A stretch of DNA of 58,051 nt from an uncultured Clostridia bacterium. Lineage in GTDB: Bacteria; Bacillota; Clostridia; Oscillospirales; Acutalibacteraceae. The stretch is from positions 1 to 58,051 of the forward strand of contig CANQGK010000017.1 in NCBI GenBank assembly GCA_947623175.1, written 5' to 3'. Below, one piece after another: positions 1 to 58,051 of this stretch; the first letter of the stretch is position 1; each line of letters starts with the position of its first letter. The position numbers were made by a program, and so were the translations under genes. The notes under the pieces are model-generated. The model did no database searches. It had not been told where the DNA came from and saw nothing but the letters and a program-made list of their open reading frames with translations.

Positions 1-10
1 TTTAATTTTG

Positions 11-300
11 CGGCATTTTTGAAATTCGGGGCTCGGACGAAACCCCGATAATGCCGTCAAAATCGGAGTGCGTCTATACTGTAATGGACAGGCTTCCCCT
101 GCGGAAGTCCGTCAATTTGCCTAATAAGGCGGACCTTTGCCCCCCCCCCGTGGGAATTTTTGTCAATTGTGCGTTTTTCATAAGAGGAAGCCTCCTTTCT
201 GTGTGTTTTTTCTTTAGCTTCATATCGACTTTACCTTTTCTCTCCCCTCGTCTTTTGCTTCGCAAAAGCCACCCCCCTCGGCAGATGGGGGCAAGGCGCG
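11..300 (-). ncRNA. Structured 5' leader of a gene lying left of the window (left copy)
   Basis: Read on the minus strand this is the transcribed leader of a gene that must start about 20 bp left of base 1, because the homologous leader at 57807-58051 ends just before the ATG of a SipW-type surface protein. In transcript order it holds a palindromic module (CTTTTGC/GCAAAAG stem at 252-268), a strong AAAGGAGG site, a 35-codon small ORF (181-74) with a G10 tract, nested stems at 99-138, a conserved linker and a hairpin. The hairpin has an outer stem 11-17/50-56 and an inner stem 26-31/43-48. Conservation is seen in the sequence. The role as regulatory RNA or translation-coupled attenuator is inference. 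No known riboswitch class was recognised. Confidence 0.5.
74..181 (-). CDS. Conserved small ORF in surface-protein leader (left copy)
   Basis: A 35-codon reading frame starts at ATG 181, 9 nt after a perfect AAAGGAGG. It begins MKNAQLTKIPTGGGQRSALL and continues GKLTDFRRGSLSITV. The right-end copy (57870-57980) shares the first 30 codons with four nucleotide differences, three of them amino-acid-changing. That pattern argues for selection on RNA rather than protein, although the excellent ribosome site argues for translation. It could be a leader peptide, a small basic protein or only an RNA. The G10 run encodes the three glycines and could slip. No function is assigned. Confidence 0.35.
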   Translation of the reverse strand: MKNAQLTKIPTGGGQRSALLGKLTDFRRGSLSITV

Positions 301-463
301 CCAAGCGCGCAGTTGGGGATATTTCGGATATTCGGATATAAAGCTTATTTTCGCCGGTCGGCGATTCAAAGGCACGAAACCAAGCGCTCATGCCCTTGAA
401 TCCCCGCCCGCATATTTCATGCGGCAGCCGCTTTTTTATAACAGCAACCGATATACACAATAA

Positions 464-492
464 ATTTTAGCATATCGTTTCCGATTTTTCAA
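464..492 (-). promoter_or_regulatory. Sigma-A promoter for the left leader transcript
   Basis: On the minus strand: -35 TTGAAA (492-487), 17-nt spacer, -10 TAAAAT (469-464). Transcription would start near 457 and run left through the repeat module, small ORF and hairpin, giving a leader of about 470 nt. The stretch between it and the polC terminator (493-615) shows nothing else. Confidence 0.55.
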
Positions 493-615
493 TACTTTTT
501 TACAAAAAATCCCCGTAAACCTGCACAAAAATCGCCGAATTTCTCTTTCTTGCCCGAATTTCCCCCACAAAAACAGCGCCCGCCGCTTCATTTTACCTTG
601 TGCGCAAAGCGCACG

Positions 616-654
616 AAAAATCCGCGGCAAAACAAAATTCTGCCGCGGATTTTT
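616..654 (-). terminator. Rho-independent terminator of the pyrH-polC operon
   Basis: A 14-bp perfect stem (616-629/641-654, core CCGCGGCA) lies 9 nt past the polC stop. On the minus strand its 3' arm ends in a run of five T. Confidence 0.9.
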
Positions 655-663
655 GTTGGTTTT

Positions 664-3600
664 TTAAAACATAGAAATTTGATTTGTATCGGGAAGGTCG
701 TTCATGACTCCGAGGTCGGAGAGGTTTTGAATAATGGTTTTCGAAACGCCGGCTTCAAGCTGAAAATCCTCCCGCGATACGTAATTGCCGCGCTGCGCCG
801 TCTCGTAAATAGCGTACGCCACCTTTTCGCCGACGCCGCTCAACGCGCCGAAGGGCAGGCGCATTTTTCCGTCCTCGGGCACATACTTCATAGCGTGGGA
901 TTTATTCAAATCGATGGGCAGAATTTCGATGCCGCGCGCCATCATTTCATTGAATATGAGCATATTGTTGTAAACGTCAAGCTCCTTTTTGGAGGCGTCC
1001 TTGCCCTTTGCCTTGATATCGTTGAGATAGCGCTTTACCGCGGTTCTGCCGCCCATAAGCGTAGGCACGTCGACGTCCTCGGGGCGGGCGGTGAAATAGG
1101 CGCAGTAAAATTCGAGCGGACGGTGAACCTTATACCAGGCGACCCGCAAAGCGGAAATAACGTAAGCCGCCGCGTGCGCCTTGGGGAACATGTACTTGAT
1201 TTTGTAACAGCTCTTGATATACCATTCGGGAACGTTTACCTTGCGCATATCCTCCTCCATGGACTGCCAATCTTCCTTGGAAACGAGCCCCTTGGCGACA
1301 AGTCCTTTACGCACGGTTTCGGTAATTTTAAAGGCGCGCCCTTCCTCCATGCCCTTATGTATGAGGTAAACCATTATATTGTCACGCGTACCTATAACCT
1401 CGGAAATCGTACAGGTTCCGTTTTCAATCAAATCCTTTGCGTTGCCGAGGTAAACGTCGGTGCCGTGCGAAAGGCCCGAAATCTGCAAAAGGTCGGAGAA
1501 GTTTTTCGGCTTGCAGTCGATAAGCATCGTGCGAACGAAGGAGGTTCCGAATTCGGGCAGGCAGTATGTGCCGGTATCCGATTCGATATCCTCGGGGGTT
1601 ACGCCCAGCGCTTCGGTAGAGGTGAAAAGGCTGTAAACCTCGGGATCGCTCATCGAAACGTTGTTTACCGGAATACCCGAATACTCCTCCAAATACTTAT
1701 AGGTGGTGGGAATAACGTGACCCAATTCGTCAAGCTTCAAAATCGTATCGTGAATTGAGTGGAAATCGAAGTGTGTCGTCACAACGTCGGAATTAACGTC
1801 GTCCGCCGGGTGTTGAACCGGACAAAAATCGTAAATGGTTTTATCCCGCGGCACGACTATCATACCGGCTGGGTGCTGACCGGTGGTTTGCTTTATCTGC
1901 GCCCTTTCCACAAGCTTTGCAAGTCGGTTTAGCTCGCCATTGCTCAGCGTAATACCCTTTTTCTCGGCGTATGCCTTTGCAAAGCCGTAGGCGGTTTTTT
2001 CGGCAATCGTGGTTATCGTGCCCGCCTTGAACACGTTTTCGCTGCCGAAAAGCGTTTCGGTATATTTTTGCACCTGAGTTTGAAATTCGTCCGAAAAATT
2101 AAGGTCGATATCCGGCACCTTGTCGCCCTTAAAGCCCAAAAAGGTTTCAAACGGTATGTCGTGACCGTCGCGCAGCATCGGCTCCCCGCAGTCGGGGCAG
2201 TTCTTTTCGGGCAGGTCAAAGCCCGAGCCCACCTCGCCCTTTAGGAAAAATTCGCTGTGGTGGCATTTAGGGCATACGTAGTGGGGCGGCAGAGGATTTA
2301 CCTCGGATATACCCGCCATGGTAGCGACAAAGGAGGAGCCTACCGAACCACGGGAGCCGACGAGATAGCCGTTTTCCTCGCTGTAGGCAACCAGCTTCTG
2401 CGCCGAAATATACATTATGGAAAATCCGTTGTTTATAATGGAGTTAAGCTCCTTTTCGAGGCGGTTTTTAACCACTTCGGGCAGATTTTCGCCGTATTTT
2501 TTATGGGCGTTATCCCAGCAAATATCGCGAAGCAATTGGTCGGAGCCCTCGATTACCGGCGGATAATTTCCCTTGGGAACGGGTATAACGTCGTCGTCTA
2601 TCATATCGGCTATTTTTTGCGGATTGTCGATAACAAATTCCTTTGCCCGTTCGCCGAAATAGTCGAAATCCCCGAGCATTTCCGAGGTGGTTTTCAAATA
2701 AAGCGGCGCCTGATTGTCAAAATCGTTAAAGCCCTGCCCCGCCATAAGGATCTTACGGATAATTTCATCGTCCTTTTTGAGGAAATGCACGTCGCCCGTA
2801 GCGACTACGGGTTTGCCCAATTTATCCGCCAATTCGACGATTTTGCGGTTGAAATCCTTTATAACCTCAAAGCTTTTTACATGGCGAAAACGGTTGGGGA
2901 TGGTATTGCCCGTCTTTTTGTCCTTTTTGTCGGGCAAGGCGGATTCTCTTACCATAAATTCGTTATTGCCAAGCGGCTGAATTTCGAGATAATCGTAAAA
3001 TTGCGCTATTTTAAGCAATTCCTCGTCGGACTTGCCGTCGACAACGGCGCAGTAAAGGTCGCCCTGCTCGCAGGCGGAGCCTATTATGAGCCCCTCGCGC
3101 AGCTTTTCAAGCTTGCTTCTGCGGGTAATAGGCCTTCCGTGAAAATCCTTTATATGCGCTTCGGAGACAAGCTTATAGAGATTTTTAAGCCCGACAAGGG
3201 ATTTTACAAGTATTATCTGGTGGTGGCTGAGCTTTGATATCTGTTTGGAGGTAAGTTCCGAAATATCGTTATTTATATCGTCTACGTAATAAGCTTCAAG
3301 TCCGTATATGACCTTAAATTCGCCGCCGTTTTTGCGGATTTTGTCTACGGCGGAAGCCGCGGCGGGATATGCCTGTACCACGCCGTGATCGGTTATGGCT
3401 ATCGCCTTATGCCCCCAGCGGAACGCCTGATTTATTATATCCCCAGCGGAGGAAACCGCGTCCTTGGCGGACATATTGGTATGGCAGTGAAGCTCTATTC
3501 GCTTTTCACCCTCGTAGGAGTCCGTTTCGCTGTATTTTTGAAGCAGCGCGATAGCCCGCGGCTTTACGACAAACTCCCTGCGGTAATTATCGAAATCGTA

Positions 3601-4509
3601 AGCGCCGTTTACCAATATAAATTCGCCCGCTTTTATAGGCGCGACGTCGCCGATGCGGTCGGGGCTTATAAACATCGAGGCAGTGAGCGAATTTGTATGG
3701 TCGCTGAAGGAAAAGGTCAAAACGTTGGTCTCGCCCCGCTTCGTGTGAACGGTGCGCAACTCGGTTTCGAAAACCTCGCCCCAACAGCAAACCTCGAGGT
3801 CGTCGCCGGTGATATCTATCATCGGTTTTACGTTCGTATCGATATTCCTGCCGTAAAAAAGCTTAGGATTATCGAGGTAAACCATTCCGTTTTGGGGCTT
3901 GTCCTCGCGGCTTTCAAACTTAATATCACGCCTGCCGGCGTTAGGCTTTTTGGCGGGCGCGCTTTTTTGGGGCCTGTCCGAGGGGCGATTTTCCCGCGGC
4001 GGAATTTCCGACTTCGGGATCAGCGGCTCTACGTCCTCAAGCTGACCGTCAAACGAAACGGCGACGTCGATACCGAACCTTTCCTTTATAACCGCGCGGA
4101 ACTTTTTTTCAAAGTCAAGCTCGCAAATTTTTTTGTAACCTCCGTATTTGAGGGTAATGTTTACCCGCTCGCCGCTCGGCGAATAGTCCGCGTCCGCAAA
4201 ATAGCCGTTAAGGGCGGCGTTTTTTATCTTCAGCTCGGCGGCGATATCCGCGCATGCCGACGAGCAGAAGGCGTCGGGCGAAAAGCGGAAAGAAACTTCC
4301 GTTTTGTTAAGCTTTAAAGCGGTTTGGATTTTTTCCGTGATAGCCTTTCGGCGCTCGCCGGATATATAATTTTCGGATTTTGCTTCGACCTCTAAACCGC
4401 GGTTTTCGGTATCGAGCTCGCATTTTTCAATAACGGCGTTTCCCGCGTCGGATACAAGCTCTTCGTCAAGATAACTACCGAAAAGGTCTGAAAGCAGCGC
4501 TTTTGACAT
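664..4509 (-). CDS. polC: DNA polymerase III alpha subunit, PolC type, lacking the exonuclease domain
   Basis: Replicative polymerase of low-GC Gram-positives, 1281 residues. An N-terminal region is followed by an OB-fold (about 225-320), a PHP domain (about 337-580), and the palm/fingers with the catalytic pair in PDIDLNFS (D800, D802). PolC-typical zinc cysteines are at 746, 749, 771 and 774. PHP metal ligands all look present: H341, H343, D374, H375, E405, H429 or H430, C480, D573, H575. Family members such as B. subtilis PolC are about 1440 residues and carry a DEDD 3'-5' exonuclease inside PHP. Here YYVDD (407-411) runs almost directly into SHHQIILVKSLVGLKNLYKL, and no DxETTG motif exists. 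Last gene of the operon; a strong terminator follows. Confidence 0.97.
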   Translation of the reverse strand: MSKALLSDLFGSYLDEELVSDAGNAVIEKCELDTENRGLEVEAKSENYISGERRKAITEKIQTALKLNKTEVSFRFSPDAFCSSACADIAAELKIKNAALNGYFADADYSPSGERVNITLKYGGYKKICELDFEKKFRAVIKERFGIDVAVSFDGQLEDVEPLIPKSEIPPRENRPSDRPQKSAPAKKPNAGRRDIKFESREDKPQNGMVYLDNPKLFYGRNIDTNVKPMIDITGDDLEVCCWGEVFETELRTVHTKRGETNVLTFSFSDHTNSLTASMFISPDRIGDVAPIKAGEFILVNGAYDFDNYRREFVVKPRAIALLQKYSETDSYEGEKRIELHCHTNMSAKDAVSSAGDIINQAFRWGHKAIAITDHGVVQAYPAAASAVDKIRKNGGEFKVIYGLEAYYVDDINNDISELTSKQISKLSHHQIILVKSLVGLKNLYKLVSEAHIKDFHGRPITRRSKLEKLREGLIIGSACEQGDLYCAVVDGKSDEELLKIAQFYDYLEIQPLGNNEFMVRESALPDKKDKKTGNTIPNRFRHVKSFEVIKDFNRKIVELADKLGKPVVATGDVHFLKKDDEIIRKILMAGQGFNDFDNQAPLYLKTTSEMLGDFDYFGERAKEFVIDNPQKIADMIDDDVIPVPKGNYPPVIEGSDQLLRDICWDNAHKKYGENLPEVVKNRLEKELNSIINNGFSIMYISAQKLVAYSEENGYLVGSRGSVGSSFVATMAGISEVNPLPPHYVCPKCHHSEFFLKGEVGSGFDLPEKNCPDCGEPMLRDGHDIPFETFLGFKGDKVPDIDLNFSDEFQTQVQKYTETLFGSENVFKAGTITTIAEKTAYGFAKAYAEKKGITLSNGELNRLAKLVERAQIKQTTGQHPAGMIVVPRDKTIYDFCPVQHPADDVNSDVVTTHFDFHSIHDTILKLDELGHVIPTTYKYLEEYSGIPVNNVSMSDPEVYSLFTSTEALGVTPEDIESDTGTYCLPEFGTSFVRTMLIDCKPKNFSDLLQISGLSHGTDVYLGNAKDLIENGTCTISEVIGTRDNIMVYLIHKGMEEGRAFKITETVRKGLVAKGLVSKEDWQSMEEDMRKVNVPEWYIKSCYKIKYMFPKAHAAAYVISALRVAWYKVHRPLEFYCAYFTARPEDVDVPTLMGGRTAVKRYLNDIKAKGKDASKKELDVYNNMLIFNEMMARGIEILPIDLNKSHAMKYVPEDGKMRLPFGALSGVGEKVAYAIYETAQRGNYVSREDFQLEAGVSKTIIQNLSDLGVMNDLPDTNQISMF

Positions 4510-4524
4510 GATTTACAACTCCGT

Positions 4525-5574
4525 TTACATTTTTTCAATTTCCGCAAGCAATGCGCCGAGTAATCGCTCCTCGGGCAGTTTTTCGATTATTTTGCCTTTT
4601 TTGAATAAAACCCCGCAGCCGTCTCCCCCGGCAATACCGATATCCGCGGCGGAGGCTTCGCCCGGGCCGTTTACGACACAGCCCATAATGGCGACGGTAA
4701 TGTCCTTATCTACCTTTTCGAGCCGCTTTTCGGCTTCCTTCGCAAGCGGTATAAGGTTTATTTTGGTTCTCCCGCAGGTAGGGCAGGATACGAGCGTCAC
4801 CCCGCCGCGCATATCAAGCGCTTTAAGCAGCTTTATACCCGCCTCGACCTCCTTTACGGGATCGTCGGTCAAGGAAATGCGTATGGTGCTTCCTATGTTT
4901 CTAAGAAGCAGTCCGCCTATTCCCGCCGCCGATTTTATAACGCCGGTATTTTCCGTGCCCGCCTCGGTAACCCCCAAATGCAGGGGATAACGGCATTTTT
5001 GCGCGGCAAGGATATACGCGTTATACATTTTAACCGTATTTGAGGATTTAAGGGAAAGTACGATATCGGTAAAATCGAATTTTTCGAGCAGCGATATATG
5101 ATAAAGTCCGCTCTCGACCATAGCCTCGGGTGTTGCGGAGCCGTATTTTGCCAAAATGCTTTTCTCCACGGAGCCCGAATTTACCCCTATTCTTATGGGA
5201 ACGCCGGCTTTCTTACAGGCGTTCGCCACGAGCTTTACCCTATCGTCAGAGCCGATATTTCCGGGATTTATGCGTATCTTGTCCGCCCCCGCGGCAACGC
5301 TTTCGAGCGCCAGCCTGTAATCAAAATGAATATCCGCGACAATAGGTACGGTTATATTTTCCTTTAAGGCGGCCAAAGTTTTAACCGCCTCCTTATCCGG
5401 TACCGTGACCCTTATTATATCGCATCCCGCGGTCTGCAAGCGCCTTGCCTGTTCCACGTTGGCGGCGATGTCGTGCGCCGGAACGCTGAGCATCGACTGC
5501 ACGCTTACCGGCGCGCCGCCGCCTATAGCGAGGCTTCCCGCCTTTACCCTTACGGTTTTGTCGTTAGTATACAT
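4525..5574 (-). CDS. ispG: 4-hydroxy-3-methylbut-2-enyl diphosphate synthase
   Basis: Iron-sulfur enzyme of the non-mevalonate isoprenoid pathway; converts MEcPP to HMBPP in the cytosol. The 349 residues match the bacterial short form. It begins with an RVKAGSLAIGGGAPVSVQSM-type GcpE N-terminus, continues as a TIM barrel, and carries [4Fe-4S] ligands in SCPTCGR and in MGCVVNGPGE near the C-terminus. The gene lies 12 nt after rseP and 15 nt before polC in the same operon as dxr, so two pathway steps are co-transcribed. Confidence 0.97.
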   Translation of the reverse strand: MYTNDKTVRVKAGSLAIGGGAPVSVQSMLSVPAHDIAANVEQARRLQTAGCDIIRVTVPDKEAVKTLAALKENITVPIVADIHFDYRLALESVAAGADKIRINPGNIGSDDRVKLVANACKKAGVPIRIGVNSGSVEKSILAKYGSATPEAMVESGLYHISLLEKFDFTDIVLSLKSSNTVKMYNAYILAAQKCRYPLHLGVTEAGTENTGVIKSAAGIGGLLLRNIGSTIRISLTDDPVKEVEAGIKLLKALDMRGGVTLVSCPTCGRTKINLIPLAKEAEKRLEKVDKDITVAIMGCVVNGPGEASAADIGIAGGDGCGVLFKKGKIIEKLPEERLLGALLAEIEKM

Positions 5575-5586
5575 GAGTCTCGTCCT

Positions 5587-6636
5587 TTAAACTATCAGCG
5601 ACCTTATATCCTTGGCGGCTATAAAGAGCATAAAGATTATCAGAATTATAAATCCTACGGTGTGAACCATAGTTTCGTATTTTTGCGGAACGGGCTTGCG
5701 GAATATCATTTCTATCAAAATAAACAACAGCCTTCCGCCGTCGAGCGCGGGAATGGGAAGCAGGTTAAACAGCCCCAAATTTATGGTGATCAGCGCCATA
5801 ATAGGCAAAACGTTTCGCAGGTTTTGCTTTGCGACCTCGCCTATGGCGGCGGTAACCCCCACGGGGCCCGAAACGGCGCTTATCCCGTACTTTCCGCCTA
5901 TTAAATCAAAGAGACTTCGCCAAATCACCGCGCAGTAGGAAAAAGCGGTGTTTACGGTCTGCTTAAGATAGGAAACAAAGGTTTTCTTTATTCCGTAAAC
6001 CTTAAAATCCACGGTAAGATAGCTTATGCCGTCCTCCTCCTCGGAGTCAAAACGGACGTCCTTAAGCAGTTTTTTCTCACCGTCGCGCAAAACGGTAATA
6101 TCCACCTTGCCGTCCTCGACGTTTGTAAAGGCGTAGCTCAAATCGTAGGTGGTGTAAATTTTTCTGCCGTCCACCGCGAGAAATTTATCGTTTACCTTGA
6201 GTCCGCAGGAAGCGCTTACGGCGTTTTCGTCAAACTCGGCTATAACGGTGGAGGTGAAGGCGGATTCGGGCGCCAATACCACGGCGATTATCAAAAGTCC
6301 CAAAAGCAGGTTGAAAACCGCTCCCATAACGACGATTATAAAGCGTTTCCAAGCGGGCTTGTTGCAAAAAGCGCGCGCATCCTCGCTGTTTTCATCCTCG
6401 CCCTCCATGGCGCAATATCCGCCCAAAGGGATGAGGTTCACCGAATATCTTGTTTCTTTTCCCTTAAAGGAAAAAAGCTTCGGCCCGAAGCCCACCGCAA
6501 ATTCGTTCACCTTGACCCTTAAAAGCTTCGCGGAGATAAAGTGACCGAATTCGTGAATTATTATAAGCACCAAAAATAAAAGAATTGCCACAAGATATGG
6601 CCAAATGTTGTTCCAAACGTGTAAAATTTTACTCAC
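5587..6636 (-). CDS. rseP: Site-2 intramembrane zinc metalloprotease (RseP/RasP)
   Basis: Membrane-embedded protease that cleaves transmembrane segments of anti-sigma factors and leftover signal peptides. It has 349 residues with the HEFGH zinc motif at H28-H32 in the first membrane segment. A central PDZ-like region (about 130-220) follows, then the second active-site motif in NLLPIPALDGGRLL in the C-terminal membrane part. The start is a GTG directly abutting the dxr TAG with little Shine-Dalgarno, so it is probably translated by coupling. The dxr-rseP-ispG order is common in Firmicutes. Confidence 0.95.
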   Translation of the reverse strand: MSKILHVWNNIWPYLVAILLFLVLIIIHEFGHFISAKLLRVKVNEFAVGFGPKLFSFKGKETRYSVNLIPLGGYCAMEGEDENSEDARAFCNKPAWKRFIIVVMGAVFNLLLGLLIIAVVLAPESAFTSTVIAEFDENAVSASCGLKVNDKFLAVDGRKIYTTYDLSYAFTNVEDGKVDITVLRDGEKKLLKDVRFDSEEEDGISYLTVDFKVYGIKKTFVSYLKQTVNTAFSYCAVIWRSLFDLIGGKYGISAVSGPVGVTAAIGEVAKQNLRNVLPIMALITINLGLFNLLPIPALDGGRLLFILIEMIFRKPVPQKYETMVHTVGFIILIIFMLFIAAKDIRSLIV

Positions 6637-7776
6637 CTACCGAATAATGCTTTTGATTTGCCTACGAACGGCACTGTCCGTATCCAGGATATTCTCGATC
6701 GAAGGATTAGGCTTATTTTCCGTTGTTAAAAGCGCCTGCTCGACAAAGTCCGCAATTTGCAAAAATTTGATTTTTCCCTTTAAGAAAAGCTCTACCGCCG
6801 CCTCGTTTGCGCCGTTTACCGCCGCCGGCAAAAGACCGCCGCGGTTTACCGCCTCGATGCACAGCGGCAGACAGCGGAAGGTTTCGACGTCCGGCTTTTC
6901 GAAGGTCAGCGTTCCTACGTCGGTAAGGCTCAGCCGCTCGAAGGCATTGTCCGCCCTTTCGGGGTAGGTCAGCGCATACTGTATCGGAAGCCGCATATCG
7001 GGCGTGCCCAGCTGCGCTATTACCGCGCCGTCGCTCAGCTCCACTCCGGAATGCAGGATGCTCTGCCTGTGCACCAGAACCTCGATATTATCCGCCGAAA
7101 CGCCGAAAAGCCGCACCGCCTCTATCACCTCGAGCCCTTTATTCATAAGGGTTGCGGAATCTACGGTGATTTTGGCGCCCATCGACCAATTCGGATGATT
7201 AAGCGCCTCCTTTACGGTCACGTTCGCAAGCTCCTCGCGTTTTTTCCCGTAAAACGGGCCGCCCGACGCCGTAAGCAGTATTTTTTTAAGACTGTTTGCG
7301 GGAACGCCTCGAAGCGACTGAAAAATCGCGGAATGCTCGCTGTCTACCGGGATGATTTTTACTCCCTTTGCCGCCGCTTTGCGGTTTACCTCTTCGCCCC
7401 CCGCGACAAGGGTTTCCTTGTTGGCTAAGGCTATCGTTTTGCCCGCTTCAATCGCCGCGAGCGTCGGGAGAAGCCCCGCGATTCCCACAATGGAATTAAG
7501 AAGCATATCGCCCTCGCTCTGCGCCGCTTCGCAAACCCCTTCTTCGCCCGAGAGAACCTTTATATCGGTATCGCCGAGCTTTATTTTCAAATCCTTCGCC
7601 GCCTCTTTGTCAAAAAGCGCCGCGATTTTCGGTTTGTATTTTCTCGCCTGCTTTTCGATAAGCGAAACGTTGCTTCCGGCGGCAAGCGCGGTAACGGAAT
7701 ATCCGCAAGCCTCGGCGGCCTCGAGCGCCTGTGTGCCTATAGAGCCGGTAGAGCCCAAAATAATCAAGCTTTTCAT
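6637..7776 (-). CDS. dxr: 1-deoxy-D-xylulose 5-phosphate reductoisomerase
   Basis: NADPH-dependent enzyme of the MEP pathway that makes 2-C-methyl-D-erythritol 4-phosphate. 379 residues, normal length. N-terminal Rossmann motif LGSTGSIGTQ, NKETLV in the linker, metal-binding VDSEHSAIFQ and the substrate-binding SGGPF and NHPNWSMG segments are visible. Its ATG overlaps the cdsA TAA by one base (TAATG), which suggests translational coupling. Confidence 0.98.
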   Translation of the reverse strand: MKSLIILGSTGSIGTQALEAAEACGYSVTALAAGSNVSLIEKQARKYKPKIAALFDKEAAKDLKIKLGDTDIKVLSGEEGVCEAAQSEGDMLLNSIVGIAGLLPTLAAIEAGKTIALANKETLVAGGEEVNRKAAAKGVKIIPVDSEHSAIFQSLRGVPANSLKKILLTASGGPFYGKKREELANVTVKEALNHPNWSMGAKITVDSATLMNKGLEVIEAVRLFGVSADNIEVLVHRQSILHSGVELSDGAVIAQLGTPDMRLPIQYALTYPERADNAFERLSLTDVGTLTFEKPDVETFRCLPLCIEAVNRGGLLPAAVNGANEAAVELFLKGKIKFLQIADFVEQALLTTENKPNPSIENILDTDSAVRRQIKSIIR

Positions 7777-8642
7777 TATATCACACCGAACCGTACCATT
7801 AAAAACATTAACGGCACTATCATTAATATGCTGTCTACCCTGTCCAAAATACCGCCGTGACCGGGAATAAGCTTACCGTAATCCTTAATCCCCATCGAGC
7901 GCTTTACGGCGGAGGCGAAAAGGTCGCCCGCCATACCCAAAATACAAAGCGGAATTGTAAGAATAAGGGGCAAAAGCATGGATTTTCCGAAAGAAGCGGT
8001 AATTATTACGGTCACGATTATGCTCGAGAGTATACCGCCTATCGCGCCCTCCACCGTCTTTTTGGGGCTTATATTCGGGCAAAGCTTGTGCTTACCCAAA
8101 AAACTTCCCGCGAAGTAGGCGCCGATATCGCAAACCGACGAAAAGTTGAGCAGCAACAGCAGGTAATATATCCCGTCGGTATGATTTATAACGCCGCCAA
8201 GACACGAAAAGGCGAAGGCATAGGGCAGCGGCAGACCGCAAAGGGCGGCGATTTGCCCGAGACCGAAATCCTTATGATTTTTAAGCGCCGCAAAGGCGGC
8301 GTATATAAAATAGAGGACGCTGAGTATCGCCGCAGAATAAAACGAAAAGGTAAGCGCGCCGCCCTCTAAAGGCGTTTTACTCGAAAAAGCGGAGTATATT
8401 TTATCCGAAATCGCGCCGCTTGTATCAAGAACGAAGATAAACGCGGCGGTGTAAATTATCGCGCCCGCAAGGGCGGCTTTGCTTTTTATTCCCGCGGCGT
8501 TGTGAAGCAGCTCGTAAATCGCTCCTGCCGCCAAAAGCGCGATTGCGGCGGTGATTATGACGGTGCTAAGTGTAAAGCCCAGCGCCAGCACGGCGATTAC
8601 CACGGCGCTCATGACCATACCCGAAATAATGCGTGTTTTCAT
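7776..8642 (-). CDS. cdsA: Phosphatidate cytidylyltransferase
   Basis: Integral membrane enzyme making CDP-diacylglycerol from phosphatidate and CTP, the branch point for phospholipids. 288 residues, about eight hydrophobic segments. The C-terminus has the family signature SAVKRSMGIKDYGKLIPGHG followed by GILDRVDS. ATG start with a strong GGAGGGG site, immediately after uppS. The pairing with uppS is conserved in many bacteria. Confidence 0.96.
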   Translation of the reverse strand: MKTRIISGMVMSAVVIAVLALGFTLSTVIITAAIALLAAGAIYELLHNAAGIKSKAALAGAIIYTAAFIFVLDTSGAISDKIYSAFSSKTPLEGGALTFSFYSAAILSVLYFIYAAFAALKNHKDFGLGQIAALCGLPLPYAFAFSCLGGVINHTDGIYYLLLLLNFSSVCDIGAYFAGSFLGKHKLCPNISPKKTVEGAIGGILSSIIVTVIITASFGKSMLLPLILTIPLCILGMAGDLFASAVKRSMGIKDYGKLIPGHGGILDRVDSILMIVPLMFLMVRFGVI

Positions 8643-8643
8643 C

Positions 8644-9357
8644 TTACACCCCTCCGAATCTGCGGTTGCGGCGATTGAAATCGTCTATGGCTTCCTCCAA
8701 ATGGCGGGGCTTGAAATCGGGCCAGAGTATATCCGAAAACCAATACTCGGCATAAGCCGACTGCCATATCAGATAATTCGAAAGCCGGTATTCGCCGCTC
8801 GGGCGTATTATAAAATCGGGATCGGGCATACCGGCGGTATAAAGATTATCCGAAACGGTATCCTCGGTAATATCCTCCGGTTTTACGCCGTCTGCGACTA
8901 TTTTTTTGACGGCGCGGGTAATTTCATCCCTGCCGCCGTAATTTACGGCTATGTTAAGCTTTAAGCCTGTGGCGTCCTTTGAGCCCTCCTCGTCCTTTTT
9001 CATAAGCGCCTTTATATCGTCCGCCAAGGGCTCCAAGTTGCCTATAAACTTGACCTTTATATTATCGCTTTTGAAGTTTTCGGCGTCCTTTAAGTAATCC
9101 CTTAAAAGGTTCATGATATTGTCGACCTCTTCCTTCGGCCTTTTCCAATTTTCGGTGGAAAATGCGTAGACGGTCAGATATTCGAGACCTATTTTATTGC
9201 AATATCTCGCTATATCCTTAAAGGTTTTGGCGCCCGCGACATGCCCCGAGCTTCGCGGCAGGGAATGCTTTTTCGCCCACCTGCCGTTGCCGTCCATAAT
9301 TATCGCAATATGGCGCGGAAGTATCCGGTTTTCGCATTTTTTCTTAAAAAGGCTCAT
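8644..9357 (-). CDS. uppS: Isoprenyl transferase (undecaprenyl diphosphate synthase)
   Basis: Cis-prenyltransferase that elongates FPP with IPP to undecaprenyl diphosphate, the lipid carrier for peptidoglycan. The catalytic Asp lies in HIAIIMDGNGRWAKK, and the C-terminal substrate site includes RPSGEYRLSNYLIWQSAYAE. I place the start at ATG 9357 (MSLFKKK) because AAAGGTGATT precedes it. An upstream extension to 9399 would translate through a hairpin and adds FFHPPDF-type residues not typical of the family. About 237 residues result, the usual size. A terminator-like hairpin lies just upstream. Confidence 0.96.
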   Translation of the reverse strand: MSLFKKKCENRILPRHIAIIMDGNGRWAKKHSLPRSSGHVAGAKTFKDIARYCNKIGLEYLTVYAFSTENWKRPKEEVDNIMNLLRDYLKDAENFKSDNIKVKFIGNLEPLADDIKALMKKDEEGSKDATGLKLNIAVNYGGRDEITRAVKKIVADGVKPEDITEDTVSDNLYTAGMPDPDFIIRPSGEYRLSNYLIWQSAYAEYWFSDILWPDFKPRHLEEAIDDFNRRNRRFGGV

Positions 9358-9380
9358 AACAATCACCTTTACGCAAAAAT

Positions 9381-9406
9381 CGGGCGGATGAAAAAACATC
9401 CACCCG
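9381..9406 (-). terminator. Intra-operon terminator-like hairpin before uppS
   Basis: Stem 9381-9390/9397-9406 (GGATG/CATCC core plus a CGGG/CCCG outer part, one mismatch) is followed on the minus strand by ATTTTT, about 25 nt before the uppS ATG. It could partly terminate pyrH-frr transcripts or stabilise their 3' end. No strong second promoter for uppS was seen in 9407-9479. Confidence 0.5.
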
Positions 9407-9479
9407 GTAAAGTTTTTTAAGTTTTTATCCGAGCGAACGAAAATTTTGCCCGGTTCGGTACGGTCATATTCCCGTCGGC

Positions 9480-10034
9480 TTATATTTCCAGGATTTCCTT
9501 TTCCTTTACGCTTGCCAGCTCGTCGATCTCCTTGCAGAACTTGTCGGTAAGATTTTGTATCTTCTTTTCGCCGTTCGCAACGTCGTCTTCGGTGACGGTA
9601 TTGGCTTTTTTAAGCGCTTTAAGCTTTTCTATGGCGTCGCGGCGGTTGTTTCTTACGGCAACCTTGCTCTCCTCCGCCATTTTCTTGACTTCCTTTACTA
9701 TCTCCTTGCGGCGCTCCTCCGTAAGCGGCGGGAAAGCGAGCCTTATAACCCTGCCGTCGTTCTGCGGATTTATGCCTATATCCGAGGTCAATATAGCCTT
9801 TTCTATATCCTTGACCGAGGAGGTATCCCAGGGCTGAATCATAAGCACACGCGGCTCGGGAATGGAAATGGCCGCCATTTGCTGTACGGGGGTGGGGGCG
9901 CCGTAATAATCGACCGTAATGCGGTCGAGCACCGAAGCGTTTGCCCTGCCCGCCCTTATGGATTTAAAGTCACGCTCCAAAGCGGCGATGGTTTTACCCA
10001 TCTTTTCTTCGGTTTTTTTAATAAGCTCGTTCAT
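9480..10034 (-). CDS. frr: Ribosome recycling factor
   Basis: Releases ribosomes from mRNA after termination together with EF-G. From ATG 10034 it has 184 residues, the standard length, beginning MNELIKKTEEKMGK. It contains the conserved FKSIRAGRANASVLDRI and the hinge-domain PLTEERRKEIVKEVKKMAEE. AAAGGAG lies 8 nt upstream; a TTG at 10040 is in frame but closer to the Shine-Dalgarno and less likely. Follows pyrH by 13 nt. Confidence 0.97.
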   Translation of the reverse strand: MNELIKKTEEKMGKTIAALERDFKSIRAGRANASVLDRITVDYYGAPTPVQQMAAISIPEPRVLMIQPWDTSSVKDIEKAILTSDIGINPQNDGRVIRLAFPPLTEERRKEIVKEVKKMAEESKVAVRNNRRDAIEKLKALKKANTVTEDDVANGEKKIQNLTDKFCKEIDELASVKEKEILEI

Positions 10035-10047
10035 AAACAAATCTCCT

Positions 10048-10755
10048 TTACTTAATTATCGTTCCGATTTTCTCGCCGGTCATTGCCGATACGATATTAT
10101 CGGGATTTTCAAGATTAAATACAAGTATTTTGATGCCGTTATCCATACAAAGCGAGGCGGCGGTACTGTCCATAACATGCAGCTCCCTCTGTAAAACCTC
10201 TATATGCGAAAGGGTATCGTATTTTTTTGCGTCGGGGTTAAGCTTCGGATCGCTGTCGTAAACCCCGTCGACGTTTGTGGCTTTAAAAATAATGTCCGCT
10301 CCGATTTCCGCTGCCCGCAGTGCCGCGGCGGTGTCGGTGGAAAAGAAGGGATTTCCCGTGCCGCAGCCGAAGATAACGACTCTCCCCTTTTCGAGATGCC
10401 GTACCGCCTTGTTTCGTATATAGGGCTCCGCGATCTGGCGCATTTCGATCGCGGTCTGAACCCTGGCGGTAACCCCCAACTGCTCGAGCGCGTCCGCCAA
10501 AGCGAGCGCATTTATCGACGTCGCAAGCATACCCATATGGTCTGCGCGGGTACGATCCATTTTGCCGCTCGTACGGCCGCGCCAAAAGTTTCCGCCGCCT
10601 ACGACTATGGCTGTCTGAACCCCCATATCAACGCAGGTCTTAATCCGCCTGCAAATATCAATAACCTTGTCAAAATCAATGCCCGCGCCCTTATCGCCCG
10701 CAAGCACCTCGCCGCTGAGCTTCAGCAGCACTCTTTTATAAACCGGGTCCATCAT
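10048..10755 (-). CDS. pyrH: UMP kinase
   Basis: Phosphorylates UMP to UDP; amino-acid-kinase fold, hexameric in the family. 235 residues beginning [15 protein letters not shown], with GGGNFWRG and [15 protein letters not shown] nucleotide-site segments and the conserved C-terminal MD(N)GI region. First gene of an eight-gene minus-strand operon with its own promoter. Two adjacent ATG codons (10755, 10752) are both plausible after CGGAG. Confidence 0.97.
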
Positions 10756-10783
10756 ATCAACTCCGCGTAATATTATATTATTT

Positions 10784-10812
10784 ATTTTAACTTATAAAAC
10801 CGATAAAGTCAA
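10784..10812 (-). promoter_or_regulatory. Sigma-A promoter of the pyrH-polC operon
   Basis: Minus strand: TTGACT (10812-10807), 17-nt spacer, TAAAAT (10789-10784), about 30 nt before the pyrH ATG. Confidence 0.75.
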
Positions 10813-10831
10813 TTGTTAAAAAAGAAAAAGA

Positions 10832-10856
10832 TACCGCGGCTTTTTTTGCCGCGGTA
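10832..10856 (-). terminator. Terminator of acpP
   Basis: Perfect 9-bp stem TACCGCGGC/GCCGCGGTA with a 7-nt loop, 5 nt past the acpP stop. It is followed on the minus strand by TCTTTTTCTTTTTT. It separates acpP from the pyrH promoter. Confidence 0.85.
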
Positions 10857-10861
10857 AAAAA

Positions 10862-11089
10862 TCAGGTATTATTTTGTATATACTCCGTAAGATCCCCGAT
10901 CGTTTTTATGTTTTCGATTTCCTCGTCGGGAATTTCTATTTGAAATTCATCCTCGATTTCCGTAAGCAGCTCGACAACGTCAAGACTGTCGGCTCCCAGG
11001 TCCACGGCGATGTTCGTCTCCATAGACAAATCGTTCGGATCCATATCAAATTGATTGGCTAAAAGCTCTTTTACTTTTTCGAATACCAT
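10862..11089 (-). CDS. acpP: Acyl carrier protein
   Basis: Small acidic carrier of growing fatty acyl chains. 75 residues from ATG 11089, which has AGGAGG 6 nt upstream; a longer frame to 11110 is not supported. The phosphopantetheine attachment serine is in GADSLDVVELL. Helix II and the EIPDEE segment are typical. Monocistronic, with its own promoter and terminator. Confidence 0.97.
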   Translation of the reverse strand: MVFEKVKELLANQFDMDPNDLSMETNIAVDLGADSLDVVELLTEIEDEFQIEIPDEEIENIKTIGDLTEYIQNNT

Positions 11090-11147
11090 AATGTTCCTCC
11101 TGTAATACACTTAAAAATGTTTTTGCAAAATCGCTTGTCATATTAAG

Positions 11148-11176
11148 ATGATATTGTCAAAAAAGGGATTTGTCAA
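11148..11176 (-). promoter_or_regulatory. Sigma-A promoter of acpP
   Basis: Minus strand: TTGACA (11176-11171), 17-nt spacer, TATCAT (11153-11148). A second TTGACA lies inside the spacer but lacks a good -10. Confidence 0.65.
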
Positions 11177-11224
11177 TAGATTTTTTCAAATTTTTTAAAA
11201 ATATACCTTTAAAAATAAAAAATG

Positions 11225-11253
11225 TTGCAAAATCACACGGGTTATTTTATAAT
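11225..11253 (+). promoter_or_regulatory. Sigma-A promoter of proS
   Basis: TTGCAA, 17-nt spacer, perfect TATAAT, about 68 nt before the proS ATG. Confidence 0.7.
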
Positions 11254-11285
11254 ATATTATTATCGAAAAAAAGATTTGTTATAAG

Positions 11286-11320
11286 AAAGGTGGTAGATAC
11301 GGTTTTCCGTATCCTGTGCT
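11286..11320 (+). promoter_or_regulatory. Hairpin-bridged ribosome binding site of proS
   Basis: The only good Shine-Dalgarno, AAAGGTGG (11286-11293), ends 27 nt before ATG 11321, too far for normal initiation. Between them sits a perfect stem-loop, GATACGG-TTTT-CCGTATC (11296-11313). Folded, the effective spacing drops to about 9 nt. An in-frame TAG at 11294-11296 rules out a start upstream of the hairpin, and no canonical in-frame start lies between them. Confidence 0.6.
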
Positions 11321-12754
11321 ATGGCTAAAGAAAAGCTCGTAAAATCCATAACCTCCATGGAGGAGGATTTTGCCAAATGGTATACCGACGTCTGCGTTAA
11401 AGCGGAGCTTATCGATTACGCTTCGGTCAAGGGGTGCATGATAATCCGCCCTTACGGTTACGCCATATGGGAAAACATACAGCGCATTATGGATAATCTT
11501 TTTAAAGAGACGGGGCATGAAAACGTTTATATGCCCCTCTTTATTCCCGAAAGCCTGCTTCAAAAGGAAAAGGATCACGTTGAGGGCTTCGCGCCCGAGG
11601 TTGCCTGGGTAACCCACGGCGGCGAGGAGGAGCTGGAGGAGCGCATGTGCGTACGCCCCACCTCCGAAACCCTTTTCTGCGATCATTTCAAAAATATCGT
11701 TCATTCCTACCGCGACCTGCCCAAGCTTTACAATCAGTGGTGCAACGTCGTCCGCTGGGAAAAAACCACCCGCCCGTTCCTGCGTTCGCGCGAATTTTTA
11801 TGGCAGGAGGGGCATACCCTGCACGCCACCGCCGAGGAGGCAAAGGCGGAAACCGTTCAAATGCTCAACGTTTACGCCGAATTTGCCGAAAAATATCTCG
11901 CTATTCCGGTGGTAAAGGGCATTAAAACCGAGAAGGAGCGCTTTGCCGGCGCGGAGGCCACCTACACCATTGAGGCGCTTATGCACGACGGCAAGGCTTT
12001 GCAGAGCGGAACCTCCCATTATTTCGGCGACGGCTTCGCAAAGGCGTTTGATATCGAGTATACCGATAAAAACAACAATCAGGTAAATCCCTTCCAGACC
12101 TCCTGGGGTTCGACCACGAGGCTTATCGGCGCCGTAATTATGACTCACGGCGACGACAGCGGCTTAGTGCTTCCCCCGGCGGTAGCCCCCGTACAAACGG
12201 TAATTATCCCCATAGCCGCCCACAAAGAGGGCGTCCTCGAAAAGGCAAACGAGGTATATGACAGGGTAAAGCGGATTTGCCGCGCCAAAATCGACGACGG
12301 CGACCAATCCCCCGGCTGGAAATTTGCCGAGTACGAGATGAAGGGCGTGCCGCTGAGGCTGGAGATAGGGCCTAAGGATATTGAAAACAACTCCTGCGTC
12401 ATAGTCCGCAGAGACAACGGTGAAAAAGCCGTCGTATCATTAGACTGCCTCGAGACCGAAATCCCCGAGCTTTTAAACGCGGTGCACGACGGACTTTACA
12501 ACAGAGCGCTCGAGCGCAGAAACACTATGACCTACGACGCGCATGACCTTGACGAATTAAAGGAAATCGCCGATAACAAGCCCGGCTTCATAAGAGCCAT
12601 GTGGTGCGGCGAGCGGGAATGCGAGGATGCGCTTAAGGAGATCGCGGGCGTTACGTCGCGCTGTATTCCCTTTGAGCAGGAGGAAATTTCCGATAAATGC
12701 GTCTGCTGCGGCAAAAAAGCAAAGCATATGCTTTATTGGGGCAAGGCCTATTAA
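11321..12754 (+). CDS. proS: Prolyl-tRNA synthetase, short archaeal/eukaryotic-like type
   Basis: Charges tRNA-Pro with proline. 477 residues, the type without the editing insertion. It starts [20 protein letters not shown] as in relatives. Class II motif 2 is seen around [20 protein letters not shown], motif 3 around [16 protein letters not shown]. The anticodon domain and a C-terminal zinc-like [18 protein letters not shown] tail follow. The unusual ribosome site is described separately. Confidence 0.97.
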
Positions 12755-12800
12755 AAAAATTCAAAAATTCAAGAGGAATAAAAAGATTTGAGGAAATAAT

Positions 12801-13718
12801 ATGGATTACTGCATAAATCCATCCATGCTCACCTCGGTATTTACCCTGCCCTCCGCCGTAGTCGACCGTTATCTTAAATTGGCAAAGGCGGAGCATATAA
12901 AGGTATTGCTTTACATATTCAAAAAAATGTCGGCGAATTTGCCGCTTGACGAAATAGCCGCCGAAACCGACCTTTCCGAATACGACGTTAAGGAAGCCCT
13001 GCTTTATTGGGCGGACTGTGAGATACTCCTGCCGAGCGGCGAGCTTGCAAAGCCGACAAAAAAGACATCCGAGCCTAAACCGAAGGCGGTGGCAAAGGCG
13101 GAAAAGCCCTCGCGAAACGACGTTGCAAAACGCGGCGGCGAGGACGAAAAAATCCGCTATCTCTTGCAAGAGACGCAGCTAAAATTGGGCAGAAACCTTA
13201 AAAGCAACGAAGCGAGCACCTTGGTTTGGCTTTACGACGACGAGGGGCTCGACGTTTCGCTGATACTTCTTATAGTTCAATACGCCGCCGCTCATAACAA
13301 GGCGAATATGCGGTTTATCGAGTCCACCGCGGTGGATTGGGTAAACAGAGGAATTGATTCCATAACCGCCGCCGACGAGGCGCTGCGCAGACTTGCAAGT
13401 GAAGACAAGGCGTGGAACATCGTATGCTCGGTATTCGGAATAGAAAAACGGAAGCCCAGCAAATACGAGGCGGAGCTTGCCTATAAGTGGATAAACGAAT
13501 GGAAGCTCTCGCCGGAGCTTTTAACCGAGGCTTACGAGCAATGCGTAAATACGAAATCTAAATTTTACTTTAAATATACCGCCAAAATATTGGAAAGCTG
13601 GCACGAAAAGGGCTATAAAACGGCGGAAGATACCAAAAATCACAAAAGCGCCGAAAAAGCGGAGTTTGCCGCATACGATTTGGATTTGTACGAGCAAATG
13701 CTTAATTCAAAGGATTAG
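12801..13718 (+). CDS. DnaD-domain primosome protein
   Basis: Likely replication-initiation/restart protein that helps load the replicative helicase with the DnaI-like protein encoded next. 305 residues. It has an N-terminal winged-helix-like region (about 10-90), a lysine/proline-rich linker, then two tandem DnaD C-terminal (DDBH2) domains. The first contains RFIESTAVDWVNRGI; the second carries the YxxxIxxxW motif as YTAKILESW. ATG follows GAGGAAATAAT. It overlaps or abuts the next gene. Confidence 0.88.
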   Translation: MDYCINPSMLTSVFTLPSAVVDRYLKLAKAEHIKVLLYIFKKMSANLPLDEIAAETDLSEYDVKEALLYWADCEILLPSGELAKPTKKTSEPKPKAVAKAEKPSRNDVAKRGGEDEKIRYLLQETQLKLGRNLKSNEASTLVWLYDDEGLDVSLILLIVQYAAAHNKANMRFIESTAVDWVNRGIDSITAADEALRRLASEDKAWNIVCSVFGIEKRKPSKYEAELAYKWINEWKLSPELLTEAYEQCVNTKSKFYFKYTAKILESWHEKGYKTAEDTKNHKSAEKAEFAAYDLDLYEQMLNSKD

Positions 13719-13726
13719 TGAGATTT

Positions 13727-14695
13727 ATGATTACAAAAGAGGCAGCTTACAAAAAAGCTTTCGAAAATATAAATCAAAGCTTAAAGGAAAAACAGGCGAA
13801 GCGCGAAATTATGCTTAACGCCGCTTACAAAAGCAACGCGCGGCTTTCCGAGATCGACCGCGAGCTTGCGGTTATAGGCGCGAAGCTTGCCGTGGACGCC
13901 TTAGCTTACGGCGCCGACACGGTGGAAAAGGCGCGCGATAAAAGCGAAGCGCTGGCGGCGGAAAAAAAGCTGCTCCTTAAAAAAGCGCAGGTGCCCGAAA
14001 TCACCTACAACTGCGATATATGCAAGGATTCGGGGCGCGTTTCGGGGAAAATATGCGAATGCGTAAAGCGCGAGGCGGCGGCGGTGATAGCCGAAGCGCT
14101 TTCGCGCGAAATGCCGCTTGAAAGCTGTCGGTTCGATAATTTTGATTTAAGCTATTATCCCGACGCAACCGACGAAAAAAACCAAAATCCGCGCCGCAGA
14201 ATGACCTCGATTTTAAATCTTTGCCGCGATTACGTGTCGACCTTCAACCCGCAAACTTCAAAAAATCTGCTCTTTACGGGCGATTCGGGGCTGGGTAAAA
14301 CCCATCTTACCTTAAGCATAGTTTCGGGCGTTATAGAAAAGGGCTACCTTCCCATTTACGGCTCCGCAGAGAATTTGTTTTCGGCGGTGGAAGCCGAAAG
14401 ATTTTCGGGCGAAGGCAGGGGCAATTACGACGCGCTTTTAAACTGTGATTTGCTGGTTATCGACGATTTGGGCGCGGAGCACGCCACCGCCTTTACAAAA
14501 TCGGTGCTTTATAATTTTATAAACACCCGAATCCTCACCGGCAAGCCCACCGTCATCAACACAAATCTTACAATGAAACAGCTCGAAGAGCGCTACACGC
14601 CGAGAGTATCCTCGCGCCTTATAGGCAATTACGAGGGGCATCGGTTTATCGGCAGAGACATCCGTCAGCAGAAAAGCCTCGAATGCTCGGGCTGA
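13727..14695 (+). CDS. dnaI: DnaC/DnaI-like helicase loader ATPase
   Basis: AAA+ ATPase expected to load the DnaB/DnaC-family helicase. About 322 residues. An N-terminal coiled region is followed by a zinc-binding YNCDICKDSGRVSGKICEC cysteine cluster, Walker A GDSGLGKTHL, Walker B LLVIDDLGAE and the sensor segment PTVINTNLTMKQLEERY. A GTG at 13718 overlaps the DnaD stop; ATG 13727 gives better spacing from AAAGGA. Partner of the upstream DnaD protein. Confidence 0.92.
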   Translation: MITKEAAYKKAFENINQSLKEKQAKREIMLNAAYKSNARLSEIDRELAVIGAKLAVDALAYGADTVEKARDKSEALAAEKKLLLKKAQVPEITYNCDICKDSGRVSGKICECVKREAAAVIAEALSREMPLESCRFDNFDLSYYPDATDEKNQNPRRRMTSILNLCRDYVSTFNPQTSKNLLFTGDSGLGKTHLTLSIVSGVIEKGYLPIYGSAENLFSAVEAERFSGEGRGNYDALLNCDLLVIDDLGAEHATAFTKSVLYNFINTRILTGKPTVINTNLTMKQLEERYTPRVSSRLIGNYEGHRFIGRDIRQQKSLECSG

Positions 14696-14762
14696 GCCTT
14701 AGCGGCGTAAGGTTTATATTTTTTTAAAAGTTAGTTATACGTCTTTTAAAAGAGGGATTTTT

Positions 14763-16631
14763 TTGGGATTAAAAAAATACGACGCCGGCTGTTATGAGGT
14801 CGCGGTTATCGGCGCGGGGCATGCCGGCATAGAAGCCGCCCTTGCAAGCGCGAGGCTCGGCTGTAAAACCGTTATGTTTACATTGAGCCTTGATTGGATA
14901 GGCAATATGCCCTGCAATCCGTCGATAGGCGGCACGGCAAAGGGGCACCTCGTGCGCGAGCTCGACGCCCTGGGCGGCGAAATGGGCAAAGCGGCGGATA
15001 AACACACCCTGCAAAGCCGTATGCTCAATCTCGGCAAGGGCCCCGCGGTACATTCCCTGCGCGCGCAAATAGACCGCCGCGCCTACAGCGGATACATGAA
15101 GCACACGGTAGAACTGCAAAGCGGACTTGACGTCAAGCAATGCGAGATAATCGATATTTACAAAGAAAACGACCTTTGGCACTGCGTTTCCGCCCTGGGG
15201 GCGGATTTTTCCGCAAAGGCGGTAATTCTCGCCACCGGCACTTTTTTGGGCGGCAGAATTTACGTCGGCGAAGTCAATTACGCCGGCGGCCCCGACGGCA
15301 GCTTTCCCGCAACCAGGCTTGCCGACTCGATAAAAAAATTGGGAATACCGTTAAGACGCTTTAAGACCGGCACCCCCGCGCGGGTGGCAAGAGACAGTAT
15401 CGATTTTACGAATTTAGAGGTTCAGCCCGGCGACGAAAAGCCCGTACCCTTCAGCTTTTCCTCCGAAAAGCCTCCCGAGAACAAGGTAGTGTGCCATATA
15501 GCCTACACCAACGACGAAACAAAGCGGGTAATACTCGAAAATATAGACCGCTCCCCCCTCTACGCCGGTGAAATAGAGGGCGCAGGGCCTCGCTACTGCC
15601 CGAGTATCGAGGATAAAATCGTACGCTTTTCTGATAAACCCCGCCATCAGTTTTTTATCGAGCCCTGCGGCGAAAACACCGAAGAAATGTATTTACAGGG
15701 GCTCTCCTCCTCCTTACCCGAGGAAGTGCAAATAAAGCTTTACAAAACCATAGACTGCCTTAAAAACGTTAAAATCATGCGCAACGCTTACGCTATAGAA
15801 TACGACTGCGTAGATCCTCTCGCTCTGAAAGCCACGCTCGAGATGAAGAACTTACCGGGACTTTACGGCGCGGGGCAGTTTAACGGCTCCTCCGGTTACG
15901 AGGAAGCCGCCGCGCAGGGGCTTGTCGCGGGCATAAACGCGGCGCTTAAAATCAAAGGCAGGCAGCCGCTCGTGCTCTCCCGCGCGTCGTCCTACATAGG
16001 CACCCTTATAGACGACCTTGTGACAAAGGGCTGCACCGATCCTTACCGCATGATGACTTCGAGAAGCGAGTACCGACTGCTTTTAAGGCAGGACAACGCC
16101 GACGAGCGGCTTATGCCGACAGGGTATGAAATCGGACTCGTAAGCGACGAGACCTACGCGAAATTTTTAAAGCTCAAAGCCCTTAAGGAAGCCGAAATAG
16201 CAAGGGTAAACTCGGTATTTTTAGCGCCGAGCGAGGAATTAAACGCTCTGCTCAGAGAAAAGGGTACCGCCGAAATGACCACGGGTATGCGCCTTTCCGA
16301 CCTTATTAAACGCCCTCAGCTCGGGTATGAAGCGTTGGCGCCCTTTGACAAGGAGCGCACCGAGCTTCCCGAAAGCGTCAGGGAAAAGGTAGAGGTGGAA
16401 ATACGCTACGAGGGATATATCGCCCGCCAGCAGGCGCAGGTCAACGAAATGCTGAGACTCGAAAGCCGAATTATCCCCTCCGATATCGATTACGGCGCTA
16501 TAAAAGGCCTTCGCCTCGAGGCGGCGGAAAAGCTCAATAAAATCCGCCCCGCAAATATCGCCCAAGCCTCCCGTATCTCCGGCGTCAGCCCCGCAGACAT
16601 CTCGGTCCTGCTTATTTACCTGTCAAAATAA
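14763..16631 (+). CDS. mnmG: tRNA uridine-5-carboxymethylaminomethyl modification enzyme MnmG
   Basis: FAD-dependent enzyme that with MnmE builds cmnm5U at the wobble position of several tRNAs. 622 residues, full length. The Rossmann motif VIGAGHAGIEAALASARLGC, the PCNPSIGGTAKGHLVRE block and GTFLGGRIYVGEVNYAGG are all present, as is the C-terminal helical domain that binds MnmE. The start is TTG 14763 after AGAGGG; no other in-frame start precedes the FAD motif. mnmE is not adjacent here. Confidence 0.97.
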   Translation: MGLKKYDAGCYEVAVIGAGHAGIEAALASARLGCKTVMFTLSLDWIGNMPCNPSIGGTAKGHLVRELDALGGEMGKAADKHTLQSRMLNLGKGPAVHSLRAQIDRRAYSGYMKHTVELQSGLDVKQCEIIDIYKENDLWHCVSALGADFSAKAVILATGTFLGGRIYVGEVNYAGGPDGSFPATRLADSIKKLGIPLRRFKTGTPARVARDSIDFTNLEVQPGDEKPVPFSFSSEKPPENKVVCHIAYTNDETKRVILENIDRSPLYAGEIEGAGPRYCPSIEDKIVRFSDKPRHQFFIEPCGENTEEMYLQGLSSSLPEEVQIKLYKTIDCLKNVKIMRNAYAIEYDCVDPLALKATLEMKNLPGLYGAGQFNGSSGYEEAAAQGLVAGINAALKIKGRQPLVLSRASSYIGTLIDDLVTKGCTDPYRMMTSRSEYRLLLRQDNADERLMPTGYEIGLVSDETYAKFLKLKALKEAEIARVNSVFLAPSEELNALLREKGTAEMTTGMRLSDLIKRPQLGYEALAPFDKERTELPESVREKVEVEIRYEGYIARQQAQVNEMLRLESRIIPSDIDYGAIKGLRLEAAEKLNKIRPANIAQASRISGVSPADISVLLIYLSK

Positions 16632-16681
16632 TAGTCAATGCAATCAGATTACAATGCATTGTAATCTGATTGCATTGACTA
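16632..16681. repeat. Perfect 50-bp palindrome directly after mnmG
   Basis: Bases 16632-16656 are the exact reverse complement of 16657-16681. It begins right after the mnmG TAA. It has no T-tract, so it is not a standard terminator. The 22-bp segment starting CAATGCAATCAGATTACAAT recurs at 33364-33385. It may be a miniature mobile palindrome or a very stable mRNA 3' end. Confidence 0.9.
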
Positions 16682-16697
16682 ACCGAAAGCTTTAAAG

Positions 16698-16740
16698 GCT
16701 GTGTCAAAATTTCTGTTTTGCCGCAGCTTTTTGTCTTATG
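16698..16740 (+). terminator. Weak terminator candidate after mnmG
   Basis: GCTGTG pairs with CGCAGC across about 19 nt and is followed by TTTTTGTCTT. The rest of the 16682-17015 intergenic region is AT-rich and holds the direct repeats listed separately; no gene was seen. Confidence 0.35.
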
Positions 16741-16959
16741 CATTTCTTTTTTCGCTTTAAAACTTCAAACAAATGGTATTGTGATTATATTTTTATGCTA
16801 TTGTGATATAATTTTTAAAATCAGCCGATAAATCGCGGTTTTTTCAAAAAATAAACAACTGTTATATTGACTTTTTGTAAAAAAGATGTTAAAATGTGAC
16901 CGGTCGATTTCGGAAGCGGCTGCAATTTGATGAAAAATATTAAAAACGGGCTTTATATA

Positions 16960-16988
16960 AAATATACTTCTTTATATATTAAATATAC
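16960..16988 (+). repeat. Direct repeats upstream of the mannosidase promoter
   Basis: AAATATAC(T/C)TCTTT occurs at 16960 and again at 16981, 21 bp apart (two helical turns), about 30 bp upstream of the -35 box. This could be an activator site; no regulator gene is adjacent. Confidence 0.4.
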
Positions 16989-17015
16989 CTCTTTTTTATA
17001 TCGCTTATAAAATAC

Positions 17016-17044
17016 TTGACAAAAAGTATACGTTAATGTAGAAT
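17016..17044 (+). promoter_or_regulatory. Sigma-A promoter of the GH38 gene
   Basis: TTGACA, 17-nt spacer, TAGAAT, 34 bp before ATG 17079. Confidence 0.75.
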
Positions 17045-17078
17045 AATTTTAACATTTCCGGGAAATGGGTGATTACAT

Positions 17079-19886
17079 ATGAACTATATTGAAAAACTTA
17101 ATCTTATAAACTCTCACAGAAACGAAAGCAAACACGCCGAGCGTATTGCTTCGCAGATTTCTTATCTTAATAATATTTCGGTTATTAAGGGCGGCATTTA
17201 CGACGAACAAATCGAAAAAGGTATGGATTTTGTAATCGACGCCGTAAATAAGGACGGCGTTATCACCGCCAAAACCGTAACCGACGCGGAAGATATACTT
17301 TCCCCGCTTTCGCCTGTAGCCAAAAGCTATAAGCAGATTTTCCTTGCTCACGCGCATATCGATATGAATTGGATGTGGGGCTACAACGAAACCGCGACAA
17401 TTACCGTCGATACCTTCCGCACCGTGCTCAACCTTATGAACGAGTACCCCGATTTTACCTTTGCCCAATCGCAGGCCTCCACTTATGAAATAATAGAAAA
17501 GTACAGCCCCGAAATGCTTGACGAAATAAAGCAGCGAATACACGAGGGCCGCTGGGAAGTGACCGCAAGCGAATGGGTAGAGCCGGACAAAAACATTCCG
17601 GACGGCGAATCACTTACAAGGCAGATACTCGAGTCCAAAAAGTATCTTACCGGACTTCTCGACATACCGGCGGACTATCTTTGCATAGATTTTGTACCCG
17701 ACACCTTCGGTCACAACCTCAACGTACCCGAGGTGCTTTGCAATGCGGGGGTTAAATACATGTACCACTGCCGCGGATTGGAGGGAGATAATCATATCTA
17801 CCGCTACCGCTCCCCCTCGGGAAAGAGCACCCTTAACCTGCGCGAATACGGCTGGTACAACGGATATATTCGGACGAGCAATTTCGAGTGCGCCGCGGAT
17901 TTCTGCGCTGAAAACGGCGTCGATACCTACCTTTGCGTATACGGCGTAGGCGACCACGGCGGCGGACCTTCAAGAAGGGATATCGAGCGCATTATCGAAT
18001 ACCGCTCATGGCCCCTTACCCCCGATATCCGCTTCGGCACGATGCACGAATATTTTGAAATTCTGGAAAACAGCAAAACGGATTTCCCGGTTATAGACAA
18101 GGAGCTTAATTTCCTCTTTACCGGCTGTTATACCACCCAAAGTCGTATAAAAATGGCTAACCGCATTTCCGAAACGCGAATTAACGAGGCAGAGGAGCTT
18201 ATGGCGGCGGCGGCGCTTTTGGGCGCCGATAAGCGCAAAGCCGGCATACTGAATAAGCCCTGGCGCAATATTTTGTTCAACCATTTTCACGATATTATCC
18301 CCGGCTCCGGCACGGTGGAAACCCGCGAATACGCTTTGGGCCTTTTCCAGGACACCTTGGCTTACGTCAACAATTATTCCAATAAAGCCATGAGGGATAT
18401 CGCCGCCAATACCGATACGACAAAAATTCCTTTCGAGGACGACGACGCCGCTACCAGCGAGGGCGCCGGCGCAGGCTACTACCAGGCTCAGTCGGAAAGC
18501 TTCCGCTTAACCGCCACCGAGCGCGGCAGAGGCCCCGTAAGAGCGGTGCATATTTTCAATACCACCGCCTACGACCGTGACGAATTTTGCGAAATCACCG
18601 TTTGGGATTACAACTACGACCATACCAATATCGCGGTTACCGACGCCGACGGCAAAGATACGGAATTTTGCATTTCCGAGCGCGGCAGCGGTTATTGGGA
18701 TCACTCCTTTACGAAGCTTTTGGTAAGGGCGAAGGTGCCGGCGTTCGGCTACACCACCGTTATCGTAAAGCAAAACGTAACCAAGACCGTTATAGAGCGC
18801 GATTTTCCGGATCCGTATACCAACAATCATATACAGCCGCTCAACGACGCTCATATAAACGACGCTCCCTTCGTACTCGAAAACGAGTATATAAAGGCGG
18901 TTTTCGACAGGAGCACCTTCCATATAATTTCTCTCACCGACAAGGAAAGCGGCGAAGAGCTTATAAGCGAGCCCTCGGGTTATTTCAGGTATATTGACGA
19001 AAATCCGAAAAACGCCATGACCGCCTGGCGCGTAGGCAACTATATGAAGGTCACGGATATAAATAAGGCTTACAACGTAAAGGTCCTTGCCGCCGAAACG
19101 AGCGACGTTTATTCCTACGCGATATACGAAATAAAATTCTCGGCTTCCGTTCTCAGGGTTAAGATCGGCTTAAAGAAAAACAGTCGGGTGATCGAATACG
19201 CCGTTACCGCCGATTGGAACGAGCTTCCCACGGTAAACGAGAGAATACCTCAGCTTAACTTCGCTTTGCCGGTTTCCTACACCCCCACCGAAAAGGTAGT
19301 GTACGATATTCCCTACGGCGAAATCGAAAGAGAGCCTTTAGCGCACGACGTTCCGGCGTTGAGCTTCCTCAATATCCGCAATTCCGGCGAAAACAGCGTC
19401 GGAATAGTTACCGATACCAAGTACGGTTACCGTTTTTACAACAACTGCGGCTCGGTCAACCTCATACGCAGCGCCTACGATCCCGACCCGTATCCGGACA
19501 GAGGAATACATAATATACGCATAGGTATTATGGTCGGAAAATCGGAGGACATGAAGCGCATGTCGGATTGCTTTAACCATCCCCTGCCCTTCACCGCAGC
19601 TACCCGCCACGAGGGCAAGCTTCCGCTCGAAAACCGCGCTTTGTCGGTTAAGGGCGACGTACGCGTATCCTGTGTAAAGGTTTCGGAAAACGGCAAGGGT
19701 ACGACGCTCAGGGTTTACGACGTTACGGGCAAAAAGCAAAAGGTTTCCGTTTCGCTTGCCGGCGGCGTAAGCAAGGCGTATATAACCGATTCCAACGAAA
19801 AGGTTATAAGCGAAATCGCTTTAAAGGACGGCGTTATGGAATTTAGCGTAGAGCCTTATTCCACCGTAACCGTTACAGCCGAATAA
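17079..19886 (+). CDS. Alpha-mannosidase, glycoside hydrolase family 38
   Basis: Retaining exo-alpha-mannosidase acting on small mannosides. 935 residues with no signal peptide, so probably cytoplasmic. The N-terminal catalytic domain has zinc ligands in AHAHIDMNWMWG, the nucleophile Asp in FVPDTFGHN, and a further zinc His in FNHFHDIIPGSG. A middle three-helix bundle and C-terminal beta-sandwich domains follow. The exact linkage is not determinable. It stands alone with its own promoter and a terminator, without a visible transporter. Confidence 0.92.
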   Translation: MNYIEKLNLINSHRNESKHAERIASQISYLNNISVIKGGIYDEQIEKGMDFVIDAVNKDGVITAKTVTDAEDILSPLSPVAKSYKQIFLAHAHIDMNWMWGYNETATITVDTFRTVLNLMNEYPDFTFAQSQASTYEIIEKYSPEMLDEIKQRIHEGRWEVTASEWVEPDKNIPDGESLTRQILESKKYLTGLLDIPADYLCIDFVPDTFGHNLNVPEVLCNAGVKYMYHCRGLEGDNHIYRYRSPSGKSTLNLREYGWYNGYIRTSNFECAADFCAENGVDTYLCVYGVGDHGGGPSRRDIERIIEYRSWPLTPDIRFGTMHEYFEILENSKTDFPVIDKELNFLFTGCYTTQSRIKMANRISETRINEAEELMAAAALLGADKRKAGILNKPWRNILFNHFHDIIPGSGTVETREYALGLFQDTLAYVNNYSNKAMRDIAANTDTTKIPFEDDDAATSEGAGAGYYQAQSESFRLTATERGRGPVRAVHIFNTTAYDRDEFCEITVWDYNYDHTNIAVTDADGKDTEFCISERGSGYWDHSFTKLLVRAKVPAFGYTTVIVKQNVTKTVIERDFPDPYTNNHIQPLNDAHINDAPFVLENEYIKAVFDRSTFHIISLTDKESGEELISEPSGYFRYIDENPKNAMTAWRVGNYMKVTDINKAYNVKVLAAETSDVYSYAIYEIKFSASVLRVKIGLKKNSRVIEYAVTADWNELPTVNERIPQLNFALPVSYTPTEKVVYDIPYGEIEREPLAHDVPALSFLNIRNSGENSVGIVTDTKYGYRFYNNCGSVNLIRSAYDPDPYPDRGIHNIRIGIMVGKSEDMKRMSDCFNHPLPFTAATRHEGKLPLENRALSVKGDVRVSCVKVSENGKGTTLRVYDVTGKKQKVSVSLAGGVSKAYITDSNEKVISEIALKDGVMEFSVEPYSTVTVTAE

Positions 19887-19905
19887 TTTAAAATATGTAT
19901 AAAAA

Positions 19906-19941
19906 ATCCCTTCGGGCGTTTGTCCGAAAGGATATTTTTTT
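19906..19941. terminator. Bidirectional terminator between GH38 and tadA
   Basis: ATCC-C-TTCGG / CCGAA-A-GGAT stem with one mismatch, followed by ATTTTTTT on the plus strand. An A-run at its 5' side serves the convergent minus-strand gene. Confidence 0.8.
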
Positions 19942-19943
19942 GC

Positions 19944-20396
19944 CTATTGCTCGCTCGTTCTGAGATCGACGAAAAAATCCTTTAAAAGCTTAATGCAGTC
20001 GTCCTCGCAGATGCCGCCGTAAACCTCCACCTTGTGATTATAGGGATAATTGCATAAATCCACCACACTGTCGATACTGCCGGAAACTCGGTTGTACGCC
20101 CCGAAAACGAGGGTTTTCAGTCGTGAATTGATTATAGCGCCGGTACACATAGGGCAGGGCTCCAGGGTGACGTACATCTCACAGCCGTCAAGCCTACGGC
20201 TTTTTAAAAAGCCGCAGGCTCCGTTTATCGCCTCGATTTCCGCGTGCGAGAGGGCGTTTTGCTTAGCCTCGGTCATATTTTTGCCCTCGGCTATAATTTC
20301 GCCGTCCTTTACGATAACCGCTCCCACGGGTATTTCCCCCGCTTTTCCGGCGGCGGCGGCCAATTCCAGGGCTTTGTACATAAACCGTCTGTCCAT
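19944..20396 (-). CDS. tadA: tRNA-specific adenosine deaminase
   Basis: Converts the wobble adenosine of tRNA-Arg(ACG) to inosine. 150 residues. Zinc-deaminase motifs HAEIEAI (catalytic Glu) and PCPMCTGAI (two zinc cysteines) are visible, and the SRLKTLVFGAYNRVSGS region is typical of TadA. Last gene of the lexA-rnhA-tadA run, 10 nt after rnhA. Confidence 0.95.
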   Translation of the reverse strand: MDRRFMYKALELAAAAGKAGEIPVGAVIVKDGEIIAEGKNMTEAKQNALSHAEIEAINGACGFLKSRRLDGCEMYVTLEPCPMCTGAIINSRLKTLVFGAYNRVSGSIDSVVDLCNYPYNHKVEVYGGICEDDCIKLLKDFFVDLRTSEQ

Positions 20397-20406
20397 ATTT
20401 TCGCAA

Positions 20407-20853
20407 TTATCCTAACTTTTTATAATATTCCACCGCCAGGCGGTCACAGCGCTCGTTTTCGGGGTGACCGGCATGCCCTTTTACCCATTCCACTTTAAGC
20501 TCGTGACGCTCGGAAAGCTCTAACAGCTTTTCCCATAAATCGGCGTTAAGCGCCGGCTTTTTGTCAGCTTTGCGCCAGCCGTTTTTCTGCCAGGCCTTTG
20601 CCCAGCCCTTCAAAAGGCCGTCCGCCACGTATTTGGAGTCTGTAACGAGCCGTACAAGGCAGGGCTCTTTCAGGGCGGCAAGCCCCATTATCACGGCGGT
20701 AAGCTCCATACGGTTGTTGGTGGTATTTTTCTCCCCGCCAGAAAGCTCCTTTACATGCATGCCATACCGCAGGATGACCCCCCAGCCGCCCGGACCCGGA
20801 TTGCCCGAGCATGCGCCGTCGGTAAAAATCTCAACGTATTTTCTGGTTATCAT
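20407..20853 (-). CDS. rnhA: Ribonuclease HI
   Basis: Endonuclease that cuts RNA in RNA:DNA hybrids. 148 residues, E. coli-like. The acidic tetrad is in [16 protein letters not shown] (Asp), NNRMELTAV (Glu), VTDSKYV (Asp) and the C-terminal NERCDRLA (Asp). [15 protein letters not shown] matches the basic handle region. Starts 21 nt after lexA and is likely co-transcribed, so possibly mildly SOS-induced. Confidence 0.95.
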
Positions 20854-20874
20854 ATATGTACTCTCTTTTTAGGT

Positions 20875-21462
20875 CTAATATTTTCTGTAACTGCCCACGA
20901 CCTTGCCGAGCACCGTCGGTCTTTCGGGATAAATCGGCGAAAAATCGGGGTTTTCGGGCATAAATATTATCTGCCCATTCTTAATAAGCAGACGCTTTAC
21001 GGTAGCTTCGTCGCCGTCCATTCCCACGACTATGTCGCCGTTTCGGCAGGGCGAGTTTTTATCGGCCACTATAATGTCGCCGTCGAGTATTCCGGCGTCC
21101 TTCATACTGAGCCCCACCACCTTCAAAGCGAACAAACCGTCGGCGTCGCGCGAGGGGTAAGGAATATAATCCTCGATTTCTTCGATAGCCAAAATGGGTT
21201 TTCCGGCGGTAATTCTGCCCACAAGCGGTACCATGGAGGATTCAAAGTCGTTGTTAAGCCTTATCGCGCGTGAATTTTTGGCGTCGCGGGTTATATAGCC
21301 CTTCTCCTCGAGGGCGCTTAGCATGGCGTGCACCGTCGAGGTGGACCTTATTCCCGTAGCGCGGCAGATTTCGCGTACCGTGGGCGGAATACCCTCCGCT
21401 TTCTGCTTAACCAAAAAGGCATAAACCTCCTGCTGTTTTTCGGTAAGCGGTTCTTTTGACAT
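20875..21462 (-). CDS. lexA: LexA SOS repressor
   Basis: Represses DNA-damage genes and self-cleaves when RecA filaments form. 195 residues from ATG 21462 (MSKEPLTEKQ) after GGAGG. An N-terminal winged helix precedes the cleavage site Ala-Gly in VGRITAGKPI; the catalytic Ser is in VVGLSMKDAG and the Lys in DEATVKRLL. A longer frame to 21525 would run through its own promoter and operator, so it is rejected. Autoregulated through the site at 21478-21491. Confidence 0.97.
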   Translation of the reverse strand: MSKEPLTEKQQEVYAFLVKQKAEGIPPTVREICRATGIRSTSTVHAMLSALEEKGYITRDAKNSRAIRLNNDFESSMVPLVGRITAGKPILAIEEIEDYIPYPSRDADGLFALKVVGLSMKDAGILDGDIIVADKNSPCRNGDIVVGMDGDEATVKRLLIKNGQIIFMPENPDFSPIYPERPTVLGKVVGSYRKY

Positions 21463-21477
21463 ACAAATTCCTCCGAA

Positions 21478-21491
21478 CGAACATATATTCG
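21478..21491 (-). promoter_or_regulatory. SOS box (LexA operator) of lexA
   Basis: CGAAC-ATAT-ATTCG matches the Gram-positive consensus CGAACNNNNGTTCG with one mismatch. It lies between the -10 box and the Shine-Dalgarno. Confidence 0.8.
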
Positions 21492-21496
21492 TATTT

Positions 21497-21525
21497 AGTA
21501 TATCAGCTTTTTCGCCGCTTTGCAA
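21497..21525 (-). promoter_or_regulatory. Promoter of lexA-rnhA-tadA
   Basis: Minus strand: TTGCAA (21525-21520), 17-nt spacer, TATACT (21502-21497). The -35 lies inside the last codons of the upstream permease gene. Confidence 0.7.
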
Positions 21526-21907
21526 CCCTTTCGGCGTTTTTTGAAAAAATTTCGGCGTTTTTTGAAAAAATTTCCCTTATTCCCAATATAACGAGCAGCC
21601 CGCCGAACGCTTTTCCGGTAACTTCCCCGCCCAAAAGGTCGGTAAGCCCGATGCCCGCCGCCGCGCCGACAAGCCCGCAAAGCGAGATTTTAACCGTAAG
21701 CTTCCACTCTATTTGTTTTTTAAAGGAATAAATTATCACCGCCGTAAAGGCTATGGGTATAAAGAAAAGCAGATTTGTACCCTGCGCCGCAAGCTGTTTT
21801 GTGTCGGTAAAGAGCGAGAGATAAATCACCAGAACCGCTCCCCCGCCGAGCCCCATAGAGCCCAAAATTCCCGAAAAAAGCCCCGCAAAGAGGGCGGCGA
21901 TATTCAT
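21503..21907 (-). CDS. TauE/SafE-type permease, C-terminal half
   Basis: Half-length protein of the TSUP (TauE/SafE) family of anion exporters; 134 residues with about four membrane segments. The family-typical GILGSMGLGGGAVLVIYLSL lies near the start. It overlaps the other half by four bases (ATGA), so the two are coupled and probably assemble into one transporter. The C-terminus carries a FSKNAEI duplication caused by a 21-bp tandem repeat. Substrate unknown (sulfite, sulfonate or similar in relatives). Confidence 0.85.
   Translation of the reverse strand: MNIAALFAGLFSGILGSMGLGGGAVLVIYLSLFTDTKQLAAQGTNLLFFIPIAFTAVIIYSFKKQIEWKLTVKISLCGLVGAAAGIGLTDLLGGEVTGKAFGGLLVILGIREIFSKNAEIFSKNAERVAKRRKS
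21529..21570 (-). repeat. 21-bp tandem duplication in the permease 3' end
   Basis: Two exact 21-bp units (21529-21549, 21550-21570) add seven in-frame residues to the C-terminal tail. Confidence 0.9.
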
Positions 21908-22269
21908 TTGAAAAGCAGGCGTACGCCCGCGTAAACCATAAATCCGCCAAATATCCGCTTAAGCCATACCGACGGTATTTTTTTTATTGCAAAGGCGCCT
22001 ATAAGCGCGCCCGCCACCCCCGCCGGTATAAAGGGCAGCGCGTCGGACAGCTTTACGTAATCTTTTACAAGATATATAACGGCGCTTAATATACTCACGG
22101 GCAAAATAACCGCCACCGCGTTTTTGTGGGCGGATTTTTGGTCTAAGCCGATTTTTTTAAGCAGCGGCACCGCCAACATTCCTCCGCCCGCGCCGAACAG
22201 GCCGTTGACTAAGCCTATTGCGAAGCCCGTACCCGCGATCGGCAGATTTTTTTTAAATTTGCTTTTCAT
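21904..22269 (-). CDS. TauE/SafE-type permease, N-terminal half
   Basis: 121 residues with about four membrane segments and the TSUP repeat motif VNGLFGAGGGMLAVPLL. Full-length family members are about 250 residues with two such repeats. Here each repeat is its own gene, and the pair totals 255 residues. ATG follows AGGAGGG. First gene of the minus-strand run that continues into lexA. Confidence 0.85.
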   Translation of the reverse strand: MKSKFKKNLPIAGTGFAIGLVNGLFGAGGGMLAVPLLKKIGLDQKSAHKNAVAVILPVSILSAVIYLVKDYVKLSDALPFIPAGVAGALIGAFAIKKIPSVWLKRIFGGFMVYAGVRLLFK

Positions 22270-22346
22270 GTGTTGCCCTCCTGTTCTTAACTTTTATTAA
22301 CTTTCCCGAAAGCTTAAAAAACTTTCATTTAAAATATAATTTTCCG

Positions 22347-22375
22347 TTCTATTTCGGACAACCGTAGAATAATAT
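22347..22375 (+). promoter_or_regulatory. Sigma-E-like promoter of the spoIIIA operon
   Basis: TTCTATTT (22347-22354), 13-nt spacer, AATAATAT (22368-22375), about 30 bp before spoIIIAA. The same architecture with one base changed in each box shifts it to the spoIVA promoter form (TTATATTT-13-CATAATAT at 35062-35033). Confidence 0.55.
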
Positions 22376-22406
22376 TAAACAACGGAAAAAATAACGGGAG
22401 GAAGTC

Positions 22407-23339
22407 ATGGAAGGCTCAGAATTTGAAAAGGCGCTTTACGCGGTAAATCCCCGCATACGCGAAATTCTCGTACGACTGCCCGACGGCGTAAAGCGCAATA
22501 CCGAGGAAATCCGACTGCGCGCCGACCTGCCCTTAAGCGTCACGATAGGCGGCGATACGGCTTTTGTAAAGGAAGACGGTCAAACGGTTTTTTCTTTGGA
22601 AAAATCCCTGCCTAAAGTCACGGCGAAGGACATGGAGGAAAGCTTTTCCCTTTTATGCCGCGGCTCGGTATACGCGCACGAGCAGGAGCTTAAAAACGGC
22701 TTTGTCATGATGCGAAACGGCTGTCGCGCCGGAGTTTTCGGCACCCTTTGCGAAAACGGATGCATGCAGGACGTAACCTCGATAAATATACGAATAGCGC
22801 GGGCAATGAGAGGCGTGGCGGACGAGATTATAAAAAGCTTAAAACCCGGCGGACTGCTTATCGCGGGGCCTCCGGGAAGCGGCAAAACCACCGTTCTGCG
22901 CGACCTTATACGGCAGGTATCTAACGGCGCGGCGGGAAAACCTCGGCGCATAGCGGTAATTGACAGCCGCGGAGAGCTCGGCGGCTCGTATGGGGTAAAG
23001 CGTATAAACGATCTCGGCGGCAATACCGACGTTTTGCTTGTCGCCGACAAGGCAAAGGGCATAGAGATCGCCCTTAGGACTATGTTCCCCGATATCATCG
23101 CTTTTGACGAAATCGGAACCGTCGCCGAGCTTAGGAGCGCGGAGGAAAGCTTTCACGCGGGGGTTGAAATCTACACCACCGCGCATATCGGAAAAGCGGA
23201 GGAACTGTTAAAACGACGGGTGACCTCGCGGCTTTTGCTCGGCGGGGCGATAGCTCGGGTGGCGCTTTTGCCCGCGTATCATCGCGGAAATCCCGAAATT
23301 ATCTCCGTAAAGGAGCTTTACCGTGCGAGTGTCGGTTAA
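22407..23339 (+). CDS. spoIIIAA: Stage III sporulation protein AA (ATPase)
   Basis: Secretion-type ATPase of the SpoIIIA-SpoIIQ channel between mother cell and forespore. 310 residues. Walker A GPPGSGKTTVLRDLIRQ is near 155-170, followed by DSRGELGG and IIAFDEIGT (Walker B). It sits first in a complete eight-gene operon, so the assignment is firm. ATG after GGGAGG. Confidence 0.97.
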   Translation: MEGSEFEKALYAVNPRIREILVRLPDGVKRNTEEIRLRADLPLSVTIGGDTAFVKEDGQTVFSLEKSLPKVTAKDMEESFSLLCRGSVYAHEQELKNGFVMMRNGCRAGVFGTLCENGCMQDVTSINIRIARAMRGVADEIIKSLKPGGLLIAGPPGSGKTTVLRDLIRQVSNGAAGKPRRIAVIDSRGELGGSYGVKRINDLGGNTDVLLVADKAKGIEIALRTMFPDIIAFDEIGTVAELRSAEESFHAGVEIYTTAHIGKAEELLKRRVTSRLLLGGAIARVALLPAYHRGNPEIISVKELYRASVG

Positions 23340-23781
23340 GCTTTTGGGGCTGTGCCTCGTATTTTCGGTCTGCGCCGCGGCGGGATTTTTAAAATCGTCC
23401 GCTTTAAGGCAAAGGTGCGAAAGACTTAAGCTTTTTTTGAAGTCCTTAAGCGCCCTTTCGGGGTACATAGCCGCAGGCGCGGGAGAGATCGAGAGCATTT
23501 TGCCGAAATGCTTCGAAAAGGAACGGGTTTTTATAAACGAAAACAACGCTATCGAGTTTGACCCTTCCTTTTTAAAAAAAGAGGATGCCGCTCTTATTCG
23601 CGAATATTTTGAGAACTTTGGATTAAAGGACAGCCGGTCCGAATACGAAAGAACGAAATTGTATATGGATTTAATTGCCGAAAATTGCAAAGAAGCCGAA
23701 AAAGAGTGCGAAAAGCTTTGCCGGCTTTACAACACGCTCGGTATATTTTGCGGGCTTTTTATCTGTATATTCTTTTTATAG
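23323..23781 (+). CDS. spoIIIAB: Stage III sporulation protein AB
   Basis: Membrane protein related to type II secretion GspF. 152 residues, an N-terminal anchor segment, a helical middle and a C-terminal membrane segment. GTG start after AAAGGAG, overlapping spoIIIAA by 17 bp. Confidence 0.93.
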   Translation: MRVSVKLLGLCLVFSVCAAAGFLKSSALRQRCERLKLFLKSLSALSGYIAAGAGEIESILPKCFEKERVFINENNAIEFDPSFLKKEDAALIREYFENFGLKDSRSEYERTKLYMDLIAENCKEAEKECEKLCRLYNTLGIFCGLFICIFFL

Positions 23782-23790
23782 GTGAACTAA

Positions 23791-23985
23791 ATGGATGTCA
23801 ATTTTATTTTCAGAATAGCGGCGATAGGAATTATCGTAACGGTGTTGAATCAGGTGCTGATACGCTCGGGCAGAGAGGAACAGGCGATGCTTACCACCCT
23901 TGCGGGGCTGGTGGTGGTGCTATTGATGATAGTAAACGCCGTAGCCGAGCTTTTTTCGACCGTCAAATCCCTTTTCGGCTTATGA
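23791..23985 (+). CDS. spoIIIAC: Stage III sporulation protein AC
   Basis: 64-residue protein with two membrane helices, normal size for the family. It includes the conserved SGREEQAM loop between them. ATG after AGGTGA; its TGA overlaps the spoIIIAD ATG (ATGA). Confidence 0.95.
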   Translation: MDVNFIFRIAAIGIIVTVLNQVLIRSGREEQAMLTTLAGLVVVLLMIVNAVAELFSTVKSLFGL

Positions 23986-24374
23986 TAAACGAAGTTTTCA
24001 AGGTGTTGGCGGTATGCATTGTCGCCGCGGCGCTCTGCGTCGTAATAAGAGCCAAAAACGCCGAATACGCCTTTTTTATTACGATAGCGGCGGGTATAGG
24101 CATAACGCTTTTGGTTTTGCGGAAAATCGCGGTACCGATAACGGTATTGAGGGAAAAATTGGAGGAATACGGCGTAGAAAGCGAGTATTTCAAGGTCGCC
24201 TTAAAGGCGGTCGGCATAGGTTATATAACCTCATTTACCGCCGACGCCTGCCGCGACAGCGGACAGACCTCTTTAGCGGCGAAGGCGGAGCTTGCGGGCA
24301 AATGCGCCATATTTTTACTTTCTCTGCCGCTTATTATATCCGTCCTCGAGACGGCGATAGGATTTACGGCATGA
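23982..24374 (+). CDS. spoIIIAD: Stage III sporulation protein AD
   Basis: 130-residue membrane protein starting MINEVFKVLAVCIVAAALCV. I use the ATG overlapping the spoIIIAC stop; a longer frame from 23685 is only an overlap with upstream genes. The conserved SFTADACRDSGQTSLAAKAE segment is present. Confidence 0.95.
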   Translation: MINEVFKVLAVCIVAAALCVVIRAKNAEYAFFITIAAGIGITLLVLRKIAVPITVLREKLEEYGVESEYFKVALKAVGIGYITSFTADACRDSGQTSLAAKAELAGKCAIFLLSLPLIISVLETAIGFTA

Positions 24375-25498
24375 AAATAAAAAGAATAATATTTTTGATT
24401 TTGGTTTTGACCTGTATTTTGCCCTTCGGCTGCAGCGCCGAAGAAGCCGAGTACGACGATTTTTATTACGAACAGTATGAATTAAGCGGCGCGCCCGAGC
24501 TTTATGAAAAGCTTCCGGAGGACGCGCGGGAATATTTTGACCAAACCGGCATAAACCCGCAAAATCCCGAATGGGTAAATACCCTCTCGCCCGAGAACGT
24601 TTTCGGGCATATTTGGAGCTTTTTGAAATCGGGCGCAAAGAAACCCGTTGCGGCGGGTATGTCGATACTTGCGGTAACCCTTATAAGCGCGACGGTCGAG
24701 AGTATGGAAATAAGCGGCGGCGCCGCGCTTGCCGCCCTCTACGCGACTGCCCTTTCGGCGGCGGCGGTAATTACGGCGCCGGTGCTATCGGTAATAAGGG
24801 CGAGCGTAAATGCCATGCAGGGCTGTTCGGTTTTTATGACCGCTTTCGTGCCGGTTTTCGCGGTGGTAGTGGCGTCCTCTGGCAGAGCCGTCTCGTCGGT
24901 ATCCATGAGCGCTCTCCTTTTGGGCGCGGCGGGTGCGGTGAGTTTTATTTCGAATTTCGTCGTCGTTCCGCTTTTGGGAGGCTTTTTGTCGATAGGTATC
25001 GCCTCGTCGGTCTCGCCCGTCCTTGCCCGCTCGGGTATAGCGGACGGCATCAAAAAAATCGCCTTTTGGATAATGTCGGCTCTCACGACGGTTTTTGTGG
25101 GAATACTCGGTATTCAAACCGCAGTCAATACCTGCGCCGATACTCTCAGCCTTAAAACCGCCAAATTCATAGTCGGCTCCTCGGTTCCGGTGGCGGGAAC
25201 GGCGCTTTCCGAAGCGCTTGCCGCGCTGGTGGGATCTATGGGAATGCTCAAAACCTCGATAGGCATTTACGGAGTGGCGGCATGCTGCGCAATTTTCCTG
25301 CCGCTTGTAACCGAGCTTTTTATGTGGAGAATAATACTCACCTTAAACGCCGTAGTTTCGGACGTGTTTTCGCTTACGAAGATCTCGGCGCTTTTACGCA
25401 GTGTGGATACGGTGATATCGGTGATAACGGGAATAATCTTACTTACGGCGGCGATGTTTGTGATCTCCCTGAGCGTCGTAGTGGCGGCGGGGAATTAA
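24371..25498 (+). CDS. spoIIIAE: Stage III sporulation protein AE
   Basis: Multi-pass membrane component of the SpoIIIA channel, 375 residues from ATG 24371, overlapping the spoIIIAD stop. The N-terminus is a signal-like segment ending ILPFGCSAEE. An acidic extracellular stretch and about eight hydrophobic helices follow. Confidence 0.95.
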   Translation: MKIKRIIFLILVLTCILPFGCSAEEAEYDDFYYEQYELSGAPELYEKLPEDAREYFDQTGINPQNPEWVNTLSPENVFGHIWSFLKSGAKKPVAAGMSILAVTLISATVESMEISGGAALAALYATALSAAAVITAPVLSVIRASVNAMQGCSVFMTAFVPVFAVVVASSGRAVSSVSMSALLLGAAGAVSFISNFVVVPLLGGFLSIGIASSVSPVLARSGIADGIKKIAFWIMSALTTVFVGILGIQTAVNTCADTLSLKTAKFIVGSSVPVAGTALSEALAALVGSMGMLKTSIGIYGVAACCAIFLPLVTELFMWRIILTLNAVVSDVFSLTKISALLRSVDTVISVITGIILLTAAMFVISLSVVVAAGN

Positions 25499-25499
25499 A

Positions 25500-25931
25500 A
25501 TGCAATTTTTTACACAACTCATCACTTCCTTTTGCGCTTCCTGCGTATTTATGGGAGCGCTCTTTATCCTCTGCCCCGAGGGCGCGCTTAAAAAGCCGGT
25601 AAAGTACCTGCTCGGGCTTGTATTTATAATCTCGGTAACCGCTTCCGCCGGTATAACGGTGCGGCGGGCGAACTTCGACTTTACTCCGCCCGAAAGCGAG
25701 TTTTACGACGAAACGGAGCTTAAAACAGCCGGCGCGGAATACGTTTACGCTTACGCCCTTGAAGCGTCGGGAATAAATTTTAAAAAAATTACGGTTCTTA
25801 CTAATAAAGCCGAGGACGGCAGCATAATAATTAATAAGATTGTTATCAATTCCGATTGCGAACGCGGTAAAATTCTCGAGGCTTTGGGGGAAGCGGCGAA
25901 AAATTATGAGGTAGAGACAGTACATGAATGA
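25500..25931 (+). CDS. spoIIIAF: Stage III sporulation protein AF
   Basis: 143 residues. Two N-terminal membrane segments separated by a short LCPEGALKKPVKY loop are followed by a soluble ring-building-like domain. Single base between it and spoIIIAE; overlaps spoIIIAG by 8 bp. Confidence 0.93.
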   Translation: MQFFTQLITSFCASCVFMGALFILCPEGALKKPVKYLLGLVFIISVTASAGITVRRANFDFTPPESEFYDETELKTAGAEYVYAYALEASGINFKKITVLTNKAEDGSIIINKIVINSDCERGKILEALGEAAKNYEVETVHE

Positions 25932-26466
25932 CATTTTGAATAAATATGTATCAAAACTCCGTTCGCCCAAAACGCTTATCATAGTCGGCATTTTGGGAAT
26001 AGCCCTTATATTTATCTCGTCCTTTCCGGGAAAGGGCGAAACCGTGGAAAAGCCCGATACTGCCGGCGCCGTAACGGCGCAGGAATACCGCGAACAGCTC
26101 GAAAAGGATATTGCCGATATGGTCACGGATATAACCGGCAGTAAAAGGGTGAGCGTTATAGTCACCCTCGAAAACGGCGTCAAATATTCCTACGCCGATA
26201 CGAAGGAAAAAACCGCTTCCGATAAAACCGACAACGCCGTCAAAAGCTCCGATACGGAGTTAAGGGAAGGCTACGTTACGGTAAAGACGAAAGACGGCGG
26301 CGAACAGGCATTGCTCATAACCGAGCAAATGCCCGAAATCCGAGGCGTCGCCGTGGTATGCGAAGGAGGCGACCTCGAACCAATAAACGAAAAAATAAAA
26401 AACACCCTTACGGCGGCGCTTAACATAACCTCCAAAAGGGTATATATTTGTGGGAGGAAACAATAA
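25924..26466 (+). CDS. spoIIIAG: Stage III sporulation protein AG
   Basis: Ring-forming protein of the channel. 180 residues with one N-terminal membrane anchor. The soluble domain shows the typical SKRVSVIVTLENGVKYSYA and ITEQMPEIRGVAVVCEGGD. The stop overlaps the spoIIIAH ATG by one base. Confidence 0.96.
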   Translation: MNDILNKYVSKLRSPKTLIIVGILGIALIFISSFPGKGETVEKPDTAGAVTAQEYREQLEKDIADMVTDITGSKRVSVIVTLENGVKYSYADTKEKTASDKTDNAVKSSDTELREGYVTVKTKDGGEQALLITEQMPEIRGVAVVCEGGDLEPINEKIKNTLTAALNITSKRVYICGRKQ

Positions 26467-27008
26467 TGAAAAAAGGTAAGGTATTCGGAAAAGGACAGAT
26501 AACCGTTGCGGTTATGCTTGCGGCGTTGGGGGCGGCGATATGGCTTAACGCGAAATATTTGCCGTCCGGCACAAAATATCTCGGCGAAGCCTCATATGTG
26601 AGCAATTCGTCGAAGAGTGACGCGGCGGTGCAGACCTCCGCAAAAGTAAAGGAGGAAAGCGCGGATTACTTTGAAAACGCAAAAAAGGAGCGCGAAAAGG
26701 CGCGCACCGAAGCAAGCGAAACGATAGAGGAAACCCTCAAAAGCGATAAGCTTACCGATGAGGACAAAAAGTCCGCCTTGGCTAAAATAACGGAGATCGG
26801 CGACAGAATTGAAAGCGAGAACAATATCGAAGCCCTGCTCAAAGCCAAAGGCTTCGAAAAAAGCCTCGCGGTCATAGGCGATGCGGGTATAAGCGTTATC
26901 GTAAAATCCGAAGGCCTCACCTCGGCGCAGACCATGCAAATCCAGGATATTGTAACCGAACAGACCAAAATCACCCTGGAAAAAATCAAAATAATCCCCG
27001 TAGCCTGA
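26466..27008 (+). CDS. spoIIIAH: Stage III sporulation protein AH
   Basis: Mother-cell partner of forespore SpoIIQ. 180 residues from ATG 26466 after GTGGGAGGAAAC, with one N-terminal anchor and a charged helix rich in Lys/Glu. The YscJ/FliF-like domain ends in VTEQTKITLEKIKIIPV. Last gene of the operon; a terminator follows. spoIIQ is not in the window. Confidence 0.96.
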   Translation: MKKGKVFGKGQITVAVMLAALGAAIWLNAKYLPSGTKYLGEASYVSNSSKSDAAVQTSAKVKEESADYFENAKKEREKARTEASETIEETLKSDKLTDEDKKSALAKITEIGDRIESENNIEALLKAKGFEKSLAVIGDAGISVIVKSEGLTSAQTMQIQDIVTEQTKITLEKIKIIPVA

Positions 27009-27039
27009 ACACAAACCCGATTTTTAAAAAAGAAAAACA

Positions 27040-27076
27040 CCCCCCGAGACAACGGCAATCTCGCCGCCTCGGGGGG
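27040..27076 (+). terminator. Terminator of the spoIIIA operon
   Basis: Nine-bp stem CCCCCCGAG (27040-27048) / CTCGGGGGG (27068-27076) just after spoIIIAH. The T-tract is short (TTATTTC). Confidence 0.75.
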
Positions 27077-27080
27077 TTAT

Positions 27081-27124
27081 TTCACTTTTCACTCTCACAT
27101 ATTACTTGGCGCACCTTGCGCGCC
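27081..27124. repeat. Interspersed repeat, short copy
   Basis: Thirty of 32 bases (27081-27112) match 55294-55325, ending in ACATATTACTTGGCGC. Both continue into a GGCGC...GCGCC hairpin (27108-27124). It sits between spoIIIA and the converging radical SAM gene. Confidence 0.75.
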
Positions 27125-27129
27125 ATGCT

Positions 27130-27735
27130 TCATTCTTCAAACTCACGTACGCGGAGGGTGGCGCCGAGGGAAGCGCAGATTTTTCGCGCTTCTGCCTGTT
27201 CTTCCTTCGAGGTCACCTTATCGACCACCGTCATAACCACATGCGGCACGTATTTTACGCAATTTTCGGTAAATTCGAGCATTTTATCGTAGGACGATAT
27301 GCCGAATTTCGGTCTCACCGTTTTAAAATATTCCTCTTTATCGACGCAGTTGAGGCTTACCGAAACGGTGTCGATAAGCCCTTTAAGCTTCGGCGCGGTA
27401 TTTTCGCCGTTTATCAAATCGGAAAGCCCGTTTGTGTTGATGCGGATCTTAATATCGCTTTTTTGCTTTATATAAGCGGCTACCTTAAGCAGATCGTCAA
27501 GCCTTTCGGTAGGCTCGCCGTAGCCGCAAAAGACTATCTCGTCATAATCCGAAAGCTCCCATTTGTCTATACTCTCGCAAACCTCCTCTACCGTCGGCTC
27601 CCGCTCAAGCCAGAGCGAATCCGAGCCGTATACGCCGTCGCCGTTATGCCTTAAGCAAAAGGTACAGCTGCACGGACAGCGGTTGGTCATATTAACGTAT
27701 ATACCGTTTTTCACCTTATAAGTAATCGTCATCAT
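27130..27735 (-). CDS. TatD-family-associated radical SAM protein
   Basis: Small radical SAM enzyme of 201 residues. The CxxxCxxC cluster is in NRCPCSCTFCLRH near residue 20, followed by CGYGEPTERLDDL, the SAM-binding GEP-like motif. The overall form fits the short radical SAM family often found beside tatD. The reaction is unknown. Here it follows an ECF S component and a pyridoxamine kinase with overlapping stop/start codons (ATGATGA), so it may belong to that transcript. Confidence 0.82.
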   Translation of the reverse strand: MMTITYKVKNGIYVNMTNRCPCSCTFCLRHNGDGVYGSDSLWLEREPTVEEVCESIDKWELSDYDEIVFCGYGEPTERLDDLLKVAAYIKQKSDIKIRINTNGLSDLINGENTAPKLKGLIDTVSVSLNCVDKEEYFKTVRPKFGISSYDKMLEFTENCVKYVPHVVMTVVDKVTSKEEQAEARKICASLGATLRVREFEE

Positions 27736-28238
27736 ATTTTATCACCGTATATTTCTTTGAATTTTAATTTATCGAGCGAAAAGCCGAGTACCACATACAG
27801 TATACTGCTTAAAAGGGATTGTGTCAAATATCCCGGTATGCCGGCTAATGGGGATATGAAATTTCCCGTGATTATGCTTTCGTATAAATAATACCCTCCG
27901 CAGCAGATAAGCGCGCCCGAGATCAGCGCGAAAAGATTTCTTTTTGAGATAATATTTTTCCCTTTAGCCGTGAAAAACAAAACGGTTACGGCTTTTATCA
28001 CAAGCGAGCCGGGCGCCCAGACGGCAAAGCCGGTAAGGCAGTCCGCAAGCAGCGCTCCCACGGCTCCCGTAAATACGGCGTAAGGCAACGGCAAAATACA
28101 AGCCGCAAGATAAATAAACCCGTCGCCCACATGGGTGTAGCCGGTATGACTCGGGATATGCAAATAAGCGGTAAAAACAAATACCAGCGCCGTAAATATG
28201 CCGGCAAGGCAAATATTTTTAAGCTTCATACTTTTCAT
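27732..28238 (-). CDS. ECF transporter substrate-binding (S) component, putative B6
   Basis: 168 residues, about six hydrophobic segments, with the S-component signature region HVGDGFIYLAACILPLPYAVFTGAVGALLADCLTG. Such proteins bind a vitamin and share the energizing EcfAAT module, which is not in the window. Its place directly downstream of a pyridoxamine kinase suggests vitamin B6 uptake (PdxU-like); that substrate is inference from context only. Confidence 0.78.
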   Translation of the reverse strand: MKSMKLKNICLAGIFTALVFVFTAYLHIPSHTGYTHVGDGFIYLAACILPLPYAVFTGAVGALLADCLTGFAVWAPGSLVIKAVTVLFFTAKGKNIISKRNLFALISGALICCGGYYLYESIITGNFISPLAGIPGYLTQSLLSSILYVVLGFSLDKLKFKEIYGDKI

Positions 28239-28240
28239 TT

Positions 28241-29062
28241 TTACAACTCCTTTAAAAATTCTTCAAAGCAAATTCCGTCGGTAACGGGTGTGCCGAGCTC
28301 CACGGTTCTTTTAAGCGCCTTTTCGATAAATTCGCATGCGTGCTTTACCGAATCGAAAAAGCCTACGCCGTTTACGGCGTCTCCCGCTATTATCGAGGAA
28401 AATACGTCGCCCGTGCCCGAACGGCAAACCCCCACCTTATGCGCGCGTACGGTTTTGGGAGCTTCGCCCTTTTCAAATACGTAGTTTACAAGATCTTCCC
28501 CGCTTTCAAGCCCCGAAATAACGATTTTTTCGGGCCCCATACGGCTCAAATTCTCACAAATCGAAAAAAGCAAAGCTTCTTCCGGGAAAGCCGTATACGG
28601 CGTATCGGTCAAAATGCATGCCTCGGTAAGGTTCGGGGTGAGAATATCCGCGTAGGGCACAAGTAATTTCATTTTTTTCGCAAGCTCTCTCGAATAGGTG
28701 GGATAAAGCTTTCCGTAATCCCCCATTACCGGATCTATAACGGTAATGGTATCGCGGGTTTTGAAACGCTCTATAAAATCCTTTACTATCTCTATCTGTT
28801 TTTCCGAGTCCAAAAAACCCGATAAAATTCCGGCGAATTTAAGCCCTAATTTTTCCCATTCGTCAATGTACCGACTCATATATTCGGTAAAATCGGTATA
28901 AAAAAAGCTCTCAAAGCCGGTATGATTGGAAAAAACGGAGGTCGGCAGAGGACAGCACTGTATTTTCATCGCGGAAATTACGGGCAGCGAAACCGAAAGC
29001 GAGCATTTGCCGAAGCCGCTTATGTCGTTTATGACCGCTATCTTTTTCTGTTTGTTGTGCAA
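28241..29062 (-). CDS. pdxY: Pyridoxamine/pyridoxal kinase
   Basis: Ribokinase-fold salvage kinase that phosphorylates B6 vitamers. 273 residues. NDISGFGKCSLSVSLPVISAMKIQ at the N-terminus is typical, as are VIDPVMGDYGKLY and the anion-hole/catalytic Asp region CRSGTGDVFSSIIAGDAVNG. The start is TTG 29062 after AAGGGGG; no better in-frame start exists. Divergent from a MocR-type regulator, a classic B6 arrangement. Confidence 0.9.
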   Translation of the reverse strand: MHNKQKKIAVINDISGFGKCSLSVSLPVISAMKIQCCPLPTSVFSNHTGFESFFYTDFTEYMSRYIDEWEKLGLKFAGILSGFLDSEKQIEIVKDFIERFKTRDTITVIDPVMGDYGKLYPTYSRELAKKMKLLVPYADILTPNLTEACILTDTPYTAFPEEALLFSICENLSRMGPEKIVISGLESGEDLVNYVFEKGEAPKTVRAHKVGVCRSGTGDVFSSIIAGDAVNGVGFFDSVKHACEFIEKALKRTVELGTPVTDGICFEEFLKEL

Positions 29063-29075
29063 AATATTTTCCCCC

Positions 29076-29104
29076 TTGATTTTCGGTTTAAAACAGTATA
29101 TAAT
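29076..29104 (+). promoter_or_regulatory. Promoter of the MocR-type regulator
   Basis: TTGATT, 17-nt spacer, TATAAT in the 92-bp divergent region. On the other strand a TATACT overlapping this site may serve the kinase, so one regulator could control both. Confidence 0.65.
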
Positions 29105-29154
29105 TATTTTGGTGATATTAAAATAGTCAGAATAGGAGTTTTTTATATAACCAG

Positions 29155-30234
29155 ATGAAGTATTTTATTGATAAATCCGATAAAACAAGCGCCTACCTAC
29201 AGCTTTACAAACAGCTCAAAGCCGATATCGTGAGGGGAGTTTACCCATATAACGCAAAACTGCCTTCAAAACGCATTTTAGCCGAGGAAACCGGCGTCAG
29301 CACGATAACCGTCGAGCATGCTTTTTCCCTGCTTTGCGACGAAGGGTACGCGAAAGCGCGAGAGCGAAGCGGATATTACGTTATATTCAAAAACGGCGAC
29401 GGATTTGCCTTTGCCACGGACGAATCGGCGCATTTTACCGAAAGAGCGAAGCCCGTATCGGCGCATCCCGAATTTCCCTTTTCGGTACTTACCAAAACCA
29501 TGCGCTTTGTCATAAGCGAATACGGCGAAGCGATACTCGAGCGAAGCCCCGAATCGGGCTGCATCGACCTTAGAAACGCCATAAAAAAGTATCTTTTTAA
29601 AACCAAGGGCATAGACGTCGATATAAGACAGATAATCATAGGCGCGGGCTCGGAGTACCTTTACGGGCTTGCGGTGGAGCTTTTGGGCAGAGACAAAATA
29701 TACGCTATCGAATCCCCCTCCTACAAAAAAATCGAGCAGGTATATACCGCCTGCGACGTAAAGTTCGAGCGCCTTCCCTTAGCTTCAAGCGGTATAGAAA
29801 GTCGCGCGCTTAAAAACAGCAAGGCACAGGTTCTGCACATTTCCCCCTACCGCAGCTTTCCGAGCGGCGTTACGGCGTCGGCGTCGAAAAAGCATGAATA
29901 TCTGCGCTGGGCGAAAAAGGGCGAACGATATGTTATAGAGGACGATTTCGAGTCGGAATTTACAATATCCAAAAAGGCGGAGGAAAACCTTTTTTCCCTC
30001 TCGCCCGACAACGTAATATATATGAACACCTTTTCAAAAACAATATCCCCCGCCTTACGGGCGGGATATGCGGTACTTCCCGAAAAGCTTACCGACGAAT
30101 TCGAGCGGCGGCTGGGATTTTATTCCTGCACGGTATCCACTTACATACAGCTGGTGCTGGCGGCGCTTATCGAAAACGGCGATTTCGAACGTCATATAAA
30201 CCGCGTAAGGCGAAAATTGCGCAAGGCGCTTTAA
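29155..30234 (+). CDS. MocR/PdxR-type GntR-aminotransferase regulator, C-terminally short
   Basis: 359 residues. A GntR winged helix (about 10-75, YPYNAKLPSKRILAEETGVS) is fused to a type I aminotransferase fold. The PLP lysine is in NTFSKTISPALRAGY, with the Asp of IEDDFESEF upstream. Family members are usually about 450-480 residues. This one stops at HINRVRRKLRKAL, so roughly the last 90-100 residues of the aminotransferase domain are missing. The end lies in a 27-bp tandem duplication. It may still bind DNA; PLP-sensing may be impaired. Likely target: the divergent kinase operon. Confidence 0.85.
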   Translation: MKYFIDKSDKTSAYLQLYKQLKADIVRGVYPYNAKLPSKRILAEETGVSTITVEHAFSLLCDEGYAKARERSGYYVIFKNGDGFAFATDESAHFTERAKPVSAHPEFPFSVLTKTMRFVISEYGEAILERSPESGCIDLRNAIKKYLFKTKGIDVDIRQIIIGAGSEYLYGLAVELLGRDKIYAIESPSYKKIEQVYTACDVKFERLPLASSGIESRALKNSKAQVLHISPYRSFPSGVTASASKKHEYLRWAKKGERYVIEDDFESEFTISKKAEENLFSLSPDNVIYMNTFSKTISPALRAGYAVLPEKLTDEFERRLGFYSCTVSTYIQLVLAALIENGDFERHINRVRRKLRKAL

Positions 30235-30263
30235 ATGCGAAAATTGCGCAAGGCGCTTTAAAT
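30210..30263 (+). repeat. 27-bp tandem duplication at the regulator's 3' end
   Basis: Two exact units (30210-30236, 30237-30263), each containing GCGCAAGGCGCTTTAAAT and hence a stop codon. It marks the truncated end of the MocR gene. Confidence 0.92.
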
Positions 30264-30266
30264 TTG

Positions 30267-30295
30267 TTGATTTCGGGAAATTTTTTTGGTATACT
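30267..30295 (+). promoter_or_regulatory. Promoter of the HAD phosphatase gene
   Basis: TTGATT, 17-nt spacer, TATACT, 32 bp before ATG 30327. Confidence 0.65.
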
Positions 30296-30326
30296 GTACG
30301 AAGTTGAATTTCGGAGGATATGATTT

Positions 30327-30965
30327 ATGACAGCGGTAATTTTCGATATGGACGGCACATTGCTCGATACCCAGCGAATATATACTCCCGCCTGGGAAGC
30401 GGCGGGAAGAATGCAGGGTATAACCGGCTTAGGCGGTCATGTTATCAACGTTTGCGGTATGAACCGCAATGGCTCGGATGGTTATTTAAAAAGGAATTTC
30501 AAAAATTTAGATATCGAAAAATTCCGAAAAGACGAGCGCGATTATATCGATCGATACGGCAAGGTAACCTTTAAGCCCGGCGCAAAGGCGCTTTTGACCT
30601 TTTTAAAGGAAAAGGGCGTAAAAATCGCCCTGGCTTCGGGAACGGCGCGCCCTTACGTCGAGCAATGCCTGAAAATCGTAGGTATAGAAAACGATTTCGA
30701 CGCGGTGGTCTGCGGCGTCGAGGTCGAAAACGGCAAGCCCGCGCCCGACATTTACCTTTATACCGCGCGGCTTTTGGGCGTCGACCCCCGCGACTGCTTC
30801 GTTTTCGAAGACGCCGCAAACGGCATAAAGGCGGGGCACCTTGCCGGCATGAAATGCATCGGTATACCCGATACGGCGGAATTTGACCGCGATACAAAAA
30901 GCCTCCTTTTCGCCGAGCTTTCGTCATTGGACGAGGCTATTGAGCTTTTAAAACCTTATATATAG
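30327..30965 (+). CDS. HAD-family phosphatase, beta-PGM/phosphatase-like subfamily
   Basis: 212 residues. Motif I DMDGTLLDT (nucleophile Asp), an alpha-helical cap, motif II LASGT, motif III Lys in ENGKPAPDIYLY, motif IV VFEDAANGIKAG. The fold resembles phosphoglycolate phosphatases and beta-phosphoglucomutases; the substrate cannot be read from sequence. ATG after GGAGGATATG. Its own promoter and a terminator make it monocistronic. Confidence 0.85.
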   Translation: MTAVIFDMDGTLLDTQRIYTPAWEAAGRMQGITGLGGHVINVCGMNRNGSDGYLKRNFKNLDIEKFRKDERDYIDRYGKVTFKPGAKALLTFLKEKGVKIALASGTARPYVEQCLKIVGIENDFDAVVCGVEVENGKPAPDIYLYTARLLGVDPRDCFVFEDAANGIKAGHLAGMKCIGIPDTAEFDRDTKSLLFAELSSLDEAIELLKPYI

Positions 30966-30975
30966 GCGCGAAAAT

Positions 30976-31007
30976 ACCCGCAAGGTTCATCCTTACGGGT
31001 ACTTTTT
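30976..31007. terminator. Bidirectional terminator between convergent genes
   Basis: ACCCGCAAGG/CCTTACGGGT stem (one wobble) with loop TTCAT, followed by ACTTTTTA. Confidence 0.8.
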
Positions 31008-31016
31008 ATAAGCTTT

Positions 31017-32297
31017 TTATTCCTCGTCGTTATCCGAGTCGTTTTCGGGCAATTCCTCTACCGAGATGCGCTCTATTCGCACCCCGTCCGACCTGATTAC
31101 GGTAATTATAAGATTTTCATAGGTTATGCTGTCGCCCTCTTTGGGCTCGCCGCCGAGCATATCGGCGACAAAGCCGCCTATGGTAGCGGTTTCGCCCTCA
31201 AAGTCCTCCTCCTCGTCGATATCGATGTCGAACTCGTCAAAAAAGTCGTAAATCCGCATATCGCCGTCGGCTTCAAAATGAGTATCGTCTATGCATACGA
31301 ACTCGCGCTCTATTTCGTCGGTCTCGTCGAATATCTCGCCTACCAGCTGTTCGAGCACGTCCTCCATGGTAAGTATACCCATGGTTCCGCCGTATTCGTC
31401 GAGCACCACCACCATGTGCGATTTGGTCTTTTTCATTTTTTCAAGCACGTCGGGAAGGGGCATCGTTTTGTGTACAAAGGTCGCCGGCAGTAAAAGCTCG
31501 CGTATGTTTACGCGCTCCTTATCGACAAAAGCCTTGTAAAATCGGTTAAGGTGAAGTATGCCGATAATTTCGTCGGGCGTATCCTCAAAAACCGGTATGC
31601 GCGAATAGGTAGACTCAAATATTTTGCGTAAATTCACTTCGTACGGGTCGCGTATATCCAAAGCCTCCATATCCACACGCGGAGTTATGATCTCATAAGC
31701 CAAAACCTCGTCAAAATCGAGCGCGTTCTGCAAAAGGTCGCATTGCTCCTCGTCAAGAACGCCCTCATCCTCGGCGATGTCTATAATATTTTCAAAATCG
31801 TCCTCCGAAACGGAGTCGGGATCCGAAACGCCCGATTTCCAGAATACCGAGCCGATTTTTACTATTCCCGTAACTATCGCCGTGACCGGCTTGAATATAA
31901 TCGAAAGCACAAAAATCGGTACGGCGGAAAAAAGGCAGAAGGTTTCCGAAAACTGCTTCGCCAAAACCTTCGGAATAACCTCGCCGAAGGTGAGAATTAT
32001 AAGGGTCATCGCAAGGGTTGCAACGTAAGACGGAAGCCTGAGCTGCAAAACTATAAGCGTGGCTATCGAGGAGGACGCCATATTAACAAGGCTGTTGCCT
32101 ATCAAAATGGTGCCGAGCATTTTATCGAAATTATCGCTTATATCGCAAGCAAGCTTTAACGACAAGCCGGCTTTATCCTTTTTTCGCGATTTGAGCCTCG
32201 CGGGATTTACGCCCGAATAGGCGATTTCGGTGGACGAAAAGAAAGCGGAAAGCAAAACCAGCAAAAATATCGCCGAATAACGCAGTGGGCTATTCAT
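31017..32297 (-). CDS. CNNM/CBS/CorC-domain membrane protein (hemolysin family)
   Basis: 426 residues from ATG 32297 after GGGAGGTGAGCCCG. An N-terminal CNNM/DUF21 domain with about four membrane segments (FFSSTEIAYSGVNPARLKS) is followed by a CBS pair (PRVDMEALDIRDP ... IGILHLNRFYKAF ... VVLDEYGGTMGILTMEDVLEQLVGEIFDE) and a C-terminal CorC/HlyC domain. Relatives take part in magnesium/cobalt export or resistance. Overlaps the upstream paralogue by 8 bp. Confidence 0.92.
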   Translation of the reverse strand: MNSPLRYSAIFLLVLLSAFFSSTEIAYSGVNPARLKSRKKDKAGLSLKLACDISDNFDKMLGTILIGNSLVNMASSSIATLIVLQLRLPSYVATLAMTLIILTFGEVIPKVLAKQFSETFCLFSAVPIFVLSIIFKPVTAIVTGIVKIGSVFWKSGVSDPDSVSEDDFENIIDIAEDEGVLDEEQCDLLQNALDFDEVLAYEIITPRVDMEALDIRDPYEVNLRKIFESTYSRIPVFEDTPDEIIGILHLNRFYKAFVDKERVNIRELLLPATFVHKTMPLPDVLEKMKKTKSHMVVVLDEYGGTMGILTMEDVLEQLVGEIFDETDEIEREFVCIDDTHFEADGDMRIYDFFDEFDIDIDEEEDFEGETATIGGFVADMLGGEPKEGDSITYENLIITVIRSDGVRIERISVEELPENDSDNDEE

Positions 32298-33312
32298 CGG
32301 GCTCACCTCCCACGTCGTCCTCGTCGTATATCTCGCCGACAAGCTCCTCCAAAATATCCTCGACCGTGATGATCCCGACGGTTTCGCCGCCGTCGCCGCG
32401 AACCACCGCCAAATTTCTGCGATGGTTGCTCATTTCGGTAAGCACCTCGTCGATAGGCTCGCCCGCGTCGACAAAGTAAGGATAATCCATGACGCTTGCC
32501 AGAATAATATTGGTTTTAAGCTTTACGTAGGTTTTGAGAAATTTTCTTATCTGAAGTATACCCTTAATTTTGCCGGAACGGTCGACTACGGGTATGCGGG
32601 AATGTACCGAATTTTTTACGATTTCGAGTATTTCGGGAGTTTTGTAAACCGTACATATTTTCTGCACGTCCTCCCACGGCACCATAACCTCGCCGGCTTT
32701 CAGATCGGAAAAGCGCAGGGCGGATTTTACAAGCTTTCCGGTATCCTCGTCAAAATCATCCTCTTCGGTAATGTTTTCGACAATATCCGAAAGCTCGTCC
32801 TCGGTGACGGTCACCTGACTTTCCGCGCGATTTTTGAAAGGCTTTGAAACAAGACCCGAAAGCGCGGTAAAGAAAAGTGAAAAGGGCTTTAACAGCTTCA
32901 TCAAAAAAAGCAATAAGCCCGAGGACGCCTCCGCGAAGCGTTCGTTGCAGGAGTGGGCGAAGCTTTTGGGAAGCATTTCGCCGAAAATAAATATTATCGC
33001 GGTGGCGATAACGGTTGAAAAGGCGACCGCGTCGGTGCCCCATACCTTGGTTGCTATTACCGTAGCCAGGGTTGCGCAGCCTATGTGCATTACATTTGTG
33101 CCGATAAGCAAAACCGACAGCGCCTCGTCAAAATTATCGAGAATTTTAAGCACCCGTTCGGCGCTTTTGACTCCCTTTGACGCGCGGCTCATCATATGAA
33201 TTTTGTTTACCGACGCCAAGGACGTTTCGGTTCCCGAAAAATAAGCGCTGCTTAAACAAAAAGCAAAGAATAATATAACGTAAATAATATTCCCCGCAGG
33301 ACCTTCGTCCAC
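32290..33312 (-). CDS. CNNM/CBS-domain membrane protein without CorC domain
   Basis: 340 residues, paralogue of the downstream gene. CNNM domain (SAYFSGTETSLASVNKIHMMS), then a CBS pair ending TVEDILEELVGEIYDEDD. The C-terminal CorC/HlyC domain is absent, so it is about 85 residues shorter. GTG start after AAGGAGTTGG. The two proteins probably form a hetero-oligomer for divalent-cation handling; this is inferred from overlap and homology. Confidence 0.9.
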   Translation of the reverse strand: MDEGPAGNIIYVILFFAFCLSSAYFSGTETSLASVNKIHMMSRASKGVKSAERVLKILDNFDEALSVLLIGTNVMHIGCATLATVIATKVWGTDAVAFSTVIATAIIFIFGEMLPKSFAHSCNERFAEASSGLLLFLMKLLKPFSLFFTALSGLVSKPFKNRAESQVTVTEDELSDIVENITEEDDFDEDTGKLVKSALRFSDLKAGEVMVPWEDVQKICTVYKTPEILEIVKNSVHSRIPVVDRSGKIKGILQIRKFLKTYVKLKTNIILASVMDYPYFVDAGEPIDEVLTEMSNHRRNLAVVRGDGGETVGIITVEDILEELVGEIYDEDDVGGEPDE

Positions 33313-33363
33313 AAAACCAACTCCTTAAAGTTTGAAAATTTTTATAAGGGTACAGTGCTATAG

Positions 33364-33385
33364 CAATGCAATCAGATTACAATGC
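33364..33385. repeat. Second copy of the mnmG palindrome core
   Basis: Twenty-two bases match 16635-16656 exactly, starting CAATGCAATCAGATTACAAT. They are flanked here by CTATAG on both sides, giving an imperfect inverted repeat (33358-33390). It lies in the 200-bp gap between the CNNM gene and the spoIVA terminator. Confidence 0.85.
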
Positions 33386-33446
33386 TATAGAATATATACT
33401 ACATTAAAAACCTTATTTTGTCAAATAAATATTTTAAAATAATAAA

Positions 33447-33484
33447 AAGGCAGACGCAACGCCCATTTCCCGTCGGTCTGCCTT
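33447..33484 (-). terminator. Terminator of spoIVA
   Basis: AAGGCAGAC/GTCTGCCTT perfect 9-bp stem, followed on the minus strand by TTTTATTATTTT. Confidence 0.85.
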
Positions 33485-33510
33485 AATTAGGATTTTACCT
33501 TTTAAATTTT

Positions 33511-34989
33511 CTAAAGCAAAATACACACAAGCCCGTTACAGCCCTCGTTTATAACCCTTTCGACCGTTTCCCTCACCCGCATTCGCGCGTCGGCGGGCAT
33601 ACGCGAAAGCTTGGCGTGCAAGCCTTCGTTTACAAGGTCGTGAAGCGATTTTCCGAAAATATTCGAATCCCATATTTTGACCGGATCCTCCTCAAAACCG
33701 CTCAGCAAATACATGACAAGGTCCTCCGACTGTTTTTCGCTGCCCACTATGGGGCTTACTTCGGTGGTGATATCCGCCTTCATCAGGTGTATTGACGGCG
33801 CGGAGGCGCGAAGCCTTACCCCGTAACGACCGCCCTGCTTTACAATTTCCGGCTCCTCAAGCTTTAATTCCTCGATTTCGGGCATGATTATGCCGTAACC
33901 GGTAGCCTCGACCTCGTCCAGAGCGTCCTTTACGCGAAGGTATTCCTTTTTCATTTTTGCCATGTCTGCGATACTTTCCATAAGCTGACGATCGTCGTTT
34001 ATGTCAAGCCCCGTAGTTTCGGCGAGAATTTTATAAAACAGCGACGGATTTGTTATGAGCTTTACCTCGGCGCTTCCGCTGCCAAGGTCTACGGCGCCCA
34101 CCTTAACAAGCTCCACGTTTTCATTTTCCGCAAACGCGGTTTCGAAGCGGCTTATATCCCTTATGTGCCGCATGCCCTCCGCCGCGTTTTTGATAGCCCC
34201 CGTAAGATCGGCGCGAAGCCAATGCTCCGGCGGCAAAAGGTTTATCCAGCGGGGAAAGGCAACGCCGATTTCCTTTATCGGAAATTCGAAAAGCACCCGG
34301 GAAATTATATTCTTTATATCCTCCTCGCCAAGCTCCAGACAGTTTACCGGAAGCACCGGAACGGCATATCTCTCGCTTAAAGCTTCGGCGGTGCTTACCG
34401 CCTCGGCGGCGGCGGGATACATACAGTTGAGCAGTACGATAAAGGGCTTATCTATGGCTTTGAGCTCGTCTATTACCCGTTCCTCCGCCTCGGCGTATTC
34501 CTCGCGGGGAATATCGCTTATACTGCCGTCCGTGGTGATCACAAGCCCTATCGTCGAGTGTTCGTTTATAACCTTGCGCGTGCCGATTTCCGCCGCCATA
34601 TTAAAGGGTACGGGCTCCTCGTACCAGGGCGTCATTACCATGCGCGGGCTGTCGCCTTCGATATAACCCAAAGCGCTCGGAACTATGTAACCCACGCAGT
34701 CGATAAGCCGTACGTTTGCGGACGCCGCGTCGTCGATATTTATCTGCGCGCCCTTTTCGGGAATAAATTTGGGCTCGGTAGTCATAATAGTTCTTCCCGA
34801 GGAGGATTGCGGCAGCTCGTCGTTTGCCCTTTCCTTCATATAATCTCCCGAAATATTCGGCAAAACAAGCTTATCCATAAACTGCTTTATAAAGGTGGAT
34901 TTTCCGGTTCTTACCGGCCCTACCACCCCTATATAGATATCCCCGCCGGTGCGTTCGGCTATATTTTTATAAATGCTGGCGTTTGTCAT
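33511..34989 (-). CDS. spoIVA: Stage IV sporulation protein A
   Basis: Coat-basement ATPase that polymerises on the forespore surface. 492 residues, the same length as B. subtilis SpoIVA. Walker A GPVRTGKSTFIKQFM near 24-38; the conserved ATPase segment RTIMTTEPKFIPEKGAQI and the C-terminal NEGCNGLVCILL hydrophobic tail are present. ATG after GGGAGGAAAATC. Sigma-E-like promoter upstream, dedicated terminator downstream. Confidence 0.97.
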   Translation of the reverse strand: MTNASIYKNIAERTGGDIYIGVVGPVRTGKSTFIKQFMDKLVLPNISGDYMKERANDELPQSSSGRTIMTTEPKFIPEKGAQINIDDAASANVRLIDCVGYIVPSALGYIEGDSPRMVMTPWYEEPVPFNMAAEIGTRKVINEHSTIGLVITTDGSISDIPREEYAEAEERVIDELKAIDKPFIVLLNCMYPAAAEAVSTAEALSERYAVPVLPVNCLELGEEDIKNIISRVLFEFPIKEIGVAFPRWINLLPPEHWLRADLTGAIKNAAEGMRHIRDISRFETAFAENENVELVKVGAVDLGSGSAEVKLITNPSLFYKILAETTGLDINDDRQLMESIADMAKMKKEYLRVKDALDEVEATGYGIIMPEIEELKLEEPEIVKQGGRYGVRLRASAPSIHLMKADITTEVSPIVGSEKQSEDLVMYLLSGFEEDPVKIWDSNIFGKSLHDLVNEGLHAKLSRMPADARMRVRETVERVINEGCNGLVCILL

Positions 34990-35032
34990 AGATTTTCCTC
35001 CCGAAATTTTTAAGACAACATTCTTTTGTAAA

Positions 35033-35062
35033 ATATTATGTAACCGCCCTTTTAAATATAAC
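35033..35062 (-). promoter_or_regulatory. Sigma-E promoter of spoIVA
   Basis: Minus strand: GTTATATTT (35062-35054), 13-nt spacer, CATAATAT (35040-35033), close to the sigma-E consensus (ATATT-type -35, CATANNNT -10), about 45 bp before the start. Confidence 0.7.
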
Positions 35063-35148
35063 CTGCGATTTGATTTTTTTGTTTCACCTATAAAAAATTC
35101 GGGAATAAACTGTTATTGAGCATTATCCGAAATTAAGGAGTATTATTT

Positions 35149-35400
35149 ATGAAATCGCTTAAAGATTTAAAGGTGGGCGAACGCTGTATCGTTAAAGAGG
35201 TTTCAAGCGGCGGCAATATGCGCCGTCGCTTTACCGATATCGGACTTATCGAAAACACGGTCGTGGAATGCGTGGGCAAAAGCCCCGCAGGGGATCCCAA
35301 GGCTTATCTCATAAGAGGGGCGGTAACGGCTATAAGAAGCGAGGACTGCGGCGATATTTCGGTATTGCCTTACGACGGAGGAGATAACATATGGGATTAA
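35149..35400 (+). CDS. feoA: FeoA-family protein, first locus
   Basis: 83-residue SH3-like cytosolic protein that supports the ferrous iron permease FeoB. KDLKVGERCIVKEVSSGGNMRRRFTDIGLIENT is the family core. Its end overlaps feoB1 by 10 bp. ATG after AAGGAG. The next gene is interrupted, so this copy may be idle. Confidence 0.93.
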   Translation: MKSLKDLKVGERCIVKEVSSGGNMRRRFTDIGLIENTVVECVGKSPAGDPKAYLIRGAVTAIRSEDCGDISVLPYDGGDNIWD

Positions 35401-36740
35401 CCGTAAAATCCACCGGTCTCGGCGCCGCAAATACAAATCTTGTAATAAAAAAGAAAAGCGAAAACGATAAGGTCATCGCGATAGCCGGAAATCCCAACGT
35501 AGGCAAAAGCACCCTATTTAACGCCCTCACAGGCATGAATCAGCACACCGGAAATTGGCCCGGGAAAACCGTAGCCAACGCGCAGGGGTACTGCAAAACC
35601 GAAAAAAGCTCGTATGTTATGGTGGATATACCGGGTACATATTCGCTTTTCGCGCATTCGCCCGAGGAGGAAGCGGCGCGGGATTTCATCTGCTTCGGAA
35701 AATCTCGGGCGGTAGTGGTGGTATGCGACGCGGTATGCCTTGAGAGAAGTCTTAATTTGGCGCTTCAAACCCTCGAAATAACCGATAACGTGATAGTGTG
35801 CGTCAATCTTTTGGACGAGGCAAAGCGCAAAGGGATAAATATAGATTTAGAGGAATTATCGAAGCGGCTGGGGGTTCCGGCGGTGGGTACAGTGGCCCGC
35901 AAAAAAAGCAGTCTTACAAAGCTTATGTCCGAATTGGACAATATGAGCGAAGCCGAAAACGGCAAGGCTTTTTCGGTAAAATATCCCGAAATTATCGAAA
36001 AAGCGGTCGACATAATCACCCCGACGCTTAAACGCGAATATTGCGGGCTTTCCGATAAATGGGTGGCGCTGAGACTTTTGGAAAACGACCGCGAATTTTT
36101 AAAAAGCGTCGAAATAAATTCCGGCGAAACCGTTTTGGATATGCCCGAAACCGAAAAAGCGGTCGAAAAAGCCCGCGAATACCTCAAAAACGAGGGCGTA
36201 TACGGCGAACGGCTCGGCGCCATGATAGCCTCGGCGTCGGTGGCGGCGAGTGAAAATATATGCAAGGGTATCGTAAGCCGCACGAAAAAGGGCTACGCCG
36301 AAGCCGACCGCAAAGCGGATAAAATATTGACCGGAAAATATTCGGGCTTTGCGGTTATGCTGCTTTTGTTGCTTTTGATTTTTTGGATAACCGTTTCGGG
36401 CGCCAATTATCTGTCGGACTTTTTGTCGTTTTTATTCGCAAAGCTCGAAAAGCTGCTGCGATTTGCGCTTTTGCATTTAAAAACCCCGAATTGGCTTTGC
36501 GGCGTTTTGGCAGACGGCGCCTATACCGTCACAAGTCGGGTGGTATCGGTAATGCTGCCGCCTATGGCGATATTTTTCCCGCTTTTTACCCTGCTTGAGG
36601 ATTCCGGATATCTCCCGCGAATTGCCTATAACCTCGACAAGCCCTTCAAACGCTGTAAAAGCTGCGGCAAGCAGGCGCTTACCATGTGGTCGGGTGATTT
36701 TAAGGTGTGCGATTACAGTGATTTTACGGTTCGCGATTAA
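35391..36740 (+). CDS. feoB: FeoB ferrous iron permease, 5' part of an interrupted gene
   Basis: GTP-gated iron(II) transporter, broken by a mobile element. The G domain is intact: G1 GNPNVGKST (33-41), G3 DIPGTYSL, G4 NLLD. The helical linker and first membrane segments follow, up to LEDSGYLPRIAYNLDKPFKR. After ALTM (ending at 36686) the reading frame enters the element and stops at 36740. The missing part, beginning CMGFGCN, is at 41597-42431. Excision would give 710 codons. As it stands the protein lacks the second half of the permease domain. Confidence 0.93.
   Translation: MGLTVKSTGLGAANTNLVIKKKSENDKVIAIAGNPNVGKSTLFNALTGMNQHTGNWPGKTVANAQGYCKTEKSSYVMVDIPGTYSLFAHSPEEEAARDFICFGKSRAVVVVCDAVCLERSLNLALQTLEITDNVIVCVNLLDEAKRKGINIDLEELSKRLGVPAVGTVARKKSSLTKLMSELDNMSEAENGKAFSVKYPEIIEKAVDIITPTLKREYCGLSDKWVALRLLENDREFLKSVEINSGETVLDMPETEKAVEKAREYLKNEGVYGERLGAMIASASVAASENICKGIVSRTKKGYAEADRKADKILTGKYSGFAVMLLLLLLIFWITVSGANYLSDFLSFLFAKLEKLLRFALLHLKTPNWLCGVLADGAYTVTSRVVSVMLPPMAIFFPLFTLLEDSGYLPRIAYNLDKPFKRCKSCGKQALTMWSGDFKVCDYSDFTVRD
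36683..36702 (+). repeat. attL: left junction of the feoB1-intervening element
   Basis: Core CATGTG (36683-36688) belongs to feoB1. It is followed by the element arm TCGGGTGATTTTA (36690-36702), the exact reverse complement of the right arm. Confidence 0.88.
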
Positions 36741-36746
36741 ATTATA

Positions 36747-36775
36747 TTGAATTATGCTTTAAAATCTGCTAAAAT
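36747..36775 (+). promoter_or_regulatory. Promoter of the element's cargo genes
   Basis: TTGAAT, 17-nt spacer, TAAAAT, about 38 bp before the GH65 start, inside the element. The cargo therefore does not depend on feo transcription. Confidence 0.65.
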
Positions 36776-36813
36776 AAAGAAAAATGAAGTATAATCGATT
36801 GCGAGGTAAAGCT

Positions 36814-38997
36814 ATGACACAGGAATGGACAGTGGAAAAAACCGGCTTCGATACCGCCGATATAGAACTGCACGGAAGCAAGTATCTTTTGGGCAACGGC
36901 TTTATGGGCTACCGCGGCACTATGGAGGAATATACCGCCGAACAGCTTGTCGCCTTAAATCTTGCGGGATTTTTCGATTTGGCGCGCGGCAGTAATTGGC
37001 GCGAATCGGTAAACGCGCCCAACCCCTTGTATACCGCGGTAAGCGTAAACGGCAAGGAGCTTAATTTAAGCCGCATCGCCCCCGTTTTTCATAAACAGAC
37101 GCTTGATATTAAAACCGGTATACACAAGCGAGAAACGGTCTTTCCCGCGGGCGAGGTAAATATTACCGTAAAGGCGGAGCGCTTTGTAAGCAAGGCGCGT
37201 GAAAACATACTCGCCCTGAAATACAGCGTAAGCGCGGACAAGAACGTCGATATCGTAATCAAAACCGGAACGGATAAAAATATCTGGAATATTTCGGGCA
37301 ATCACCTGAATTACACAGACGAGACCGCTCGCGGCGATTTTTCGGAACTGACCGCCGAATCGGTACAGCTTAAAAAACCGCTTAAGGTTTACGAAAAGAT
37401 ATGCGGACTCGAAAATATCGTAAACGTCGGGCTTTTGCATACGGCGAGCGTCGCTTTAAAGGCAAACGAAGAATTTACCTTTACGAAATTCGGCGGCGTT
37501 TACCACGGCGACGGACTCGAAAATTCGGATGCCGACTTCCTTCGGGCGGTAAATTTCGGTTACGACAATCTAAAGGACGAGCATATCGCCGCATGGGATG
37601 CTATATGGGAGAACAGCGACGTCGTAATAGAGGGCGACGAAGAGGCATGCGCGGCTTTGCGCTACAGCATATACCATTTATGCAGCATAGCGCCGCGCAA
37701 TACCGACAAATGCGGCATTCCCGCGCGCGGACTTTCGGGGCAGGTATATAAGGGCGCGGCTTTTTGGGATACCGAGATGTTTATGCTCCCCTTCTTCCGC
37801 TTTACCGACGCCGATGTGGCGAGAAATCTTTTGAAATACCGTATAAACACCCTTGCGGGCGCCGAAAGAAAAGCGAAGGAATTTGGCTTCGAGGGGGCTT
37901 TCTTCGCCTGGGAAAGTCAGGAAACGGGCGACGACGCCTGCACCCTTTTCAACGTGACCGACGTTTTTACAAACCGACCGCTTCGCACCTATTTTAAGGA
38001 TAAGCAAATCCACGTATCGGCGGATATAGTATTCGCCTTATGGGATTATTGCATAACCACGGGCGACTTCGTACTGCTTGCCGACGGAGGCCTAAAGCTT
38101 ATATACGAGTGTATCCGATTTTTCTACACCTACGCCTCCTTTAAGCCGCACAAGGACCGGTACGAGCTTTTGGACGTAGTGGGCCCCGACGAATACCACG
38201 AGCGTGTGAACAACAACGCCTTTACCAACGCTATGGTAAAGCGCGCGGCGGATATTTTTATACTTGCCCTCGAAAAGGTTAAAACCGATTATCCCGAGAG
38301 CCTTGAAAATTTAGGCGAAAATTTAGATTGGGCTTACGATTTTGCAAAAAAGCTTTATGTGCCGGCGCCCGACGAAAGAGGCATAATAGAGCAGTTTGAC
38401 GGTTATTTTAACTTGGAGGACGTAACCCCCGAAACACTTAAAACGAGAGAGCTTAAGGAAAACGAATATTGGGGCTGTCACGGACTCGCTTCCCAGACGC
38501 GCACCTTAAAGCAGGCGGACGTAATAATGCTGCTGAGCGTCCTTAAAAGCGATTATGGCAGAGAAATCAAAAAAGCCAATTGGGATTTTTACGAGCCCTA
38601 CACCGAGCACGGCTCAAGCCTTTCGGCATGCGCTTACGCTATCGTGGCGGCGGAAATAGGCTACACCGATTGGGCGTATAAATATTTTATGAAAACCGCC
38701 TGCGTCGACCTTAAGGGCGATTCCAAGCAATATTTGGGCTCGCTTTACATAGGCGGCACCCACCCCGCGGCAAACGGCGGCGCATGGAACACGGCGATAT
38801 TCGGCTTTGCGGGGGTAAGCTTTGCAAACGACCGCCTCGATATTTCCCCGCGCCTTCCCGAAAATTGGAAAAGCATGTCCTTTAAGCTTAACCTGCGCGG
38901 CGAAAGGCTCGAGATAAGAGTCGACGCAAAGGGCGCCGAAATAAAAGGCGCGGCAAAAACAAAAATCACGGTTTACGGTAAGGAGTACAAAAAATGA
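36814..38997 (+). CDS. Glycoside hydrolase family 65 phosphorylase (cargo)
   Basis: Inverting disaccharide phosphorylase that splits an alpha-glucosidic disaccharide with phosphate to glucose and beta-glucose 1-phosphate. 727 residues from ATG 36814 after GAGGTAAAG. The beta-sandwich N-domain is followed by an (alpha/alpha)6 barrel with GAAFWDTEMFMLPFF, the catalytic-acid motif VVGPDEYHERVNNN and KQADVIML near the phosphate site, then a C-terminal strand domain. Maltose, trehalose, kojibiose or nigerose are all possible. No transporter accompanies it. Overlaps the mutase gene by four bases. Confidence 0.9.
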   Translation: MTQEWTVEKTGFDTADIELHGSKYLLGNGFMGYRGTMEEYTAEQLVALNLAGFFDLARGSNWRESVNAPNPLYTAVSVNGKELNLSRIAPVFHKQTLDIKTGIHKRETVFPAGEVNITVKAERFVSKARENILALKYSVSADKNVDIVIKTGTDKNIWNISGNHLNYTDETARGDFSELTAESVQLKKPLKVYEKICGLENIVNVGLLHTASVALKANEEFTFTKFGGVYHGDGLENSDADFLRAVNFGYDNLKDEHIAAWDAIWENSDVVIEGDEEACAALRYSIYHLCSIAPRNTDKCGIPARGLSGQVYKGAAFWDTEMFMLPFFRFTDADVARNLLKYRINTLAGAERKAKEFGFEGAFFAWESQETGDDACTLFNVTDVFTNRPLRTYFKDKQIHVSADIVFALWDYCITTGDFVLLADGGLKLIYECIRFFYTYASFKPHKDRYELLDVVGPDEYHERVNNNAFTNAMVKRAADIFILALEKVKTDYPESLENLGENLDWAYDFAKKLYVPAPDERGIIEQFDGYFNLEDVTPETLKTRELKENEYWGCHGLASQTRTLKQADVIMLLSVLKSDYGREIKKANWDFYEPYTEHGSSLSACAYAIVAAEIGYTDWAYKYFMKTACVDLKGDSKQYLGSLYIGGTHPAANGGAWNTAIFGFAGVSFANDRLDISPRLPENWKSMSFKLNLRGERLEIRVDAKGAEIKGAAKTKITVYGKEYKK

Positions 38998-39653
38998 GCG
39001 TTAAAGCATTGATATTCGATTTGGACGGGGTTTTGACCGATACCGCAAAGTATCATTACCTCGCCTGGAAAAAGCTTGCGGACGAATTGGGATTTTATTT
39101 TGACGAGGATATAAACGAGCTTTTAAAGGGCGTATCGCGAATAAACTCTTTTGAAATAATTTTACAAAAAAACAACGCGTCGCAAAAATTCACGCCCGCC
39201 GAAAAGGAAGCGCTGGCGAACAAAAAGAACGAATATTACAAGGAAATGATAGAACAGCTTACCCCCGACGATATACTTGAGGGAATAGTTCCTTTTATAA
39301 CCGAAGCGCGAAAAAACGGCGTAAAATGCGCCGTGGCGTCGATAAGCAAAAACGCGCCGCGGGTTTTGCAATTGCTTAAAATTTCCGATTTGTTCGATTA
39401 CATCGCCGACGCGGCGCTTGTAAAAAAGCCTAAGCCCGATCCCGAAATATTCCTGACATGCGCGAATGCCTTGGGCTTTGAGCCTTGCGAATGTATCGGA
39501 ATAGAGGACGCTCAGGCGGGAATAGAGTCGATTCATGCCGCCGGCATGACCTCGGTGGGAATAAACGTCGCGGTCACCTCCGTAAAGCCGGATATCGCCT
39601 TAAAATCCACCCGCGAGCTTGATTTTGAAAAAATATGCAATAGGAACGATTAA
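38994..39653 (+). CDS. pgmB: Beta-phosphoglucomutase (cargo)
   Basis: HAD-family enzyme converting beta-glucose 1-phosphate, the GH65 product, into glucose 6-phosphate. 219 residues. Motif I DLDGVLTDT, cap residues KGVSRINSFEIIL, motif III KKPKPDPEIF, motif IV GIEDAQAGIESI. ATGA overlap with the phosphorylase shows translational coupling, and together they make a complete two-step route into glycolysis. Confidence 0.94.
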   Translation: MSVKALIFDLDGVLTDTAKYHYLAWKKLADELGFYFDEDINELLKGVSRINSFEIILQKNNASQKFTPAEKEALANKKNEYYKEMIEQLTPDDILEGIVPFITEARKNGVKCAVASISKNAPRVLQLLKISDLFDYIADAALVKKPKPDPEIFLTCANALGFEPCECIGIEDAQAGIESIHAAGMTSVGINVAVTSVKPDIALKSTRELDFEKICNRND

Positions 39654-39752
39654 AGCCTTAAATAATACCCCTCCCTCGGCTTATTTCGCGGCAAATATTT
39701 AAATTTTTTTAATAATTTCGATATTTTTTTCGTATAGATTACAAGGGGAATA

Positions 39753-39920
39753 ATTATTACTAATGCGAAAAATACCGGCAAGATTTATAAAAACACGGAT
39801 ACCTGTAATTTTTCGGCGGCGCGGTACGAAACGGAGCTTGTTTTCGGTACCGCCGCAATTTCGGATATACTTATCGAATTATCCGAAGCGGACGTCTTTC
39901 GGGCGACGGATTTAAAATAG
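39753..39920 (+). CDS. Candidate small ORF before the recombinase
   Basis: A 55-codon frame with balanced composition (GKIYKNTDTCNFSAARYETE, then LVFGTAAISDILIELSEADV) would start at ATT 39753 just after AAGGGG, a rare start codon. An overlapping ATG frame (39763-39915) encodes a basic, less protein-like product. The TAG lies in the loop of the terminator at 39904-39940, which suggests an expressed unit. Function unknown; similar tiny ORFs occur next to TnpX-type recombinases. The rest of the 39654-39980 gap holds AT-rich promoter-like DNA. Confidence 0.35.
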   Translation: MITNAKNTGKIYKNTDTCNFSAARYETELVFGTAAISDILIELSEADVFRATDLK

Positions 39921-39940
39921 ATCCGTCGTCCTTTATTTTT
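39904..39940 (+). terminator. Terminator or attenuator upstream of the recombinase
   Basis: Perfect 8-bp stem CGACGGAT/ATCCGTCG with loop TTAAAATAG, followed by TCCTTTATTTTT. It separates the cargo and small ORF from the recombinase start at 39981. Confidence 0.75.
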
Positions 39941-39980
39941 GTCGGTTTTCTCACAAAATCCGGTTACGGGAGGGGATAAT

Positions 39981-41579
39981 TTGAGCGCCGAAACGAGTAC
40001 CGCCGCGCTTTACTGTCGGGTGTCAAAAGAGGACGAGAAGGCGGGCGAAAGCGTAAGCATAACCACCCAAAGAGCGATGCTTACGCGGTTTGCAAAGGAA
40101 CAGGGATTTAAAATATTCGCCTGCTTTTCAGACGACGGATACAGCGGCACGAATTTTGAAAGGCCCGCTTTTAAGCGGATGATGAGCGCCGCAAAAAATA
40201 AAAAATTCGACGTTATAATAACCAAGGATTTAAGCCGCTTGGGGAGAGATTACACCGTTACGGGGGTTTATCTGGAGCGGATTTTCCCGAAATGCGGCAT
40301 ACGGTTTATCGCTTTAACCGACAATTACGACAGCAAAAACGCCTGCGGAAACGATACGGCGGCGATAAAAAACGTCATAAACGAGCTTTACGCGGGAGAT
40401 ATAAGCAAAAAAATCCGCTCCGCTTTTGAGGAAAAAATGAAAGCCGGCAAGTATATCGGAAGCTTTGCGCCTTACGGTTACCTTAAATCGCCCGAGGATA
40501 AAAACCGGCTTATAATAAACGAAGAGACCGCTCCCGTAGTAAGGCTTATATTCGAGCTTGCAAAACAGCGGTACAGACCAAAGGATATAGCGGATTATTT
40601 AAACTCAAAGGACATAGACTCTCCCGCCGTCTATCGGTGCAAAAAATACCCGCAATGCGATATCCGCAATTATTCCGAAAAAAGGGCGTGGACGAGCGCC
40701 GGAGTTCAAAAAATGCTTAAAAATCCGGTTTACAAGGGAAATCTCGAACAGCACAAGACCCGCAAATTAAATTTTAAAAGCAAGATTACCCTGAGCGTCG
40801 ATAAAAAGGAGCGCTATATTGTCGAAAATACCCACGAGGCGATTATAGACGCCGCTGTGTTTGAGGCGGTGAACAGGCTTATAAAAAGCCGAAGGCAGCC
40901 CCCCAAAACCGATTTTAAAAACCTTTTTTCGGGAATTGCAAAATGCGCCGACTGCGGCGCCAACTTATCGATTACCGCCTCCAAAAACAAAGCGAAGCAC
41001 ACCCTCGAATGCGGAAAATACAAGCTCGGCGGCATTGCCGTATGCACCAATCATTTTACCGATTACGGCGAGCTTTACGAAATTGTTTTAAGGGAAATAA
41101 ATCTGCATTTAACACTCGGTACTGCCGAGCGGGAAAAAGTAACGAAAGCGCTCAATAAAAGCGAAAATACCGCAAATGACGAAATACACGGCAAAATCCT
41201 TCGCTTAAACAAGCGAAAGGAAGCGATTTATGAAATTTTAACTAACTTATACGAGGATAAATATTTAAACAAAATACCCGAGGAACGCTTCGAGCGCATG
41301 GTAAAGAAATACGACGGCGAAATAGCGGCAATAGATATCGGGTTAAAGGAAGCGAAGGCTCAAAAGGCGCTTTGCGGCGCCGAGCGGCATAAAGCGCTTA
41401 TTTCCATTATTGACGGAAGCAAAAAATTAAAGGACTTAACCCCCGAAATCGTCTCCTGCTTAATCGAAAAAATCGAAATATCGCAGGGCGAATACATAAA
41501 CGAAGAGGCGGGAAAAATAAAAAAACAAAAAATAAAAATTTACTTTAAATTTAAAAATCCCGCCGCAAAAGCCCCGTAA
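39981..41579 (+). CDS. Large serine recombinase of the element
   Basis: Site-specific recombinase expected to integrate and excise the element. 532 residues from TTG 39981, 5 nt after GGGAGGGG; an upstream TTG (39939) lacks a ribosome site. The resolvase domain has the catalytic Ser in LYCRVSKEDEK (S15) and the arginine segment SRLGRDYTVTGVYLE. It continues with a recombinase domain, a zinc ribbon (CADCGANL plus later cysteines), a coiled-coil region and a C-terminal LTPEIVSCLIEKIEIS segment typical of TnpX-like proteins. Its TAA forms the outer edge of attR. Confidence 0.93.
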   Translation: MSAETSTAALYCRVSKEDEKAGESVSITTQRAMLTRFAKEQGFKIFACFSDDGYSGTNFERPAFKRMMSAAKNKKFDVIITKDLSRLGRDYTVTGVYLERIFPKCGIRFIALTDNYDSKNACGNDTAAIKNVINELYAGDISKKIRSAFEEKMKAGKYIGSFAPYGYLKSPEDKNRLIINEETAPVVRLIFELAKQRYRPKDIADYLNSKDIDSPAVYRCKKYPQCDIRNYSEKRAWTSAGVQKMLKNPVYKGNLEQHKTRKLNFKSKITLSVDKKERYIVENTHEAIIDAAVFEAVNRLIKSRRQPPKTDFKNLFSGIAKCADCGANLSITASKNKAKHTLECGKYKLGGIAVCTNHFTDYGELYEIVLREINLHLTLGTAEREKVTKALNKSENTANDEIHGKILRLNKRKEAIYEILTNLYEDKYLNKIPEERFERMVKKYDGEIAAIDIGLKEAKAQKALCGAERHKALISIIDGSKKLKDLTPEIVSCLIEKIEISQGEYINEEAGKIKKQKIKIYFKFKNPAAKAP

Positions 41580-41596
41580 AATCACCCGAGCATGTG
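41577..41596 (+). repeat. attR: right junction of the element
   Basis: Arm TAAAATCACCCGA (41577-41589), one G, then core CATGTG (41591-41596), after which feoB1 resumes. Confidence 0.88.
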
Positions 41597-42431
41597 CATG
41601 GGATTCGGCTGTAACGCCGCGGGTGTCGTGGGCTGTCGGATAATCGATTCGCCACGCGAACGCCTGCTTGCGACACTCACCAACAGCTTAGTGCCCTGCA
41701 ACGGCAGATTTCCGGCTATAATCGCGGTGATCTCGATGTTTTTCGTCACTTCATCCGGCGTCGGAGCGACGGCGGTTTCGGCTCTGCTTTTAACCCTTGC
41801 GATACTGCTCGGAATTGCCGCGACCTTTATATCCACGCGGATTTTATCGGCTTGCGTTCTCAAGGGCGAACGATCCTCCTACACCCTCGAAATGCCGCCC
41901 TACCGCAAGCCTCAGCTTTGGACGGTAATAGTCCGCTCGATTTTTGACAGGACGATATTTGTCTTAGGACGCGCCCTCACGGCGGCGGTTCCCGCGGGAG
42001 TGATTATCTGGCTTTTGTCAAATATAAGCCTTAACGGCGCCTCTCTGCTTTCCCTTTGCGCCGGATTTTTGGATCCTATAGCCGAGCTTTTGGGGCTTGA
42101 CGGCGTAATTCTCTTAGCCTTTATATTGGGCTTTCCCGCAAACGAAATCGTAATACCCATAATAATTATGGGGTATCTTTCGAAAGGAAGCCTTACCGAG
42201 CTTTCGTCGCTTGCGCAAATGCGGGAATTATTTGTATCTAACGGCTGGAACTGCGTTACGGCGATAAACGTAATTCTCTTCACCCTTTTTCATTGGCCCT
42301 GCGCTACGACGCTGCTTACCGTCAAAAAGGAAACCGGAAGCTTAAAGCAGACCTTTTACGCCTTCGCTTTGCCGACGGTTATAGGAATTGTTCTTTGCTT
42401 TACCGTCAACCTGATTTCGCTTATTTTTTGA
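41592..42431 (+). CDS. feoB: FeoB ferrous iron permease, 3' part of the interrupted gene
   Basis: The frame opens by chance at ATG 41592 (MCMGFGCN). From 41597 it is the second half of the FeoB permease: GFGCN gate motif, SPRERLLATLTNSLVPCNGRFP, and several membrane helices including the second gate region. It has no ribosome site and is unlikely to be made alone. Fused to 35391-36688 it gives one FeoB of normal length (about 710 residues). The frame is undamaged, so the split is recent or selected to stay reversible. Confidence 0.92.
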   Translation: MCMGFGCNAAGVVGCRIIDSPRERLLATLTNSLVPCNGRFPAIIAVISMFFVTSSGVGATAVSALLLTLAILLGIAATFISTRILSACVLKGERSSYTLEMPPYRKPQLWTVIVRSIFDRTIFVLGRALTAAVPAGVIIWLLSNISLNGASLLSLCAGFLDPIAELLGLDGVILLAFILGFPANEIVIPIIIMGYLSKGSLTELSSLAQMRELFVSNGWNCVTAINVILFTLFHWPCATTLLTVKKETGSLKQTFYAFALPTVIGIVLCFTVNLISLIF

Positions 42432-42458
42432 TTTTTTTAATTTTTTTAAAATTTAAAA

Positions 42459-42506
42459 TTTCCCCTTTGATTAATTTCCCCTTTGATTAATTTCCCCTTT
42501 GATTAA
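42459..42506 (+). repeat. Three tandem 16-bp repeats before mgtE
   Basis: TTTCCCCTTTGATTAA occurs three times without a gap, ending 6 bp before the mgtE -35 box. It may bind a regulator or be a slippage product. Confidence 0.92.
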
Positions 42507-42511
42507 TTTAA

Positions 42512-42540
42512 TTGACAAACCGGCTTAAAAAGGGTATAAT
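42512..42540 (+). promoter_or_regulatory. Consensus sigma-A promoter of mgtE
   Basis: TTGACA, 17-nt spacer, TATAAT: both boxes are perfect. The leader to TTG 42607 is about 60 nt, too short for an M-box riboswitch. Confidence 0.85.
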
Positions 42541-42606
42541 AATTTATTAAGAATGCATTTTAAATTGCATTTTAAAAATCCTTTGAAAACCGGGAGGGGA
42601 AGTATT

Positions 42607-43968
42607 TTGGAAAACGAAATTTCAGAGCTGCTCACACAAAAGAAGTATTCCAAACTGCGAGAAATACTTTCCGATATGAACCCTGCCGACATTGCGCAGA
42701 TTTTGGAGGAAATTCCGCAAAAGGAGCTTCCGGTGGTTTTCAGGCTTCTGCCCAAGGAACCCGCGGCGGAGGTTTTCGTCGAGATGGACAGCGATACCCA
42801 ACAGCTGCTTATAGAGGCGTTCAGCGACGCCGAGCTGCGCGAGGTTTTAGACGAGCTTTTCATGGACGATACGGTCGACATTATCGACGAAATGCCGGCG
42901 ACGGTGGCAAAGCGTATTTTAAAGCAGACCGACGCCGCCACGAGGCGTTTGATAAATAAGCTTTTGGCGTACCCGGACGACAGCGCCGGAAGCATTATGA
43001 CCACCGAGTATATTGACCTTAAAAAGGATATGACGGTGGACGAGGCGTTTGACCGCATACGCAGTGTGGGAATAGATACCGAAACCATATACACCTGCTA
43101 CGTTATCGACCGAAGCCGTCATCTTTTGGGAATAGTTACGGTAAAGGATTTGCTTTTAAACGAAAAAAGCGAAATTATAGCGAATATCATGGATGAAAAC
43201 GTCATATTCGCCAACACCCTTGACGATAAGGAAGAGGTTGCCGGTCAGTTTGAAAAGTACGACCTTATGATTTTGCCGGTAGTCGATACCGAAAACCGCC
43301 TTGTCGGCGTAGTTACGGTCGACGACGCCATCGACGTTATCCAGGAAGAAGCCACCGAGGATATCGAGAAAATGGCGGCCATTTTACCGTCGGACAGATC
43401 CTACTTTAAAACGAGCGTTTTCAATACCTTCCGCGCCAGGATCCCCTGGCTTATGCTTCTTATGATTTCGGCGACATTTACGGGCGCCATTATCTCAAAT
43501 TTCGAGTCAAAGCTCACGATTTTTCCGGCGCTTATGGCGTTTATCCCGATGCTTATGGACACCTCGGGCAATTCCGGCAGTCAGGCTTCGGTAACCGTAA
43601 TCCGCGCGATATCCTTGGGCGATATCGAGTTTAAGGATATTTTCAGAGTTTTGTGGAAGGAAATACGGGTTGCCTTTTTGTGCAGTATAAGCTTGGCGGC
43701 GGTTAATTTTATAAAGCTTTTCGTATTGGACTATCTGATTTTAAACACCTTCGATCCCGGAAAACAAATACCGGAAATTTTGGTGGTTTGTCTTACCCTT
43801 TTCCTTACGGTAGTCGTATCGAAAATCGTGGGAAGCACCCTGCCGATACTCGCCAAAAAGCTCGGCTTTGACCCGGCGGTTATGGCAAGTCCGTTTATTA
43901 CGACGGTAGTCGACGCTATTTCCCTTATGATTTATTTCGGCTTTGCCTCGTTTATTTTAATATCGTAA
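42607..43968 (+). CDS. mgtE: Magnesium transporter MgtE
   Basis: Homodimeric magnesium channel gated by cytosolic magnesium. 453 residues from TTG 42607 after GGGAGGGG; the longer ATG frame at 42553 lacks a ribosome site. An N-domain of helical repeats (NPADIAQILEEIPQKELPVVFRLL) is followed by two CBS motifs (GSIMTTEYIDLKKD ... IVDVI-type segments) and five membrane helices with the MPMLMDTSGNSGSQAS pore signature (written here as PMLMDTSGNSGSQ). Confidence 0.95.
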   Translation: MENEISELLTQKKYSKLREILSDMNPADIAQILEEIPQKELPVVFRLLPKEPAAEVFVEMDSDTQQLLIEAFSDAELREVLDELFMDDTVDIIDEMPATVAKRILKQTDAATRRLINKLLAYPDDSAGSIMTTEYIDLKKDMTVDEAFDRIRSVGIDTETIYTCYVIDRSRHLLGIVTVKDLLLNEKSEIIANIMDENVIFANTLDDKEEVAGQFEKYDLMILPVVDTENRLVGVVTVDDAIDVIQEEATEDIEKMAAILPSDRSYFKTSVFNTFRARIPWLMLLMISATFTGAIISNFESKLTIFPALMAFIPMLMDTSGNSGSQASVTVIRAISLGDIEFKDIFRVLWKEIRVAFLCSISLAAVNFIKLFVLDYLILNTFDPGKQIPEILVVCLTLFLTVVVSKIVGSTLPILAKKLGFDPAVMASPFITTVVDAISLMIYFGFASFILIS

Positions 43969-43982
43969 TATTTGAATATTTG

Positions 43983-44010
43983 ACCGGCGGGAAAATACCC
44001 GTCGGTTTTT
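43983..44010 (+). terminator. Terminator of mgtE
   Basis: ACCGGCGGG/CCCGTCGGT stem (one wobble), loop AAAATA, then TTTTATTT. Confidence 0.8.
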
Positions 44011-44035
44011 ATTTGCAAAACTTTATAATTTATAC

Positions 44036-44064
44036 TTGATATATGCCAAAAGACGGTGTATCAT
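44036..44064 (+). promoter_or_regulatory. Promoter of the second feo operon
   Basis: TTGATA, 17-nt spacer, TATCAT, about 22 bp before the feoA2 start. No clear Fur or DtxR site was recognised. Confidence 0.55.
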
Positions 44065-44085
44065 ACCATGTTGGGAAGTGATAAT

Positions 44086-44307
44086 ATGAAAACGCTTAAG
44101 GACGCGCCCATAGGCAGTACCGTAAAGGTTGTAAAGCTTCACGGAGAGGGCGCGATAAGGCGCCGCATTATGGATATGGGAATAACCAAAGGAGTGGAAA
44201 TCAAAATCCGCAAAACCGCTCCCTTGGGAGATCCGCTTGAGCTTACGGTACGGGGATACGAGCTTTCCTTACGTAAGGCCGACGCCGCTACAATAGAGGT
44301 AGAATAA
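44086..44307 (+). CDS. feoA: FeoA-family protein, second locus
   Basis: 73 residues from ATG 44086 (MKTLKDAPIGSTVKVVKLHG). SH3-like FeoA fold with GAIRRRIMDMGITKGVEI and APLGDPLELTVRGYELSLRK. The longer frame from 44056 overlaps the promoter. Directly precedes an intact feoB. Confidence 0.93.
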   Translation: MKTLKDAPIGSTVKVVKLHGEGAIRRRIMDMGITKGVEIKIRKTAPLGDPLELTVRGYELSLRKADAATIEVE

Positions 44308-44348
44308 ATTTTGCGGCTTTTTAATCTAAAAGGCAGATGGTTTAAATT

Positions 44349-46502
44349 ATGGAAATCAAAATTGCGCTTGCCGGTAACCCGAATTGCGGTAAAACCACTT
44401 TATTCAATATCCTTACCGGCTCCAACCAATACGTGGGCAATTGGCCCGGCGTTACGGTTGAGAAAAAAGAAGGCAAATACAAGCAAAATCCCGACGTTTT
44501 GATATGCGATTTACCGGGTATATACTCCCTGTCGCCCTACACGCTCGAAGAGGTGGTGGCGCGGAATTATCTCGTAAAGGAGCGTCCGGACGCTATTCTC
44601 AACGTCGTGGACGGCACCAATTTGGAGAGGAATTTATACCTTACAAACCAGCTTACGGAGCTCGGTATACCCGTGGTCATCGCCATCAATATGATGGACG
44701 TCGTAAAAAAGAACGGCGATAAAATATACATAGATCAGTTGAGCGCCAAATTCGGCTGTCCGGTTGTGGAAATTTCGGCGCTCAAGCTTACCGGCATAGA
44801 CGAGGCTCTTGAAGCGGCGATAAAGGCGGCAAAGGGCGGCAGAACCGTTCCCGGCTATATCTTTTCGGGAATAGTCGAGCATACCATAGCCCATATCGAG
44901 GAAGCGGCGGTTCACTACATGCCGGACGAGGAACAGCGCTGGTACGCGATAAAGATTTTTGAGCGTGATAAAAACGTTATAAAGGATCTGAAGCTCGGCA
45001 AACCGGTATTGGATCATATAGAAAAGGATATCGTCAAGGCGGAACAGGCGCTTGACGACGATTCGGAAAGCATTATCGCAAACGAGCGCTACAATTACAT
45101 AGTAAACATTACAAAGGACTGCTACCGAAAGAAAAACGAGGGCAAGTCCACCGTTACGGAAAAGATAGACCGAGTGGTGACAAACCGGATATTGGCTTTG
45201 CCGATATTCGCGCTCGCTATGTGGCTCGTTTATTATATTTCCATAGGCTCCATAGGAAATTGGACCGTCAAGTTTATGAATGAAAAGCTTTTCGGCGAAT
45301 GGATAATCCCCTCGGTGTCGGGCGCGCTTACGGGCTTCGGCGTAAAAAAATGGCTTGTAAGCCTTGTGGCGGACGGCATAATCGGCGGCGTGGGCTCGGT
45401 TTTGGGCTTTGTGCCTCAAATGATGATACTCTTTTTACTGCTTTCTCTTTTGGAGGACTGCGGTTATATGGCGAGAGTCGCCTTTATTATGGATCGGCTT
45501 TTCCGCAAATTCGGGCTCTCGGGCAAAAGCTTTATCCCCCTGCTTGTGGCTACCGGCTGCGGCGTTCCGGGAATTATGGCAAGCCGCACCATAGAGCAGG
45601 ACAGAGACCGCAAAATGACCATTATGACTACGGGATTTATCCCCTGCGGCGCCAAAATGCCGATGGTGGGCATGATAGCCGGCGCACTTTTCGGCGGAAG
45701 CGCTCTTATCGCGGTTTCGGCGTATTTTATGGGGATCGCTTCGGTAATAATCACCGGAATTATGTTAAAGAAAACCAAGCCCTTTGCGGGTAACCCTTCG
45801 CCCTTTGTTATGGAGCTTCCCTCCTACCATGCGCCCGTAGCCGCCAATATTTTCAGAACTACATGGGATCGCGGCTGGTCCTTTATAAAGCGGGCGGGCA
45901 CCGTAATATTGCTTGCAAGCGTTATTATCTGGGCGCTTAATTCGATATCCTTGTCCGGCGGTATAAGGTTTATAACCAAGGACAGCGGACTTCCGTCAAT
46001 ACTCGAGAATATCGGCGGCGCCGTCTCGTGGATATTTATTCCGCTCGGGTTCGGCAATTGGCAGTCGACCGTGGCGACAATTTTGGGCCTGCTTGCCAAA
46101 GAACAGGTAGTCGGCACCTTCGGTACCCTTTCCTCCATGGTAAGCGGCGGGGTTGCCGCCGAGGGAAATTCCGCCATGTATTCGGTCATAGCAAGCGAAT
46201 TTTTCGGCGGAAGCGCTTTGGCGGGATTTTCGTTTATGACCTTTAACCTGCTTTGCGCCCCCTGCGTCGCGGCAATGGGCGCCATAAGGCGGGAAATGAA
46301 CAACCCGAAATGGACCGCCGGCACGATAGCCTATATGTGCTTGTACGCATACGCGATTTCGCTTATGATATATCAATTCGGTTCCTTATTTACGGGCTCC
46401 GGCAGTATTTTGGGCGCCGCGGCGGCAGCGGCGGTCTTAGCCGTAATGGTTTATATGCTCGTAAGAAAAAACAAATACGCAAACGGCATAAACAAAGCGT
46501 AA
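44349..46502 (+). CDS. feoB: FeoB ferrous iron permease, intact second copy
   Basis: Main iron(II) importer of this region. 717 residues. G1 GNPNCGKTT, G3 DLPGIYSLSPY, G4 NMMD, then a helical linker and a full permease domain with LLEDCGYMARVAFIMDRLFRKFG, the gate motif ATGCGVPGIMASRT and the second-repeat IPLGFGNWQSTVATILGLLAKE. Ends in FeoB-typical C-terminal helices. It differs clearly from feoB1, so the two are distinct paralogues and not a recent duplication. Confidence 0.97.
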   Translation: MEIKIALAGNPNCGKTTLFNILTGSNQYVGNWPGVTVEKKEGKYKQNPDVLICDLPGIYSLSPYTLEEVVARNYLVKERPDAILNVVDGTNLERNLYLTNQLTELGIPVVIAINMMDVVKKNGDKIYIDQLSAKFGCPVVEISALKLTGIDEALEAAIKAAKGGRTVPGYIFSGIVEHTIAHIEEAAVHYMPDEEQRWYAIKIFERDKNVIKDLKLGKPVLDHIEKDIVKAEQALDDDSESIIANERYNYIVNITKDCYRKKNEGKSTVTEKIDRVVTNRILALPIFALAMWLVYYISIGSIGNWTVKFMNEKLFGEWIIPSVSGALTGFGVKKWLVSLVADGIIGGVGSVLGFVPQMMILFLLLSLLEDCGYMARVAFIMDRLFRKFGLSGKSFIPLLVATGCGVPGIMASRTIEQDRDRKMTIMTTGFIPCGAKMPMVGMIAGALFGGSALIAVSAYFMGIASVIITGIMLKKTKPFAGNPSPFVMELPSYHAPVAANIFRTTWDRGWSFIKRAGTVILLASVIIWALNSISLSGGIRFITKDSGLPSILENIGGAVSWIFIPLGFGNWQSTVATILGLLAKEQVVGTFGTLSSMVSGGVAAEGNSAMYSVIASEFFGGSALAGFSFMTFNLLCAPCVAAMGAIRREMNNPKWTAGTIAYMCLYAYAISLMIYQFGSLFTGSGSILGAAAAAAVLAVMVYMLVRKNKYANGINKA

Positions 46503-46517
46503 TACGGGGTGAATATT

Positions 46518-46691
46518 ATGAATTGGCCTACCGCCGGCGCGGCGAGCGTAATAGCGGCAGTCTTGACAGCCGTCATTATTACCGAAATCAAAAACAGGAA
46601 AAAAGGCAAGCCCTCCTGCAGCTGCGGCGGAAACTGCGGCGCATGCGGTGCGGGATGCGGCGCTTGTAAAGAAGAGCCGAAATCAAAATAG
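46518..46691 (+). CDS. FeoB-associated Cys-rich membrane protein
   Basis: 57 residues. One N-terminal membrane helix (AGAASVIAAVLTAVIITEI) is followed by a short basic stretch and a cysteine-rich tail CSCGGNCGACGAGCGACKEE. Small proteins of this kind often follow feoB in Firmicutes and may hold iron or an Fe-S cluster. ATG 46518 after GGGGTGA; 15 nt after feoB2. Confidence 0.88.
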   Translation: MNWPTAGAASVIAAVLTAVIITEIKNRKKGKPSCSCGGNCGACGAGCGACKEEPKSK

Positions 46692-46713
46692 TATCAAAAC
46701 AACCGAAACTATC

Positions 46714-46754
46714 GGGCGTTTTCGGGCGGCAAAGCCCGAGAGCGCCCCTTTTTT
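46714..46754 (+). terminator. Terminator of the second feo operon
   Basis: GGGCG...CGGGC-GGCAAA-GCCCG...CGCCC two-part stem followed by CTTTTTT. Confidence 0.85.
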
Positions 46755-46842
46755 ACCCTCAAAACGCAAAATTTCGTCTGTTTGCATAGTTTTTTTCTTA
46801 ATATTTGTGGAAAATTTATCCCGATTATTGCCCGAATTAAGG

Positions 46843-46871
46843 TTGACTTATGCTCTGCGGTGCTATATAAT
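46843..46871 (+). promoter_or_regulatory. Promoter of rpoBC
   Basis: TTGACT, 17-nt spacer, TATAAT. Leader to ATG 47022 is about 145 nt with no recognised regulatory fold. rplJ/rplL are not upstream, so rpoBC is driven from here. Confidence 0.8.
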
Positions 46872-47021
46872 AATAAATTATGAGTAATGATGGGGTATTG
46901 TGCTCCTATTATATATATACGGCGGTTTTTGCCCTTTAATTACAGGCACAATATCTGTTATCAAACTATTTTAATAAGCACTATATATTCTGAAATTCTG
47001 TGGAGGAGTGATTGTAAACCT

Positions 47022-50000
47022 ATGGAGTTAACTTCAATGGTAAAACCGGTAAGGTTGGGCAATAACGAGCGTATGACTTTCTCTAAAATCAAAGAAGTCA
47101 TAGACATGCCTAATCTTATTGAAATTCAGAAGAATTCGTACAAGTGGTTTATTGAGGAAGGACTTAAGGAAGTCTTTCGCGATATGTCCGCCATAACCGA
47201 CTACAGCGGCAACCTGCAGTTAAGCTTTGTCGATTATCGCCTGGAGGATAAACCCAAGTACGACGTCACTGAATGCAAGGCGCGCGATACTACCTATGCC
47301 GCTCCGCTTCGCGTCACGGCACGGCTTGTAAACAGCGAAACCGGTGAAATAAAGGAAAGCGAGGTTTCGATGGGCGATTTTCCGCTCATGACCGAATCCG
47401 GCACCTTTGTTATAAACGGCGCCGAGCGCGCGATAGTTTCACAGCTTGTGCGTTCGCCCGGTGTTTATTATGCCGTAAAAACCGATGAAAAAACCGGCAA
47501 AAAGTTATTTTCCTCCACCATTATCCCTAATCGCGGCGCATGGTTAGAATACGAGACCTCCGTTTCGGACGTTCTTTACGTAAGAATAGATAAGAACCGC
47601 AAGCTCCCTATAACCACCTTTGTAAGGGCTTTGGGGCTTGCCACCAACGATATGATACGCGAGGTGTTCGGCGATGACGAGCGCCTGGCCGCCACCCTCG
47701 AGGCGGACGATACCAAGTCGGTCGAGGACGCGCTGGTAGAGGTTTACAAAAAGCTTCGCCCCAGCGAGCCGGTAACCATCGAGGGCGCAAAGAGCTACCT
47801 CGAGCAGCTCTTTTTCGATCCCCACCGCTACGATATATCCCGTGTGGGGCGTTATAAGTACAACAATAAATTAAGCATAGCCGCCCGTATAAGAAACGCG
47901 GTTTTATCCCGCCCCGCGATCGATCCCGAGACCGGTGAAATCATAGCCGAGGCGGACACCGTAATTTCAAAGGAAAAAGCCCTCGAAATCGAAAAGAAGG
48001 GCGTAAATTCGGTTTATATAAACGCTATGGATCACGAGGGCAACGTCACCGAGGTAAAGGTGCTTTCCAACGGAATGGTAAACCTCGCCGATTTTGTTGA
48101 TTTTTCGGATGAGGAATTGTCGGAGCTTGACAGCCTCGGAATAAACGAGAAGGTTTCCTTTGCGGCGCTTAAGGAAATTCTTGAGAATTACGACTCAAAA
48201 GAGGATATATACAACGCGATTTTGATGAACGCGGACAGCCTTATTCCCAAGCACATAACGGTAGACGATATTTTCGCTTCGATAAGCTATTTCCTCAATC
48301 TCCCCCATAACGTCGGCGTTGTGGACGATATCGACCATTTGGGCAACCGTCGTATACGTTCGGTGGGCGAGCTTTTGCAAAATCAGTTCCGCATAGGCCT
48401 TTCCCGTATGGAAAGAGTAGTGCGCGAGAAGATGACCTTGCAGGCGCAGGAGCCCGAGAACATTACGCCGCAGTCGCTTATCAATATTCGCCCCGTAGTC
48501 GCCGCCATAAAGGAATTTTTCGGTTCTTCGCCCCTTTCACAGTTTATGGATCAGACCAACCCGCTGTCCGAGCTTACTCACAAGCGTCGTTTGTCTGCGC
48601 TGGGCCCCGGCGGTCTTTCACGTGACCGCGCGTCCTTCGAAGTACGCGACGTTCACTATACCCATTACGGACGCATGTGCCCGATAGAAACCCCCGAAGG
48701 ACCTAACATCGGTCTTATTTCCTACCTTGCAACATTCGCGAGAATAAATAAATACGGCTTTATCGAAACCCCCTTCCGCAAGGTTGACTCCGAGACGGGC
48801 AGGGTTTTGGACGAGGTCGTGTATATGACCGCCGACGAAGAGGACGATTACGTTGTAGCTCAGGCAAACGAGCCCATAGACGAAAACGGCTATTTCATCA
48901 ACAGCAAGGTAAAATCCCGTTACCGCGACGATTTCCGCGAGGTTGAGGCAAAGCGTGCGGAATTTATGGACGTTTCGCCTAAGATGGTGGTTTCGGTAGC
49001 CACGGCTATGATTCCCTTCCTCGAAAACGACGATACCAACCGCGCGCTCATGGGTTCGAACATGCAGAAGCAGGCGGTTCCGCTCCTTCGCCCCGAAAAC
49101 CCGATAGTCGCCACCGGTATGGAGTATAAGGCGGCGGTCGATTCGGGCGTTGTCGTGCTTGCCAAGCGCGACGGCGTCGTATCCTTCGTTTCGGCGGATA
49201 CGATTACCGTTCGCACCGCAAACGGCGAAATCGACGAGTATAAGCTTATAAAATTCCTGCGTTCCAACCACGGAACATGTATAAATCAGTGTCCGGTGGT
49301 TTCGCTCGGCGATAAGGTTACGGCGGGCTCGGTCATTGCCGACGGCCCCGCAACCCGCAACGGCGAAATTTCCCTCGGACGAAACGCCCTTATAGGCTTT
49401 ATGACCTGGGAGGGCTATAACTACGAGGACGCCGTGCTTATTAACGAGCGCCTCGTTCGCGAGGATATTTACACCTCCATTCATATAGAGGAATACGAGC
49501 TCGAGTGCCGCGATACCAAGCTCGGCCCCGAGGAGATCACACGCGATATACCCAACGTCGGCGAGGACGCGCTCAAGGACCTCGACGAGCGCGGTATTAT
49601 ACGGATAGGCGCGGAGGTTACCGCCGGCGATATACTCGTAGGTAAGGTTACCCCCAAGGGTGAAACCGAGCTCACCGCCGAGGAGAGACTGCTGCGCGCC
49701 ATATTCGGCGAAAAGGCGCGAGAGGTAAGAGACACCTCGCTTCGCGTGCCTCACGGCGAATACGGCACCATAGTCGACGTCAAGGTATTTACCCGTGAAA
49801 ACGCCTCCGAATTAAGCCCCGGCGTAAACGTGGTCGTACGCTGCTATATCGCCCAAAAGCGCAAAATCTCCGTCGGCGATAAAATGGCGGGCCGCCATGG
49901 TAATAAGGGCGTCGTATCCCGCATTTTACCGAGCGAGGATATGCCCTTCCTGCCGGACGGCACTCCGCTCGATATAGTTCTTAACCCGCTGGGCGTTCCG

Positions 50001-50858
50001 TCGCGTATGAATATCGGTCAGGTGCTTGAGGTTCACTTGGGCTACGCCGCGCGCGCGCTCGGACTCAATATATGCACCCCCGTTTTCGACGGCGCTCACG
50101 AGGAGGATATCCGCGAGTTCTTTAAGCTTGCCGAGGAGGCTACAAAGGCGGACGATTACCCGTATAGGGATACCGCCAAGCTCGATTATTCCAAATTCCC
50201 GCTCAGAAGCGACGCCAAAACACAGCTCTTTGACGGCAGAACCGGCGAGCCCTTCGATAATCCCGTAACGGTAGGTTATATGTATTATCTCAAGCTTCAC
50301 CATTTGGTTGACGATAAAATCCACGCCCGTTCTACAGGCCCGTATTCGCTCGTTACTCAACAGCCTTTGGGCGGTAAAGCTCAATTCGGCGGTCAGCGTT
50401 TCGGCGAAATGGAGGTTTGGGCGCTCGAGGCTTACGGCGCGGCATACACGCTCCAGGAAATTCTCACCGTCAAGTCGGACGACGTCATCGGCCGCGTAAA
50501 GACCTACGAATCCATCGTCAAGGGTCAGAATATCCCCAACCCCGGCATACCCGAATCCTTCAAGGTGCTTATCAAGGAATTGCAGTCCTTGGGGCTCGAC
50601 GTCAAGGTGCTTGACGAAAACAACGGCGAGATAGACCTCAAGCAGACCTTCGAGGACGAGGAGGATCTCGGTCTCGGAACCCCGACAATCCCCGAAAACG
50701 AGGATTTCCCCGACGACTCCGAGTTTGAGAACGAAACCGTTATGGACGATCTTTCGGGCTTCGGACTCGAGGACGAAAACGGCGAAGCGATACTCTTTGA
50801 CGACGAAGACAATTTCGATGACGACAGTATGGACGACGAGTTCAACGATGAAATGTAA
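47022..50858 (+). CDS. rpoB: RNA polymerase beta subunit
   Basis: Catalytic subunit of RNA polymerase. 1278 residues from ATG 47022 ([13 protein letters not shown]), with GGAGGAGTG about 11 nt upstream; the family start at MVKPV (47037) would be too far from it. The rifampicin region reads [20 protein letters not shown] with the susceptible-type residues at the usual positions. The C-terminal [18 protein letters not shown] motif is followed by an unusually acidic tail (about 70 residues of Asp/Glu). Confidence 0.98.
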
Positions 50859-50870
50859 CGGAGGGCAATT

Positions 50871-53800
50871 ATGGCAGAAATAGAATTTGAATCCATTAAG
50901 ATAGGACTTGCGTCTCCCGAACAGATAAGAAGCTGGTCACACGGCGAAGTTACCAAGCCGGAAACTATAAACTACAGAACCTTAAAGCCCGAGCAGGGCG
51001 GTCTTTTCTGCGAGCGCATTTTCGGGCCGCAAAAGGATTGGGAATGTCACTGCGGCAAGTACAAAAGAATCCGCTATAAGGGTAAAATCTGCGAGCGCTG
51101 CGGCGTTGAGGTTACCCGCGCCAGCGTGCGCCGAGAGCGTATGGGCACCATCGAATTGGCGGCTCCCGTATCGCATATCTGGTATTTCAAGACAATTCCG
51201 TCAAAAATGGGCTTGGTGCTCGACGTACCGCCCAAGGCGCTCGAGCAGGTGCTTTACTTTTCACAGTATATAGTTACCGATCCCGGAACCACTCCGCTTG
51301 AAAAGAAACAGCTGCTTAACGAAAAGCAGTACCGCGATATGCGCGAAAAGTACGAGAACGACTTCGAAGCGGGCATGGGCGCGGAAGCTATCAAAAAATT
51401 GCTTTGCGAAATAGATCTCGATAAAAGCTGTGCCGAGCTTCGCGCGGAGCTCGAGAGCTCGTCGGGACAGAAGCATTTGCGAATATTAAAGAGGCTGGAG
51501 GTTCTCGAGGCATTCCGTCAGTCGGGCAACCGCCCCGAGTGGATGATACTCGACGTCGTTCCGGTAATTCCGCCCGATCTTCGCCCGATGGTTCAGCTTG
51601 ACGGCGGACGATTCGCCACAAGCGACCTTAACGACCTTTATCGCCGCGTTATCAACCGCAACAACCGTCTTAAGAGACTTTTGGAGCTGCACGCTCCCGA
51701 TATAATCGTCCGCAACGAAAAGCGCATGCTTCAGGAAGCGGTCGACGCCCTTATTGACAACGGCCGCCGCGGCAAGCCCGTTACAGGGCCTAATAACCGC
51801 GCTCTCAAATCCCTTTCCGATATGCTTAAGGGTAAGCAGGGACGTTTCCGTCAGAACCTGCTCGGTAAGCGCGTCGACTATTCCGGACGTTCCGTTATCG
51901 TCGTAGGCCCCGAGCTTAAAATGTACCAATGCGGTCTGCCTAAGGAAATGGCGCTTGAGCTCTTTAAACCCTTCGTCATGAAGCGGCTCGTCGAAACCAA
52001 AAAGGTTGTAAATATAAAATCCGCAAGAAAAATGGTGGAGCGCGCCTCCAACGAAATTTGGGATGCGCTCGAAACCGTGATCAAGGAGCATCCGGTGCTG
52101 CTCAACCGCGCGCCCACGCTTCACAGACTCGGCATTCAGGCGTTTGAGCCGGTGCTCGTAGAGGGTAAGGCCCTTAAGCTGCACCCGCTCGTATGTACCG
52201 CTTACAACGCCGACTTCGACGGCGACCAGATGGCGGTTCACGTACCCCTCTCCGCGGAAGCGCAGGCGGAAGCCCGTTTCCTTATGCTCGCCGCAAATAA
52301 CCTGCTTAAACCGTCCGACGGTAAGCCGGTTACCGTTCCCACGCAGGACATGGTGCTCGGTTCCTACTATCTTACCTTGGTTAAGAGCGAGGAGATCGGC
52401 GCCAATAAGATTTTCCGCGACAAGGACGAGGCCATTATGGCTTATAACGACGGCATTGTCGGCCTGCATGCCCCGATAAGAGTGCGCATGACAAACGGCG
52501 AAGGCCTCTCGAAGCTTGTTTGGTGTACCGTAGGCTTCATAATCTTCAACGATTCCATTCCCCAGGATTTGGGCTTCGTCGACCGCACAAATCCCGAATC
52601 GGCGCTTGATTTCGAGTGGTGCTTCCGCCTTAAGGAGCCGGACAAAAAGTTTGTCGAAAGCAACGACGATATTATTCAAAATAAAGTCGGCAAAAAACAG
52701 CTCGGTAAAATCATCGACAAGTGCATAGCCATCCACGGCACAAGCGAATCCGCCATAGTGCTTGACAATATCAAGGCTACCGGCTTTAAGTATTCCACCA
52801 AGGGCGCTATTACGGTCGCGGTTACCGACGCCGTTATTCCGCCCGAAAAGAAGGATATTTTAAACGACGCCGAGCATAATATCGACCTCGTGACGAGAGA
52901 TTACCGCCGTGGTCTTATGGACGACAATGAGCGCAGCCGCCACGTTATCGATATCTGGAATAAGGCTACAGAGGACGTCGCCGACGCGCTTAAGGGCAAC
53001 CTCGACGAGTTTAACCCGATCTATATGATGGCGGACTCCGGCGCGCGCGGCTCCATGGCTCAGATAAGACAGCTTGCCGGTATGCGCGGACTTATTGCAA
53101 ATACCGCCGGTAAAATTATCGAAGTACCGATTCGCGCCAACTACCGCGAGGGACTTAACGTTCTCGAGTACTTCATTTCCTCCCGCGGCGCGCGTAAAGG
53201 TCTTGCCGATACCGCGCTTCGTACCGCCGACTCGGGTTACCTTACCCGCCGACTTGTCGACGTCGCACAGGACGTTATCGTTCGCGACAACGACTGCGGC
53301 ACCGAGGAAGGTCTTACCGTATTTGATATCAAGGACGGCAACCACGTCCTCGAACCTCTGGCGGAGCGTCTTGAAGGACGTTATCTGCTGCACGACGCCG
53401 TTCATCCCGAGACCGGAGAGGTTATCTGGTCCAAAGACGATATGATAACCGGCGAAGCGGCGGAAGCTATAGTAAACGCCGGAATCGAGCGCATCGAAAT
53501 CCGTTCCGTGCTCACCTGCCACAGCCACCACGGCGTATGTAAAAAGTGCTACGGACGCAACCTCGCGACCTCCAAGCCGGTCACCATCGGCGAAGCGGTG
53601 GGCATCGTTGCGGCGCAGTCCATCGGCGAACCCGGTACACAGCTTACGATGCGTACCTTCCATACGGGAGGTATCGCAAGTACCGAGGATATCACACAGG
53701 GTCTTCCCCGCGTTGAGGAGCTTTTCGAGGCGAGACGCCCCAAGTATTGCGGTCTTATCGCCAAAATCGACGGTACCGTTCGCATTTCCGAGGAAAAGAA

Positions 53801-54479
53801 GAGCAACGTTATCATAATCACCAACGACGAGCTTAAAACCGAGGAAAAGGTAGCCATTCCCTACGGCGTGCGCGCATTGGTTAAGGACGGCGACGTTGTA
53901 AAAGCCGGCGATATGCTCATACCCGGCGCCAAATATCCGCAGGATATTCTCGAAGCGCAGGGCCCCGAGGCGGTTCAACAGTACATTATAGCGGAAATTC
54001 AAAACGCTTACCGCACACAGGGTGTTGATATCAACGATAAGCATATCGAGGTTATCATCCGCCAGATGATGAGAAAGCTTCGCGTTACCGACGCAGGTTC
54101 AACCGATCTGCTGCAGAACGTAAGCTACGAATATAAGGAAATAGCCGACGCCAACCGCATTATCGACGAGCGGACGGCGGCAGGCGAGGAGGGCTTGGAA
54201 AAAGCCAAATACGTCGCAACGCTGCTCGGTATTACCAAGGCGTCGCTGGCTATCGACTCCTTCCTTTCTGCGGCTTCCTTCCAGGAAACCACCCGCGTGC
54301 TTACCGAGGCGGCTATCAAGGGTAAGGTCGATCCGCTGTTCGGCCTTAAGGAAAACGTTATTATCGGTAAGCTTGTACCTGCGGGTACCGGTATGAAGTG
54401 TGACGAGATCACGCCTCCCCCCGCTCCCGTCTTTTCGGAGGAAATTCCCGACGAAGAAATCAAGGATATAGCGGAGTAA
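50871..54479 (+). CDS. rpoC: RNA polymerase beta' subunit
   Basis: Forms the active centre with RpoB. 1202 residues, standard for Firmicutes. N-terminal zinc finger [20 protein letters not shown], magnesium site [12 protein letters not shown], second zinc cluster around [20 protein letters not shown], trigger-loop region [23 protein letters not shown] after CGGAGGGC, 12 nt after rpoB. Confidence 0.99.
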
Positions 54480-54507
54480 TCCGTGCTTTCGGGTAATATG
54501 ATATTTA

Positions 54508-54550
54508 AACACCTTCGGAAGGATTAACTTTCGAAGGTGTTGACTTTTAA
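54508..54550 (+). terminator. Terminator after rpoC
   Basis: AACACCTTCG/CGAAGGTGTT perfect 10-bp stem, then a weak GACTTTT tract. Confidence 0.65.
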
Positions 54551-54638
54551 AGTTATAAAATTTAAAGCTGTGAAATTTATTTGCGCCCTTCGCCCTGCCG
54601 ACGGCAAGACAGCGGATGCGCATTAAGGAGGATTTTTT

Positions 54639-55292
54639 ATGAACGAAAAAATAAATAAAGTGATTGCGGCGCTGAAACTTAACAATATGGACGCCGTATA
54701 TTGCGAAAAAAAGGAAGAAATTGTTCCCACAGTTCAAAAAATGCTTTTTGACGGCTGTGTAATTACCGCCGGCGGCTCGGTTTCCTTAAAGGAAAGCGGC
54801 GTTTCCGAGCTTATAAGCTCCGATCGGTATAATTTTATCGACCGCTCAAGGCCGGCGATCACCCCCGAGGAACAGCTTAACGCATATAAAGCCGCCATAG
54901 GCGCCGATTTCTTTTTCTGCTCCGCAAATGCGGTTACCGAAAAGGGCGAGCTTATCAACGTAGACGGACTTTGCAACCGCGTATCCTCGATAGCCTTCGG
55001 CCCGCAAAAGGTAATTATGATAGTCGGCTCGAATAAGATAGTAAAGGACATCGACGAGGGCTTTTTGCGGGTAAAGCGCATTGCCTCCCCCAAAAACAGC
55101 CTGCGCCTCGGACTTAATACCCCCTGCGCAAAGCTCGGCCACTGCGTATCGCTCGAAAAAACCGACGCCCCCGCCATTACCGACGGCTGCTTCAGCGACA
55201 GTCGGATTTGCTGCACCTATACCGTAAATGCCAAACAAAGAATCAAAAACCGCATCACCGTGATCCTCTGTAATGACGCTCTCGGATATTGA
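54639..55292 (+). CDS. LUD-domain (LutC/YkgG-like) protein
   Basis: 217 residues of the lactate-utilisation (LUD, DUF162) family. It begins NEKINKVIAALKLNNMDAVY, with the family core CVITAGGSVSLKESGVSELI, SANAVTEKGELINVDGLCNR and GPQKVIMIVGSNKIV. The protein stands alone without the LutA/LutB iron-sulfur partners, so the substrate is open. ATG after AAGGAGG. Confidence 0.88.
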   Translation: MNEKINKVIAALKLNNMDAVYCEKKEEIVPTVQKMLFDGCVITAGGSVSLKESGVSELISSDRYNFIDRSRPAITPEEQLNAYKAAIGADFFFCSANAVTEKGELINVDGLCNRVSSIAFGPQKVIMIVGSNKIVKDIDEGFLRVKRIASPKNSLRLGLNTPCAKLGHCVSLEKTDAPAITDGCFSDSRICCTYTVNAKQRIKNRITVILCNDALGY

Positions 55293-55293
55293 T

Positions 55294-55337
55294 TTCACTT
55301 TTCACTTTTACATATTACTTGGCGCGCAAAGTGCGCC
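55294..55337. repeat. Interspersed repeat, second copy
   Basis: Matches 27081-27112 in 30 of 32 bases and extends into hairpin GGCGCGC-AAA-GTGCGCC (55321-55337). Confidence 0.75.
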
Positions 55338-55343
55338 AAATCT

Positions 55344-55410
55344 TGCCTCCACCTGACGGGGGAGGTGGATTTTGCGTAGCAAAAGACGGAAGGAGAGAAA
55401 AAGTAAAGCT
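55344..55410 (+). repeat. Palindromic module shared with the surface-protein leaders
   Basis: CCACCT/AGGTGG hairpin, then TTTTGC-GTA-GCAAAA (55370-55384), then a GACGGAAGGAGAGAAAAAGT tail. It resembles the minus-strand sequence at 300-225 and the start of the right leader, but here stands alone on the plus strand. Confidence 0.7.
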
Positions 55411-55456
55411 AAGAAGAAGCTTCAAAATTATTCTGCGCGCGCCATGCGCGCCTTAG

Positions 55457-55520
55457 CCTCCCTTGCCTAAAGGGAGGTGGCTTTTTGCAGAGCAAGCTCC
55501 GCAAAAAGACGGAGGGATTA
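55457..55520 (+). repeat. Second palindromic module
   Basis: CCTCCCTT/AAGGGAGG (55457-55477), then CTTTTTGC (55481-55488) pairing with GCAAAAAG (55501-55508), then a GACGGAGGGATTA tail. It is built like the preceding module with a different stem sequence. No gene was seen in 55293-55761. Confidence 0.7.
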
Positions 55521-55573
55521 ACGGGGCTACAGCATAACTCCAAACCTCACGGGCAAGCATTAAGAACCCTTAA

Positions 55574-55589
55574 GTTGACCGCGGTCAAC
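55574..55589. repeat. 16-bp perfect palindrome
   Basis: GTTGACCGCGGTCAAC, in the gap between the repeat modules and the surface-protein terminator; may be a protein binding site. Confidence 0.5.
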
Positions 55590-55631
55590 AGCTCCCTTTC
55601 AATCCGAGCCGAAAAACATCGGTAAAACCGC

Positions 55632-55668
55632 AAAAAATATCCACCCGCTCGCAGGTGGATATTTTGTT
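55632..55668. terminator. Bidirectional terminator downstream of the surface-protein gene
   Basis: ATATCCACC/GGTGGATAT stem (55637-55662), flanked by an A-run (T-run on the minus strand) and TTTGTTTAATTT on the plus side. Confidence 0.75.
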
Positions 55669-55761
55669 TAATTTAAAATTAAAAGTGCCGCAAATACAAA
55701 ATCATTTAATCTCAATCTCACCCGCGGCAACGGAGTGTTTGTTTAATTTCGGCTTTTGAAA

Positions 55762-57789
55762 TCAGCCTTCGGCTTTGATAAGTGTATCTTCGCCTTCTAT
55801 AACGACCGGTTCCTCCTCTCCGAGATATCCCCAAAGCGATATATTTCCGGGCATTTTACTTTCATCGATTCCGTACTGTGTATAATAATCTTTGTACGTA
55901 TTTGTGCCTTCGCATGTTATGGTATTACCATTGTTATAGCTATAACCAGCAGCTTCGCCGATAAAAATTCCGACACGGTAAATTGCACCGTTATATCCCG
56001 TTGTTCTCGGATGCTCAATAGACAATTTTTTAATATCTACCGAACAATTTCTGATTACCACCGCTACGGCGCCGTTTGAATGTGAATAATAGCTGGCTCC
56101 AATCAAGCCGCCGCTCGGACCGATTACACCGTTGCTTGCGGCATTGGAAACTAAAGTCAGTCCGTTTACCGAACATCCGTCTAAAACGGTACTAACCGCG
56201 CCGTTCAAATTATTATGAATTTGACCGATGATTCCGCCCGCTTTATTTATTGTTTTGCCGCTTGTTACGGTAAAGTCGGTTACAGTACAATTTTTAAATG
56301 TGTAGCTGGAATTTTGATAGCAATATCCGACAATTCCTCCGACCTCGGTTAATTCCATATCCGGTGTAATGTTCACCGCCGTTTTTGTTACCGTTAAATT
56401 TTCAAAAACAGGATTTCCGTTTAACTCATGAATCTGGCCTACAATGCCGCCGACCTTAGTGTAATTGTTGGTTATGTTGCAATTTTCCACAGTTAAATCT
56501 TTCAAACTGCCATAACCGTCTCCAACAATACCGCCGGTCATTTTTCCACCGCTGATATCGCAATTTTTCACCGTGCAGCCTTCGAAATTCTCTACAAAAC
56601 CGTTTCCTACCAAACCGCCTACATGTTCATTACCATGTACGGTACAGCTCTCAACGGTTACATCCTTAATTGAACCGTGCGACACTAATCCTGCCAGCGC
56701 ACCGACATAATTTTTTTCGTTGGCTTCTACGGTGCAATCCCTGAGAGTTACATTCTTGATATCCGAGTTTTCTCCGACTTTTCCGAAAAAGCCCACATAA
56801 TCGCTGTCAGCCGTAGTTAATTGCAAATTTTGAATTGTACTACCATTGCCGTCAAAAGAGCCGTTAAAAGTAGCGGTATTTGTTCCTACAGGCTCCCATT
56901 CCTCACCGCCGAAGTCATAAATGCCGTTTTCGAGTGTAATGGTTTTTTCCGAAAAATCATTGCCTTTTTCTACAAGAGACTGCAATCCTGCCAAAGCCTC
57001 AGAAGTAGCTAAGGTGTAATTATCGGTTTCACTCGCCGTATCCGGATTAAACCAAGTTATATCGGCAGTTACGCCGTCCCATTCATGGAGCGGAGCATTT
57101 TCGTCGTATAGCTCGTTAAAGCTGTCTTTTTCATAGGTGTATTGGCTTGCGTTAAGGTCTACACCGAGTGTAATAAACAGCGGCTCGCCGTTGCTCGACT
57201 CTTTGCCGTTGTTGAGGTTGTAGTCGTTGTCATGCTCGCCGGGCTCCCAATAGAGCACGATCGCGAACTGCTCGGAAGCGCGATCCGCGTCCTTTTCCTC
57301 GGGTAAAAGGGTGCCGGTCTTGGCGGTATTTTCAAGCGGCTTGTAATCGGTAAGCGCCTCTGCTTCCGTGCGGTCGCCGGTAAAATGCTTATTCAAAAAG
57401 GCTACCTTAACAACGTCCGCGAGGGATTTTGTGGTATCTTTTACGAAGTTTTTATCGACTACGTTAAGCGCCAGCGAATATTTAAGCGCTAAAGATCCGA
57501 CGTTTTTAACCGTGAAGTTCTCATAAATCACAACTCCCGGCTCCCAGGTGATATTTGTGCCGTCCGGGTTTTGGAAAAGCATGGTGTCCTTCGTTACCTT
57601 GGCGGAATCATCCATAGTCACACCGCGGTAAAGCTCGATATCGAGGTTGCCCGCGACAATTTTATTGCGCCCGCTGGTAACCGAATCGGTAAACCATGCG
57701 AAAGTAGAACCAATAAGCATTGCTATACATAAAAGAATAGAAAGCATGCTCATAAGCAAAGCCTTTTTGGTATTTTTGCTCTGTGTCAT
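55762..57789 (-). CDS. SipW/TasA-type secreted surface protein with GLUG repeats
   Basis: 675 residues. The N-terminus KKALLMSMLSILLCIAMLIG followed by STFAWFTDSVTSGRNKIVAG is the SipW-dependent signal peptide and TasA/camelysin start. A TasA-like beta domain runs to about 250 (IELYRGVTM, VKNVGSLALKYSLALNV). Residues about 290-640 form a beta-helix-like array with GLUG-type motifs (VGGLVGNGFVENFEGCTVKN, TGGIVGDGY, VGGIVGQIHE). No LPXTG anchor is seen. It likely forms or binds surface fibres. A dedicated SipW peptidase is not in the window. Strong structured leader upstream. Confidence 0.85.
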   Translation of the reverse strand: MTQSKNTKKALLMSMLSILLCIAMLIGSTFAWFTDSVTSGRNKIVAGNLDIELYRGVTMDDSAKVTKDTMLFQNPDGTNITWEPGVVIYENFTVKNVGSLALKYSLALNVVDKNFVKDTTKSLADVVKVAFLNKHFTGDRTEAEALTDYKPLENTAKTGTLLPEEKDADRASEQFAIVLYWEPGEHDNDYNLNNGKESSNGEPLFITLGVDLNASQYTYEKDSFNELYDENAPLHEWDGVTADITWFNPDTASETDNYTLATSEALAGLQSLVEKGNDFSEKTITLENGIYDFGGEEWEPVGTNTATFNGSFDGNGSTIQNLQLTTADSDYVGFFGKVGENSDIKNVTLRDCTVEANEKNYVGALAGLVSHGSIKDVTVESCTVHGNEHVGGLVGNGFVENFEGCTVKNCDISGGKMTGGIVGDGYGSLKDLTVENCNITNNYTKVGGIVGQIHELNGNPVFENLTVTKTAVNITPDMELTEVGGIVGYCYQNSSYTFKNCTVTDFTVTSGKTINKAGGIIGQIHNNLNGAVSTVLDGCSVNGLTLVSNAASNGVIGPSGGLIGASYYSHSNGAVAVVIRNCSVDIKKLSIEHPRTTGYNGAIYRVGIFIGEAAGYSYNNGNTITCEGTNTYKDYYTQYGIDESKMPGNISLWGYLGEEEPVVIEGEDTLIKAEG

Positions 57790-57806
57790 GTGTATAACAC
57801 TCCTTA

Positions 57807-58051
57807 TTTAATTTTGCGGCATTTTAAACGGAGACACGCTCCGAAAATGCCGTCAAAATCGGAGTGCGTCTATCTGGTGATTAAGGTGCGGCTTCCCCTG
57901 CGGAAGTCCGTCAATTTGCCTAATAGGGCGGACCTTTGCCCCCCCCCCGTGGAAATTTTTGTCATTTGTGCGCTTTTCATAAGAGGAAGCCTCCTTTCTT
58001 AGTATTTTTCAGTTGCATCTCAGCTTTACCTTTTCTCTCCCTCCGTCTTTG
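57807..58051 (-). ncRNA. Structured 5' leader of the surface-protein gene (right copy)
   Basis: Transcript order on the minus strand: tail of the palindromic module (cut by the window end), AAAGGAGG (57997-57990), small ORF (57980-57870) with the G10 tract (57948-57939), nested stems, conserved linker, then the hairpin. The hairpin has an outer 9-bp stem CGGCATTTT/AAAATGCCG (57817-57825/57844-57852) and an inner 5-bp stem CGGAG/CTCCG. The gene's own AAGGAG and ATG follow. The left copy keeps the pairing but changes the inner stem to TCGGGG/CCCCGA, which supports an RNA structure. Confidence 0.55.
57870..57980 (-). CDS. Conserved small ORF in surface-protein leader (right copy)
   Basis: 36 codons from ATG 57980, 9 nt after AAAGGAGG: MKSAQMTKISTGGGQRSALL, then GKLTDFRRGSRTLITR. 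The first 30 residues match the left copy except N/S, L/M and P/S; the tails differ. See the left copy for the coding-versus-RNA argument. Confidence 0.35.
   Translation of the reverse strand: MKSAQMTKISTGGGQRSALLGKLTDFRRGSRTLITR

Follow-up and report, generated by a model that had tools for sequence, protein, structure and literature searches.

An Iron-Transporter Gene Split in Frame by a Serine-Recombinase Element in a Clostridia Bacterium: A Candidate for Conditional Reconstruction

Introduction

Why should a bacterium carry an iron-transporter gene that is cut in two by a recombinase-bearing element, while both of its parts stay open and in frame? The question is raised by a window of 58,051 nucleotides (the whole stretch of DNA that was analysed) from an uncultured member of the Clostridia, in which an earlier note had recognised a serine-recombinase element splitting the gene feoB1 and had proposed that its excision could restore the gene exactly, thus forming a reversible switch for iron transport. 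Here we examine the anatomy of this locus, its distribution among relatives and the readings that could account for it, of which the one we favour is a conditional removal of the element that rebuilds feoB1.

Results

Anatomy of the Interrupted Gene

Joined together, the two parts of feoB1 (1,298 and 835 nt) give an in-frame sequence of 2,133 nt that has no internal stops (table 1). Coordinates, open frames and Pfam matches agree in confirming the split described earlier, including its placement in the FeoB gate region, since the Pfam Gate domain begins in the 5' part and resumes in the 3' part. The hexamer CATGTG lies at 36683-36688 and again at 41591-41596, and the intervening unit is therefore 4,908 bp long. 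Besides the recombinase it carries a phosphorylase and a phosphoglucomutase, and among these three non-overlapping open reading frames of at least 70 aa no gene for mobilisation, conjugation or transfer and no directionality factor was recognised; phage structural genes were likewise absent from the open reading frames of the element. The second Feo system in the window is intact, as the earlier note had stated, and contig C19 of the same genome has yet another FeoB-like frame, the third, of 815 aa.

Table 1. Features of the feoB1 locus and its surroundings in the window
Feature	Position	Strand	Basis and remarks
spoIVA (stage IV sporulation protein A, 492 aa)	33511..34989	-	NCBIfam TIGR02836 spore_IV_A, 727 bits vs cut-off 459.9; Pfam PF09547 match of the genome also here; divergent from feoA1
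feoA1 (83 aa)	35149..35400	+	Pfam FeoA, E 2.9e-14
feoB1, 5' part	35391..36688	+	Pfam FeoB_N, FeoB_Cyto and start of Gate; alignment in congeners; frame continues into the element, stop at 36740
attL, core CATGTG (36683-36688) plus left element arm	36683..36704	+	Direct core repeat; inverted arm, 18/24 positions match the other end
Cargo, glycoside hydrolase family 65 phosphorylase (737 aa)	36784..38997	+	Pfam Glyco_hydro_65N/m/C; nearest solved chains 4ktr/4ktp
Cargo, beta-phosphoglucomutase (219 aa)	38994..39653	+	NCBIfam TIGR01990, over its cut-off
Large serine recombinase (546-aa ORF)	39939..41579	+	Pfam Resolvase, Recombinase, Zn_ribbon_recom and DUF4368, all over cut-offs
attR, right element arm plus core CATGTG (41591-41596)	41575..41596	+	Direct core repeat; inverted arm
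feoB1, 3' part	41597..42431	+	Pfam Gate, FeoB_C; frame open from ATG 41592 inside the core; no SD-like motif before this ATG
feoA2	44056..44307	+	Pfam FeoA, E 8.3e-22
feoB2, intact (717 aa)	44349..46502	+	NCBIfam TIGR00437 feoB, 554 bits

The ends of the window element form inverted repeats around the core, and their degree of matching was reached by none of 2,000 shuffles. This anatomy recurs among relatives: all 13 elements with both ends in view have dyad arms (15-21 of 24 positions match), and ATGTG stands at the crossover in every junction of the feoB1 type, 15 left and 21 right ones. An element with a distant recombinase, that of G469, has arms matching at 6 of 24 positions only. Elements of the feoB1 type attach at a single conserved segment of the gene, which encodes T-M-C-M-G in the gate region; their core reads (C/T)ATGTG, and the dyad symmetry points to the first TG of this core as the most likely dinucleotide to be exchanged. 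In 15 elements or part-elements of the genus g107 that were searched, an internal att-like site having both arms turned up only in G231, for which reason a reading as a cassette array was rejected.

The Recombinase and Its Clade

The recombinase is a single protein with Resolvase, Recombinase and zinc-ribbon domains, and the two ends of the insert have attP-like dyad arms and a short core in common; as judged from the sequence, the likely start of the recombinase is a TTG codon at 39981, behind GGGAGGGG. It is 37% identical to TndX over 92% of the query and its best solved relative is TnpX, while its best NCBIfam match, XisF, scores 111 bits, far under the cut-off of 375, and its scores with the CcrA/B/C models are far under the Ccr cut-offs. 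The insert is a member of a clade of elements whose large serine recombinases are TndX/TnpX-like. A tree built from match-based translations groups the recombinases of the feoB1 type in one clade (20 rows vs 16 others, support 99/97); a part of feoB1 is in view for 18 of the 20, all cut at the same core, the other two being G300 and G330. A phage origin was considered and rejected, because one scan of IMG/VR gave 218 pattern matches and no confirmed relative of the recombinase, and the eight phage records listed, of 689, are 33-36% identical.

Empty and Filled Sites among Relatives

In the genus of the window feoB1 was found in 35 of 70 genomes and not found in the other 35, the 5' part having been sought in 61 of the 70. 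The gene is uninterrupted at the joint in 30 of the 35 that have it, with open frames of 611-767 aa, one of these (G048) running off its contig end; the search for uninterrupted relatives that had been suggested thus succeeded. The copy in the window is a single case. Together with the direct core repeats, the dyad arms and the open frames of recombinase and gene parts, these relatives bear out the exact restorability of feoB1 at the sequence level. As for the reversible switch built upon it, this restorability stands, while reversibility and the trigger, be it iron limitation or sporulation, stay conjectural.

Lacrimispora celerecrescens 152B and Cuneatibacter sp. NSJ-177, both of them named records, have the identical junction, with elements of 14.1 and 15.0 kb respectively and the two feoB1 parts on a single contig in each; the split is therefore not an assembly artefact peculiar to the genome of the window. 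In g107, a second genus, the junction of feoB1 type occurs in 14 of 23 feoB1 genes. Seven of these interrupted species have a common interior gene order (apt, a purine permease and the recombinase), which suggests one old inherited insertion from which this interior would descend. Only one apt match was found per genome in these seven genomes, and it is in each case the copy inside the element. Two other g107 genomes with the same recombinase type, G463 and G468, have no such apt or permease in the 20 kb fetched and no apt genome-wide; G290 and G381 do have apt, on a different contig. Some insertions may therefore have another history. Cargo, moreover, moves sideways as well, for a dehydratase is common to the elements of G399 and Lacrimispora (84%).

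Both parts of feoB1, as well as the recombinase, are under purifying selection in the g107 species measured. By the NG86 method the 3' parts of six interrupted species (15 pairs) differ by dN 0.024-0.058 and dS 0.32-0.78, the 5' parts of five such species (10 pairs) by dN 0.033-0.073 and dS 0.46-0.65, and the recombinases of the same five species by dN 0.069-0.103 and dS 0.50-1.16, with dN/dS of 0.04-0.17 for the gene parts and 0.09-0.14 for the recombinase. With YN00 the recombinase dS (0.48-1.06) is comparable to that of the 5' parts (0.53-1.10), being lower for some pairs. Recombinase and feoB1 distances are correlated across ten species (Mantel r 0.68, p 0.0004), and the congruence of the two trees is incomplete.

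Sporulation Context

The host bacterium is probably a spore former. In 23 of the 35 congeners with feoB1 the gene spoIVA adjoins it divergently on the same contig; it does not do so in the g107 genomes checked or in either named record. SpoIVA was detected in 62 of the 70 genomes of the genus, and feoB1, not found in half of them, is therefore dispensable for sporulation; its standing as a general sporulation gene was rejected on this ground. A sigma-E-type promoter box toward feoA1 was likewise rejected, since a pattern search of the intergenic stretches of 18 genomes returned none, while a box toward spoIVA appeared in 13 of the 18, the genome of the window not being one of the 13. A GAATA motif precedes feoA1 in 16 of 16 aligned intergenics. 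Elsewhere, the feoAB genes CD1518-CD1517 of C. difficile are described as being under sigma-K control (PMC3789822). A feoAB of C. acetobutylicum is placed in the transitional phase, before late sporulation (PMC2530871), and on that account lends no support to a role in the mother cell there.

Discussion

How, then, could feoB1 remain so well kept while it is interrupted? In the mechanism we propose, the recombinase would cross within the (C/T)ATGTG core, its integration having split feoB1, and recombination of attL with attR would release a 4,908-bp circle and leave an exactly rebuilt gene. Such excision would be conditional, the germ line staying interrupted, and would take place in a terminal cell, for which the sporulating mother cell is the likeliest candidate; the element of the window, a single case with a captured sugar-phosphorylase operon, would behave like the elements of g107. 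Since the parts of feoB1 are still well kept in insertions that appear old and inherited, the gene is probably rebuilt by element removal at some stage of life, and we consider it rather probable that a conditional excision does this; a terminal cell, for instance the spore mother cell, is perhaps where it occurs. A broader proposition, which we advance tentatively as a possibility, is that a clade of serine-recombinase elements dedicated to feoB1 spans several families of spore formers, and that at least one genus has domesticated them: feoB1 would stay broken in the germ line, with a housekeeping purine-salvage gene inside the element, and a terminal cell, probably the spore mother cell, would remove the element to switch on ferrous iron uptake.

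The most serious alternative, unlikely in our judgement yet with a real chance of being correct, is that of an ordinary selfish serine-integrase island for which feoB1 is merely attB, tolerated because of the other FeoB copies, with gene parts that are intact because the insertions are recent or polymorphic, and with an excision that is rare and unprogrammed. In its favour, cargo varies between the elements, which range from 2.6 to 34.5 kb in size, and their recombinases run with feoB1 in some cases and against it in others. Species with an intact gene are mixed among interrupted ones on the trees (4 changes on the g1 tree, 5 on the g107 tree with outgroup), and further recombinase lineages, those of G469, G049 and G300, also strike feoB1, just as many diverse large serine recombinases are reported to strike one conserved site in a prolyl isomerase gene (PMC10083194). 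However, recent insertion fits poorly with g107, in which the shared interior order and the comparable dS favour an old insertion with both gene parts still selected, and in which the sole apt found in each of seven genomes sits inside the element.

The same selection weighs against a permanently inactive feoB1, with iron uptake left to FeoB2 and FeoB3, a reading that the intact feoB2, the third frame on C19 and the lack of a detected feoB1 in half of the genus would suit, and that we nevertheless hold to be improbable. Besides the low dN/dS of interrupted feoB1 in g107, no stops occur in the parts in the window, and the stop mutations in interrupted halves that had been named earlier as counter-evidence are absent from 23 interrupted 3' parts (of related species, not sister strains), which all translate into 276-283 aa and reach the normal end. 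Moreover, in the g1 tree of 3' parts the window's species (G000) is unaccelerated, at 1.17 to the outgroup vs 0.80-2.01 for uninterrupted rows.

In a further reading the two parts would be made as separate polypeptides assembling into a working split FeoB, and in 21 of 23 interrupted genes the 3' part does open with an in-frame ATG inside the core. We rate this as very improbable because in none of 24 junctions do the 20 nt preceding this ATG contain an SD-like motif; furthermore, the tails added to the 5' part vary among elements, the frame in Lacrimispora stopping immediately, and the sequence upstream of the 3' part varies among species. Chimeric assembly, which a draft in 54 contigs and the contigs of G021 and G025 that break inside the element might suggest, is hardly credible given the independent records, two of them named, with the same junction and both parts on one contig.

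If conditional excision does rebuild feoB1, programmed gene reconstruction in spore formers would reach metal transport, beyond regulators and spore-envelope genes; it would be commoner than the few known cases imply, and one cell type would have a specific need for ferrous iron uptake. The system offers a natural test set: the recombinases form a site-specific clade, their attB is short, coding and conserved, its sites occur in nature both empty and filled, and two of the isolates are named. In the open-licence literature, judged largely on titles and the starts of abstracts, we found no report of an element interrupting feoB.

Comparison with Known Systems

Old inherited elements with a changing interior are familiar from heterocyst cyanobacteria, in the fdxN element with its recombinase XisF; host, target gene and cell type are different there, and the feoB1 recombinase falls outside the XisF model. 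SCC cassettes, with CcrA/B/C, resemble the feoB1 elements in bearing recombinases and residing at one conserved gene, and the internal att-like site of G231 recalls their tandem composites; SCC leaves its target gene functional, whereas the feoB1 elements split theirs. In Tn4451 and Tn5397 the ends and the target share a GA dinucleotide. Unlike these transposons, with their recombinases TnpX and TndX, the feoB1 element has no GA ends (its core being CATGTG), no transfer or mobilisation genes and one fixed target site; TndX is called sufficient in the title of a published paper.

Further parallels come from spore formers. As with skin in sigK and SP-beta in spsM, which are removed in development, a recombinase-bearing element interrupts a gene (PMC5025042, PMC4191935); these two are prophages or prophage-like, whereas no phage genes were seen in the feoB1 element, with its metabolic interior. 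This parallel, already drawn in the earlier note, has been strengthened by the apparently old inherited insertion of g107 with its conserved gene parts, and by the neighbouring spoIVA in the window. Another is the gin element in gerE of Bacillus cereus ATCC10987, described as having 28.6 kb, three recombinases and the directionality factor GirX (PMC5595907). Gin too is non-phage, and the direct repeat at which it splits its gene in frame is likewise short (9 bp, against 6 bp in feoB1); it also has an inverted repeat around the core and a serine recombinase inside. The feoB1 element differs in its 4.9 kb, its single recombinase and the lack of a recognised directionality factor among open reading frames of at least 70 aa. 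Excision of gin rebuilds gerE, a sporulation regulator gene, whereas here the target is an iron-transporter gene, the rebuilding of which is deduced from sequence. The kind of element is already known from skin and gin; its target and its breadth are new.

The split gene and its element

A recombinase element does split feoB1 in the window, as the earlier note claimed: the two parts of the gene flank a unit of 4,908 bp with the core CATGTG at both ends (copies at 36683 and 41591). The second, intact Feo system described in that note is equally borne out, a complete feoA2-feoB2 pair lying downstream of the split gene. The intervening 4.9 kb is alien to feoB1, encoding a GH65 phosphorylase, a beta-phosphoglucomutase and a large serine recombinase. 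Just inside the core, the arms of the element are inverted copies at 18 of 24 positions, a match equalled by none of 2,000 shuffles.

Features of the feoAB1 region in the window
Feature	Position	Strand or orientation	Remark
spoIVA	33511-34989	minus	TIGR02836
feoA1	35149-35400	divergent from spoIVA	
feoB1 5' part	35391-36688	divergent from spoIVA	
feoB1 3' part	41597-42431		beyond the element

The GH65 and beta-phosphoglucomutase pair recurs at other loci in six congeners (72-74% and 84-90% identity), and more distant pairs occur in further congeners; neither a relative of the recombinase nor feoB1 was found in the flanks fetched around them (up to 1.5 kb, shorter at contig ends). The cargo of the window's species, which is represented by one genome only, looks like a captured host operon.

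One site in many genomes

Among 70 genomes of the window's genus (g1), the window's included, feoB1 was found in 35, namely 34 with the 3' part (E 1e-40 or better) and G036 with the 5' part only. Uninterrupted relatives, which the earlier note proposed to look for, do exist: 30 of these 35 genes are unbroken at the joint, with frames of 611-767 aa (that of G048 runs off its contig). The window's genome and G021, G025 and G036 (seen at the left junction only) have feoB1 split at the identical core, while in G049 a different recombinase splits it about 40 codons further downstream. Contigs of G021 (L095, L096) and G025 (L100, L101) begin inside the element, approximately 100-430 bases from the feoB1 junctions, which might mean either that the sample mixes filled with empty sites or that the element is repeated.

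In a second genus, g107, the 3' part is present in 23 of 25 genomes, unbroken in five (G387, G474, G242, G470 and G328) and interrupted in 18. The right junction is of the feoB1 type in 14 of these 18, with the recombinase itself in view for 11 of the 14; in three of the remaining four (G469, G462, G405) the interruption involves a different recombinase or a junction that could not be assigned, and the fourth, G300, has its cut at the second site. When a model built from four feoB1-type recombinases was run against 394 genomes of the order, with up to three candidates scored per genome, the scores were gapped, the top 12 matches reaching at least 582 bits and the remainder at most 532. A feoB1 part lies near ten of these 12 (eight in the fetched flank, two more in a larger region), none being found near those of G330, on a 6.1-kb contig, and G300, nor at any of 18 lower-scoring loci fetched. 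Among the best 80 loci of named genomes, with flanks viewed up to 10 kb, only the two best matches, Lacrimispora celerecrescens 152B (43%) and Cuneatibacter sp. NSJ-177 (42%), are accompanied by part of feoB1; in both, the 5' part is found on the same contig at a distance of 14.1 and 15.0 kb, respectively. In the tree, 20 recombinases of feoB1 type grouped apart from 16 others with support 99/97; part of feoB1 is in view for 18 of the 20, the exceptions being those of G300 and G330.

A dihydroxy-acid dehydratase-like gene is 84% identical between the elements of G399 (L231:16112-17827) and Lacrimispora (L194:12508-14223), whereas their recombinases are only 45% identical, and hence cargo was probably exchanged between them. 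The Cuneatibacter element (L195:4234-16904) carries a 2,539-aa ORF resembling, by eye, a nonribosomal peptide synthetase, besides an AMP-binding enzyme, a histidine kinase and a response regulator with an HD domain.

The crossover site

Every junction of the feoB1 type, 15 on the left and 21 on the right, has ATGTG at the crossover, preceded by C or T. Both ends are available for 13 elements, whose arms agree about the core's first TG at 15-21 of 24 positions (shuffles as good, 0-2 of 2,000), a symmetry from which we infer this TG to be the central dinucleotide. For the G469 element, whose recombinase is distant, the corresponding match is 6 of 24.

This 3.6-kb element (L262:15068-18654; recombinase 26% identical) has long inverted arms whose centre seems to lie two bases along, at the second TG, and its recombinase apparently targets nearly the same feoB1 bases independently. 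At the second site, about 40 codons downstream, feoB1 is cut in two genera with distant recombinases next to it (L097:8000-9241 in G049, L278:2996-4009 in G300; 23-25% identical), that of G049 ending one base before the feoB1 3' part. ATGTG is altered in seven of 25 listed uninterrupted g1 genes (G032, G023, G058, G054, G060, G010, G026), mostly by changes conservative at the amino-acid level; these are possibly immune sites. The element of G231 contains in its interior, around base 29603 of 34544, an att-like site complete with both arms, suggestive of a tandem fusion of two elements.

Selection and the purine-salvage cargo

One side of the recombinase carries the purine-salvage gene apt and a purine permease, arranged in a common order, in seven g107 species (G399, G475, G467, G466, G231, G262 and G451; the left junction of G475 falls past the contig end); a phosphatase-like and a YibE/F gene are common to three of the seven, and a chemotaxis receptor to three. 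The simplest explanation of this shared interior is descent from a single insertion, even if whole elements may instead have been exchanged among close relatives. Over ten species the distances of the recombinase track those of feoB1 (Mantel r 0.68, p 0.0004), and the two trees are not wholly congruent. Four other g107 species have this type of recombinase without showing the shared interior: in G290 and G381 apt lies on another contig, and in G463 and G468 no apt of this kind was found.

Pairwise dN/dS values (quotients of NG86 dN and dS, not branch models) are about 0.04-0.17 for the 3' part (15 pairs from six species with a split gene, including four of the seven with apt and permease), 0.07-0.15 for the 5' part (ten pairs from five of the seven) and 0.09-0.14 for the recombinase in the same five. 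A permanently broken gene should not look like this. The dS of the recombinase (NG86 0.50-1.16, YN00 0.48-1.06) is of the same size as that of the 5' part (0.46-0.65 and 0.53-1.10), and the g107 element thus does not appear to have come in late.

Each of the seven genomes has one apt match (E 1e-20 or better), always on the element's contig stretch, with the qualification that four of them are 82-91% complete and could be missing other copies. In the uninterrupted G387, G470 and G328, apt is either distant from feoB1 or on a separate contig. Since the only apt found in the seven is inside the element, permanent loss of the element would cost adenine salvage, a cost that would fit removal in a cell without descendants.

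When would the element be excised?

Sporulation is our leading guess. SpoIVA was found in 62 of the 70 g1 genomes and in 17 of 18 checked across the whole set (the exception being G466). In 23 of the 35 g1 genomes with feoB1, feoAB1 adjoins spoIVA divergently on the same contig; the two are on different contigs in 11, and no SpoIVA was found in G031. In a sigK mutant of C. difficile, a feoA-feoB pair (CD1518-CD1517) drops to 0.05, and a sigma-K promoter is listed for it (PMC3789822); CD1517 is a possible FeoB1 ortholog. By pattern, the spoIVA-feoA1 intergenic stretches have sigma-E-like boxes towards spoIVA in 13 of 18 genomes, the window giving none, and towards feoA1 in none of the 18. A GAATA motif, to which no sigma factor could be assigned, precedes feoA1 in all 16 aligned stretches (window 34990-35148 and counterparts).

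Against sporulation, however, half of g1 has no detectable feoB1, spoIVA is not next to feoB1 in the named records or in those g107 genomes that were checked, and a feoAB of C. acetobutylicum is reported in the transitional phase (PMC2530871). Iron limitation is a possible trigger instead, and possibly no programme at all would lie behind excision.

Comparison with known elements

The domains of the window recombinase are Resolvase, Recombinase, zinc-ribbon and DUF4368. It shares 37% identity with TndX of enterococcal plasmid records and has TnpX as its best solved relative. It was not placed with XisF or Ccr because the matches to those models score far below their cut-offs. DUF4368 is commonly present in multi-targeting recombinases (PMC10083194), unlike which the feoB1-associated clade looks site-specific. 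Judging from the account in PMC5595907, the closest known gene-intervening element is gin, and the mechanism would be that of such known elements; what is new, as far as our literature searches reach, is the feoB target, the spread across families of a recombinase clade dedicated to it, and the cargo of housekeeping type.
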